64,000 bases of DNA, taken from NCBI GenBank assembly GCA_019671135.1, contig JAHRHY010000015.1, forward strand, positions 1-64,000. Reading direction: 5' to 3'. Made by a program: the position numbers and the translations under genes. Below the pieces are notes generated by a model. The model was not told the DNA's origin. It ran no database searches and saw only the letters and a list, made by a program, of their open reading frames with translations. This document shows positions 1-64,000 of the stretch, in pieces. Numbering within the stretch: the first letter of the stretch is position 1; every line of letters begins with the position of its first letter. The stretch is from Linnemannia hyalina. Lineage: Eukaryota > Mortierellomycota > Mortierellomycetes > Mortierellales > Mortierellaceae.

Positions 1-1
1 C

Positions 2-1649
2 TCGGAGATCCAAAAGGTCTGCAATGTCCTGGTTCCTTGCGACAACAACGCCTTCGTCAACTCCCAGGTCGCCGCTGAACAACTTCGGGATCCTGACGCG
101 AATGAGGACGACATGTTGTTCAACGTCTTCCATATCCCCCTCGCAAAGCCAAGGTTCGAAATTTTTTCATTGGCGGCTTAAGGGAATGGATGTTTGCCGT
201 GCCCGACGCGAACGGTGTGACAGTCTTGTTTTATTTGACCGAGTCCGAGTATACCCAACTGGTGAGCGCCTCCAAGAACATTCAAATACTCAGGATTCGT
301 CTGGACGAGGACAAGAGCAGGTCACACAATGCTCAGAGTATCCAGGCATTTATCATCGAGTCCGAGATCAAGCTGATCCCCAATGGAGCTGCATTGGTAG
401 ATCTGATTACCGCCAAGTTACCCGAGATTGTGCAGGTCGAGTCCCAGGGTCATGAGATTGTTGCGCTCATCGAGAAGTTGAAGGCGGACGCGGTTCAGGC
501 TGGAGGGCAGATGTATCTCTCAACCCCACAGTTTCTCCAGGCGATTCAACCGCACCAGGCTAGGCGCGCGGAGCTCGAGGCGAAGTATAGCGCTCTCAAG
601 GCTTTGTTCCTGGGCTGGACTCCACACCAATTTGGCATGGGAAAACGAGTGGTAGAGCAGCTGAGGCCTGGCCTCGAGAAGGGTATCCAGGAGAATTATG
701 CGCGTGCTGAGCGTCAGGCGGCGGCGATCGAGTCAGAGAGAGGGCGCATTCTTAATCAGGCCAGGATGATGGTCAAGCCTCTCACGGAGCAACAGGCACA
801 GGAGCGGCTGGTGAAGTCGAAGGTGGAACGCGCGTTTGCGGATAGGCTCGGCCGCAAGGAGGAATTTGTCATGAAGTCCGTCGAGGTCGAAACAAGTCGG
901 ACGAGAACTTGGCCCCTTATCGTTGCAGAGCTCCTGATGCCCGTGATCATGATCAACCAGCTCAAACTGGAGACCACAAAGCATCTGAACGATACCAACT
1001 GGGTGAATCAGGACCATCGGATCCGCAGCGTCCTGGCCCTGCCGCATGCCAAGGAGTGGTGGGATGTCGCTCCGGAAGTCGTCTTTGGAGGCCCGACGCC
1101 ACATCACTCTTTTTGGCCGATCAACCCGCGCAAGAGACTCCCCAACCAGTCATTTTTCCAGTTCAAGGATTATCTGGATTGGATGTTCCAGGAGAAGGAG
1201 AGCCGATTCCGTCGTTTCAACCAGCGCCCTAACACTTCAGGAACAATAGGATCAGGATCAGCGGGAGCTTCGATCCAAGAACAATGGGACGGTGTAGATC
1301 CTGGGGTGGTTCAGGCGACCTGCCAGTTGTCAAGTCGCTTTGGATTAGTGGATTTTAACCGCGAGATCCGACAGGCGGAACTGGTAGGATGGGCACGGAT
1401 CTGATTGGGGACCTTATGATGCCAGCTGAACCACATATGCTCCTGCAGGACGGTGTGAGCTCCTCCGCCGGCGCAAACGCGGAGTGTCCCATCTGCCAGG
1501 ACGAACTTGTCATCTCAGGATCTGGCTCCGACAGCGTGATCAAGCTCAAGTGTTGCCGTCATTGCTTCCACGAAGCATGCATTGCCGAGTGGTTCAAGTC
1601 AAGGACGCCCCAGCTTAAATGTCCCATGTGCAACGTCATTGTGCACTAG
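2..1649 (+). CDS. RING-finger protein, 5' partial
   Basis: The first exon is open from base 2 to about 153 and is cut by the window edge. The main exon runs about 183-1383, and a last exon 1449-1649 carries the RING. The 1384-1448 intron (65 nt, donor gtagga, acceptor ctgcag) is phase 0 and joins the two frames cleanly. The C-terminus shows C-x2-C (ECPICQDEL), then CCRHCFHEAC and CPMC, the C/H spacing of a RING domain that normally recruits E2 enzymes for ubiquitin transfer. The roughly 400 residues before it are rich in charged helices plus a Trp/Pro-rich patch (HHSFWPINPRKRLP) that I do not recognise. The join between the first two exons is odd: only a 29-nt gt...ag segment (154-182) would restore the frame, so either a very short intron or a frameshift is present. 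The RING call is good; substrate and pathway cannot be inferred. Confidence 0.65.
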
Positions 1650-2445
1650 TGAGGCCAAATCGGGGCAGCCAAGAGGGGCATTGCTCGGTCCTCAGAAGCT
1701 TGGCCCTATGCCGGATGGAACTTTGGGCTACTTCTTTGGATGTTCGACTTTGTTGTTACTTTATTTACATTGTGATGCCCTCCCACACGATTTCTGAACC
1801 GACGCCCACCAACCCCCGCGCAACAGTGACCATCCCGGCCGATGTTCGCTACGCCATCGTCCCCTTTACCTCCCGCCTCGGCCCTTTGTGATGATGAGAA
1901 TTTTGACGCTCTTCTATTACGGACACCTTTTCAAGGTCGGTCAGTCGTTGACAAGAGGAATGAACAATGTAGTGGTCTGGAATGGTGTCCACTTGCGGAC
2001 GTCGATGTCAGGACACTTTGGGTTCCCAGCACCCAACTGGGAGATGAACTGCTGGACAGAAATCAACCAAAGGGCATTGGAATGGGGCTTGATGAGATTG
2101 TACTTGGTATTCCCGCTGCAGACGGACGGATCACACAGACAGGATCGGCGATTGCAGCACAGCAGGCCCCGGCCAGCAGAATCGCCATCCCGAGACTCTT
2201 GCTGCAGAGATGGAGGCTGAAGGAACTTACCCAGAAAATCTTTGATCAGGACCAGCCCTTTCTCTTTCGGCTCTGACTTTGGCTCCGTCCGACAGCGCCA
2301 ACACCATACGCCACTCGCTCTTGACGCAGTTGACAGGCAGGACATTCCCACACACATTGAATCATATCCAAAAAAAACAACAGAAAGTACAACAATAAAA
2401 CACAAGCACATTCAGAAACGTTGAATTCCTATTTGACAAGAGATT
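1650..2445. other. Intergenic, no supported gene
   Basis: This stretch separates the RING gene from a convergent minus-strand gene. Overlapping frames of 110-156 codons are open on both strands between about 1840 and 2410. None shows a recognisable domain, and none has splice partners I could find. It may hold a decayed repeat or the two 3' UTRs. A short A-rich run near 2370-2405 could serve 3'-end formation. Confidence 0.4.
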
Positions 2446-2695
2446 TTAATTTCCGCCTGCATGGCACGGTTCCAAGGTAGCAGACATGGTGTAAGTACGA
2501 TCGAGGTGTGCCTCTACCCCTGGATCGCCCGACCCGCGAACCAAATCCTTCTGGACACTGGTGATGGCTCTGTTAGTCTGGGAAGAAGGATCGGTCAAGA
2601 GGGCCATGTTGTTCTGGACTGTGCGGATATTCGCCATCATGTTGAGGAGTGCCTCTTGTGTTGAGCGGAGTGTCTTTGCAGCCTCTCCCAATCCT

Positions 2696-2727
<32 letters not shown>

Positions 2728-3538
2728 CATATTGAAGTGACGAAGAAAGTAAATAATTTGTCACGTAGTTTCCAAGACGAAAGTGTCATTTTTTTCTTCG
2801 TTACCTGGGATGGTGTCTTGTTCTTTTGAAGGGTGTGACCCGCGTTGCCGTTGTTGTTGCTGTTGTTGGTATACGAGGACGTGTTGGGAGGCATTGTGTT
2901 GTTGGTAAGAGTCGTGGAAGATGTTCATGGCGCGGATGAGCTGATGCGACGCGGTGTCGAAGTCTGATAGTGTCGAAGTATTCATCTCTAAAGACGATGA
3001 AGCCGCTTTCCATGCCGGGGTCTATTTTCATTTATGCGCATAATGACAGGGACAGATAGCATGGTGTTAAGATGCGGTAGATTCTGATCTACGAAAAGGC
3101 GTGTGATGATAAATTGAAAGAGTTGGGTTGAGTGTATTGTAGTTGGTGTTGCGAGTACAGTACCTTTGAAAGGGCTTTATTGATCTCGACACGCGTCGTC
3201 TCAAGGAGGGCCTGGAAGTCCGACATGATGGCGTTTAAGTCTTGGAGTTGCTGGTTGTTGTTGGACTGATTGCTGAGAAGATGGGCATCTTGAAGGATAT
3301 GGTCAGGGAAGAGTTGGACAGAGCCCGTGAAGAGACTGGAATGGAATGAGGGTGTGGAGAGGACGGTGTCCATGAGTCTGCATGCGTTGGTGGCATCTGT
3401 CTTTGTCTTGGAGTCGGTTCCTGATCCGGGTCCGGGTATTGTTCCGGGTGGTGTTGTCTTTGTCTTTGTGTTGTCGTTCATGCTGTTCACTTGTTTGTAG
3501 AGGTGGTAATGAGAAAGGGTTGTTGCATGGAAGTTCAT
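2446..3538 (-). CDS. Small spliced coiled-coil protein, function unknown
   Basis: Three exons fit with consistent phases: 3538-3164, 3021-2805 and 2693-2446. Donors are gtactg and gtaacg; acceptors are aatag and ctag. The product is about 280 residues. The N-terminal part is Thr/Pro/Gly-rich and low complexity. It is followed by two predicted helical stretches, one around QDLNAIMSDFQALLETTRVE and one around STQEALLNMMANIRTVQNN, of the amphipathic kind found in small subunits of coiled-coil complexes. A Gln-rich linker lies in exon 2. The start is uncertain: an ATG at 3538 follows a CT-rich leader, and a second in-frame ATG lies at 3481. Intron 2 contains a 30-nt homopolymer (T on the plus strand, 2698-2727). 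I do not recognise the family. Confidence 0.5.
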
Positions 3539-4226
3539 GAAGGTATTTTGGCTTGTGAAAGGGGTCACAGAGAGAGATAGAGTGCGCCACTAATTTCCGG
3601 AGATGATATAGTGGATTTCACGCAAAATTATCAATTTATGATCAATGTTATTCTTGGTATAAAAAGTGCGAGCCAAAAAGGCCTATTCAATTAAGCGAAG
3701 TTGATACTGGCGAAAAGCATACCCTATTCTCCAGCCTCACCCGCACCTAACCAACACACACACAACACACTCTCTTCAGAAAGACAACACTCGATCTCTT
3801 TTTTTCTTCCCTTCACATTCTATACATCTGTTCCCTTTTCTACACGACACTGAACGACAACCCCACTACATTATACGCAGATTAGCGGCTTATAATGGTT
3901 TATAGATTTTTTTATTCCGAGCACGATAGACAGTTATAAACCAGTCACATATGTGTGAATAGATTGTTTCATGTGCCCTCTCCTCTCGTGCCTGTGCCTG
4001 AACACATTGAGAACTGCGTTGCCCTCCTGCTTACATCACACTCTCTGCTCTCTATTCCTCTCTGCTCTTCCCTCCCTCTATCCCTAGGTCCTTCTATCAT
4101 CACTCTCTCTACTCCCCTCTCTACTATCCTCTTCTCTCCTCCTTCCCTCAGCTTTGCCCTCACCCTGCTCCTAACCATATGTAGAGCGAGCTGACATGTA
4201 ACACTGTGATAGACCAAGGATGGTGT
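3539..4226 (+). promoter_or_regulatory. Orphan plus-strand promoter and leader-like sequence
   Basis: A TATA-like TATAAAAA lies at 3658-3665. It is followed by about 200 nt of CA/CT-rich sequence like the leaders of genuine genes in this window, yet no open reading frame starts there. From about 3890 the sequence changes character (TA-rich, a perfect palindrome cacatatgtg at 3946-3955) and then becomes CT-rich up to the 3' end of the Crypton gene. The promoter may have lost its gene through the neighbouring insertion, or it may belong to the element. Confidence 0.35.
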
Positions 4227-7200
4227 TTATTCTCTTCTCTTTGGGTACTTTCTCGAGGGTGCTTTGGGAAGAGCCTTGTAGTATTTATCAATTGAACCAA
4301 CAGTATCGATTTGCCCTCTTACGAAGGCAAGTGCATTGTTTACGGCGGACTTGTCAACCTGCAAGCCAGCTGGGATAGAGCGCAGAACCGAATGTACAAT
4401 GTCCTTCTTCCACTTGTAGAGCTGTGCATCTTTGCCTCGCCACGCTGATCCGAACCACCTATTAAGCTCTGCGATGGAGGGGGACCCATCGACGCCGTGG
4501 TAAAACCACTCTTGCCACAGTTGGTCGAGCGTATTCGGTCGTGGGATCAGCTTGCACTCGGGCATTAGGGGCATATGGTGTTGGGTCTCTCCTCTCGCCC
4601 TCTTCTCGTCGGCGACTAAGACGGCTACTTGTCGCATTCTGTCCTCGACATTGTCGCTGGGGTTGAAAGCGGCCAGAGCTGCGCGGCGGTGCGCATCCCT
4701 TGAAAGAACTGCAGTGGAAGAAGTCGGAGGTCTTGATTCTTGCTGGCCAGCGTCCGGCTCTGGAAGCTGAAGAAGAGCGATGGCGGTAGCCATAGTGGTA
4801 CTCTGGCTTGCTGCACTGCCGTTGACGTCGTCACTGACATTCACCTCATCGTCCTCGCTAATCGCCACCACGGCTTCCACCGTTGACTTGAGAGCTTGCA
4901 TCAACTGAGATCGAACGGCATCCTTGTTCAAACATTGTCGCTTGTTGCCTGCCAGTTTGTCATTGTTGCCAATGCACCGCTTCAAGTCCTTCAGCTCGGA
5001 TGCTGTCCTATCATTCTGAGCTTGTAAAGTAGCTGCTAGAACATTCATACCGGCGTGCAAACTCTGAAGTCCGGCTTGCTGGCTTTGCTGCAGGCTCCGG
5101 ATTGCAGCATCTTGGACACCGAGCCTCGCGCCGACCCTGTCAAACTCCAGTTGGATGATGGGTGTGGCAGATGCGAGGGAATCCGTGAGAGGAGAGGGAT
5201 TTCTCATGCTCTCGAGTAGGGTTTGCTGGAAATCTTGAAACGCAGGTGTTTTGAAGACAGGGTGATCGAAAACAGGGTGCGCGGCGGCAGCACCACCCCC
5301 GAACAGGATGACAGCTGCATCCTGAAGGATAACCTTTCGCAGGTGGGCGAGAAGGCTAAGATGGCGCTTTCTTGAAATGACCTCATTCGACAGAACGGTC
5401 TGCATATCCTTGTCCGTGTACACCTGCTTGACTTCCTTGCACTCGCCCCGTCGCAGCTTCTCACGCAACTCCTCGCGTCCGTGGAAAACGTCGCAGTCAC
5501 GCATAATGTTGTCAATCGTGAGCCTCCAGAACGTGTCGGAGCAAGCATCCTCGATGAAAGGGAACAACTGCCTTTGGAGCTCAATGCTGGGGATCACAGT
5601 GTTCCGAGCCAGCCAAAAGCGCTCTAGACGGTCGCGGTCAAATCCAGCCAATCGAAGGGCCACTGAAGGCTCTACACCCTCGAGATAGTGAGTTGAGAGA
5701 CGGTTCGATGCCCAGTTCCCGTGCTTAGCGATCGCCTCTACCGTAGATCCACACATATGCGCGAATCTGGAGCCGTGCTTGCGCCCAAGGTGAGTCACTG
5801 TGCCCTTGTCCAATATCCCGCTCTCATGAAGAGCCTCCACCTGCGCCTGGAACTGGGAGTTGTAAGTCATCGGTACATCCATTGGTTTGTTTCCAGCTAA
5901 CAGATGGTAGTCGGTCCATTTAGGGTTGGTGAGATCAGGCGCCCTTTTGTTTTTGCTCTTAGTACAGCAAAAAAAAGGAAGAGGGGGGGGGGGGGGGAAG
6001 AACGCATTATTAAATGAGTGTTGAAATATGAGTGACACCACGCGTCGGCCGCCGACATTTACCACATGCACGCCACTTACCGACCAAAGCTCAAGCAAAT
6101 AAAAGGCTAGCGCGCCAACTGGACACACATCTACTTCTTTGTTCCGAACTGCAACTCCATACTGAATCTTGCCGTCCTTGTTCGTCTTGCCTTGCCTCAT
6201 CATCAGCACAACTCCAAGCACGAATTGGCCTTCTCTGTAGCTGGCATCGTTCGTATTTTTGTTGCGGTTGGGCTCGACGTCGTGGGCGAAAAGATCCGGG
6301 AGTCGGATCTGGCGTGTGACCTCGCTGCGGAACATCATAAAAAAGCAAAGACTTACATCCGCACGGTCGCGTAACCCTTTCAAGCGGCGCTTTCTCAAGC
6401 TGGCTGCGCCCTCCACATTGCGCATCCAAAATCGCTTCATTAGCTGCCGAACAATCGAAGTTGGGTTCTGGGTGAAGTCGATAGAGCCAAAGTCGGTATC
6501 TGTCGACCTCTTCCTGGCGGACATCCTCACGCGGTAAACGTCGATCAGAGGTTGAATGTACGTCTTCGGGGCCGGAACTGTGCCATAATCCATCGCTAAA
6601 TTGTTCCTGTCTTCACACTGATGCTTATAGAGGTCGCCAATGGCAGCGAGGTGCAAGAGAATGGTTGCCGTCGAGTACCACCGCTCTTCACTGTTCTCAT
6701 TGTTGCTGTTGTGGATGTCAACGTCTCGACTGGCGTCCCCCTCGCAGTTGTCATCGCTTTTGTCCTCCACATCGCCTCCATCGACATCATCATCAGAACA
6801 CGGGTCATCCATATTTGCCCGCCGTTCGCCGGACTTGTCCTTGCTGTTGTTGCCCTTCCTGTCTCTTGGCGACGGTTTGATCCGTATGATACCTATTGCA
6901 TTTATATTTTCGTTAGTTCTTATAATTTCAAACACCACCATAGCGTTTCGTCGTCGTCGTCGTATCGTATGACCGCTCACATTAGTTCCATTTTTCATAT
7001 TCATACCGTTTTGAGGATCTTCCGTCTCGCAGGTCAGGCAAGCAAAGTAACGGGTTACTTTGCCTTTCGTGACGTTGTAATCATCCTTATATCCAGAAAC
7101 GTCGCACCATTCCTATACCAAGGGATGGAGTGATTGAGTTAGTTAGTGCGTCGAGTCGGGGGCCATAGTTTATCTATGCTTGTGCAAAAATGGGGGTACA

Positions 7201-7412
7201 TTTTACAATTTGCCATACCATGAACTTCTCCTGGTACCGATCATACTGGTCCCGCGTCGACTGGGCTTGCAAGACTTGCGAGCTTCGGCCACAAGATGGG
7301 AGCTTGCTAGCTCCTTCTGCTTATTACAGAGGTGATTTTGTTGTTCAACCCTATTGCGTTCGCGGTAGGTTTCCAGCTTAGATTTTGCTCTTGCCGGCTG
7401 GCTGCCTTGCAT
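4227..7412 (-). CDS. Crypton tyrosine recombinase with GCR1_C-type DNA-binding domain
   Basis: A core-binding-like segment (YDRYQEKFMEWCD, then VTKGKVTRYF) is followed by an acidic linker. The catalytic domain then shows the first Arg in FRSEVTRQIRLPDLF (about 6327), the QGKTN...CPVGALAFYLLELW block, HLGRKHGSRFA (His about 5792) and the presumed nucleophilic Tyr in STHYLEG (about 5687). Next come a coiled-coil region and a C-terminal domain resembling GCR1_C (LDQLWQEWFYHG...SPSIAELNRWFG). Introns at 7218-7113, 7006-6893 and 6080-5958 agree in phase; the last is 123 nt, so the frame stays open through it. Upstream, the frame starting at ATG 7412 (MQGSQPARAKSK) does not join the core frame: a one-base shift is needed between about 7260 and 7325. 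Cryptons excise and integrate with this enzyme in the nucleus. The domain call is firm; activity is doubtful because of the frame break. Confidence 0.85.
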
Positions 7413-8041
7413 GCTCGTCTGCTGCCGTTTGTTTCGTGCTATGGCTTTACCTTTAACAGAAAAGCTGCACGACTTGTTTAACGCGAAACAATAAAACAAT
7501 AGAACGAAATAGTAAGTATGGTGGTATGGTGGATGCCAATCAGGTACAGGACATATCGCCCCAATTGTGCAAATACCTCTTTAGCTTACCCGTGTCATTA
7601 ATTAGTCGGGTATTGGGGGGGGGGGGGGGTGTAATGTGTATTGGGGTGTGGGCTTGTTTGAATCAGGCTAATGTGGCGATGTGAAGTGAGAAAGAGGGAA
7701 GATTGGGGTGTGGGCTTGTCTGAATGAGGCTAATGTGGCGATGTGGAGTGGAGAAAGAGGGAAGAATGGAGTGACATGCATGCGTCCCATGTGGATGATT
7801 CCGCCAGAAAAAAAATAATTATGCAAGGCTGCCTATCGGTTTAAAACCGTGCCTATGCCGACGGGGATAAACCCATATGTGTCACGTGACTTTTATAAAC
7901 CAACCTTATGTGGATAACCCCCACAATTCCACACATTCCTCTTCCCACTCAACCTTTTCTGTTCACTTTCCCAACGTGACACACGAACGATAACACCACC
8001 ACCACCAGCACACTCTCTTTGCAAAGACGACGACATCCGTC
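7413..8041. promoter_or_regulatory. Divergent promoter region of the Crypton and Fanzor genes
   Basis: About 0.6 kb separates the two divergent starts. It contains a G14-type homopolymer near 7617-7630, a 62-bp tandem duplication, the palindromes cggtttaaaaccg (7837-7849) and gtcacgtgac (7881-7890, an E-box core), and a TATA-like TATAAA at 7894-7899. A CA/CT-rich leader then runs to the ATG at 8042. The TATA position fits transcription of the plus-strand gene. I saw no equally clear TATA for the minus gene. Confidence 0.5.
7640..7764 (+). repeat. Two-copy tandem repeat, about 62 bp unit
   Basis: Copies begin at 7640 and 7702 with attggggtgtgggcttgt and end in agaaagagggaag. They differ at a few positions plus a 1-nt indel. 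They sit in the divergent promoter of the element. Confidence 0.85.
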
Positions 8042-8101
8042 ATGAGCGACAACAGCCCTGGAGTACGTAAAACAGTTCATGAACGTTCATCACCTTGCGT
8101 T

Positions 8102-8140
<39 letters not shown>

Positions 8141-11007
8141 GTACTCACAACATATTGTTCCGTTCTGTTTTAACTACTACGAAGCAGATGCACTCCTTTA
8201 TGCCGGACTGGAAGTTCGTTAACGAGGCTGCAGAACAAATCCTGCACGAGGGATTCAATGGGGATCTATATCAGCGACTAGGAGGAGCTTTTATTGCTTC
8301 AGAGGCCCAACCCATAGCACAGGGTCAAGCGTCCGTCGCCTTTCGCTTTATCAACAAGCACCACTTGGCATTAAATTTCAGCACAACACCCTCTCTTGCA
8401 CGGCTTATCATTGCGATCTTGGATGGCTCATGGACACCGGAGCGTGGTGAGAGGAACGAGACCGGATTTTTGGTGCTTTGGAGGAACCAGGAAAACACCA
8501 TCACACATCCCATTCCACCTTCAAGCTTTCTTCTTCGCTACATCTCAGCACTATTGCACATCAACATATTCCTGTTTGACACCGCCGCCCGCCCCATTGT
8601 CATCACCCATCCCTATCCAAAAGGAGTTGTCGGTATTCTTCATGATGCATCGTCAATTCTGGGATACTCGGACTACAATGTACTCGGACCAACTCGTACG
8701 GAACAGGACGATCTTTTCATTGATCTACGGCCACCAACACCCCCGTCTCTACCACTTCCACCAGGACCTGCCGCGACATTCCGAACCGCCAAACGACCGC
8801 GCCAGCAGAGAGAAGGATGCGAGATCGACAGGGTCGCACTAGAGACCATCTACAAGGAGGAATGGTGTGTTTTGATGTCTACTATGTGAATGATTTTTAG
8901 ACTTTTTTTGTTTGATTTTTACTTCTTTATTGATTGTCTTTGATATTTTTAAAAAAAAATCATTTAGTGAGACCCGAGTCAAGAAGGAGGCGGCCGATCA
9001 GTGCCGCACGGCGAAGAAGCGTGCAAAGAAGGAGGCAGATCCGAGGGAAGCATTGGAGAAGGCACATATTGATGCAAAGCAAGCGGAAGAGAAACGTGTA
9101 AGAACGCCTCGGGGAGTCATGAATGAAACTGCTCGACGCGTTCGCCAACACTGCGGCATCAACGACGAAGAGGACTTTACCAACCATCACGCATCGATGA
9201 TGATTACCCACACTATTGGAGAACCTCAGACCGTTACTGGACGAGCTCTAGCGACATATAAGGCGGCCTTATCAAGACACTTTGACATGGCATGGATCGA
9301 GGAACAGGACCACATATCTGATCCTACCGTTGCTTCAGCAAACTCAACAACTATCGCCCCAACCCCATCGGACATCGACGCCCAGGATGACAACAGCATT
9401 CGCACTATTACCCTACCTCTTGCGAAGCTGCTCAGGACGGATCTCCCCACGAAGGATCAAGATTACATCACCAAGAGGCTAAACGACGTACAGGGTGAGG
9501 TGTCTGACTTTATGGAATCCGTTGCCATGGGAGCGTACAAGACAACACTATGGGTATGTTTTCAACATTCTCTGTCTTGGTTGTGGTCGCGCAAGGACAT
9601 ATTTATTTCAAGTTAACTAATATTATATGTTATCACGACCGTGTTTACTTTCTAGATCTGTCGCGGTGGCATCCAAGGAAGCATACAGCTTAACCTAGCT
9701 GACATATTCCCGCCATCCTTTGATATCAGGGACGACTACTTCAAGGAGAACCCGATCGTGGAAGCGGGAGTCATTACTCCGGAGTGGCAACAGATTGTAT
9801 CCGATGCTACGGAGTTGAAGCCCCGAGTGAAGGATCCGGCAACCTTGCTATCCCAGGATTATTTGCAGTACCTTGGAGTTCGGATTCCAGAATTGAGACG
9901 TGCGAGGAAGACCCCCAAGACTACCACCCACCCCTTGTGGGATACAGTGCTTGAAAGCATCTATAGCGGGAAGCTGGTACCACAAGCCTGGGATGATTCA
10001 AGGCATCCTGACTCACCCTCATCCAACCCCTTCAAGATCATTCCAAGCTTGTCTCAAGCCTCTGGTTCCGGCGCTGTGGATGATGCCTATGCTGCTGCTG
10101 ATGCCAATGTCGAGGTCGGATACCAGTCAGAGGACTCATCGAAGGAAAGCCTGGGGGGCTTGACGGCCACACTCATGCGAGAGTACGCTACGAACATCAA
10201 GATGATATGGTCTGGAGACATTTACGAGAGGTTGAGACGGTACGTGGTGCACAATGTTCTCCGACTCAATCTACGACCCCAGAGCGAGGAGAAACACCGC
10301 ATCCAAAAGCGGAAGCGTGCTATCAAGAAGGCCGAGGAGATGAAGGAGGCGTCGGCATCGGCAAGCCAAAAGCGTCGAGAGTCCCTGAGGAACTGGAAAA
10401 GGCGAAACCAGGACCTATTCAATCAACTTGATCACGCATTTGATACTAGTCGAGACGAGGAGCGCATCAACAAGATTTTCGGGCTCATTGACATCCATCA
10501 AGAGCGGCGGCCAGGAGTCAAGGAGCAGAACAAGTCACGTGGACTCACCCAAAGCGACGACTACGAGACGGACTCGGAGTTTGACGGCTCAGACGACTCA
10601 GACGACGATATGGATACTGAGTTGGTTGTTTCGGGCTCGAGCAAGAGCAGCGATGATGTTTTAATGCCTTGCACTCACACAGCAGATCAAGATTGCGAGA
10701 TGGGGGTCATGGAGGAGCAGTCAGATGCCGGTCGCTCTATTAATGCAGAGGCTCAGAGCAGTGGTCCGTCTGAATCTGTGGCACGCTCCTCAACAGGTAC
10801 CAATAACTAATATCGGACGCTGCTCCTTGCTGAGTTTGTGGTATTAACTGTTGACTAATATCTCTCACTTCCTTTTTCTCCACCGTAGGACCAAAGGAGC
10901 CGACATCAAAGAAGCTCCGAGGTCTAGAAGCAGTAGCTATCAGGTTGCTGGAATTGCCAGACTCGAACATACCCATCACCGAAGAGACAGTCAAGGCGAA
11001 GCTCTAG
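8042..11007 (+). CDS. Fanzor-linked N-terminal reading frame, unknown function
   Basis: Exons 8042-8062, 8185-8864, 8968-9553, 9656-10796 and 10889 onward all join in agreeing phases (0, 2, 0, 1). They give 848 codons up to an in-frame TAG at 11005-11007. Visible parts in order: a globular region with aromatic/hydrophobic strands, a basic coiled coil (KKEAADQCRTAKKRAKKEA), a second globular region (TTLWICRGGIQGSIQLNLAD...), a basic helix (KRKRAIKKAEEMKEASASAS) and an acidic Asp/Ser tract. No known domain was recognised. The frame continues through the TAG directly into the Fanzor frame (EPEM then YSTEEILAVLRL), which argues that this is the N-terminal half of one protein and that the TAG replaces a sense codon. 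A separate gene ending in TAG is the alternative. The first intron carries a GA microsatellite (about 8107-8136). Confidence 0.7.
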
Positions 11008-11016
11008 GAGCCTGAG

Positions 11017-13676
11017 ATGTACAGCACGGAGGAGATTTTGGCCGTCTTGCGGCTAGTGACATTACTGAGACCGTTTACCCCTAAGAAGGCCCACTCAGGA
11101 CCCCAGTCAACTTCCTATCCAAAGAGCGTCTTGACTTTGGGGCCGTTTGTGTATATTGCAAATGCAATCTTGAGATCGGCGGGATACAAGGATTTCACCC
11201 GTAGGATTTGCCCAGTTCCTGCTGTTGGGAATCGGCATGCTGTGCCGTTGGACGCGTCAGGGGTGTATGACATATTTGGCGGGCGAGCACCAGGACGCTT
11301 CGATATCAAGGGCCCAAGTGGTCGAGTAATCACCACGTCGACCGTCGCGAGACTGTCTACCGATCATCGCAAATATGTTTTCGGTGGACTTTTCAATATG
11401 GCCATCATCGACGATGCCTGCACGAAACATGGACTTGAGTTCGCACAAAGGTATGCATACATAAGGTCTTGAATATGACCTCTCCTCATTCATATCTATG
11501 ACCATCATGAGTCAATTGAATAACAGTTTACCGTGCATTGTTTGTAAAATGATAGAATGACGTACGTCGACTTTTACACAGTACGCATCACGGGACGACG
11601 GGCGATAACGGGACCAAACCGCCACTTCACCAACAGTGCGTACGAAGACAAGAAGAAGAAGCATGTTAAGCCATCAGGTGTAATCAACTGGACGTCGGAA
11701 CTACTGGAAACCGGGCACACCCCTCAATCTGCAGCCAAAGCGTCGGAGGAGATCAAGATTGTTCAGGATCGTTTGGTCACAGAGCTACAACCCCTCAAGA
11801 AGGGCCTCAAGGCAGCCACGACGGTCAGGAGAGAAAAGGACCGCACCCTTCGTCACTATGAAGGACACGACCAGAGACACAAAAAGGGAATCTACCAGAA
11901 CCTACAGGAGGCACGAAAAGTCGTCAACAACCTGACGAAGAAGATCGTTCCTCTCGAGGCTGAGATCCGGGAAAAGAAGCAGCAACGCTACTATTACAAC
12001 AGGTTGTCCAAGGCGACCGCCCCCCCAACAGCACTATCAGAAGACCCTTCTCCCCTGCCCATCACGACTGTCACAGAGTCTGTCCCAACTGTTCAACATC
12101 CTGGGATGCAAGACTTTGTTCAGACAACCTCCATCAAGCAGCTACTGTTAGAAATTGAAGACAAGGACCGACAACTACCTGTACCAGGCACTGACAGAGG
12201 ATTGGTGACTATGTCTGAGACTGTCCCCTCCTTGTGGTCAACTCTGGAATCTTTATCAAACCGATACTATATTCTCCATGGTATGTTTTCTTTTCTGCTT
12301 TACTACTGTCGCTCTATCATATCAAGATCGTGTCTTCATGCAATAATTTCCTACGGCGTTTCATTTGACGTTATAGGTCATCCCGATACTCACCACACCG
12401 GCAACGACGACGGGGCTTCAGAGCCGCCCACCTCTCACGCTGATGCTGTGGACATGGACATTGATGGCACGGACACCCAGCCCTCTCTGCATTCAGAATC
12501 GAAAGCGTCATCTCTTCCAGAACGGACTCGGAACGCCATAACGATAACTGGCTCTTTATCCCGGAAGGCAACGATCGAGGACATGCGTTTTGCCAAGTCC
12601 AACCGCATCACCGCAAAACAGGTCAAAGAAGTCGGTGGAGTAGGTAGGGCGACTCGAACAAGGGAGCGTTTGCTTCGACAGCCGGAAAATCAGAGGATTT
12701 CGGAGCTTCACAAGGAGATAGGAGAAAACTCCGTTTTGAAGGCGCAGACTATCAGTGAAGTTGACTCTGCACAGGTGACCCGACGATCAGCTACACAACC
12801 CCTTCGCAACTTCGAGGGCAGCAAAAGCTTAGTGAAACAAACCCACCACAAGGATCTTCAACTGCAGCGAGCATGGCAGACGATCGCAGCCGACGAACGA
12901 CGGAAAATGCAGGATTTTTCCAGAGGTAAGTTTATGGATTTAAGAATCGGAGTGCATTGATTCCTTGTTGTTAACTCCAATGGGCATTCAAATAACTAAA
13001 ACGTACTTTTATTTTTGTTTTCTTGATAGGAACAGGACAGACCCAACCAGCATCAGTCAACACAGTCGACTCTATCGATGGGTGTTGCAAGTGTGGTAGA
13101 CACCACCTCCCAATCCGCGTTGGAAGGGCACTCACCTATCCACAGGAATGCCCCAGAGATGCGTTGCCCATCATCCCTATCATGTTCGTCGGGACGGCAG
13201 GAATCGGAACCGGGAGTCGCATTGGCGGTCATCTAAAGTACGGCGGAAAAAAGGTCGTTGAGCAACATGCCCTCTCCGTCCCTGTACTGATGACCGATGA
13301 AAACATGACAAGCAAAGTCTGTCCGTTTTGTTTTGCGATTCTACGCCTCGTCAAGGAACTGAGACTTGTCAACGGAGTCGAGAAGCTGGTCACAATCAAT
13401 GGTGCGGTTCAGTGCGAAAACCCCAACTGTGAGAGTGTCCGCGCCGGTTATGCACGTCGAGGCAGGGACAGCAATGCATGTGTCAACATTGCACTTGCGG
13501 GATTCACGACAATCATGAGCGACAACAGACAGCCACTTCCTCCCTACAGGAGATCAACGCGTCCAGAGGGCGCCACCCCTTCAGAACCCCAGTCTCTCGC
13601 TACTGGAACACAACAAAACATCGAGCACTTCGACAACGGACCCATTGACAACAATGGCTTCCCGCGACGCTGCTGA
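11017..13676 (+). CDS. Fanzor1 (TnpB-like RuvC nuclease, OMEGA-type RNA-guided family)
   Basis: Exons 11017-11450 (continuous with the preceding frame), 11556-12280, 12377-12925 and 13030-13676 agree in phase (2, 1, 1). Counted from the first ATG after the amber codon, the protein is about 784 residues. RuvC-I is GTDRGLVTMS (Asp at 12193-12195). The RuvC-II Glu is the relocated one typical of Fanzor, in MTDENMTSK (13299-13301), just before the zinc ribbon. The ribbon is CPFC (13320-13331) ... CENPNC (13413-13430). RuvC-III is RRGRDSNACVNIAL (Asp at 13467-13469). A basic helical region (KKGLKAATTVRREKDRTLRH) precedes RuvC-I, and a second CCKCGRHH cluster lies in the last exon. Family members cut DNA guided by an RNA encoded at the element's 3' end and act in the nucleus. 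All three catalytic acids are present. The frame lies behind an in-frame TAG, so expression needs readthrough, reinitiation or a separate start. Confidence 0.88.
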
Positions 13677-13830
13677 TGAGCTAGCCTAGCTAGATTTATG
13701 TAAGTTCCCATCTGCTTGTTTCCCATTTATGATTTGCTACGGAGTCTGCTATCAGTAAACCTCAGATTAACCAAAACATCCTAAATTTTGGATGAAATAG
13801 ACAATAAATTAGGGATGGTGCTCTCTTGCA
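13677..13830 (+). ncRNA. Candidate Fanzor guide RNA (fRNA) region
   Basis: In characterised Fanzor loci the guide RNA spans the end of the nuclease gene and the element's right end. Here the 150 nt after the stop codon contain overlapping self-complementary words around 13773-13796 (ccaaaa/ttttgg and catcc/ggatg) and no other gene. This is a positional argument only; no structure was computed. Confidence 0.2.
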
Positions 13831-13985
13831 TCCATGGATAAGATGGGCGGTACCAACCATGTTTTCTTCGCTGTCGTTAACGACTTTCCTTCCCTCTTCA
13901 CGTCCTTCTGCCCTTCCCCATACAGTTCCTTCTTCACACTTTCAGGGTCGACACAAAACACACACACACACACACATACAACAGA
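13831..13985 (+). promoter_or_regulatory. Leader of the aspartic protease gene
   Basis: CT-rich sequence with a CA microsatellite (about 13957-13978) leads to the ATG at 13986. No clear TATA was seen. Confidence 0.45.
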
Positions 13986-15629
13986 ATGATGGTCTCATGC
14001 ACCACCCATCTCGTGGCTGCTATAGCCCTCCTCCATACTGCCACCACGTTCTGTCTCGCCACAAACCTCGAAGATGCAGTTCTGTCAACCTACCAGAGCC
14101 TCAACGACCTATCCCATTCAGATCACACCTTCCGACCACCCGTCCTTCATTTCAAGCTCGATCGTCGAGAACTGGCCCCGTCGCATTTGGATGCCAGATC
14201 GATTCACAAACCGTACACCGTCGGAGAGTCTGTGTCACCACTAACAGCACCATTCGAGTCCGGTTCCTCGGCCTCTCTCTCTTGTCCTTCCGACCAGTTG
14301 CTGTCTCCACCGTCGTATACGACCTCATCCTCTTCTTCCTCTGTATCACCATCTTCGGGCGCTGTTTCGGCAATGCCGTGTGTTGAGCTGACGGTCCCGA
14401 TGACTGCTATCCCCAAGGAGTTCGGCTACACAGCGACAGTTTCGATCGGCACCTACAAAGTCAAGGGTACCGAAGACACAGATCCTTCCCTTCAACAACT
14501 GTTCAACCTGTTGGTTGACACAGGCTCTGATCTGGTTGCCGTGACCTCTACTTCTTGCACTGATCCTGAATGTGTCCAAATCCGACACCGTTACAACCCT
14601 GACTTGTCGTCGACCGCTGCACCGACCAAGAACCATCTGACCAATAGCCCTCGGTGGGCGCAGATCTATGGCGACGGTACTGTTGCGAATGGAACCCTTG
14701 TCCAGGACACACTCCGGTTCATGTCGTCGTCCTCGTCTACGTCGTTTGGAGAGCCTCTTGAAGTTGTAGATCAGCCCATCTTGGTGATAGACCAGCCCGG
14801 TCTACACCTCGTCAAGAGTTACGGGTACGGCGTTGATGGGATCTTGGGGATGAACCTGCAGAGTCTGGTCGTCAGTCAGACGGTGATCCAAAACCTCCAA
14901 AGGCTCGAGGCTGAAGAGATCCAGCGAGGTGGGAGTGAGAGTCAGATTGGATATATGGGCCTGTGGTTGGGCAAGTCGATGGAGGCTGGTCAAGGTGGAG
15001 AGTTGATCTTCAATGGGATTGATGGTTCCAGATTCCAGGGACCCATCCATTGGTCGAATCGTGGTTTGAGTCCGTTTGACTGGTCAATTCTTCTTGACCG
15101 CGGTATCCTCTTGGTCGATCCCTCTTCTCCTGGTAGTGTTGTGACTTCTGCGGCCACACCAGCAAAAAAAGCAACAGTAATAACGCCGACAAAATTGCCT
15201 TACACACTCCCGATGACAGAATACACATTCGCAGTTCTGGACTCGGGCTCGGACGGGATTTACTTCCAACGCTCCATCTACGATGCCCTCTTTTCTCAAA
15301 TCCCGCAGGCCAAGAAACTCAAGACGGGCTACTGGCGAGTCCCCTGCAAGGGCCACCTAGAGCTTTGGGTCTGTATCCAGGGGGAAGTCTACCGAATCTC
15401 GTATCAGGATTGGGTCAAGAAGCCGACTGCTGCTGGGAATACACCCGAGGTGGTAGCAGAGATTGGGCCGGGGATGTGTCAGACAAAGGTGTTTGGGAGC
15501 TCGCCGGGGCCGACGCTTTTGGGGGCCACGTTCTTGAGGACGGTTTATACTGTGTTTGACTTTCGACGACCTGGGTATGAACGAGTTGGTCTTGCGCACC
15601 TTGGCTCTTTTTCCTCCTCTTCCACATAG
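13986..15629 (+). CDS. Secreted pepsin-like aspartic protease (family A1)
   Basis: A single exon encodes 547 residues. The N-terminus is a signal peptide (MMVSCTTHLVAAIALLHTAT). A roughly 130-residue propeptide-like, Ser-rich segment follows. The first catalytic motif is LVDTGSDLVAVTS near residue 176 and the second is AVLDSGSDGIYF near residue 418, so both Asp residues are present. A substrate-facing flap region lies between them (WAQIYGDGTVANG). The C-terminal LLGATFLRTVYTVFDF block is standard for this family. Such enzymes digest proteins outside the cell or at the cell surface. I saw no clear C-terminal GPI signal, though the last residues are Ser-rich. The lack of introns contrasts with its neighbours. 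An AATAAA-type signal lies near 15672. Substrate specificity cannot be told. Confidence 0.92.
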   Translation: MMVSCTTHLVAAIALLHTATTFCLATNLEDAVLSTYQSLNDLSHSDHTFRPPVLHFKLDRRELAPSHLDARSIHKPYTVGESVSPLTAPFESGSSASLSCPSDQLLSPPSYTTSSSSSSVSPSSGAVSAMPCVELTVPMTAIPKEFGYTATVSIGTYKVKGTEDTDPSLQQLFNLLVDTGSDLVAVTSTSCTDPECVQIRHRYNPDLSSTAAPTKNHLTNSPRWAQIYGDGTVANGTLVQDTLRFMSSSSSTSFGEPLEVVDQPILVIDQPGLHLVKSYGYGVDGILGMNLQSLVVSQTVIQNLQRLEAEEIQRGGSESQIGYMGLWLGKSMEAGQGGELIFNGIDGSRFQGPIHWSNRGLSPFDWSILLDRGILLVDPSSPGSVVTSAATPAKKATVITPTKLPYTLPMTEYTFAVLDSGSDGIYFQRSIYDALFSQIPQAKKLKTGYWRVPCKGHLELWVCIQGEVYRISYQDWVKKPTAAGNTPEVVAEIGPGMCQTKVFGSSPGPTLLGATFLRTVYTVFDFRRPGYERVGLAHLGSFSSSST

Positions 15630-16911
15630 TGGTGGTTCCTCTTGTCTGTCCAGGGCAGTGTTGTATTGATGAAATAAAAATAATTGAGGGGTACATGAGA
15701 GGGTAGTTCTAGGCTGTTTGGTGAGTTGGAGGCCCCCCACTTATTTTTATCGCCTTCGACGGGCATGGTTCCCAGTCGCTGATTGGCCCTGAGATCCAGG
15801 ACGTCACATGTTCTCAGGTACTCTATTTCACTTATTATTTTGTTTGTTGGTAACAGGGGTATGGCTCTCTTCAAGGAAGAGGATGCCAGGTTGGTAACAA
15901 GTCCTTTTCAAATTCATTGCTGTTCACTGCGGGTACACCTCTCCTCCGAATGCAAGGGAGTGTTGTTGTGCTTGTGATTGTTGTGAGGGGTCTCGAGGGA
16001 GGAAGTTCGTCATCCCACACCTAATCGTCAAGCCAGCGCCAATGTGACCAACGAGAGAAAAAACAAACCTTGTGTCCAAAATAGGAAGGAACTCATTTTT
16101 TCTCACGGGAAGGCAAAAGAGAGGTACAGGAGAGCAAATACACGCAACGCAAAGGGAGAGAGGGAGGAAAGAGAAAAAAGAAAACAAAAAGCGGGTTGGG
16201 TTCGTTGGGGAGGAAGGAAGAGAGGAGAGAGAGACCATGGGTGCACCCGCGCCGTTTTTTTAAAGTGCTAATTGCTCAGTGACACACACCTGTCGACTGG
16301 GGCATCCAGTAGGCCTGGGTTGCTGGTGATGATTGCGTTCGGCATTCATATCATTTTTGATGGATTGATCATTGATCAGGACACGATGATGCATTGGCGA
16401 TCGTCAATTGTTGCCATCACGGATACCTTGCCATGGACTTCGAGAATCCCCTTCCTTTTTCTCAAGCAAGTTAGCAAGTAAGGAAGCGAAAGTGTTAAGA
16501 GGAGGGGGGGACCCATGACGACACACACATTGTCCTTGTCAAGGGGGCATCGGATCTAGCCTGGAGAGGAATTATGCCCACGGGTGCAGCAGGGAAGTGC
16601 TCGCTTCTTTGCTCGTTCTCCCTCCACATTCGCATTCTAATAAAAAGGACGCCTTTCACCCCTTCTTTGCCTTTCTTCTTTTCTCTTTTCTTTTCTACTT
16701 TTTCGTTTCCTCTCTTGTTCTTCATCCCCTCCCTCTCTCTTCCTCCACTCCAACTGCCACTCATTCACCTTACTCCTCTCATTGCTCATTCATTCCTTTC
16801 CGCGTCTCATTCCGTTTCTTCATCTCTCATTTTTTTGTGAATATTTGTATATTACTCCGCTTGCCATATAGAAAACACGACACTCTCCACTTTTTACTTC
16901 CTTTTGTACAA
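15630..16911 (+). promoter_or_regulatory. Intergenic region with promoter of the LKR/SDH gene
   Basis: The first 900 nt show no gene. A TATA-like taataaaaagg lies near 16638, followed by a 200-nt pyrimidine-rich leader (tttctc/ttcctc runs) reaching the ATG at 16912. A purine-rich block (GA-rich, about 16120-16240) precedes it. Some frames are open through the leader, but only the ATG at 16912 starts the conserved protein. Confidence 0.5.
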
Positions 16912-19900
16912 ATGTCATCCCAAGCTGCCTTGGCCTCAAGGGCCCTCCCCCGCCTGAGCGCATGTGCAAGACGCCAGCTCTCCGCATCTGTCAAACGATC
17001 CACCATCGCCGCCAAACGATCGCTGTCCTCATCCTCCGCCGTCTCTGGCCAGACATACTTCCCGCAGTCGATCCCCAAGATCCAACAACACCCTCAATCA
17101 GCCAGCTTGCACCAACAGCAGCAATTCCAGAAACATACCCATGCCTCGCTCAACCCCTTCAAGTCTGTCGCCATCCGTCGCGAGGGCAAGAACCGCTGGG
17201 AGAGACGTGCGGCCTTGACACCCGAGGCGGTCGAAAATCTGATCAAGGAGACTGGTATTAAGGTCTATGTCCAGCCCAGCACAAAGCGCATCTTTTCCGA
17301 CGACAAGTACCGTGCTGCTGGCGCCATTATCCAAGAGGACCTCTCTGTAGCAGATATCATCTTGGGTATCAAGGAGGTTCCCGTCAAGGATCTGATCCCT
17401 GGAAAGACATATGTCTACTTTTCGCACACCCATAAGGGTCAGAAGTATAACATGCCCATGTTGCAGGATGTTCTTGACAAGGTGTGTGCCCCTTCTTTTT
17501 TTTGTTTGCCGCATTTAATTATTCCGGCATTGTGCTTGATCGCTTCGTACTCATCATCATTATTTTGTACAACAATCCGTGTGAACAAACAAACAGAAAA
17601 TCCGCTTGATTGACTACGAGTTGATGGCAAACGAACAGAAGCAGCGTCTGGTTCTCTTTGGCAAGCATGCTGGATATGCCGGCATGATTGATGGAGTCCA
17701 TGGTCTGGGTCAGAGGTTGCTCGGTCTCGGCTTTAGCAGCCCTTTCTTGGTATGTATATCATCGCCTGTGATCATTGGCAATGGCTATACCATGAATCTG
17801 TGATGGTTATTAGCCCGTTTTTTTTAACATTCCTTTCCTTTCATTCTCTTGAACGAAAAACAGCATGTGGGCATGGCACACAACTACAAGACCTTGGCCT
17901 CTGCCAAGATCGCCTTGCAGTCATTGGGAAACACCATCCAGGACGAGGGCACCCCCAAAGAGTTCGGACCCATGACTTTCACGTTCACAGGAAGCGGTAA
18001 CGTCTCCAAGGGTGCCCAATCCGTCTTCAAATCCCTGCCCCATGAGTTTGTCGACCCTAAGGATCTCCCCAAGATCGCTAAGAGCAAGAGTAAGTCGACC
18101 TGAAAAAAAAGTGGAATGGGTTTGTTCAGGAATCAAAACAAAAAGAGGTATGAAAGGAGGGTGAGATGGAAGAGTCGAGCTAACACCGAATACCTTTCCT
18201 TCTTCACTAGATGCTCGCTTGGATCGCATCTACGCTGCAGAGGTCAATGTCGAGGACCATATTCGCCACAAGACTCAGGGTGTGTTCACTTCGATGGACG
18301 AATACTTTGCTCACCCCGAGTTGTTCACTTCGACCTTCCACAAGGACATTGCCCCTTACTCGTCCATGGTCATTAACGGAGCCTACTGGGATAAGCGCTA
18401 CCCTCGCTTGATGACCACCGACCAGCTGAAGACCATCCAGAGCGACCCCTCCAACCAGTTCAGAATGCTCAGCATTGCCGACATCTCCTGTGACATTGGC
18501 GTATGTTTATCTTCACTTCTCCCCCTTTTACTGTCACATTGCTTTATTACAAAAGTTCAAAGGATACAGATACTAACGAAGACAACAATCATTCGAAAAT
18601 CGAAACTTTAGGGCTCTTTCGAATTCATGTCCCACGCTACCTCCATTGAGGATCCCTTCTTCTATGTCGATGCCGTCGGCGGAAAGGAGCACAAGCACGC
18701 GGAGGAGCCTGGTGTCCAGATCATGTCGGTCGATATCCTTCCCTCCGAACTCCCCATGGAGAGCAGTCAGCACTTTAGCGACTCGCTTTACCCATTCATC
18801 AAGGAGTTGGTAAGCATCGATTCATTCTCTTCCTCGTGTCCCTTGAAAAAAACAGTACGTGTTTGTAAAATGATCATTGACCTAATGGCCGATTTCATCC
18901 CTTTGTGAATAGATCCGTGATAACCACGGCCACCCTGTCCTTGCTGGAGCCACCATTGCTGAGAACGGATCTCTCAAGCCCTCTCACGAGAACTTGACCA
19001 AGGTCTTGCAGGAGACTCACGCCAAGGAGAATCTGGCCAAGCTCAAGTCCGCCCTTGGCGCCAAGGGTGACAGCACTACTTTTGGCACAAAGCGCAAGAA
19101 CGTTCTCTTGTGTGGATCTGGATTTGTCGCAGGACCCTTGGTCGACTACCTCCTCAGAGACCCCAACGTCAACATCACGATTGCCAGTAACTCTCAGGCT
19201 GAGGCGACTTCGCTTGCTTTAGGCAAGGCCAACACCAAGGTCGTGCCCTTGGATGTTAAGGACAATGCCAAGATGGCGTCTTTGGTCAAGGATTCGGACA
19301 TTGTTGTCAGCTTTGTCCCCGCACCCTTCCACCCCATCATTGCTGAGCACTGCATCCAGGAGAAGAAGAACATGGTCACCGCTAGTTACATCAGCCCAGC
19401 AATGAAGGCCCTTGACGAGCGGGCACAACGCGCCGGTATTACCATCATGAACGAGATTGGATTGGACCCTGGTATCGACCACTTGTCTGCCATGAAGATG
19501 ATTGACGAGGTCAAGGCCGAGGGCGGCAAGGTCACGTCCTTTGTCTCTTGGTGCGGAGGTCTCCCTGCTCCCGAGGCGTCGAATGTTCCTCTGAGCTACA
19601 AATTCAGCTGGTCCCCTCGCGGTGTTCTGACTGCTGGCTTGAACGATGCCAAGTTCAGGATGCACAATGGCTTCCATGACATTCAGGGCAAAGATCTGAT
19701 GAAGAAGCACTTCCCCGATGTCCCCATCTACCCCGGCTTTGCTCTTGAGGGTGTTGCCAACCGTGATTCTCTCAGTTATGCTGACACCTATGGCTTGGGC
19801 CCCGTCGAGAAGCTCGATACCATGTTCCGTGGAACCCTTCGTTACAAGGTACCCCTCCATTTCCTGTTTACACTTTGCTTTGGATCGTGGATGTTACGTT

Positions 19901-20725
19901 GGCAATGACATTAACGAGTGATATCTACCTGCTGTTGTTGATGATAGGGATATGCCGATCTCATGTACTCGTTCAACAAGCTGGGACTCTTGAACGCCGA
20001 GAACAGCCAGCAGAACTTTAGCAGCTGGGTAAGTTATCCTACACGCGACATGTATGCGCGTTCTACAGTACGTGGCATGATACTGACAGGCAGAAATTCT
20101 AACCTTTTCTCTCATGCTTTTCCGTATCCCCTTGTAGCCCGAGTTTATGGATAGCCTGTTGTTTGGCAACAACTCGAAGCATGACAATCAGTCGCGCACA
20201 GCTGCTATTGCTGATCGTTTGGATCTCCCCAAGAACCACCCCAGCGTCGGCAAGGTCGTCGATGCCCTCCAGTGGCTCACTTTAATGCCCTCTGCCAATG
20301 CCCACAACGGAGCACCTTTCACTGCCCAAAACTCGACTACGAGCCTCGACAGCTTCTGCAACTTGTTGATGAACAAGCTCAAGTACAACCCCCACGAGCG
20401 CGATATGGTCATTTTGCACCACGAGTTTGGCGTGCAGCTCAAGGACGGTACGGATCAGACGAGGACATCTACCTTGGTCTCGTACGGTACCTTTGAGACC
20501 TACACGGCGATGGCCAAGACCGTCGGTTTGCCTGCGGCCATGGCGGCGGAGATGCTGTTGAAGGGTGAGATCCCTGAGAAGGGAGTCTTGGCGCCTACGA
20601 TGCCCCATGTCTACAACACTATCCTTGAGAAGCTCGACCGTGAGGGTGTCTCTGTGTTGGAGCAGATTGTTCAGAAGGGCATGCGTCCCATGTTGAAGTG
20701 GGGCGGCAGTGGTGTCTTCAAGTAG
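16912..20725 (+). CDS. Bifunctional lysine-ketoglutarate reductase / saccharopine dehydrogenase (AASS-type)
   Basis: Eight exons agree in phase: 16912-17481, 17597-17749, 17864-18089, 18211-18500, 18612-18809, 18913-19848, 19948-20028 and 20138-20725. They encode about 1013 residues. The N-terminus is rich in Arg, Ala and Ser and lacks acidic residues, typical of a mitochondrial presequence (ASRALPRLSACARRQLSAS). The LKR half begins at VAIRREGKNRWERRAALTP and includes YVYFSHTHKGQKYNMPML and GSGNVSKGAQ. The SDH half begins with the nucleotide-binding VLLCGSGFVAGPLVDYLL and includes NEIGLDPGIDHLSAMKMID and SWCGGLPAPEASNVPL. In animals and plants this fusion starts lysine breakdown through saccharopine. 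Textbook fungi use separate LYS1/LYS9 enzymes in the biosynthetic direction, so the fusion plus presequence suggests a catabolic mitochondrial role. That role is inference. Confidence 0.93.
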
Positions 20726-21166
20726 ATACTGTTTTAGATAGATTTTTGTATTTTTCCTTTTCATTCATAGATTGTTCATAAACTGTTCCTTTTACTTTGC
20801 AGCATATCTTTCTCCTGCCCCACATGCATGCCGGTGTCCCTGCTTAGCTTGCCAGCAGCCAGTGAAATCTTTTGCCAAGCCACGGATTGCGCTCTTTTGG
20901 GCTGTCAGTTGTGTCGAGACAGCCTTCTCCGCTCTCACTCACGCACCCTCACACCCTCACACTCTTTCACCCACATACACCCCGCCCGTTCCTTTTTTTT
21001 CTTTCTTTTTTTTCTTTCTGTCGAACACACTCACCTCCCACTCATTCACCCTCACACACACACACACAGACACTGACTCACTTGCTGAACCCTCCTTCTC
21101 AACTCGACACATCGCCTTCTCTTCCCCCCTTTTTTATAACCTCCCGAAGAAAACAGTTCATCCACG
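20726..21166 (+). promoter_or_regulatory. Intergenic region and CT/CA-rich leader of VPS26 gene
   Basis: After the LKR/SDH stop the sequence becomes strongly pyrimidine- and CA-rich (20930-21150, including cacaca runs) and leads into the ATG at 21167. No gene or clear TATA was seen. Confidence 0.45.
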
Positions 21167-23333
21167 ATGGTTATGGCAGTAAGCACATCTCTCTTTTCAG
21201 TTCACATGCAGAAAGCGAGAAGAGCAAAAGGCGTCACTGTCGGCACTCACTTTTTTCAATCAGATGGAATTAGCCAACATACCCATTGACCCCTCCGCCT
21301 TGTAATACTCTTTTACTTCACTTTAGAGTCTGTTCGGCCTTTCGGCGCCAATTGATATCGAAATCCGTTACAACGGACAGGAGCAGCGGAAGCAAATCGA
21401 GGCCAAAGTCGATAAGGACAGGAGAGAAAAGTTTCCTCTCTACTTTGACGGTGAGACCGTTGCTGGCAAGGTATGCTCTTTTTTTTTTTATTATTTGTTT
21501 GCTATGCTTTATTCTTTTCTCTTGTTTCTTTTATGTGAAGGAAAGGGGCGTTGGGGGAATATGTCAATTGAAGTTGCAGGAAAAAAAAGGAAAATCGGGA
21601 GATGGTCCCGGTTACTTGGTTGTTATCTTCTTCTACTTTTATGTGTGTGTATGGTTTGGCTTCCTGCATTGCCACGTTTTCATGAATTTTTCTGTATTTG
21701 CTAATTGTGTTGATAAGAGTACGATACCCTTTCGTTTCTTTCTATGTCTTGGCAAGAAAGGAGAGGATGAGGATGGGTGGGAAAAGAAAGAGCAGAGACG
21801 ATCGAAAGAGTGCGCCAGTCACACATAACCAATTGCCCATGGCCTCTTGCAACTTCTTACGGGTCTCTTGTTCTCATACTAACGATGTAGTTTGTACTTA
21901 TTACGGTGATTGCTAGATCAACATCCGAGTCAAGGACGGGAAGAAGGTGGAGCACAATGGCATTAAAGTGGAGTTTGTCGGAAGCATAGGTATAGTCTGG
22001 GCTCTAGTACAGCGTCACTACATGGAAACAACGATTTGGACAGCCCGACTTGCAGGATATCAAAGGAAAGGGAACGAAAGCGGACTTATTGATTTTTCAC
22101 TCTAACTTGTTTCTTTTAGAAATGTTTTATGACCGTGGAAACCATTACGAGTTCAGGACAATGCAGCAAGAGTTGGCAGTGCCTGGCGAACTTCGCAGCA
22201 ACACCAGCTTTGACTTTGAATTCAGGAATGTGGAGAAGCAGTACGAGAGTTATCACGGAATCAACGTCAAACTGAGGTATGCAACAGCAGAGAACCCACG
22301 CGTGGATGATCATATATCCCTTTGCGTCTATTTTGATAATGAAAAAAGAGAGCAGTTTCTGGTTATTGAAGATGATGTCAGTTTACAGTGGCCAAGGTAC
22401 TAATTGGAAGTGATGAAACGACCCGAGTAGATACTTTGTTCGCGTCACAATTCTGCGTCGTTTGGCGGATGTTGTCAAGGAGCAGGATATCTGGGTTCAC
22501 TCGTATGTGATGCCAGCCGACGGCAACAACTCAATCAAGATGGAAGTCGGTATCGAGGATGCCCTCCACATTGAGTTTGAGTACAACAAGTCCAGGTAGG
22601 CGTCCACTTTTTGAGTATTTTTTTATTCAGGATGGACGTTCAGGGAGATCCAATTGACATAACTATCGAATACTTCTTTTCAACGATGACAGGTATCATT
22701 TGAAGGATGTGATTGTGGGCAAGATTTACTTCTTGCTGGTTCGCATCAAGATCAAGCATATGGAACTTTCGATTATCCGACGGGAAACCACAGGAGCGCC
22801 ACCCAACCAGTACAACGAGAGCGAGACGATCACAAAGTTTGAGATTATGGATGGTGCACCCGTCCGTGGCGAGACCATCCCTATCCGTCTGTTCTTGGGA
22901 GGCTTTGAGCTCACCCCCACCTTCCGCGATGGTAATTATGGAGTTCCATGACGGGAGCGGATGGAGAAAAAGCGACGATCGATGCAAATGACGCGCCCGC
23001 AAACTGTTTTACATCTAACGATAATGACCTCTTTGTACCAATAGTTAACATGAAGTTCTCTGCGCGGTACTACTTGAACTTGGTTCTTGTGGATGAGGAG
23101 AACCGTCGGTACTTTAAGCAGCAGGAAATCACCATCTTCCGTCGCCAAGGTAACACTTTACTTTTATTGAACACATTCCGCATATCGGTCCAACTTGAGT
23201 TATTTTATGTATGTCTGAGAGCCTGAATGTGCGCTGACAGATCAATTGGACTTGTTTTCTATTCTCTATGATAGTCGATGATGAGGTTACGAACGACAAC
23301 CCATTGCAGATCCAGCACAACGAGCCTTTGTAA
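21167..23333 (+). CDS. VPS26: Retromer subunit Vps26
   Basis: Eight exons agree in phase: 21167-21178, 21327-21470, 21917-21989, 22120-22276, 22431-22595, 22693-22931, 23045-23149 and 23275-23333. The first exon has only four codons (MVMA), followed by SLFGLSAPIDIEIRYNGQ. Vps26 hallmarks are visible in order: KFPLYFDGETVAGK, YESYHGINVKLR, then VMPADGNNSIKMEVGIEDAL, VGKIYFLLVRIKIKHMEL and PIRLFLGGFELTPTFRD. The protein has the arrestin-like fold of the cargo-selective retromer trimer. It works on endosomes with Vps35 and Vps29 in endosome-to-Golgi retrieval. Length (about 318 residues) matches the family. The 446-nt second intron is the longest in the gene. Poly(A)-type aataaaa words occur near 23446-23460. 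Confidence 0.95.
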
Positions 23334-23647
23334 AAAACAGGAGCGAGAAACGCCAAAACCACACCAAGATTACCCCCTTACCAATTGCGACCTGCAGACT
23401 GATGTGCAAGTGTTCTGCCCTCTTCTTCCTCCTTTATGCAGTGAAAAATAAAAAATAAAATGCATTTCATATCACAACACTGGGCGCGTCCTGTGGAGAT
23501 ATCTTTATTTGCCCATGAGGCTATGTCTTTTCAGGTTTAAATAAACGACGTAGCCTCCTCCTTCATTGACTTCTCTCGTTCCTTCTTCCTCTCCTGTCCT
23601 TGCTATTACTCGATAAGCCAAGCCACTTCTGGCAATCTTATCATTAA
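23334..23647. other. Intergenic, no gene seen
   Basis: AT-rich 3' region of the VPS26 gene followed by sequence without coding signal, up to the decayed C2 paralogue. Confidence 0.4.
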
Positions 23648-24008
23648 TCAATAAATCCTTATCACTGCCTTCACATAATGCTTATCCTCGCCGGGCCGGA
23701 CACATAAAAGCAAAAAGTCTGGTTGAAGACGGGGTGGAGACCTTTGGCTTGCTTGGATCGTTGTTTGTACTTTGTAGGACTTTTTCCTGCCAGAGTTCGA
23801 TAAATGGGGTCGAATTTTACGATTTGTTGAGTTTGAAGTAGAGCTGGTCTTTGCGGAGGGAAGCCGCGATGGAAGGGGTTTCCGAATTTGCTTGTGCAGA
23901 GGAGAGGGAGCAGGAGGAGGCATAGAGGCAGTTGGAGGCGTTGTATTCATTGGCGAGGGTCGGCGCGGCGGCGGCCAGGAGCATGACTGTGATGGTAATG
24001 AACTCCAT
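23648..24008 (-). pseudogene. Decayed secreted C2-domain protein, paralogue of the gene at 24626
   Basis: Reading leftward from the ATG at 24008, a signal peptide (MEFITITVMLLAAAAPTLA) and KDQLYFKLNKS are followed at once by a stop. Beyond it, other frames resume clear matches to the intact neighbour: STPFIELW, then KYKQRSKQAKG and HPVFNQTFCFYV, then RPGEDKHYVKAV. At least two frameshifts, one stop and a deletion of about a dozen residues separate these pieces. The rest of the C2 domain is missing. The order and orientation identify it as a divergent duplicate of the C2 gene on the other strand. Confidence 0.8.
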
Positions 24009-24625
24009 ATTGAATCGGCAAAGAAGAGCGTTAAGCGGATGGGCTGGGGAGTGAGAAGAGAGGAACAAGAAAAAACGCTTTTTGCGTTGGTCGTTGAGAA
24101 GGAGAATTAGTGGCGTTTGGATACATTTCTTTCCCGATATCTGATTTCTATAGAATGTACCATTCCCGTCGTGTTTATGGCAAACGCGTCTACGGTCGCA
24201 TTCCTCGTTATGCTATGGATGTGATGAACCAGCGGTGGCTGCATGAGTCAATTGTCTCTCATAGATCTTCGTTCAAGACCATCGACAACCCACATCTATA
24301 AGACGCCGAGAAAAAAAATCCAGCTTAGCCTGGAATCGGATCCACCCTTGAAATAGATCATCTGCCATGGTACTCTACAATCATTGCCATGGCTAGCAAC
24401 CTTATACGTGTGTTTTATGCTGATCGCATTGATCCTCGAAGGTAAGCTTGATCATGGCCCCATTTCTCGGAGATGACATCAAAGTCCGATCGAAAAGGTA
24501 TAAAAGACTCGTTCTCTACTTCTCTTGTCAACATCATCTTCCTTATCTTCTCTTCCTCTCCTTCAAACACCAAGCAAGTACACACTCACATCCACCCTTC
24601 CCACACAAAACACTTCACTCCAACC
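24009..24625 (+). promoter_or_regulatory. Promoter of the secreted C2 gene, shared with its pseudogene
   Basis: A consensus TATA box (TATAAAAG, 24499-24506) lies 127 nt upstream of the ATG at 24626. It is followed by a CT/CA-rich leader (ctcttcctctccttc). The remainder up to the pseudogene start holds no supported gene; the 63-codon frame at 24110-24301 looks fortuitous. Confidence 0.6.
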
Positions 24626-25249
24626 ATGAAGTTCACAACACTCGTCGCCGCCCTCCTGGCCCCCATCGCCGTCCTGGCCTCTGCCGCCGTCGAGATAACT
24701 CACCCCGAAGCCAATGTCAACGCCGAAGGACTCATCAACATCTTTGCCACCAAGAAAGGCCAGCTCTACGTCAAGCTGAACCGTGCGAACAACCTCCGGA
24801 ACAAGGACTGGTTCAGCAGGTCGGACCCCTATATCGAGATGTGGCTCGATAAGTCTTACAAGCAGCGGTCCAAGGACACCAAGGGTCAGAGCCCTGTCTT
24901 TGACGAGACCTTTTGCTTTTACCTCCGTCCAGGCCAGAACAAGTTGAATGTCCGTGCGGTCGATAAGGATACGTTCAGGGATGACAAGATTGGAGAGGCG
25001 ACAATTTCTTTGGATAATGTTATCAACACGGGCAATTCTCCTGCTCAGGACTACAACCTTCCCAAGTGGCTCGGCCTTCGTAGCGATGGCTCGGTGGTAT
25101 GGTTTATGCTGCGTTGTTTGCTTCCGCATTGGTCATGTGTGTTGACGCGTTTTGTTCTTTACTAATTTTCTCTTTTATCCTTCCATTTTTTTTTTTCTTC
25201 TCGTACATAGAACATGCAAATGCAGTTCGTCGAGGACAATTCTCCTTAA
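24626..25249 (+). CDS. Small secreted single C2-domain protein
   Basis: Two exons, 24626-25096 and 25211-25249 (phase 0, donor gtatgg, acceptor catag), encode about 169 residues. The N-terminal signal peptide is MKFTTLVAALLAPIAVLASA. A single C2-like domain follows: GQLYVKLNRANNL, then FSRSDPYIEMWL, SPVFDETFCFYLRPG and VRAVDKDTFRDDKIGEATI. The Asp positions expected for calcium binding (SDPY, VDKD) are partly conserved. C2 domains usually bind phospholipid in a calcium-dependent way inside the cell; here the signal peptide and lack of other domains point to a secreted protein. A TATA box at 24499 suggests a regulated promoter. Some fungal symbionts and pathogens secrete single-domain proteins of this sort, but a role cannot be assigned. 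Confidence 0.85.
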
Positions 25250-25521
25250 ATGGTCACTTTCATGGGCCTTGTTGCCGCGTTATTATTATTTCCCTTTCAT
25301 ACAGCATCCATAATGTAATAAACAAAAGAAACAACTACATTCTATTGCCGTCGTATTATTTTTAATGCCAAAGACGCGATCGGTGTCGCACCAACTATCA
25401 AACCCGCCCGTGACTGTTTCTCCTCGGACATTTCTTTGACTCGCAAAAATTCAACGAATACGGAAAGAACAGGGTTTCCTACATCTTTACCCTTGCCCTG
25501 ATCAACTCTCGACCTTTCAGC

Positions 25522-28068
<2,547 letters not shown>

Positions 28069-28188
28069 TTCTTCACGACGCGTAATAGACGCATTCTTTT
28101 TTTCGCATTCACTCTGTGTCTCAAGATTTCAACATGTACATTCAGAGAAAAGACTAGGCAAGGCAAATTGACTATCAGCTACGAGTCC

Positions 28189-30284
28189 TCAAGCCTCGAT
28201 AAGCTCGTTCAAGGGCCAAACTCTGGACAGGACAGCCATAGGCCATCCTTCATCCTTGGCGGACTCCTTGCCATTGGCCTCAACAACAACCCATTCGACA
28301 TTGTCAACAGACTTGTCCTTGATCATTCCCAGTCCCAAGTACCGACTTTCAACCTCATGAAACTCCTTCTGGCTGATGGTGCCTTCTTCTGCATCGCGGA
28401 TGAGTCTGGAGCGTTCAATGAATCGGGCGAGATTCTTGAGTCCTGTTTTGGCGGCTTCGAGGATGGAGAAGACTTGATGGACGTGGACTTGGTCCATGTA
28501 GGTCTCGAGTCTGACTAGTCTTCCGCGGTTTTCTTTTCCAAGGCGGTGGGCGTACAGGCGGTTGTCGTCGTACAAGCGGTCATGTGTGCCCGTTTGCTGT
28601 TGTTGCATTGTTGCATTTGGGGTGTGACGAGAGGGCGCCAACATGTCAGGATGTGAGAATGATGGAAAAAAAAAAGTACAAGTAAACAGAATCACGCATG
28701 TGTGGAAAACTTACGATGAGGGTGTTGGTCAGTCCTGAGAGATCGGCGCGGTGGACAGGCGAGACAAGAGGGTGTTGGGCTAGACTGGCGTACCACAGCC
28801 AAGCGCGTTCCTCTCCAAGGGCATTTCTGGCATTGGCGTTGGTGGAGACATCGCCACAGACATAGTTGCGAGCCAGGTTGAGGGCTTTGAAGTCTGTAAA
28901 GGTCTTTTTGTCGAAGGGATGTGATCCAATGGGTCCTGGGCAATAGCAGTACCAGTCGTTGTTGTTGGCTGCTGGCAGGGAGGATGTTGGATCTGCCCAT
29001 ACCTATTTGACGAGGATGCATTTGGAAAGAACGGTTTGTAAGTGGAATTTTTCATACAGCGTCTCTTCTTTTCTGAAGGACATGGTGGGGAAGCATGTTA
29101 CTTACCGAGAGGAGAAGGGTGGCATGGGGCATGATGTACTTGGGCGACGTGGATGGTTGAACATATTTAGCAAGGTAGATCATGAACGCGGCAGCCAAGT
29201 TGGCACCAGCAGAGTCACCACCAACCACAACATCTCGAGGGTCGACAGGCAAATGCTGAGCTTCGGACTTGTTGTTCAAAATCAAGGCCTCATGCTTGGG
29301 CTTGACCAGATACAAGTACGCCGCAAAGGCATCATGAATCGCAGCCGGGAACGGATGTTCAGGACCCATGCGGTAGTCAAGAGAAAAGATCCTTGTGCCC
29401 GGACCAATCTCTTTGGCTAGGCGGGCCAAGTAGTCGCGGTGAGACTTTGGCGACAGGAAGCCGTGTCCGCCACCGTGGAAGTAGAGGACAACGGTGGAGC
29501 TGCGTGGACGAGGATTGTTTGCGTGATGAAGAGCTTCAATCCACTCGCCCTTCAAGCTATAGACCCCTCCTTCGTTCAGCCGTCCGACTTCCTCGGGCAT
29601 GTTTGAGATTTGGGCGTGACGGCCTTGGATAGGGTAGTGCATCGAACGAAGGTACTCTTTGCTGGGGTTCATGATATCGACCGAGACCCCACGTCGGGTA
29701 AGCTCCTCACGAACGTGGGTAAGAGTGGCACGTTCTGGACGGGTAAGAGCCTCAAGTCTGACCTGGAACTGGACATTCTTCAGGACCTTGACATGCCTCA
29801 CAAAAATCATCTGAAGCGGCAAAAAGCCCTCCAGGAAATGACCTACAAATCGCAGATGTCCAATAGTCCTCAACTCGACACCCACTCCACGGATCAAGGC
29901 AATGACAATCGTCCACCACCAGGGCCAACCGAGAGGATGATGCTTGGACGAGTACTGGAACCGTGTGGCGATGAGGAAGGGTAGTTCGACACAGTGAAGC
30001 CGCACCATAGAATAGATGGTGCGCCAAGCCAAGCGGGCGAGGAAGGCGATATCCTTGGGCTTGTGGAGGATGCCGTTGAGGTATGCCCTTTGGAGGAGGG
30101 ATGGTGCTGGGAAATGGTCTTGGTGCTGCTTAAGTGACAGGATATATTGGTCTCCTTGTTGTTGTAGCAGTTGCTGTTGTGGAGAAAGAGCGTTCGTGTG
30201 ACCTGCTTCTGAATTGGCGCCTGCGGTTGGGTTCTCCACAAGTATGCCCGTGGGAGAGTAGAGAGTTGTGGGTGTAAAAGCCAT
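28189..30284 (-). CDS. Alpha/beta hydrolase (hormone-sensitive-lipase-like esterase/lipase)
   Basis: Three exons, 30284-29106, 29002-28715 and 28596-28189, all phase 0, encode about 624 residues. A Gln-rich N-terminus leads into a hydrophobic stretch (GWPWWWTIVIALIRGVGVE) that may anchor the protein to a membrane. The hydrolase core shows the oxyanion motif YFHGGGHGF (about 29455-29480), DYRMGPEHPFPAA, and the nucleophile elbow GGDSAGAN (about 29204-29228). The acid and base are probably in HDRLYDDNRLYA and MDQVHVHQVF. This is the family-3 (HSL-like) arrangement, which hydrolyses lipid or steryl esters. Substrate is unknown. It lies tail to tail with the tyrosyl-tRNA synthetase gene (120 nt apart) and divergent from GET5. 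The start at 30284 is the first ATG before conserved sequence; the CT-rich leader lies upstream. Confidence 0.9.
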
Positions 30285-31351
30285 ACTTTTTTTTTGGAAC
30301 AAGGAAATAGTGGTGAAGGAGGGAAGGCGGAGGAGGATGAAGAAGTAAAGGAAAGGAAGAAGAAGGATGCCTGAAAAAATAAAGCCGTGAACGCGAGAGA
30401 TGGTTGTTCTGAAGATGAAATAGAGAGAGTGTGTGTGCGGGGCGAGTGCACACAAGTAGGAGCGTGAGTACAAGTAGAAGTGAAAGAGTGAACAGAAGGC
30501 AAATTGGACACAAACAACAACAACAACAACTTCAGCTCCCTCGGCTGGCAAAGTGAGGGGTGAAAGAAAAAAAAATGGGGACACGAGTACGTCAACTATT
30601 GCTTCTGTTGAAGCTCCTTATTCGCCGTTGGTACGAAATCGACAAGTTCAAGGGGCTGGAGGCATATGCCAATGGCCGTCCAAAAACAGTCAACAGCCAT
30701 TTTGTGCGACCCAACGTTGTCAATGCATGTTTACCCACAAAAGGGGTGTGCAGTGGACTCTATTTCTACTGCGTTGGATCCATCCATGTGGTAGACTGGC
30801 GATTATCGTTTTTTTTTTTTTTTTTTTTTTTTTTTGGGAAACGGTAAGGGATGGCGCGAGAAAAAGTATACGGTTTGTCTACTCATGAACCTTAGGCGTT
30901 ACCTTCGCAAAAAGTACCTTGAACGATGAAAAGGAAAACAAAGCATAGGTGATGCACGGTGTCGGATTTCATGTGCTTTTTTTTCGTCAGGCGTGAAAGA
31001 AGAATACAGTGTCGGTCCTCGGCGGCCTACTCGCGATCCTTTTTTGCCCTTTTTTGAACCTTACTCGAGCACGAAAAGCCTGCAAAGATGTTTTTTAGGC
31101 TGCTACTCCCCTCTTCGGATGCCTTGCATGATATGTCCAGGCTGAAGGCGAACCGACCATTTTTTGTTGATGCTGGGCAAGTCTAATGCACGTGACTGGT
31201 AAGTAGAGGCAAGAAGGCCAAGAATCGCGAGATGATCGCCTTCACATCGAACAACGACACCAACGACGACAAACGAACGCTCGAAACACGCAAGCACACA
31301 CACAAGCACACACACTCACCCAACAAGAACAAAAGACACCAACCAACAAAT
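30285..31351. promoter_or_regulatory. Divergent promoter region (hydrolase / GET5)
   Basis: The hydrolase side (30285-30550) is purine-rich on the plus strand, i.e. a CT-rich leader on the minus strand. A T27 run lies at 30809-30835. The GET5 side ends in a CA-rich leader (caagcacacacacaagc) reaching the ATG at 31352. No gene or clear TATA was seen in between. Confidence 0.45.
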
Positions 31352-32427
31352 ATGTCATCTGTCGAGGAATCTCTTTTCATCTCTCAGTTCTTGGCCGCCT
31401 ACGGAAGCCAAGAGACAAAGTTCCCTTCAACCTATGTCCCATCAGGACTTGCACCTAGCTGGACCTCCAAGGTACGAAAAAGGGAAGCAAGGTGAAGACA
31501 CATACATCAAGTCCACTTCAGGAACAACGAGAGAGGAGCAAATGAGGAAGGGGATGGTTACTTGCTGATGGCAGAAGTGATGTCCACTGTCAGCACACTT
31601 GACGCAAACAAAGTTAAGGAGACTGACTGCGATCTACCTTTTCATTTTGCCAATAGCGTGCTGTGTTCGAGAGACCTGCCAAGCCCGTCAAGGGAGATGT
31701 CATTGAAGGAGGTAATATGATCGTTTTATTTTATTTTATCCTTTCTTGCATGCAATTCTCGAAGGAACCACATCTAACATGGATGCCATAAGCACATCTA
31801 TCTCTTCGCGTGTTAATATTAATTATCTGGCTATTTTCAATCTTGCTCATCGACAATGTAGACATTGAAGTGACTATCAAGGCGCTCAAATCAGGAGAGT
31901 GGACTGTGACCGTGGCAGCTCAGGGAACCATTGCCAACCTCAAGGAGGCCTTGCAGGCCAAGGCAGGCATTGATGCGGGAGCACAGAGATTGGTCCTCAA
32001 GGGCAAGGCCCTGGTTGACAACAAGCATTTGAGCGAGTATGGCATCACCACAGGATCGGTCGTCCACTTGTTCGCTAAGGCAGGTGCCACACTCACACCC
32101 ACTGCCACCACTCCCCCTGCATCGGCCTCGTCCGCTTCCACCCCAGTCTCAGAGTCAACAATTGCAGCAGGAGTGGCAGGAGCAGCCGCGGCAGCAAAGG
32201 TACCACAGAGCACGAAACCTGCGGTGACTTCGTATCGTGGTTTGTCTGAGGCGGGCACGGAGATTGTCAAGGATGCAGAGTTTTGGTATTGGCTCAATGA
32301 GCAGTTGAAGGAGCGATTGGGGTCGAAGGAAGACGCGTCGATTATGATCAAGGGCTTTATTGGCCAGTATCGTGACTTGATTGGAAATGCAGGCACGAAG
32401 GATATCGAGAACGAGATCAAGAAGTAG
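31352..32427 (+). CDS. GET5: Get5/Mdy2-like ubiquitin-like protein of the GET pathway
   Basis: Three exons, 31352-31471, 31657-31711 and 31862-32427 (phases 0 and 1), encode about 246 residues. The N-terminal segment (ESLFISQFLAAYG...FPSTYVPSGLAPSW) matches the Get4-binding arm of yeast Mdy2. The middle is a ubiquitin-like domain (DIEVTIKALKSGEWTVTVA ... LVLKGKALVDNKHLSEYGI). After an Ala/Thr/Pro linker the C-terminal helix pair (AEFWYWLNEQLKERLG, IMIKGFIGQYRDLIG) resembles the homodimerisation domain. Get5 bridges Get4-Get3 and Sgt2 when tail-anchored proteins are handed to the ER. No diglycine ending is present, so it is not conjugated. Assignment rests on domain order and length. Confidence 0.82.
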
Positions 32428-33083
32428 TTCAGGAGACGGTACAGGAAAGAGTAGATTATCGTAGGTTTTTTGTGTCTTTTTTGTACACAGCCGACAAAAA
32501 AGATAAAATACTGCGATCGTCGCCGCTCACTTTATTTGATGTTTTTAATGCTCATTGTCCACCTGCCAAAAGCAGCCAATGAAAATGCAAGAGCAAGATT
32601 CTCGGGAAAGTGGAATATCTTTGTTCAGGACCTGGCACGAGTAGAGAAAGGGCCCTATTCCAGTCTTCCAGAAGACCAAAAGCACAAATTAAACAACACA
32701 AAACCAGGTGCTTTTATTTCATCAGCCGTCGCATTTACTTTTTTGCATCTTGGCATTTGTCAATAAAGGGATCGATTGTCAAGTCCGGACCAGAAAAAGG
32801 AGCGAAGAAAGAGTAAACAAACCAGAAAGATAGCAGATGCTTGTATATCTCAATGACGCCCCTTCGTTTCTCAAATCTTTCATTCCGTCCCAGCGTCGGG
32901 GAGCATCTCCTCCCAGGGACTGACTTTTCTTTTCAATTTTTCTCTCGTTTCTATTGAACAATTAAAAACGAGGAAAGCCCATTTCCTTCATTGATAATCT
33001 GGGGCGCCGCTACCGACCAGCTGAGCGCCAATTTGTTGTTGCAAAAAACTCTCCGTAAGGAACGAGAATCAATTAATAGGTGA
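32428..33083. other. Intergenic, no supported gene
   Basis: 3' region of GET5 and AT-rich sequence. A 98-codon frame at 32470-32766 and others have no domain or splice partner. Nothing else seen. Confidence 0.4.
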
Positions 33084-33474
33084 TCAAATGACGGATGATG
33101 AATCCAGAGGGGTTCGTTGCCGTGGATCCGAGACATTTTTCTGCAGGGACCGAGCACACTGTTTATCACTTTTTTTGTAGTTGTCTTTCTAACCAACACG
33201 TTCAGGTTGATGGACTTACAGGGGAGCAATTGATTCTGAAGAGAGGGCCAGTGTTCGAGAGAAGACGACATCGGAGTATGTCTGAGCAAAACGGGATCGA
33301 AAGGCGATGAACTGTATGGGTGTGTGTTTAGTGAAGAGAAGGAAAAAGGAAGTTGAGTGAGTGTAAACAGGGTAGGTCGACAGGAAAAGGAAAGAGGATT
33401 AAACCTTGTGGATCAAGTTTGTCCAGATCAAGAGTCGAGATGTCCAATTTGCGACGTTTTGACATGCCGCTCAT
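33084..33474 (-). CDS. Possible tiny spliced gene, 62 residues, unknown
   Basis: Three short exons can be joined with agreeing phases: 33474-33405, 33281-33220 and 33140-33084. Donors are gtttaa (weak) and gtaagt; acceptors are ctcag and tgcag after pyrimidine-rich tracts. The product starts MSGMSKRRKLDISTLDLDKL, a basic nuclear-signal-like run followed by a short acidic/hydrophobic helix, and ends PRQRTPLDSSSVI. Exon 2 also has another open frame, so the model is not unique. I do not recognise it. The main support is the good ATG exon and the consensus second intron. Confidence 0.3.
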
Positions 33475-35164
33475 GTTGATGTGTTAATAATTTTATTGGT
33501 TTTTTTGTCCACCAGGACAAATGTGCTCCCGTAACTCTGTTCCCCTATTCTCGTTAGTCCAACTGTGGGGAGGGGTTGTGTGTGTGTGTCTCTGTGTGTA
33601 TTGGAACGAAAGGGCAAAACAACTCAAAGCAAGAGACACAATTGAAAACCAAACTGCGCATCTTGGTGTTTAAAAAAAGGAACAACTAGAGATAGTGTGT
33701 GTCTTTACGCCTTTTGTTGTCGTTGTTGGTGTCATTTGCAACGACGAAGAAAAACTATGCATTGAGGTGCAGCCTTTGTTCAAGTCAGGTCAGGAGAGGA
33801 GAGGAGAGGAGAAGGAAGGAAAAGGACGAGCCACAAAAGCGACGTACTCAATTGCAGCATACATTCAATGGCCCGTTTAAGCAACTGCATGTATGTAAAG
33901 GTGATACCCCCTGTTTGCATATAAATATTGAGGTCAGTTGAACGGTTCAAGGACCACCTTCATTTTTTTCAATCAATCAGTGTTCTTCTCGAAAGTGGGC
34001 TCCTGAGACTCATTCAAGACTCTCTTTATCATCATCATCATCAGCTTTAGTTGCCTTTGTCCTTTGTCCTTGTCTTTCTTCCCTTCCCTCCATTTGCATC
34101 TTTGTTCCTTCACACCTCTGCCCTCGCTTGTTTACTTCATCTATCAAGTTTTTTCCTTTTCCTCCCTCTCTCTCCTTCTCCTCCTTCTCTCCATTCCCCT
34201 CACACCCTCACACCCTCACACCCTCCCTCCTTTCCTTCTTCTTTCCGTCCACGCTTATCATTTTTAAACTTGTCTGTACACATGCACTTAAACCTATCAC
34301 ATCCACATCCACCACGCAGTTGACACACAGCTCCATACAACTCGCCCCTTCTCTCTTTTCTTGGCTTTCTACGGGTAATTGATCTCGCTTCCCTCTTATT
34401 TCCTCTTTCGTACTCATCAACCCATCCCCTCTCCTTCTTCTACTTCTTCTTCTTCTTCCTCATTTCACTAATGAACAAAGACTGAATGAACACCATCCAA
34501 TTCACACCCTCTCACTCACACGCACTGCCCATCGACAACTGCCCTTTTCCTTGTCTTCAGTTTTGTTTGCAGCTTGCACCCACCAGTGCTCAATCACCAT
34601 TCCTCCCAAAACCAAAGGAAGTGAAAAAAAATAACGTTTAGAAGGATTCCTCGAGTTCCTTTTCTTATTGGCCTGCAGCCTTTTCTTTTTCCTCTTTGTT
34701 CCTCTTCTTTTCTTTCTTTGGGTCTGTTCTGTCCATCCCACCCCAGTCCGTTCTCTCCTTCTCACTTCATCTTCATCGTCATCCTTTTTCTTCCCTTTTT
34801 CTTCTTTTCTCTTCTCTTCTTGTCTTCTAATCTCCTGCTCCTCTTCATTCATCAGCTCACCTCTCACTCTTTGCTCCTCTCCTTGTCTTGACTTTCCCTT
34901 CCTTCCTTTCTTCTTTTCTCACTCACGCAACGCCTCACTCGCCCCTATACGTCCATTATCTTCCCAATTCGTCTCCGCTCTCAACTTTTCTCACTCACTC
35001 ACTCACTCACTCACTCACTCACTCACTCACTCACTCACTCACTCACTCTCGCTCGCTCGCTGACATTATCATCCTCCGTTCAGTCACAGCGCAACAGCAA
35101 CATCGGCGACAACAAAAAATACAAGTAGATAGATATATTGTGAGCAGAAGCACAGCCATCCACT
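33475..35164 (+). promoter_or_regulatory. Long promoter and pyrimidine-rich leader of the Zn2Cys6 gene
   Basis: About 1.7 kb without a supported gene. From about 34050 the plus strand is almost continuously CT-rich (ttctcctcc, cacaccctcacaccctc). It carries a tcac microsatellite and then an adenine-rich segment just before the ATG at 35165. A TG microsatellite lies near 33575-33600. Several 70-130-codon frames through this tract are low-complexity artefacts of the skewed composition. Confidence 0.5.
34991..35048 (+). repeat. (TCAC)n microsatellite, about 14 copies
   Basis: Uninterrupted tcac units in the leader, ending in ctcgctcgctcgctga. The position is about 120 nt upstream of the start codon of the Zn2Cys6 gene. 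Confidence 0.97.
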
Positions 35165-38100
35165 ATGTCTAAAGACGAACACAAGGAGCGCCAGCGGGTC
35201 ACCAAAGGTATCTACCCCGACTTCATATATGCGACTCCCCCGCCACTCGCATCATTACCTCAGTCGAAACACAACAACGAGAACCGTACGAGGGAGGAGA
35301 ACTTGCTTTCTAATCAACATTTTCTCATTGCTCATCCCTGACTCCTTCCCCTTACCCACTGTTCTGTCCCAAAACTCCATCCTACATAGCCTGCGATAAC
35401 TGTAGAAAGTAAGTCGTATTACCTCTTCTTCACATTTTGCATGCAGGCGACCCACCTGTTTACTGTATCTGACACCGCAAGATGACCATTGGTTCTAAAA
35501 ACAAAAAAATAATAATCCGGAAGCTAACCTATCCCTCCTTCGCTTCCTTTTTTTTCATTTACCACCCTGTATTCTCATCCAGAAAAAAAATCAAGTGCGG
35601 TATGTCGTCGATTGGGGTGCAATTACAGCATCGCATGGCAGCAACAGTTTTGCCTACAACTGCAGCAACAACGAGTGGACTTTTAATAGATTGACCTTTG
35701 ACCATTGACCCTTTTTTAGATGCAAAGGCCGATATGTGCTCTAGCTGCGAGCTGCTTCAGATTCCTTGTAAGTGGTTGTGTTTATCTATTGTATTGTATT
35801 GTATGTATCCAGTGCAGTCTTAAAAAGACACGCTTGTATCGCTTGTTCTTCATGCCTCTAACATCAGCGTGCCAATTGCTTCTCTTTAGGCCTGTATCTC
35901 GATCCTACCAAGAAACGTGGCCCACCCAAAGGCGCTGGACGTAGGTCTCACTTCAAGACACAGGAAACCTCGTTGGAAGACAAAGCGTGCGAAAGGCCTG
36001 CTCACCCATTGCTCTTTTATTTTTTGTTTCTTCGCTTCTTTAGGCCATATCAATGCCATCGAGGATCGTCTACACCGTATGGAGTCAATAGTTGGCGGTT
36101 TTGGAGAAGGAGAGCCAGCTGGCGGCTCGGGCGATGAAAACGGATCCAATCCTCCTTCAAGTTTATCTTCGACGAGCTCAAAACCACGGCGGCGGAAATC
36201 TACAAAGGGCAAGCAGAGTTCAGCACAGGAGGACGAATCGATGCAGGCGAACAGTGAACAGTCTCTCCAAAATATGCATCAAGTCCAAATGGAGCACCAG
36301 CATCGCCCTCCACCTTTGCAGGACCTCTCGCTGGAGCATCGACAGCAGCAGCTCCAATCTCACTTTCAGGCAGATAACCCGTTTCAGCCCCGCCAGGTCG
36401 TACAATCTCAGCATCCTTCTCACCTTGACTTGCAGCTGGACTCGAGTCAAAGTCCCGAAACAATGTCTCAGACTCACACCGATGATATGCTGGACCCCAA
36501 CCTCGCCGTCCCTCTTCACCAGGACCTGCTGAGGGACAGCGCCTTCCCGGCATTTGGAACCCCCTCCCCTGTTCTCAGCTCAAATCATTCCAACAGCGAA
36601 TACCGTGAACGCTCTCCTGGACTCGACACCCTTCCGCAACTAGGAGTTCATACACCGCCGAGCCATAGCCATGACCTGGACGACCTCGAGGAGGATATGG
36701 GACACCTGACATTGGACCACAAGGGACTCGAACGTTACGTCGGCAAATCCTCGCCCATGTTCTACAACCGCCGACACTGGGGCGGACACTCAATTCGGGA
36801 ACGCGAGCAGCCTGCAGCCCAAAAGTTTCTCGACAACCCCGATTTGCCTTCGCCCGAGCTTATGACCAATCTGCTCAACCTCTACTTCACCTACGTTCAC
36901 CCTTTCGCGCCTGTGTTTGTCTGGTCCAAGTTCCTCAAGCGTCTTCAAACGAAGCAGTACAGTCCGTCGTTCCTGTGTTTGTTGAACAGTATCTTTGCCT
37001 TGGCAGCACGCTTTTCCGACGACCTCTCGCTCAGGACAGATCCCACCAAGCCTGAAACCGTTGGTATTCAGTTTGTGGAAAAGGCCAAGGAGATTCTGGA
37101 TACAATTTACGACGCGCCAGATATGTACTGCGTGGGAGCGTTGGTCTTGCTCTCCTACCAACAGATGGGAACTGGAGGCGGATACCGTGCCTGGATGTTT
37201 ATCGGTCTCTCGATCCGCATGGCTCAGCACTTGGGCTTGAACAGGGACTGTATGAAGCTCAACCCGCACATGCCAGTGCTTGACCGGGAAGAGCGCAACC
37301 GCATCTGGTGGACTTGTTTTGTCGCCGACCGCCTCGTCTCAGCAAGCTTTGGGAGGCCACAGGTACATAACTATCCATATGTAGTTTTTGCAATCGCAAT
37401 TTTGGTGGCAAATTTAGCTTCCTGACCTATGGTACTAATCTTCATGTTACGTTGCCTATAGGGTATTAACGAGCACGACGTGGATGCTACATATCCCGAG
37501 GGCATTGACGAGGAAAACATACAGCTCGAGTACAGACTGGACGGTGCTACTTCGACTTTGTCTGGACCCTCTCCCCATTCTGAAAAGAATTTTGTTTACA
37601 TGGCTTCGTTGACAAGGATAATGGGTCGAGTCATGGTCAGCTTGTACAGTCCTCTCTCCCGTGCAACGGCCATGTCGAGTTCATTGATGAATCCCGCACC
37701 TCTGGAACAGCTAGACAAGGAACTGACGGACTGGCTCTTGACCTTGCCGCCTCACTTGCAGTTCCGATCTGTTCAACAGGAGCCAGGCAACTTTGTCTGC
37801 ACTCTTCACATGACATTCTACACGACGCTGATCTTGCTGCATCGACCATACAGTCACAAGTCAGCCTCCAGCAACCCTAACGACTCCTCGATCTCTCTTT
37901 CGATCTGCACGTCGGCTGCCAACAACTGCATCGAGATGGCCAGCAACCTGATGCGCGCAACGGACGGAAACAGGGATGTTCCTCGTTTGAAGTGCCTCCT
38001 TCACAGCGCTGTCTTCAACTTCTTCACCGCGGGACTTGTGCACATCACCAACTGCACTAGCATGGATCCAGTCCTGGCTGCTTCAGCCAAACTGCGCACG

Positions 38101-39363
38101 GTTGAGACCCTGCGATGCTTGTCTGTCATGGAGGATATCTGGATCAGCAGCAAGTGGTGCGGAAACAACATCAAGAACCTCTTGAAGGCGCGCAGCATTG
38201 AGCTCCCCTGCTCAGTTGAAGGTAATGCCTCGGTGTTTATCTTCTTCACTTTATTGAATAGTATGTTGTTTGGCTTTCTCATTCTAATAATGTCCTTTAC
38301 GCCACTAAATTACAAACAGGCTTCAAGGTCATGGTGAGGAATGGCGCGGATACGGCGCCAGCAACGAATGGTGTCAACCCTGCACAGTTGGAACTTCTCC
38401 ATAGCAATATGGTTCCAAAAGAGCAGTCGTTTGCGTTTGACGTTGATCAGATCATGGGATACTATCAAGCACCAGGCATTCGCCAAACCGAGCCCACAGG
38501 CCGCAACTCGAGGCACTTTTCGCCAACGCCGTACTTCAGCCCTGTTTCACCTCATCACGCGCAAAACCAAGTGCGGCCCCACCCTGGGTTGACTCAGGGC
38601 CATGCACCACTCCCCCGTCGACCAAGGCAGACTAAGAACACTTCGCCCACGCCAGGAAGCATCATATCATCAGGATCCATTGCTGGCACATTATCCAACA
38701 ACTCCGCGACATCGATATATATACCTGGATCTTCTGTCGATGCCGTCGTACCATCGGACTCGAACTTTTTCAATTCGCCTCTCATCGATCCTTTCGCCAC
38801 CCCAGGTTCTGCCTCAGTGGTCAATGGCCTGCCCACAATCTCTCCGGAAACCGGAAGCACCACCGGCGGGATCGCTTTGTACCATAACCCCTTTGCTGCA
38901 ACTCTCTGGAACTCCCCGGCTTCGATGGATAACGACGAATGGATAATGTACATGCAGAATGGAGGATCGGGCAGTCAGCTGAGGAGCAACGATGGATCTA
39001 GCACGAGTCCCACTGGCGGCAACGGAGGTGGAGCTGCTATAAAGTTGGAGCACGGTCTGCCGGCCGTAGCGGAGAACAACCCATTGGGCATGAACCACAG
39101 CAATGCCAGCAACAGCAGCTTGATCCACGCCAGTCGATTGCACCCATTGGCTCAGAGCATGACTCGTAACGACCTTATGGACAGCGAGGGCGAAGTGAGT
39201 GGGAGCGACGGGGTGTCATTGATCGATCAGCACCATTCGTCACCTTCTGGAACGCTCACACCCAACGGGACGCTGATGAGCAATGGATATGCATCGCAGG
39301 GTGCGGTCCCGTCTCCAGTCTCTCAGCAACACTCATCAACAGCCCTTCAGCAACATCACCACC

Positions 39364-39400
<37 letters not shown>

Positions 39401-39620
39401 GCAACGGTCGCTTCAACGCGCAGGAGCTCATCATCAACACCAACAGCAACATCAGCACCAGCTTCAACAGCCACTCCTTCCCTCGCAGTCGCCGGCCGAG
39501 TACGAGTATTTTCTGAACAATGGCAGTTCAGGAGCTGGTGCGAACCATCACCATCATCAACAGCAGCAGCAGCACCAGCAGGCCCAAGCAGCCATCGTTG
39601 GCCAATCGTGGAGTAGTTGA
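35165..39620 (+). CDS. Zn2Cys6 fungal transcription factor with Fungal_trans domain
   Basis: Eight exons agree in phase: 35165-35207, 35390-35408, 35583-35599, 35720-35767, 35890-35940, 36044-37362, 37462-38221 and 38320-39620. Splicing assembles a perfect binuclear zinc cluster, C-x2-C-x6-C-x6-C-x2-C-x6-C: ACDNCRKKKIKC, then MCSSCELLQIPC. A basic linker (DPTKKRGPPKG) and a short dimerisation helix (HINAIEDRLHRMESIV) follow. The central region holds the Fungal_trans middle-homology domain (LYFTYVHPFAPVFVWSKFLK, then YRAWMFIGLSIRMAQHLGLN, RNRIWWTCFVADRL). The C-terminus is Ser/Asn-rich with a CAA-encoded Gln run (about 39362-39400) and His/Gln repeats, likely an activation region. It binds DNA as a dimer in the nucleus; targets are unknown. 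Length is about 1180 residues. Confidence 0.93.
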
Positions 39621-39841
39621 CTTTAGTGCCTTGTACTTTAATTTTTTTTGTCAAGAAAAACGATAATGTAATTATTTTTTTGCACAAAGAAAGACGAAGC
39701 AAAAACAAAACAAAACAAAAGCTAAAAGTAATGAAGCAAATGTGTGAGGATGGCAGAATTTACAAAAGATGAATAATAATAGAAAACGTTGTGTGGCATG
39801 TATGTACTGAATTGATACGGGGGGGGGGGGGTTTGTATATA

Positions 39842-42800
39842 CTAGTGCTTGTGTTGATCCCGGGATTTACTACCGCTTCCACACACAGGAGTATTAGTGG
39901 CGGTGGCATATGGATCGTAGAGTTCCGTAGATTTGGGTGGCCTGCGCTCCACATCGTAGACCGTGATCGGGACGTGTAACGAGTCCTCGCGGCTTTTGAT
40001 AGAGTCCTGCTGTTGATGATGTTGCTCATGCTGGCGTTGATTGTGGTGGCGGGTATGAGAAGAAGCTCCTCGCACTTCCTTTCGTCCTTCGCTCCCACCA
40101 CCGTGCGAGTGCCTTTTTGTAGACGAGGAAGACGATGTGGACGATGAGGAAGAGGAAGAGGTAGAGGTAGGTGCGGGAGAGTGGGGATGATCAATTGATC
40201 CGACACTCAGCTTTTGTTGCTGGTGTTGTTGTGCTTGCTGTTGTTGTCCACGTTGCTGCTGCTGTTGCTGCTGGCGAGTGTTGGGTGCGCTGCTCTGCTG
40301 ACGCTGCTGATGTTGCCTTTGCTCACTATGGTTCTGCCCTTGGCCCTGCTGTCCTTGCGTTTGACCTTGACCCGGAAGATGACGATGTTGTCGTTGCTGA
40401 GTTTGTCGAGTCATCTGCTGTGGGAGTGAGATCCCTTGGCGGCAGGGTCTGTAGCCATTCGAGGAAGGGTAGGGTCGCACGGAAACTTGGAACAGTCCTG
40501 GATGTGTTGGAGGTACATCCTGAATGGGTGCTGGGTTTGACTCTATAACCATTCCGCTGACGCTGTTGGCTGGGGAGACGTTATAATGAGAAGGTTGTAT
40601 CTCCGGACGGGGGATGCAGTCGAGCCAGCGTGGGTCTTGCAAGCCAGAATTGCTACCTCCAACGCTTCTGTTGTGTTGGCTGTGAGAGGAGGCATGGTGA
40701 GGAATGAAGCAGTGGGACTGGTGCGACTGTTGGTGAGGGTGAGTCTGATATTGCTGGATATAATGCGGTTGACGGTGCTGCTGGTGACCTTGATATTGAT
40801 GTTGATGCTGTGCCTGCGGGTCTAACCGTGCACATACGTGCGCGTGTCCATATTGGACAGGATGCTGATGTCCAGGATGGTGCTGATGCTGATGCTGATG
40901 CGGATGCTGGTGTGGGTGTGAGTGGTGTTGGTATTGTTGTGAATAATACTGCTGGTTACATGGGATGAACAGTCGCTGTTGTTGAAGCTGCTGCTGGCGC
41001 TGTTGTTGCTGGTGCCTAGGGAGTGCAGAGGCAGTGGGGTATCCACCATGAACCGACGAAGGATGCCGCATAGAAGAGGAGCTCTGCTGAGAAGGTCCGT
41101 GGTTGTTCTGGCAAGAGCATACTGCAGGGTGGTGGTGATGATGTGGTTCTTGGGGCTGTTGACGATGGTTGTGGCATGCACATGATGCGCGTCGCGAAAG
41201 GGTGTTGTACTGAGCTCCAGTCGCGACATCGTGGCCTACTAATCCATGATCCGCTCCGCATTCACAATACGACGCGTTATTCGGCGCAACATTGCGATGA
41301 CCACCACCGCCCATCATCCATGATCCGACAATATCAGTCCTGGCACTAATATCCGCCATGGTGGCCCCTGAGGACGAAGATGACGAGGAAATGGTCGAAC
41401 TTGTACTGGTACGTCGAGTAACATCGCTCCTGGCCTTGTTGTGCCCATGCCCTTGACTAAGGTCCAACTTTGATAGCGAGTCGACTGTACTGGCAATTGT
41501 TCTCACTGTTGGTGATGATGTGCCCGATGTAACTGAAGGCGACCAACGGGGTTCTCCCTTCGGAGTTGACGACGCGTCTTGACACGGGTGCTCATGCTCC
41601 TCACGGTTGTTCTCCTTCTCCTCTTCATCTTTATCTCCAGTGTCAAAGATCCTCGCCCGAGCTTTCGCATACGCCGCCTCCCGCTGTTCCAAAGTGGTCC
41701 CAGTCCCCCTTCGATCATTCCCACTCCCAGTCAACTGTCCTCCTGGCTCTTGCCATGGCGAAGACTGTGTAGGTGCTGAGGATGCGACTCCAGGAATGGT
41801 AATGGCGGCCACCGTAGACCCCCGAGCTTCACAGGCACTGACTGGGCGGAGTGGGCTTCTTCTCAAGACCTTGAAGGATTTGACAGGGACATCTTCCTCC
41901 TCCACCAGTTCTTGGAATCGAAGTACTGGGCTAAAGATTATAAACAAAGCGCGAAAAATAATATCATTAGCTGAACTGAACCGCGCGACGAAAACCTCCA
42001 TTGCTAATTTAAAAGCTTTAAAAGCTTAATGAATGACAACAAATAAATTAGGTCGAAAAAAACCTACATGGAGGTGTGTTCGGTCTTGGAGAGGATAATC
42101 TTCTTTTGCGCGGCGTCAACAGTACGTGCTAACCGGTAGTAGATGGCCGACCGGTGGATCATCATCCGGAAATACGAATTGAGCCATGGAAACTCCAGCA
42201 CCTCCTTGCTGCAAAGTTACAACAACAACAACAACAACAACAACAGAAAAGAAAGCAATGAATAGAAAGGAGGTGTGAGTGAGTGAAAAAAGCAAAACGG
42301 CAATAAAATTAACGAAAGGATGGTCCACAAAATGAGTCATAAAGAGCCATTCAAACAATAATTTTTGTCAGTCCCCTTCCCTCTTATTTTACACAACCAC
42401 CCTATCTCCTTACTTCGCAATTGGAACTTTGGAATGCAGCCAGGTGCGGGATTATTAATCCAATGTCCAATCACCCAACTGGCCACTTTTTTCCCCCCCC
42501 TCCGTTTTTGACTTCGTTCTGTGTTACCTTGGGTCCTGGATAAAGTTGCAATACTCTCGCTCCAACTTGAGCAAGAACAGTCGATCTTGTCGATTCTGAA
42601 GAGCAGTCAACAGAACTTCATCCAGAGAACCCTCAACAAATGTCGAGGAGGTAGAGGTCGAGGGTGAAGATGGTGAAGAGGAGCACGGTGGTAAGGAGGA
42701 AGATGCAGTTGGAACAGCTTGCTGTTGCTGTTGTTCAAGGGCGGCGGTGTTTTGACTGAGATGAGAATTTCGTTTGAAGGTGCGGCACACTAGTGAAATG

Positions 42801-43774
42801 GAGGTAGAGGAGGAAATGGAGGAGGGCTGTGCTGGAATCCCCTTTTCGTCCACTGTTGATCTTGAACGGGCTGTGTCATCGTCGACAGCAACAGCAGTCA
42901 TAACATCATTTGAGGATGAAATCGACGGCAAAGAAGCAGAAACAGCGGCGTGAGGCTTATCAACCACTGCAGCTGGTCTTTTGGCTTTTGTTGTTTTCCC
43001 CGCTGTTGCTGTGTCAACTTCAGATTCCACATAACATTTCTCATCTCCCAAAGAAATTGTTGTTGCTTCTACTGCAGCATCGATCGAAACGGTTGTGGTG
43101 GTGGTCATGGTGGTCGTGGTGGTCGTGATTGCGGCGGAGCCTGAAATACCGAGAGGGAGGAACGGATAACGACAGACGGCCGTCAATTCGGATGTGACGC
43201 AGTCTTCTGATAACTCCTGTCCCTGTTCTTGTTGGTGCAGCTGGCTGTCTTGTCGTTCTTCCTGCATGCCCTCCTTGCCAGTCTGGTCGGGCTACCATAA
43301 CGAACGAGGGGAGGCAGGTGGGCGGGCCCAAGGGTTATTAATAAGGAAGAAAAGGCGCTACAAGCGAAAGCAGAAGTGTATGTGTGTGAGGGTGTCATTG
43401 TTTCCCTTTTTTTTTCCTTTTTTTCTTTTTCTGGCGCAAAAAGGAAAAATATCAAAAAAAAAACACGCTAGTTCGTACTCTTTTCTCGATCCGTCGCCTC
43501 CTCCCTTCATCTCACTCTCTCCTCCCTGCCGGGTAAAGAATAACACGGTTACCGTACACACATTGAGAGAATGAGGGGGGGAGAGGGCAAGCGGTTGTGA
43601 CATCAGTTGAGAAAAAAGAAGGAAGGGTGGGAAGAAGTGGTGAGATTGAAGGTTGTGGGGGGAGTCCAGGGACAGCGTTTGAGAAAGTACCTGGTCCTGC
43701 GCCCCTGCCGAATTGCTGTTGTTGTAGCCTTGTCTGTTGCGGCCGTCGTTGTTGTCGTTTTGGATAAAAGACAT
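39842..43774 (-). CDS. R3H-SUZ domain RNA/ssDNA-binding protein
   Basis: Exons 43774-43691, 43291-42528, 42208-42068 and 41930-39842 (phases 0, 2, 2) encode about 1025 residues. A Ser/Thr-rich N-terminal region leads into an R3H domain split over two introns: FLLKLEREYCNFIQDP, then FPWLNSYFRMMIHRSAIYYR. The signature R-x3-H is in YFRMMIH. The SUZ motif follows (LEQREAAYAKARARIFDTGD), the same order as in animal R3HDM/encore-type proteins that bind mRNA. The C-terminal 550 residues are Gln/His/Ser-rich with His-Gln-Pro repeats, prion-like in composition. A role in cytoplasmic mRNA regulation is inferred from the R3H-SUZ pair. It converges on the Zn2Cys6 gene with only 221 nt between stops. Confidence 0.9.
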
Positions 43775-45344
43775 GAGTTGGTCGTGTGTGTGCAGAAATA
43801 AAATTGGGAGTGAAAAGGGGATGGAAAGTCGAGAGAGAAAAAAAGAACAGGACGAAGAAAGAGAGGGAAGTATTCCGTTCTCAATTGAGGAGCAACCCTT
43901 GCACGATTTGTATGACTGTGGGGTAGAAGGAAAAGTGGAAAGGATTTAAGGGTCAATTGAGTACAGCGGAAGAGCAAGAGAGCGTGAAAGTTGCGGAAAG
44001 AGCGAGGCAAGTGTCAAGTCGCGTAGTAGTCGTTGTGGGAGCAGTCTTGCTGTGGCCGTTTGCATGAGGTTGGGAATGAATGGCCGTCTTGGTTTTTGGA
44101 ATGAGCAAGAGGCGCAAAAAGAGAAAAATGGGTGGAGGGTGGGGAGGTGGTGAGGTGGACCCACTATGAAAAAAGTCAATGGGAGTGGCGTCTGAAATGG
44201 AGAGGAATCCCCGTAGAGCAATTCATTCCATGAAAAAAGGGAAAGGAGAGCAGTGAACACGAGTGTCAAGAAGAACTAGGAGAGTGTCAAAGGTTCGATC
44301 AAATAGAGCTGTCGTGTGAAGTATCTGGACAAAGAAGAGAGAAGAGGAGCAATTGAATTTTCCTTTTCCGTAGGGTCCGCTCGTCCTTTTATATGTGTTC
44401 TTTTCTTGTGTCCACCCACACCACGCCGTTCCTCTTCGTCCAGTATGGGATGTCGGCCCTTGCGGGGGCATGCGATCTAAGCAAACAAGCAGTCCCTTTC
44501 ATCCTGCCATTCGCCCAGTCCTCTTTCTTCTTCTGCTTTCCATTTTATTCTCCCTCTTCGCAACACTAACAAAGCGCAACGCCCAATCCAATTGCTACAG
44601 TAAGTTGCTCACAGCCTAAAACATGACAAAAAATTGGGTCCACAGGTCCGCTCGAAAGTTAATTGCTCCTGAACCCCTTTCTTGATCCCCAGCTCAAGAA
44701 AGGGTTTAATTCCTTCGCTTGTGTTCGATCGAGTTCCATCTTCCTCCCTGTGTCATGTCACGTCGTGATAGGTGAATCTGTTATCTTTTTTGTCATTCTG
44801 TTATCGTTTTTTTTTGCTGCACAGCCAACTTCCGCTGGTTCTCCATTCGAGTAGAGAGTTACCATCCCCTTAGGGAAAGGGAAAGGGCAAACCTTGCGCC
44901 ACGTTTTTTGTCAACCCGACTTTTCCTTACACAATCACTCGAGCGTGATAACCTCCTGTCCCCATGTCGGATGCTATTGATCATTTCAACCACGAGAAAT
45001 TGAAATACCACGCGAGAAGTTGTCTTGGATTGGATTGGATGATGATTGATAACCTTTTTTGTTTTATTTTTCTTGATCAGATGGAGATGTCAACGAAAAA
45101 AGGAACAGGGACAGTAAAGCTTCCTCAGAACAAGGTTGTAAAAAGCGTAATAAAGAAAAAAAGAATTGTGTGTGCGATGGATGAGTAAATGTGTGGAGGG
45201 ATTGGAGAAGGCGCCAGCCTCCTTCCGGTATTAAAGTGTACATATTGAATAAGAATGAAAAGAAAAAGAAAAACGACAAACAGATACAATAACAATTTTG
45301 GAAGAAGAAAGCAGAAAAGCAAAAAAAATCAAATTGAGAGCAGC
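43775..45344 (-). promoter_or_regulatory. Promoter/leader of the R3H-SUZ gene and intergenic region
   Basis: The minus strand is CT-rich from 43775 to about 44360, as expected of its leader. A near-perfect 13-bp hairpin (aaccc-ctttcttga / tcaagaaagggtt) lies at 44672-44706. Short frames here are low complexity. Downstream of it lies the 3' end of the Con7-like gene. Confidence 0.45.
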
Positions 45345-47432
45345 TTAGAATCCCATGGGGTGGTGATGGTGCTGGTGAGGGAGGGGGTGTTGGAGCTGTC
45401 CCTGGGCATGGTGATGCTGGTGGTGGTGGTGGGTTTGCTGGTATTGGTTGGGATGCTCATGAGGGTGAGGAAGCTGGTGGGGCTGGTGCTGTTGCTGATG
45501 CTGTTGATGCTGATGAGACATGGCCTGCATGGCTAGTGAGTGAGGGTGAAGATTGCTCATCACTGGGTCGCAGATCTGCAACTGGCCTCCTTGGTTGTGT
45601 TGGCTCTGGAAGGCGGCTGCCTGCTTGGCTGCTTCCTCTTCGGCCTTCTTCTGGCGTCTCCAGGCCTTACGAAGTTCCTTGAATTCTGTTCACATGATAA
45701 AATAAAAAGGAAAGAAGTGAGTAAAAAGGGACAAGGAAAATAGCAGTAGAAAATAAAACATGCCAATAAGGAAATGAAGCGAGAGAAAACTTACCAGCGG
45801 GATTGCGCTTTGGTCCGTGCTTTTGCATGGTGACATGTGCGTTCAGGTGGTTCAGGGTTCCGTAGCTCTTTTCGCAGTCAGCCCAGCTGCAGACATACAA
45901 ACGCTCAATCTCATCAAATCGGCGGCGAGGCCTTTTTTTAGAGTTCACTCCCGAGATTGGAACAAAGGAGTAGATTTTGTTTCCTCCCTGGCCGTTATCA
46001 ACACCATCAAGGCCTGCATCAGGGAACCATCCAGCTCCCTGGGGCTGCTGCTGAGCTCCAGTAACCTGTTGAAGGGAAGTATGATACGATCCATTGTGGG
46101 GGGACATCTGCGCGGGGTGGGGCTGCGAGGAAGACTGGAGGGTCATGGCGTCCATATATCCAATCAAAGGAGAGGAACGGACCATTCCATGGACTGGCAC
46201 TGCGTTGGCACTAACCACGCTACTGTGAGTAAACGGACTACCGATCAAAGGGCTGGATCCAGAGTTTTCGGGGCTGGTTAGGCTGTTCATCAGTAAGCCA
46301 GAGCTGGTGTCGATCGAGGGCACAAAGGGGTAGGTGACGCGCCGGCTGTAGGCTTGGTTGACAGGAACGTTCGAGCCCACGGCCGGAGCTCCGGGCAAGG
46401 GAATCTGAGGATAATAGCTAGAGGAGATCGTACCATCGATATTCGTGGTAGAGGGTTGAGCCCGCGAGCGAGGCGAGCCGTGGTCGATCCTCTGCAATGT
46501 CTCGGTCAATGGAGGAAGGTGATGATGTGTCGCCGAGTCCAAGGAACCGTGACGTCCATGCGAGTCCTGAAGTCCGGGCTGTACTGGGGAATGGGAGAGA
46601 TCCAAGACTGGTTGATGGGTGTTGTCGGAAAGTTGAGCAGGGTAGTCGGTCCTAGTGCGCGAGTCTGGGGGCGAATGTGGGTATGCGTGATGCTTTTGTT
46701 GACCAACCATCAAAGATGGCCGACGGTGAATGGCAGGCTGAACGCTAGGTGCGTATGGGTGATGGCTTGCTACGTATGTTCCTGGTGCCATGTATTGAGT
46801 AGTGTTGAATTGAGTTGGTAGTGACTTTGCCTGGCCGAATTCAGCTGCATAGTAGGTTGATGGATATACTGACTGCGGTGGTGCCTGAGATTGAGATGGG
46901 ACCATTGCGTCAACTATATATTGAAGGGAAGTCAAGTTGGTTAATATCAAACGACATGAATGAAGCACTTTTCAATTGGCCATGTGAAATCAGCTGTGTG
47001 TGTTTACCGATTGGTTTGATGTCGGGCTGCTCTAAATTCTCGACTTGGCCAGCAATGTCGATGTAGTTAGCGGTGGTGGCGGTAGTTGCGGTGTCTGGCT
47101 CTGTCTTGGGCACTATTGTGTCAATGGCGGAGAACGTGGTTGCTGCGGTGATAGTGGAGGATGAGGATGTAGGTGCCGACTTCCAGTCAGAGAAGGTGGG
47201 CTGGGATGATGAAGATGGAGAGGAAGAGGCGTAATCGGTGGCTGCCTGGGATTGAGATGTTGTCGTGCTGAGGTGTGTTTTCATGTCTGAGAGGAAGGGA
47301 AAGGATGTGGTAGGTTCAATTTGCAATGGACTGCAGACGGAGAGCATCGGGGGGTGGCGATATGAATCGAGTGTCTGGTTTGAAGGGGAGACAATGTGGT
47401 GACTCCGCAAAGGATCAAACGGTGAAGGAGTT
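45345..47432 (-). CDS. Con7-like C2H2 zinc finger transcription factor, first exon unresolved
   Basis: Exons 47432-47008, 46913-45795 and 45685-45345 join in phase 1. A Ser/Thr-rich N-terminus and a long Pro/Ser/His linker precede a basic segment (KKRPRRRFDEIERLYVCSW). One C2H2 finger follows, C-x4-C then GTLNHLNAHVTMQKHG. It continues across an intron into EFKELRKAWRRQKKAEEE. The finger plus EFKELRK tail is the signature of ascomycete Con7-type factors, which control morphogenesis and cell wall genes. The C-terminus is His/Gln-rich. The coding frame extends 5' of any ATG (TPSPFDPLRSHHIV) to a splice acceptor at 47433-47434. A further coding exon must therefore lie to the right; I could not identify it. 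Gene identity is good; the start is missing. Confidence 0.83.
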
Positions 47433-49540
47433 CTATTTTATACAACAATAGTTTGAACAGGCAGAGACATTAGTATTAGTGTAAGAAAAAAAAGGATACA
47501 TGGCACAAGTGCACATGGGTGAAAATAGAATATTGCGCCGTTGTGCCAGGCACTGCCAGCGTGGGCGTAGATCCCCCCACTTAGGTGGATCAATAGTTAG
47601 ACAGAGTGGAGTTGAGGGTGTTTGTTCCATTCTTCCCATTGGAATCCCCCGTTCAAATCAGGTGACAATGAGAAGACAAACAGCCAAGACAAGTATGTAT
47701 CTTTTTGTTGCTGTTGTGTTGTTGTTGGGTTGTTGGTTAGGCAGTTGATACTGACTACCGCCCGCAAAGCCTGTTTATCCATTCTGTAAAAGTGCGTCAT
47801 AGAAAGGGGAGGCAGGAGGAAGATAAGGCGCGAAAGAAAGGGGAAAGATAAAAGGATGAAAAGATGGGAGTATGACTCTCGTTTCTCTCTTGGTTCAATT
47901 TCCAAAAATCACGGAATGAATGCCATAATACGACGCGTTGTTGTTGTGCGGGCAAGTAAGGGGAAGGGAGAATAGGAGAGTGCAGAGTCGAGTGTGCTGC
48001 TGGTGGTAGGATCATACTAATGTACTGTGTTTTTTGAGGATCAGAGGGTGTCCGTGTGTGTGTTTTTAGGGGAAAGGCAATTGAGCCAAGAAGATGAGCA
48101 TATCAAGGATACAAAAAATGATAGAATGGATGGTGTATGTGTGTCCTTGTACTGTGGTGCATGGAGGGTTGGGTTTATGGGAGGGAGGTTTGGAGGATGA
48201 GGGATGGATAAAGTATCTTCAATCCGAATCATAACGCCCAAACTTACCGTGAAAGTCGTTTTCCCTTATGTTGCTTTTAAAATATTTTCCGGCTCTCGGG
48301 ACTCAATTGAGAAAGGAAAGAAAAAAGGGTTCTGTATGGAAAATCAAACAAGAAAAAAAAGGATAAACCTCCAAAGTCAGCCAACAGCTCTGTTTTCTGT
48401 GAACGTGGGTTGGTGTATCAATCAGAGAAATAATGACGGTGGGACAAGGCAAGGTGAGCGATGTTTTCAAGCAAGAGACGGATGAGCCGAGGAAGAAGAA
48501 AGAGAAAGTGCAAAGAGAAAAAGGAGAGAGAGTGCGAGAGGTAGAAATGATGTAGGAAAAGAGACATAAAGGTTCAGCCAAATCTCCTGGTATACGCCAT
48601 GTTCCCTTTTGTGCCGATTGATGACGACGACAAGAAAGGATCCTACTGTCCTTTCTTCCTGCCCTTGTATCTTCTGTTGCTCATTGAGAGATAGTGCAGA
48701 TGGAGGCAAGCTCCGACACTGGAATCGTGTCTCGGTGGGCTGGAGGCAAAAGCAACGCCGTCATTGCTGCCACCATCTCAGATAGTAAAAGAAGATAAAA
48801 AATAATAAAAACAACTTGCAGATGGGACAGGTGTGGATAATCCAAAAAAAAGGCGCCCAACTGGTGACGAGTCGCCACCGAAATCATGAAAGCTTTGTTT
48901 GTTCCCGAAGATATATGGTTGCCGGGTAAAAGGAAAAAAATGAAGGAAAATGATTTGTGTGGAAATGGGCTACAGATGATGTCGACTAGATAGAGGTTTT
49001 CGCATAAATGATACCGACTGACGATGGATCGGAGCGCGCGCCGCTGTGCTGTAGTCGGGGATGGAGGAGGGTGGGGTGAAGAAAGTAATCGCGGGATGTC
49101 AATACCTTTTTTGAAAATGGTTATCCTGAGTGCTGTGGGCTTGGCGATTGAAAGGTGGTTCAAGCGAGATTGGTGGCTGCTGAAAGTAAAACCGAGCTGG
49201 TTCCAGGAGATGTTCTGTTTGTTTTAAGTGGCGAGGTGCTGAAGTGAGATGGATTAGGTGTGCAGGTGGAGATATTGGTAAGAAACGAAGGAAGAGTGAA
49301 GCAATACAGTGCTCAGGGCAAGTGAGTGTGTGTGTTTGTGTGTGAGTGGATAGGGTATTCGTGAAAAGTTTAAGAGACGAGAGAGAACAAGAGAGCGACG
49401 ATCAAGACTGCTTCCGATGTGTAGGAGAGGTAGCTTTGAATGAGTCTGCGACCGAAGGAAGAAGAGTCGAGGGTGAAGAAGAGAAGAAAGAGAGTGAAAG
49501 AGGGGAAGAGTGGTGATGGCCAGCGGTTTATAAAGGGAAG
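47433..49540 (-). promoter_or_regulatory. Probable long spliced 5' leader and promoter of the Con7-like gene
   Basis: A TATA-like TTTATAAA lies at 49527-49534. On the minus strand it is followed by 250 nt of CT-rich sequence typical of leaders in this window. A consensus donor (minus-strand gtaagt) occurs near 48240-48246, and an acceptor at 47433-47434 opens the first resolved coding exon. This suggests one or more 5' exons spread over 2 kb. The missing start codon should lie in one of them. No other gene was seen. Confidence 0.4.
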
Positions 49541-52500
49541 GGATGCAAGGCAAAAGAGCAACAATTAAAAAGAGGGATTCGCTAGTGTGTTCCTTCTGTC
49601 CTACCCTTCGTCATTTTCTTTGTCGTTGTTTTTGTCGTCTGGTCAACTCAAAACAACGAAGGCTGAACAGGGTAAAGGATATTCGGCTGTAATTCTCTCT
49701 GCTGTTGCTACACACAAGAACGTAAAGCGTGTGAGTGAATGAAGGACAAAATGGGTAAAGTGTAAAGAGTGAGTGAAAAAAATGAGCGGGTTGTGACAAA
49801 GAAAATTTGGCGAATGAATGGACTTCAGCAAAAAAATGGGTCGCTGACTCTTGAACTTAGGGAATGAGGGGTATCTTTTTCTATTGCATCTTTTACTCAA
49901 TAATAAACTGGACATTCTCTATTAACTTTTGCACTCTTCAAGCAAAGTAGTAATAACGATGGACCAGGACCGCCTACATGTGTACACCTATTCATGCAAA
50001 TTACAACAGTCATCTCTCGTTGTTGTTGTTCTTTTTTCGATGAGCACCTTCAAGCCTTTACATTCCCATGCTTGGTTTACTATCGTCGAAATCACTTTTC
50101 GTCTCCATATTTTCTTTTCGAACTAGAAAACAGAAAACTTAAAAGCCCATTCAAGCCCGCCTGGATAAAAGAGAAGGAAAAAAAAGATGGTGGACAGCAA
50201 AAGACAGGAATGTGAGTTGGAGCAAAGGGTTTGGAGAGATGACCGGACTGTGGGCTAGGGAGTGTGAGTTAATGAGCGAGAGTTCCCTTCTGAAATGTTA
50301 TGTCAAGTTGTGATAGATTGAAGGGGTCGAAAAAAGGCGGGTTGAGGGTTATGGTAATGTTGTTGAGAGCCGCAACAATTGAGAGCGGGTACAAGAGAAA
50401 AGAGGTGGTGGTGGTGTGTGTGCTTCGATGCCCCACCGCCAAAGTTATATTGCAATTTTGCAAAGGGAAAAAGAACAGCGAGAACAATACGAGTAGGCAT
50501 TAGGGTTGGGCCTTGACTGTCGTCATGTCGTCACGGAGTACAACACAACAAAAATTGTTGGTGAGCACAAACAACAAAAGTGAAGGGTTCTTTTCTCTCC
50601 TCATACTCATACTTGGTTGGCAAAGAGGATCATCGACTTGAATGAGAGCAGAGCAGCTCTTTTTTGTCCTTTGATTTCCATTTCAATCACTTTCTCCATC
50701 GACGAACAAGTATAAGCGGAGGGAAATGCCTTTTTCTCATTGGAACGTGCAACAGCAATTCTGGCCAACGTACATGTCTGTACCCCTCTCTACTAACTGT
50801 CTCCGCCTCGGCTCCCGTTCACAAGAACTGATTCGTTGCAGCGGGTGAGCCTTGGTGCGTTAAACTTTCGCAAGATGAGATAGTATCCAGCTCCCCTCTC
50901 CCCTCGTTCATCTTCTCTCTTACACGTCCGAGTGCGGAAACGAAAAATCAATTGGCCGTGGCTCCAGCGCTTCTTATTTATTCTTTGCCCTATGTCCATG
51001 TCCAGTCCCCCCTCCCTCAATCTCTCTCCCCCCCCCCCCCCCCGGACGACAAGACAAAGAATTGACAGCAATTGGGGGGAGGGGAAGAGGCAAGAGAGAT
51101 CACGGCACAAACCGCCTCTTTTCAATTTTCATTTGTTTTTCGCGCTCCTGTAAGCAGAGGCCAATAACTCACAATTGATTGACTTTATTGCATGCAGAGG
51201 ATCAATAATGAATGATACGAACAATTGAACGTGAGTTTGACTCTGCCGGCGATCTTTTTTTTCATACAACGACATCTCAGTAATGTCCATCTATTAAAGT
51301 GAGACGAGACGACCGAGCCCTGCGCTAATAAGCTCGTTCCTTGCTAATGTTCATTCCATTGCGGATGAGTGATGGCCCATGGAGGAAAACTGATGACTTT
51401 TTTCTTTCTTCAAAAGTGAGAGCCTTGCCCCTCTCTTCTACCCCGGCGAGTTGAGCGGACACAAGAGAAAATTTTTGTGTTTAGTGACCTCATTTCTCTC
51501 CCTGTTGGGAGGGAACCCTGATTCTCCCAGCCGAGGTACGAAGCGCGGACAAGGTTGGTCTGGTAACCTTGCCTACCCTAACAACAACCCCCTATTATTC
51601 TACTCTCCCTTCCATCTGCCAGTCTGTTTGCTTGTTGGTCTGTTTGTGTGTCTATACAAACGAAGCAAAAAAAGTATAACTAGCCCACCTCCACGACCCC
51701 AGTGCACACAAAAGAAAGATGACTGCAACTCCATCTATGCGTTATTGTTGATTACTTTTATTGCACCTAGGCAAAAGGCGGACAATATTATGTGAAAACA
51801 AAGATGATGCGTTCTGCATTTGCTGAATTCCCACGTTCGAGGCATTTTTCCTCCTAAATAGATCCTTTTTTTTACGCATGGAGATAAATACAAAGCAAGT
51901 GGCTAACGCCATTTCGGTCCTCATGGACAAGAAAAAAATAGAGGGCGCCAAAACGACAGGAAGACATGAGAATACACAAAAAGATTAACAATACCCTCAT
52001 TATACTTGAAAGGAGGGTATCCCATGCATGCCGCCTTTTGTCCGCATGTTCTTCTCTTTCTTTCTCTGTCATTTATCACGCTTGTAAAAATATCGTCGTA
52101 TTCTTGCAGCAACACCATTCATGGAGAGCGGCTTCCCTGTAAACAACCAGAGAGTAGACCGATGCGGGCGGAGACGGCGTCTTTGTTATTATTTTGCATT
52201 TCGAATGCGAAAACGAAACTCCAGACATCAACATAAAAAAAATGGGAATGCTCTTTGTATTGCTCTGGCCATTTTGTCCAAAGGGCATAATAAAAAGAAA
52301 ATGAAAGCAAAGGCATGTCGCTCCCTCGTTGCGGTAAAACGGATGCTGGTCGTTGCTTCGAAGTCGGTGTTAGACTATTTGTTTTTGGATGTTTTGCTCT
52401 CAAAGGGCGAGAATTGGGACATGCCAGGTTCATGAAGTTTGATCGACGTGAGCACCACTCAAAAACCCCTCCCCTCAGCTGAAGTCTCTCTCCATCTTTT

Positions 52501-55500
52501 CTCTGTCTTTGTTCATGTTCACCCCCTTCCCCTTCCTTCGTTACGCGCCCCGCGTCCTTTTAATTTTCTTAGTGTGATTCTTATTACGAGCTGTAAAGGA
52601 ATGCTGAACGAGAGAAAGCCGTTTGCACAAGCGCACACATAACCTTTTGTTTGATGGCTCTTTTACGAGATATGTCGGCCTACTCCTTGGTAGAACCACA
52701 ACTGATGTGCGGAGGAAAATCAGAAGCAATGCTTTCCATCCCTGCTTCTGAACGAGCTCTAAATAATAGGGTGGACTGAATAATAATACAAGATGATACT
52801 CAAGGCAGCAATCCTATACATTTCGCCTGTGACAAAAGAAAACAACCTACGCTTGCATGCTCATGGTTCACCATTTGTCTCCGATCTCCGTTGCTGTTCA
52901 AATTTAGACAGACTTCCCTTCCTTAGTTCGATCGTTCTTGGAAGACATCCATCTCATCAATGGGCCACCGTAGCCTATGATTGAAGGTTTGTTCTCATAC
53001 TCAATCTGGCGCCGTTCTGACACCAAATGAAATCCAACTCAATAATAACAGCCAGCTGAATAGAAACAACCTGAACATCGTCCAACCATTTTCTTCTTTC
53101 TCGTGTCTTCTACTCCTCGAAGGTGTGAATCAACTCCTCGAAGGTGTGAATCATGTAGTATCCGAATGTGGGGATAGGTGTAGGCAAGCACCAACTGTGT
53201 CAAAAGAAGGCATCCACTGGAGCGAGAGGAAGGCGGTTCAAATCATATAAGGAACTCCATCATTCGTTCTCAGCGTAAATAGACGCCATTGAACATCAGA
53301 TAGCGTCCTTGAGACCTATTCTTTTCATTGATGTTTATTCTTTCTTCTTTTAGTACCTTACCCTGAAAAAAGGTAACAAGTAGGGTAACTGTGGATGGGG
53401 AATGAAACGTGCACTTAGAGAGAAAGAGGTTTATCACAAAAGATTTTCATAGCCCCTTCATCACCTGTCTGCAAATGTCGGCTCTGTCAAAAGAAATATC
53501 AATGGAGATTAACCTGTAGAGCCCGTGAGAGCTCATTTTTATGCAATTGCATGGAACATCAACAGGCCATGTTCCTCTGGGCTATGGGCTTGTTCCCAAA
53601 GGGTTCCACCGTCATGCTGGTCATGGCCCGGTTCTCTCTTTTCTTTTTTTTTTTTTTTTTTTTTTTTTTTGGGATGAAGAATGCAGCCTGCTGTATCTTG
53701 CATTAAAACTGGCTCTCTTTTTCTCTCAAACAACCAACGCACGCTTACACTCAGACATATCATGGATCTATCCCGCACTTCTACATCAAGTGTGGCGATA
53801 ACAGGGCAACGATTGTATATGTTTTCTTTTTTTGTGACAGCAAGAGTTTGTCCAGAAACAAGAAAAATGGCACAACCGACTGATCTTCGTCATGCTCAGA
53901 TTACCTTTTTTTACTTCACTAGTCACTAGTCTATTAGTTCCATGCCTGCCCTCCTTTCGCCAACTGCTCACCTCCGTCCGTCCGCTACCTAAATTCGCCA
54001 TTGTTACATAACATAGGAAGAAAAGAAAAATGAACGAGAAATTGGAAAGCAAAGAAAGGAATGGCATTTGGGTGTGCTCTCACATACCATTTCACTCTCT
54101 TTGTTTCTTATCGGGTAATAAGGGCCCATAACGGCCAACGAGCAAAACTCCAAAATGAAGAAAACAAGGCTGGAGGGAGGGTTCAGCTGTTGTTTAGCGT
54201 GCGGTTATTAGACCGCAAGGAAGCCGCTCTAAAGTGCTCGCGATGGAGAGTCTATATTGATGGCGATAAATTTAGAAATAAGCAGCGATCTTATTTTATT
54301 TTTTTTCGCAAGAACTGCTAAGCAGCACTACTCACGAGCTTTCTTTGTTGGTGAAATTGAAACAAACGAACGAAATTGAGGCAGGGACGAGGAAAAGAAG
54401 TGTGGAGAATCAAAATAAATAAAAGCACTGAAATGTTGTTTCGCAATCGAAAACAACTGAGCCATTGTTGCGATCGTGTCAGCGAATACTGAAAGTGAGG
54501 ATATGGGAATGGTCGAAGAAAGGCCGATTCAAGCATGAAAGAAGTTGAGGATGGTGCGGGTATCTTTTTGTTCTTTGAGCGATGGTGCAGGGTACCCTTC
54601 TCTTTCCTTCTTTTTTGGGTCCATACCAGGGGCAAAAAGGAAAAAACGTGCTTTAAGGGAATCGCCAAAAGAAGGAAGAAAAGAGAGAGAAACAGGGAAC
54701 TCCGATGAAGAGAAGGCAAGGGAGAGAGAGTTTTGTGTCTTTTTGCTCAGTCGGCTGTGTAAGTTGAATACAGTACTGTAATCTACTCTTTTGTTGTTGT
54801 TTTTGTTGTTGTTGCTGTTGCTGTTGCTGTTGTTTATTGTTTACACTTTTCCTTGCGTTGGAGAGGTGAACAAGGGAACGGAGGGAAGGAAGGGAGATAG
54901 GTTGCACGACCCATGTCATCATCTTGCAGCTCCCCTTTCTCAGAAAAACAAAACAAAACAAAAAAAATGTCGGGTGCAAAAGAGGACGAGGGCAAAATTC
55001 AAGCACACACACACAAACACGACTTCGAGACACGGACAGAGAGAGGGTGAAAGAGAAGGCAAAGGGAGAGGTGATGATGAACGTATAACGAGACAGAGGG
55101 AGGGGTCAAAGAGGGTCAAAGAGAGAACAATGGGAGAAGAGGAGGGTGGTGGTGCCTCATGGAAGATGCTTACTCCATTTGACTATGGGTCCTGTTCCTT
55201 CTGTTTTTCTCTTTGACAACACACAAACACAATCACACATGTCCTGTTCTGTGTAACACACTCTTCTGAATGAAATGAGAGATTCTCTGTTTGCCAAACA
55301 CACGCAAAAGGTGAAGAAAACAGGGTTATCTTCGATTCTGTATCTCACCCTGTCTACCCAGCCAACAGGATCGCAACAACAGACAAGCAAGGATTGCTGA
55401 TGCATAAAGTGATGAAAATGCAAACAAGGCAAAAATGATTCCAGGAATTGTCGCTTTTGTGTGTTGCAGAGGTTTTTTTTTTGGTCGTCGGTGAATTTTC

Positions 55501-56704
55501 CTCCTTTCTTTTGTCTCCTTCCTATCGCACACAAGGCGGTCAATGCCTTCCTTCCTCCTGCTTGCCTTCTTTCCTTGCTCTTCCTTTACCACACGGAGTA
55601 CCCCTAAGAAAAATCCTCTTCATAGCACATACAGCACTACATCATGGGTCTGTCCCTCCGTTCGAACAACTTTCCCGCCTCCGCCGCCCGCTAATGAAAC
55701 CAAACAGATAAACCCTTCGGTCTTCCTATCCGTTCCTCCCACCCATTTACGATGATAATAAAAACGAAATGAGCTTGTTTGCCCACGTTGCTCATGTTCA
55801 TTCTTTCACTCCTTTTTCATTCTTTGGCTTTTCATTTCCTGCTTTCAATTGGGAGGCTTACAACCACCCCTTCCTCATGACTTTGTACACTTATGACCCA
55901 TCACACGCCCCAACATCCCACTCACAGACTACTCCGCTACCGAGCCGGCTATCGATTCAACCCTAACAACATCATCGTTTCGTTTCTTCCCTTGTCATCA
56001 TAGTAGTAATTTAAACAGTCATATTAAGAAAATGAGCCCCCGACATTATTACGATCCCAGGATACATAAAAAAAAAAATGACGCAAGATGGAAACGCTAT
56101 CTGGCTGACTGGTGGTACTTTTGTTTTGGTTGTCGGGATTTTTTTTGTGGGTTATTGTTCGATGGATACCTTCCTTTTTTGTGCGTTTGTATTTTGCGGA
56201 GAGGCAGTAGGCTGTGAAGGAGAGAGAGAAGAAGGAAAATAGAGGAGGAAGAGTACGTAGGGTGGGAGAATTTCACTCCATATTGTGAAGGAGTACCGGT
56301 AGAAGACGTGAAGTGATACATACCCCTCGACGCGAAACGAAATGAAGCTTAAGATACTTGTAGCGCGGCCGCGGCACGTGATTCTGACGCGCTTTGCTTT
56401 GGGGGATGCAAGGTACATAGCGCTTTTGAATCATGCAAAAATATCCCTCCTTACTTCCAATGCATTACTAGCTGCTACAGTCATAAAATAAAAATAAGTC
56501 AAAGGCTCAATACAGCAGCAAGGGGGGAAGTAAGGAAGAGGAATGTTTATTAATGCTGTCCATAGGGCAGTCTAAGTAAAGCGTTGGACAAAGGAGAAGG
56601 GCGTTTCCTGCACCAGGCGAGGAAAGTAGTAGAGAGCGGAAGTAGGGTATATGCAGTTGGAAGAGTCAGGAATAGAAAAAAAGGAGAGAAGAGAAAAAAT
56701 GGGT
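49541..56704. other. Gene-poor 7-kb region
   Basis: No frame here shows a recognisable domain, and none could be extended by splicing. Notable content: a C-run of about 19 near 51029-51048, a 21-bp tandem duplication (53112-53153), a T27 run at 53644-53670, trinucleotide (ttg/ctg) repeats near 54791-54835, and alternating CT- and GA-rich blocks that resemble gene leaders on both strands. A 104-codon frame at 52121-52435 has no support. Regulatory DNA, untranslated or long non-coding transcripts are possible. Confidence 0.4.
53112..53153 (+). repeat. Perfect 21-bp tandem duplication
   Basis: The unit actcctcgaaggtgtgaatc plus a closing a occurs twice in direct succession. No gene is associated. 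Confidence 0.95.
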
Positions 56705-57457
56705 TCACTTGTCAGGAAAGTCGTCGAGCCTTGGAGCATCCTCCGACCCTTCAACGATAGCGTTTCGCCTGCGAAACGTGTACGACGACGGCTTCTTTCC
56801 TCCATCACTCTCGTTTTCTCCTCCTACTGCATCGGATCCTCCGTTCTCTCCTTGGCCTGGGTGCACACCCGACGGTTCGGGACTGTCGCCTTCTGAGCCA
56901 CTACCTCCACAACCGCTACTTCGTCCACCGGCGCCCATCGTGCGAACGGCATCTCCTGAAGAATGGCGGGACTGGATGGTGTGTACTTGGTCATCGGATT
57001 CGGGTGAAGGGAAGCAATATGGCGAAAAGAACGGCGATCCAGTCAAGCTCAAGGTAGATGTTGTTTGGAGGATGAGGGGCGTAAAGATTGTTGTATCTTG
57101 GTTGCGATGCTGACGGTGTGGCCGGGCAGCGGGTGTCAGACTGAAGCTGTGATATGCGTGGTCTGCAGTCAGTCCTCCTGCAGATCTGGGCTTATATGCA
57201 CAGGAGCTCTCCATAGTGTCCACATCGAATCGCTGTGGGGTTCCTGGCTTGCTGCTGCCGTATTTGTTGCTGGGCGAGCAAGTCGAGACTGACCACCGCG
57301 AGGTAATATATCCAGCGTGTGTAGAGTAGTCCAAGTCCTCTGCCAGAGAGTTTGGTTGGATGTTGCGGCGTTTTAGGCGATCTGACCGAGCAGAGCGGCG
57401 TCCGGCGTGCATAGCGTGTTTCCGTGGAATCGAATAAACAGTGTTCTTGTCACACAT
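56705..57457 (-). CDS. Hypothetical Ser/Gly-rich protein, 250 residues
   Basis: One open frame with an ATG at 57457 and an in-frame stop just upstream. The N-terminal part is basic (RRSARSDRLKRRNIQPNSLA). The middle is Ser/Thr/Pro-rich. The C-terminal third is a Gly/Ser/Glu-rich acidic tract (GGRSSGCGGSGSEGDSPEPS) ending in DDFPDK. No domain or membrane segment is visible. The frame is far longer than chance frames in this gene-poor neighbourhood and is not a simple repeat, which is the main reason to call it. It may be the last exon of a larger gene. Confidence 0.45.
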   Translation of the reverse strand: MCDKNTVYSIPRKHAMHAGRRSARSDRLKRRNIQPNSLAEDLDYSTHAGYITSRWSVSTCSPSNKYGSSKPGTPQRFDVDTMESSCAYKPRSAGGLTADHAYHSFSLTPAARPHRQHRNQDTTIFTPLILQTTSTLSLTGSPFFSPYCFPSPESDDQVHTIQSRHSSGDAVRTMGAGGRSSGCGGSGSEGDSPEPSGVHPGQGENGGSDAVGGENESDGGKKPSSYTFRRRNAIVEGSEDAPRLDDFPDK

Positions 57458-60400
57458 GATTTTGAAAGCGGTTTCTTAGCGCAAGCGTGTTGCCGTTCCT
57501 GTGAGTCTATGATGGCTCCTGAAAAGATGATAGGCTGCTTTGTTGATAGAGGCTGGCAGGTGTGGTCTAGTTGGTATGTGCAAGTAGGCTTTTGGTTAGG
57601 ATGGAAAAGCGAGTAGTTGTTGGGTTGAACAAAAGGTGGAAAAGACAAAAAATTGAAGCGGTATAAAAAGAAAAGAAAACAAAAGTACGTAAAGGGTGTC
57701 ACTGACGAAGGAAAAAAAGCGCTTTAGAAGAGCTGAAGCAGGAGAGAACAAGAAACATCAAAGGCAAACCAGGAGCCATGATAGATTTAGCCAACAAGAG
57801 TACAAAAAGGTGTTTGCGATATCTCATACACACACGGAATATGGTGCAAGGAGGAAAAAGGAGCTGGGAGCTGGGAGCAGAGGGGGTAGGGAGGCAGAAG
57901 AAAAGGAGTGCTCTCCGAGTATCATCAAGGACAGACGGATAGTCAGAGAGAGTCTCTGACAGAGATAGAATTTATAGGAAGAGACTACACCATCAAGGGC
58001 CAGGATAAAAAAGAAATAGAAAGATGACAGGATGACAAGCGAAAACCTTACTTACCCTGATAAGAATGCAAAAAATGAACAGGATATGAATCGAGTGAGC
58101 CAGGAAATAATGTAATGCTGAATGCGGTGTGTTGCGACTTGTCCTGCTTTTATCTCTTTGTCGGTTTTTTTTGGGCTAGGATTCGGATGGAGCTGGTTGG
58201 CAACTAAGAGAGGAGGAATGCCTAGATGGTGCTGGCGAATGCTAATGATGATAAGAATAACAAGGTGTTTGGAATAAGGTTGAGCAAAAAAGGCCTTTCA
58301 TGAGCGGACGTCCCTTCCTTTTTATACGATTCATGAAAGGACACAGGTCATTTTGAGGACGTCTCCAAGCAGGGACCAATAGTAACACTGTAAAAACAAC
58401 AAGGCACATTCAAAGGGCGGCAAAGGCATACGTAAATGCGACTGCAAACATGCACAAACAAAGGGTGACACAACAGACAAAAAAAAAAAGAGCACGCAGA
58501 AAAAAATCGTGTGTGTGTGCAGTGAAGGGAAAGAAGAGGAGGAGGATAAAGGGAGGAGCAGATGATGCTGATGATGAAGCATACAAGAGTAAACAGCAGC
58601 AGCAGAAAGAGGAAGATGAGGGAGAAGCAGCAGCATGCGGTTGCCGATGGTGCAGATGATCAAGGGCACTAGCAACGCCTTGTGTCTGTCCGTGTGTCTG
58701 TTTGTTTTTGCCTCTCGATGCGAAAATGCGCTCGTCCTCTTTTTTGGTGCGTGTTAACGGTCATGGCCGAAGAACAAGACAATGAAAAAGAAAAAGAAGA
58801 AAAAAAACGGTCGTGGATCAAGCATGAACAAGAAGAAAAAGAAATCCAGGGTTGCATGCCAAAGAGAGAGCGAGGGGTTGGGGGTTGCTGTAATGCACGC
58901 TCTCAAATAGGAGACAGGGCAGGCAGGGACTCACGTTTTTTGGTTGTGTTTTTTGTTCCTTATTCCGTTGCTGGAAGTGTTGACGAAGAAGGAGAAGGAA
59001 AAGGAGAAGAGGTAGGGGGAGAAGGAAGAATATGCGCAAGTGATTGAGTTGGAGGAGAAGGGATGAGGAAAAAGAAAAACAAGGAGGGGGGCAATGGGTG
59101 GAAGGAAAAGAATGGAAAGGAAAAACAAAGAGGCGAGCAGGCGGAATGGTATGGAAGATGCTGCTTGCGGGTTGAAGTAACTCTGGAGGATGATAATGAG
59201 GAGAGTATGAGTGAAGAGGCGAATGAATGGTAAGGAAGTTAAGGGATCAAAAGCAAATGTTGATGGGTAATGGATATGGGTTGAAGAGAAGAGTGTATCC
59301 CCAGGAATGAACAAGTGGGCAAATGAACAATGAACGAAGAGAGATGGATAGGCAATGGATGATAATGAAGAACGAAAGACAAGAAGAGAAGAAAGAAGAA
59401 GAAAAAGAAAGTTGAGGGTTGGTGGGGGATGTGGATGCTCAAATACTCGTTCTGATGACCGTTGTTTGGCCCATGGCCATGATAGACTGAAGCCATTGCC
59501 CGTTGCCCGTGAACCATGGTGAAGACAAGTAACAAAGAAAACTAAAAAAGCCAATTAATCGCTAATAATGGTGAGGTTGGCCATGCGGAATACCAGCCCA
59601 GATACATCATCATATTCAATTGCCTCGATAGCCCCATCTTACTCATTCATCTATTCATCCATTCAATCGATTACATTGCATGTACAGTACATTCATTCAC
59701 TTTGTCAGTTTATTCAATTGGACAGGGTGGGCATATGCATTGTCACCCTTGCTCCCCTTCCAACGGTCCAACAGCAGCAAACTGAACGCAAAAGAGCAAT
59801 CAGCAAACGGAAGCGTGTCCCCGATTCAACAGCAGCAGCAGCAGCAACAACAACAACAACAGCATGCTGGTTACCCGCCTCATGCACCATCGACATCGAC
59901 ATCGACATTGACATGGACAAACAACAGTCGCAGTACCCAACCTTGAAGGATGGATACAACTGCTGTTCTGTTGGTCCCTTTCGAGGGGGCACTCAGGCGC
60001 ACGTTTTTACCACAATCAATTAGATTTCGTAGCACAAACGATGCAATGCCACATATCACCTTTTTTTTGTTGTTGCTTGTCGATGCGATGAATGGTTGGT
60101 GGAATAGTTCGATAGGTACACGGACAACGATAAAACGGTCAGCCAACAACGAAAGAGAGAGCTATCCGCAACACGTCTTCGTTGTTCCCACAGAAGTGGA
60201 AACTTGAGAAAAGTGGGTGGTTGTCAACGAGAAAGGATGGCGGCTAAGGTGGAATGGAACAGAGAAGATAGGTGAAGGATGTACTCTCTATCGTTATCCC
60301 TACACCTCCTTCTCACACCCATACGTATCCACCCAACATCTACAACACAAACGACTACCACAAGTGAAAAGGAACATTCTCGCTCTATACCTCCCAGCCC

Positions 60401-62665
60401 CACACTCCATCTCTTTGTCACAGTCGTTTTCCCCTCCTCTTATCCACAAATACAATCGTTGGGCGTGAGGCTAAAGTTCAGAGTTGTATTAATTGAACGA
60501 AGGGTGTGAGTTAGCGATTGCAGTGTAACCATCGGGTTTCCCTCCTCTTTTTTCATATGCCCTTTGGTTTTTGGCGTCCGTCCTCTCAATCGTTATACAT
60601 GTTCTCAATTGCACCCCTCACTCACTCTGTCTCTCTCTTCATTTCCCTCCCTTTTCCCTCCAAACCATGAGCAAGCACCACTCTCGGCCATCCATTCTCC
60701 CTCCTTTTTGTGTACAGACAAATACATGTCCTTGTCTTGTCTTCGCTCACAAAATCGAATGCCCGACTGATCGGCCATCGGCGTTTGTCTTGCCATTGTA
60801 CTGTACTTCACCCCATTCACTCGCTTTCTCATCTATGGACCTACCCACCCACCCATCGTGCAACTCTAACGCCGACGTTTTTTTTCTTTGTTTTCATATT
60901 ACTCTCTGGTTTTGTGCTCACTTGCCATCACAAGGTGAGATATGAACGGAAGGAACACTCTCCTAAACTGAAAAAACAGACACGCTCATAAACCCACGCA
61001 CTCCCGGACTCGCGAGCTCAAAAATTATCAAATGCTTTTTCAGATAGGGATGGACGGGTGGCACAATCATGGCATGGACATCGGCATGGGCATCGGCATG
61101 GGTATCGGCATGGGTATCGGCATGGACATTGGGTGGGGACGGGAGGGTGCATCTCCTCTGTTATCATTCTCTGTTTTTTGTTCGAAGACCTTCTTTCTGC
61201 GCAAAACAAAACACACAACAGCAGAAAAACAGGGCTCAAAATAAAAAACTTTCATTTCCCAAAAGGAATACGAGATCATGGTTGTCCATCCCCAATGCTC
61301 TCTGAACTTTTATTATTTGAAAATGATACCATTGCCATCACCATTACCAACTTGTTCTCTTTGACTTCCGAAAGGACCCCCCATCCATCAATTATACCTG
61401 TACGTATGTTTTTTCTTTATTGTAGTCTATGTTTGTTTTGTTATTGTTATTGTTTCCTTCTTTTTATCGACTATTGTATTCCCCTCGTCCCTTGATGTTT
61501 TTTTCATTCAGCACCCTACTTACTTAGGTTACCAATCATCGCATGGCACCATCCCACCATCCAGCCGTTGTGTTCTCCTTGCCCAGGCCCTTCTTTACTT
61601 TCTCAACTGAACCAACATTATTATTTTTTTTTTTTTTGCCGCCCCTGTTCCATTTTTCCTGCATGCATGCAGGCTTGATCCAACGTCTTTTTCTGTCCCT
61701 TTGCATTCTTTTTTTTCCCGCTACAACATTGGGAGGGGTACTGTACAGCAGTTGTAGTAGAAATTCAAAACCCATGGGTATTACTTTAACTTGAACACAA
61801 GACAAATCGATTTTTGACCTTTGTTGCGTAATATGCGTTGCGTTGTGTTGTCCATGACTATGTCCCAAACTCACTCCGGACGATATTCGTTACCCCTGGA
61901 AAAGTTGGAATTGGCGGGTTTCGGAGATAAAATAAAAAAAAAAGTCAATCAGTTTGCCACTCCATTCTCATTTCATTCCATGTTCAGCTCTCATGGATGA
62001 TGATGATGCTCTGGACCCTGGACCTTGGTGGAGTGAGTGCGTTGGAGGAGTAAGAGGACACGCACACATACACTTGCACTTCCTTCCAACCCATGCACCC
62101 CGACACTGACTCACTCAACTACTCGCTTTGCTAAACTGAAACTAAAAAATAGCAACCCCACTTTTTTCTTTCTTACAGATACACAAAAGTCGATCGAAGA
62201 CCCATGGGCGGGACAGAAAGAAAAGAGGGGTGATGGAAAAATAGAACTGAGGCAAGGTTAAAACAGCGTTGCCCATCCCATCCCGTCCTATCTCATCTCA
62301 CCCCATTGCTACCCATTGCATCCCTCCAGAAAACAAACAAACCCAAAGGACAAAGGACAAAAAAGAAAAGGATCAAGTACCTCAATAGCGATAGAGGAAG
62401 ATGAGAACGGAGGACTACGAAAAAAAAAGTGACGGGTCCCCATTGCATGCAGCAGTGCGCCATGGTATTTTTAAAAACGTGGCATTTTCTGTCCCTCAAA
62501 AGCAAAAATTGAGTTCGAAGATTTTTCTTACTTTATGGACAAGACAAAATGGATGGGAGGAGGAGGAGGGGAGGAAGGAGTGGATGTCTGTAAACAGAGG
62601 GATAGGAGAAATGGCCCATGGTCGGCATTCAAAACATAAACAACATGCAAAGGCTCACGTTTTTT
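57458..62665. other. Gene-poor 5-kb region
   Basis: No gene is supported. Frames of 100-207 codons (for example 58931-59554 on the minus strand) are low-complexity translations of skewed CT/GA tracts. A CAG/CAA run at 59828-59860 gives a short Gln-rich frame (59680-59946) without splice partners. A 12-bp minisatellite lies at 61071-61130. CT-rich plus-strand blocks (60280-60860) resemble leaders, but no start codon with a gene follows. Confidence 0.4.
61071..61130 (+). repeat. 12-bp minisatellite, five copies
   Basis: Five units of ggcatggg(t/c)atc or ggcatggacat(c/t) in direct succession. They give hydrophobic or Met/Gly repeats in every frame. No coding role is seen. Confidence 0.95.
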
Positions 62666-64000
62666 TTAGCCAAGGTTGCTAATCAAAAGACACTCTATCT
62701 TCTGGCCCATCGAGACAGAGTCCCGTTCGGCCGTCCGTCCAGGGAGGACCATAAGGCTGTTTGCGCCGAGCATGCTCACCATTCGGCTACTCATTTGGTT
62801 CTTATCGGTCGACTGGACTTTGATGGTGCCTTCCGGTGTCACCGAGACGACTGCTCGCTGGTACTCTGGTCGCTCATCCAACCGAACATCGTGTGCGACC
62901 TAGGGTGGAAACAAAAGCAACCCATGCCAAGGTCAGAAATAAACCTTTTTTCGCCACCAAAAAAAAACATATTAAGTGGTTCCGATAGCAATGCTAGGGC
63001 TGTCTTCTATTTTTTCTCTTACCGCCGCTTGGACACTGGGCCACATGTACTTCTCATAGCCTGCCAACTTGCGAAGTGCGGGCAAGACAAAGAGATGGAA
63101 GGTGACGGTGGCCGAGACTGGGTTACCAGGCAAAGCAAACAGCAGCCTAGGCTGTCCCCCGTTGGGGTTGGGGACCGTTGCGAATGTAGTAGGTTTACTG
63201 TCGTACACCAATCGAACACACGTATGCATGCATGAGTCAGTTAATTGTTACATGGCTGCAAAATACAATAATCGTCTTCTCGACTGTTCCTTGTATCCGT
63301 GTGTGACAAAAGAGCGATCTACTCACCCTGGTTTCATCATGATACGGCCGAAGTGGATCGTAGCTCCGAGTTTTTGTTCAAGAATAGGTTTTAGGAGATC
63401 CATCTCACCCATCGACACTCCTCCTGTCGTCACTACAATATCGCATTTCGCCAATCCGCCCTTTATGGCCGCCTCGAGATCCTCTGGGCTATATATTGCA
63501 AAGTAACGCACGAGGTATATGATCATATGGTTAGTACTCTTTACGAGGTACTGTACTGCACCCTCATATTAATTTGACAAGTGTTGATTGCAAAACGTGT
63601 TTCATGTAAGCGTACCTGTCAGGGGCAATGCCCAAGTCGAGAAAGTCGAACCCTGCAGCCTTGGTTGCGGCAATAAGTGTTGGTCGGTTGCTGTCACGGA
63701 TCTGTCCCATCTTCAACTCCTCTCCATTGTCGTGGTTAACCACTTCATTCCCTGTCGACAAAAATCCAACCACAGGGCGCTGGCGAACGAGTACCTAATA
63801 TATATATCAAAGAAAAAATACATGTTCGCTTTGTGAGAATACTTTTTCCCAACTTTGCTCAGCCGACGCTCATTACATCGAAAGCAGATCTGTGAGGCTG
63901 ACCCATTTATATATATACCTTTTGGACTCCAATCGAGGCCAAAACGCCGATTTCGCCACCAACTGCGGAGATGACTTGTCCCTTCTTGAGCACAGTTTGA
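62666..64000 (-). CDS. Molybdopterin molybdenumtransferase (MoeA/gephyrin E domain), 5' partial
   Basis: Five exons on the minus strand: from the window end to 63919, 63794-63616, 63488-63327, 63197-63023 and 62899-62666. Phases agree (0, 2, 2, 0). Hallmarks of Moe[15 protein letters not shown], then [43 protein letters not shown], and [20 protein letters not shown]. The last is the PGNP motif region. A C-terminal MoeA domain IV ([16 protein letters not shown]) completes the protein. The enzyme inserts molybdate into molybdopterin in the last step of molybdenum cofactor synthesis in the cytosol, serving nitrate reductase and sulfite or xanthine oxidase. Whether a G (MogA) domain is fused, as in gephyrin, cannot be seen because the 5' part lies outside the window. 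Confidence 0.93.

Follow-up and report, generated by a model that had tools for sequence, protein, structure and literature searches.

In the genome of Linnemannia hyalina, a CryptonF tyrosine-recombinase gene on the minus strand and a Fanzor1-like gene on the plus strand are arranged back to back within a repeated composite element of 10.2 kb, which has exact common ends and occupies positions 3607..13806 (no strand assigned) of the window, the whole stretch of 64,000 nucleotides analysed here. We consider it likely that the composite consists of two separately mobile elements, one inside the other: an outer, Fanzor-carrying element with terminal inverted repeats (TIRs) and an inner CryptonF, the nested pair having multiplied as one unit by way of the outer TIRs. 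The first-pass annotation had proposed one composite element at 3881-13830; these coordinates come near the true ends, and the two genes do travel together, in eight copies, but as two elements each of which is also mobile separately.

Ends, copies and empty sites of the two elements

Base-level comparison finds the ends at 3607 and 13806 identical in six other copies of the composite, and an eighth copy is visible at both ends. The left TIR (3607..3628, plus strand; TATAGTGGATTTCACGCAAAAT) agrees with 16 of the 18 specified positions of the pattern TATTGYGCNTTTCANNNAAAAT, as does the right TIR (13785..13806, minus strand; TATTGTCTATTTCATCCAAAAT when read inward), and these are the best two matches to the pattern among 127,956 window positions on both strands. 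The terminal TA (3607-3608 and 13805-13806), which is part of the pattern searched, is present in the copies compared, except at the right end of one old copy (C49b), where it is missing; at the right end of another (C20), it is displaced by a Crypton. The outer element therefore has the TIRs with TA that define Tc1/mariner elements, with TA as a putative target duplication, since no host site without the outer element turned up in this genome. A DDE transposase domain was not found in the eight ORFs of the element and two spliced pieces that were scanned, and for this reason we describe the outer element as non-autonomous and mariner-like rather than as a mariner.

The nested CryptonF (3870..7925, minus strand, approximately 4.06 kb) is delimited by Crypton-free Fanzor elements and by solo copies with the same ends. 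Two of the ten genomic copies of the Fanzor part, C20 and C49b, are free of an internal Crypton and have an identical empty site, GACAACACTACATTCCACAC; the outer element is 6.2 kb long, with Tc1/mariner-like inverted ends, terminal TA and the Fanzor1-like gene. The left end of the Crypton reads (A)TTATACRCAG and its right end GTGGATAACCCC..CA, with the last base or two ambiguous at each end. CryptonF elements are characterized by short terminal direct repeats (4-6 bp) and no TIRs; here, the junctions permit just a 2-3-bp common core (CA/GCA), and the inner ends show no TIRs (by eye only), yet share a short inverted similarity, GTGGATAA / TTATACAC. The composites also have an additional CCC at their left Crypton junction, for which the nesting does not account. 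The 0.6-kb region that had been read as a shared divergent promoter is actually the junction of the Crypton (right end at approximately 7925) and the Fanzor element; it was made by one Crypton insertion, approximately 116 bp before a candidate start of the Fanzor gene.

A 1.5-kb Crypton probe has 19 genomic matches. Both parts occur together in eight of the ten Fanzor copies, so the co-occurrence at other loci that the first-pass annotation had suggested looking for is indeed found, and the Crypton has 11 further solo copies with inner ends of its own. That annotation had also held that its reading would fail if the genes were always apart or if only one of them were mobile; the outcome is mixed, as both are separately mobile and the nested pair was later amplified. 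Comparison of empty sites within the genome gave the exact ends and the Crypton empty site in two copies, but no host site of the outer element. Across the seven composites compared, the mean pairwise difference (gaps left out) is 0.125% for the Crypton part and 0.152% for the Fanzor part, whereas the window Crypton differs by 1.2-1.3% from three solo copies on C47 and by 0.6% from a 2.1-kb part of C44. The equally low divergence of both parts, together with the more distant solo Cryptons, agrees with a single capture after which both parts spread jointly. The flanks of the composites are unrelated, save for two pairs with one side in common. Since the C7 and C16 copies lie at contig ends and each has one flank in common with another copy, the eight copies may represent fewer independent places.

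The recombinase and the Fanzor1-like gene

The tyrosine-recombinase ORF of the Crypton (4227..7112, minus strand) comprises 961 codons from stop to stop. It probably contains an in-frame intron near 5980, and a C-run near 5983 varies in length among copies; a first exon may be situated farther upstream, so that the full frame is provisional. The catalytic half matches NDC10_II (PF16787; residues 386-626, 5235..5957, minus strand) with E 4.6e-20 and 72.4 bits against a cut-off of 26.3, and residues 854-915 (4368..4553, minus strand) match GCR1_C (PF12550) with E 3.1e-9 and 37.4 bits against a cut-off of 23. By eye, we recognize the HxxR box (HLGRKHG, from residue 441), the HGNW...Y box (464-477) and, upstream, an FRSEVTR arginine box. 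The protein thus combines the R-H-R-Y tyrosine recombinase and the GCR1_C domain of CryptonF, as the first-pass annotation had recognized, and both Pfam matches lie above their cut-offs. A PDB sequence search with the recombinase gave a single, uninformative match (E 0.85).

The Fanzor1-like gene (8188..13677, plus strand) is modelled with seven exons (8188-8864, 8968-9553, 9656-10796, 10889-11450, 11556-12280, 12377-12925 and 13030-13677) and six GT-AG introns, and an earlier start at the ATG at 8042 is possible. The copy in the window has one in-frame stop; intact copies are found elsewhere in the genome, and three of the seven composites checked have an uninterrupted frame of 1,628 codons. 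The C-terminal part reads GTDRG ... TDENM-TS-KV-CPFC ... CENPNC ... RGRD, with the putative RuvC-I aspartate codon (GTDRG) at 12193..12195 and the stretch from the TS-xx-C4 zinc ribbon to the RD motif (TSKVCPFC...CENPNC...RGRD) at 13308..13469, both on the plus strand. This agrees with the Fanzor1 motif [TS][TS]xx-C4-X(5,50)-RD, and the key zinc-ribbon and RD residues are also kept in a 39%-identical paralogue. The motifs announced for this strand by the first-pass annotation are present, although the spacing in the predicted gene model is longer than published (304 residues between D1202 and T1507, including a low-complexity insert, vs 125-275), and the Pfam match to Cas12f1-like_TNB (PF07282), at the right place, stays below its cut-off with E 0.078. 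There was no relevant NCBIfam match for the protein, and PDB sequence searches with the nuclease and its paralogue returned a few chance-level matches, none of them relevant. The gene is thus assigned to Fanzor1 by its motifs, with library matches below threshold, and its RNA-guided activity is putative. A fold predicted for the last exon with one paralogue (mean pLDDT 35) was set aside. In the viral contigs searched, two stretches matched a pattern, neither of them a relative.

Movement of the nested unit

The TIR pattern occurs 34 times in the genome, against 0 occurrences of a reversed control, and bounds 12 short elements on both sides, several of which have common flanks and are thus not independent. 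Another element with this pattern, X, encodes a Tc1/mariner-type DDE_3 transposase (E 6.1e-30). Three full X copies carry the Crypton and a fourth, left-truncated one is without it; on C24, X without the Crypton shows the unoccupied terminus GGCGCAATA. X and Crypton may perhaps move as one unit. Ten of the 11 solo Cryptons lie exactly at a terminus of the TIR family, including one where a Crypton-free Fanzor element ends. If the three at X are taken as one terminus and the two at one short element as another, these ten sites reduce to seven distinct termini. Because Crypton flanks were where the pattern was first noticed, the ten of 11 are partly so by construction; its later detection on both sides of the 12 short elements elsewhere serves as the control. 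The exception among the solo copies, C9a, matches the pattern at 7 of 18 positions, and the composite's own Crypton site at 6 of 18. The junctions show a strong preference of the Crypton for TIR-family termini.

We propose that a complete-looking CryptonF inserted once into the 5' leader of the Fanzor element, a Tc1/mariner-like unit with no recognisable transposase, and that the nested unit then spread recently via its outer TIRs, as the common ends of the copies show. It was probably moved in trans by a DDE transposase of mariner type, with element X as the candidate; mobilisation in trans stays a proposal, the eight ORFs scanned having revealed no transposase gene within the element. X may not be the mover, as the left flank, AAATRM, is more constrained than plain TA insertion predicts and is unlike those of X and of the short elements. 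The Crypton also moves alone, presumably by its own tyrosine recombinase. Given that it came in by one insertion and that the nested unit then spread by its outer ends, the recombinase is most likely a passenger and not the mover.

The opposite view, taken by the first-pass annotation, is that the recombinase moves the composite, excising and inserting the whole 10.2-kb unit at its outer ends. If joined, these ends would give imperfect inverted arms, AATTTTGGATGAAAT / ATTTCACGCAAAATT (13 of 15 positions complementary, by eye), AATRM in the left flank and AATAA at the right end are alike, in the manner of a short core repeat, and the Crypton at the right terminus of the Fanzor element on C20 shows that the recombinase is able to act there. 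However, the Fanzor elements without internal Crypton (C20 and C49b) have the same outer ends, these ends fit the TIRs of a family that includes a DDE transposon, and the solo Cryptons, like the one nested here with its empty site, use inner ends of their own; we therefore rejected this as the main reading and regard it as improbable. It is far less probable still that chance clustering or a misassembly at a contig end made the two genes neighbours. The window does begin with the first base of its contig, and its leftmost 3.6 kb closely but noisily repeat, at 99%, the flank on C12 (the nearest part, aligned over 2,738 columns, has 20 substitutions and 24 gap columns), just as the right flank of C16 is common to C23. 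The joint structure nevertheless recurs deep in the interior of long contigs (C1, C2, C12, C49 and, twice, C23), which refutes a pure assembly artefact for the composite; the window's left flank may still be one. The nested pair spread through its outer TIRs thus remains our preferred reading.

A left-flank motif and known elements

All nine distinct left flanks of the Fanzor element (the window's flank, being that of C12, is not counted separately) have the motif ATRM immediately before the TA, here ATGA at 3603..3606 (plus strand), compared with 2.0% of the TA sites in positions 14001-64000 of the window. Although ATRM was read off the same nine flanks on which it is scored, a draw test that does not assume the motif gave 0 of 200,000 random draws of nine TA sites with at least two invariant positions among 12. 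We regard ATRM as a candidate target-adjacent motif (TAM). The motif could instead reflect the insertion preference of the transposase alone, with the Fanzor nuclease uninvolved, to which we give an even chance: Tc1/mariner transposases favour AT-rich sites around TA, and an A follows the TA on the right flank too, in eight of nine distinct flanks. Against this, elements with the same TIR pattern in which no Fanzor gene was seen have ATRM in only two of 14 flank strings (distinct strings, not all independent), those two being related, and the constrained positions precede the left end, as expected for a TAM. Such a one-sided motif is compatible with a retention or homing role of the nuclease, without showing it.

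By analogy with SpuFz1 and TnpB, the Fanzor nuclease probably takes its guide from the right flank and recognizes a 5' ATRM-TA motif at the left flank, and its cutting of empty sites would favour retention of the element. The omega RNA would be expected, again by analogy, at the 3' end (13678..13806, plus strand); the RNA fold of window positions 13560-13809 is little better than chance (z -1.36; equal or greater stability in 21 of 200 shuffles), and Rfam found nothing in the window. There were no 'ghost' loci with only a right end, the ten matches to the right end being the ten element copies. More tentatively, and in our view rather unlikely, one may imagine a three-layer dependence, where a CryptonF has evolved to integrate precisely at the TIR termini of mariner-type elements, which serve as its vehicles, and one such vehicle encodes an RNA-guided nuclease that, through an ATRM-TA TAM preserved in each left flank observed, drives retention of the whole nest along with the recombinase.

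Several Fanzor1 elements invite comparison. SPu-1 of Spizellomyces punctatus, which encodes SpuFz1, is described as a Fanzor1-only TIR element with putative TA (Bao and Jurka 2013, PMC3627910), and the TAM that Saito et al. 2023 (PMC10432273) report for SpuFz1, CATA, shares its final TA with the proposed ATRM-TA. Unlike the composite, SPu-1 is given as 2.1 kb with a single ORF and 33-bp TIRs, and its description mentions no Crypton (PMC3627910); no transposase is reported to be flanked by its inverted repeats (PMC10432273), whereas the present genome has element X, a candidate transposase source with the TIR pattern of the composite. PUl-4 likewise carries Fanzor1 only, within mariner TIRs with TA; elements of this type are described with TIRs identical to those of confirmed mariners, where the composite's are similar but not identical, and no nested Crypton is mentioned for them (PMC3627910). 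In MCi-2A of Mucor circinelloides, as here, a near-identical Fanzor 3' part goes with differing 5' parts, one with Crypton transposase sequence; unlike the composite, its Crypton part is said to be without approximately 200 residues, with no TIRs, 11-12-bp target duplications and the class left open (PMC3627910).

For the question of what Fanzor nucleases do for their transposons, a single genome here offers elements that carry only a Fanzor gene and whose ends are resolved, together with an element of the same TIR pattern as candidate source of transposase. It also provides empty and filled Crypton sites, recent copies that are intact, and a predicted TAM, and these materials together make the retention idea directly testable.

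For the architecture as a whole, a close known case is MarCry-1_FO of Fusarium oxysporum, a CryptonF fused with a mariner-type element with TIRs and a TA target site, whose four copies are more than 97% identical and whose mobility is ascribed to the mariner transposase (Kojima and Jurka 2011, PMC3212892). In both, a CryptonF is joined to a TIR/TA element; however, MarCry-1_FO encodes its own mariner transposase and is reported without mention of a Fanzor (PMC3212892), whereas the composite has the Fanzor1-like gene and no transposase was found in it, and in contrast to the Fusarium element as described, it has Crypton-free relatives and an empty site. The composite may work like MarCry, with its Crypton and TIRs with TA, but is not one. 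The preference of the Crypton for transposon termini could explain the origin of Crypton composites such as MarCry.

Nesting of a Crypton within a Fanzor-carrying element

The window carries a 10.2-kb composite (3607-13806) with a terminal TA at both ends, in which a CryptonF-type tyrosine recombinase ORF (4227-7112, minus strand) lies beside a Fanzor1-like gene (8188-13677, plus strand). The first-pass annotation of the recombinase was borne out by NDC10_II and GCR1_C matches above cut-off. It had further regarded the two genes as one composite sharing a divergent promoter, and the two parts do occur together in at least 8 copies, but an internal Crypton is missing from two Fanzor elements, at C20:89329-95521 and, in a more diverged form, at C49:2108154-2114967, whose sequence runs continuously across the empty site; two elements are therefore present rather than one. 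The Crypton of the window (~3870-7925) splits the leader of the Fanzor gene ~116 bp upstream of its first candidate ATG (8042), and the supposed promoter is therefore an insertion junction.

Across the assembly (51.5 Mb, 50 contigs), a 1.5-kb Crypton probe has at least 19 matches and the Fanzor part at least 10 copies. Both sides were compared for 10 of the 18 Crypton copies besides that of the window, and short end pieces for the other 8, with the right end of the copy on C18 absent from the piece examined. Six composites besides the window have in common the exact outer ends TATAGTGGATTTCACGC and GACAATAA, while the eighth (C23:1297469-1307679) was identified at its two ends. An isolated left-end fragment of the Fanzor element, with the rest missing, lies at C33:567493-567632, and a 62-bp tandem repeat within the Crypton (window 7640-7773) is the place where the copies C2 and C23b are broken and shorter.

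The flanks of the composites are unrelated, save for a left flank common to the window and C12 and a right flank common to C23 and the C16 copy, which lies near a contig end. The window is the first 64 kb of contig C7; its positions 1-3606 are a near-copy of the C12 left flank with many small indels, and have the look of a contig end that is chimeric or of low quality. Since the sharing of flanks may reflect either real duplications or chimeras at contig ends, the 8 composites perhaps represent fewer independent places. Among seven composites, compared in pairs with gaps excluded, the Crypton parts differ on average by 0.125% and the Fanzor parts by 0.152%, which points to a recent, joint spread. 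The window Crypton is further from solo copies, that is, those outside a Fanzor-element interior (1.2-1.3% from three on C47; 0.6% from a 2.1-kb part of that on C44), and this fits a single capture of the Crypton by the Fanzor element.

Outer ends and the left-flank motif

The recombinase had also been proposed as the mover of the composite, a role that the outer ends do not favor. Reading inward, these are TATAGTGGATTTCACGCAAAAT and TATTGTCTATTTCATCCAAAAT; each matches 16 of the 18 specified positions of the TIR pattern TATTGYGCNTTTCANNNAAAAT, and they are the top two of 127,956 window positions on both strands. The pattern occurs 34 times elsewhere in the genome, against 0 for a reversed control. 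All 12 short elements examined, which range from 155 to 891 bp, have it at both ends, and element X (~2.87 kb) has it at the left end. X codes for a DDE_3 transposase (E 6.1e-30); a further ORF of X, of 424 codons on the minus strand, had no Pfam match above cut-off. Because the outer ends match the TIR family of X, spread of the composite was most likely that of a Tc1/mariner-like element, with transposase supplied in trans. A search for a host site lacking the outer element found none, and the TA duplication is thus putative.

With flanks common to two copies counted once, all nine distinct left flanks of the Fanzor element have A, T, R and M at -4 to -1 before the TA, and A is present in 8/9 at -5 and again in 8/9 at -6. 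By comparison, ATRM is found in front of 2.0% of the TA sites between window positions 14001 and 64000 and in 2 of 14 flank strings of elements with the same TIR; random draws of nine TA sites (200,000) gave at least one invariant position among 12 in 45 cases and two in none. The motif could be a preference of the transposase. Given that SpuFz1 requires CATA 5' of its target (PMC10432273) and that its element has putative TA duplications (PMC3627910), a natural rival reading by analogy would be a target-adjacent motif ending in TA.

Sites of solo Cryptons

The left end lies exactly at a TIR-family terminus (15 to 18 of 18) in 10 of the 11 solo Cryptons, which occupy seven distinct termini; the sole exception, C9a, scores 7/18. 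ATA starts the right flank in all ten whose right end was found. On C20 a Crypton sits at the right terminus of the Fanzor element that has none inside, and copies of X on C9, C10 (338161-341028, with the DDE_3 transposase) and C13 each have one joined to the right end, while a left-truncated X at C24 is without a Crypton and has the open terminus GGCGCAATA. These junctions show that the Crypton prefers the ends of TIR-family elements, and we infer that its recombinase site resembles the TIR terminus around (G)CA. The solo Crypton on C44 is split by a ~10.7-kb stretch of other sequence; the break shows a 5-bp overlap, like the trace of a further transposon, and a second short TIR element adjoins this Crypton on the right.

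Related arrangements are known, including a CryptonF fused with a mariner-type element (MarCry-1_FO; PMC3212892), mariner-type elements with Fanzor1 only (PMC3627910), and, in Mucor, the Fanzor1 family MCi-2A, which includes a truncated Crypton portion (PMC3627910, section 12); Crypton recombinases are also named in a review-style sentence as one kind of transposase associated with Fanzor1 (PMC10711439). Among the literature matches listed, drawn from papers outside subscription, none described a complete Crypton lying inside a Fanzor element or Cryptons that insert at the ends of mariner elements.

The Fanzor1-like gene

A sequence-based gene model predicts seven exons with GT-AG introns and a protein of 1,628 residues; a single stop interrupts the window copy, and the frame is fully open in 3 of the 7 composites checked. 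As for the earlier Fanzor1 assignment, the Fanzor/TnpB motif pattern stands in the C-terminal third (GTDRG with its aspartate, followed by TDENM-TS-KV-C4 zinc ribbon-RD), but the library match is weak (PF07282, E 0.078), which makes "Fanzor1-like" a fair name. The later motif residues are kept in a same-genome paralogue (39% identity), and the conserved glycine of FVG and the glutamate of ENMTSK lie 36 apart, the spacing reported for SPu-1-1p (G500 to E536; PMC3627910). The first ~350 residues (window 8188-9553) matched no Pfam family and may constitute a domain or gene of their own. At least 10 more distant Fanzor-like loci, piecewise 28-59% identical to the window protein and several with stops, include C1:1639150, C49:135710, C8:832106, C2:900276 and C12:317059. 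The right side of the composite adjoins an aspartyl protease ORF (PF00026; window 13881-15629), the insertion lying just upstream of it.
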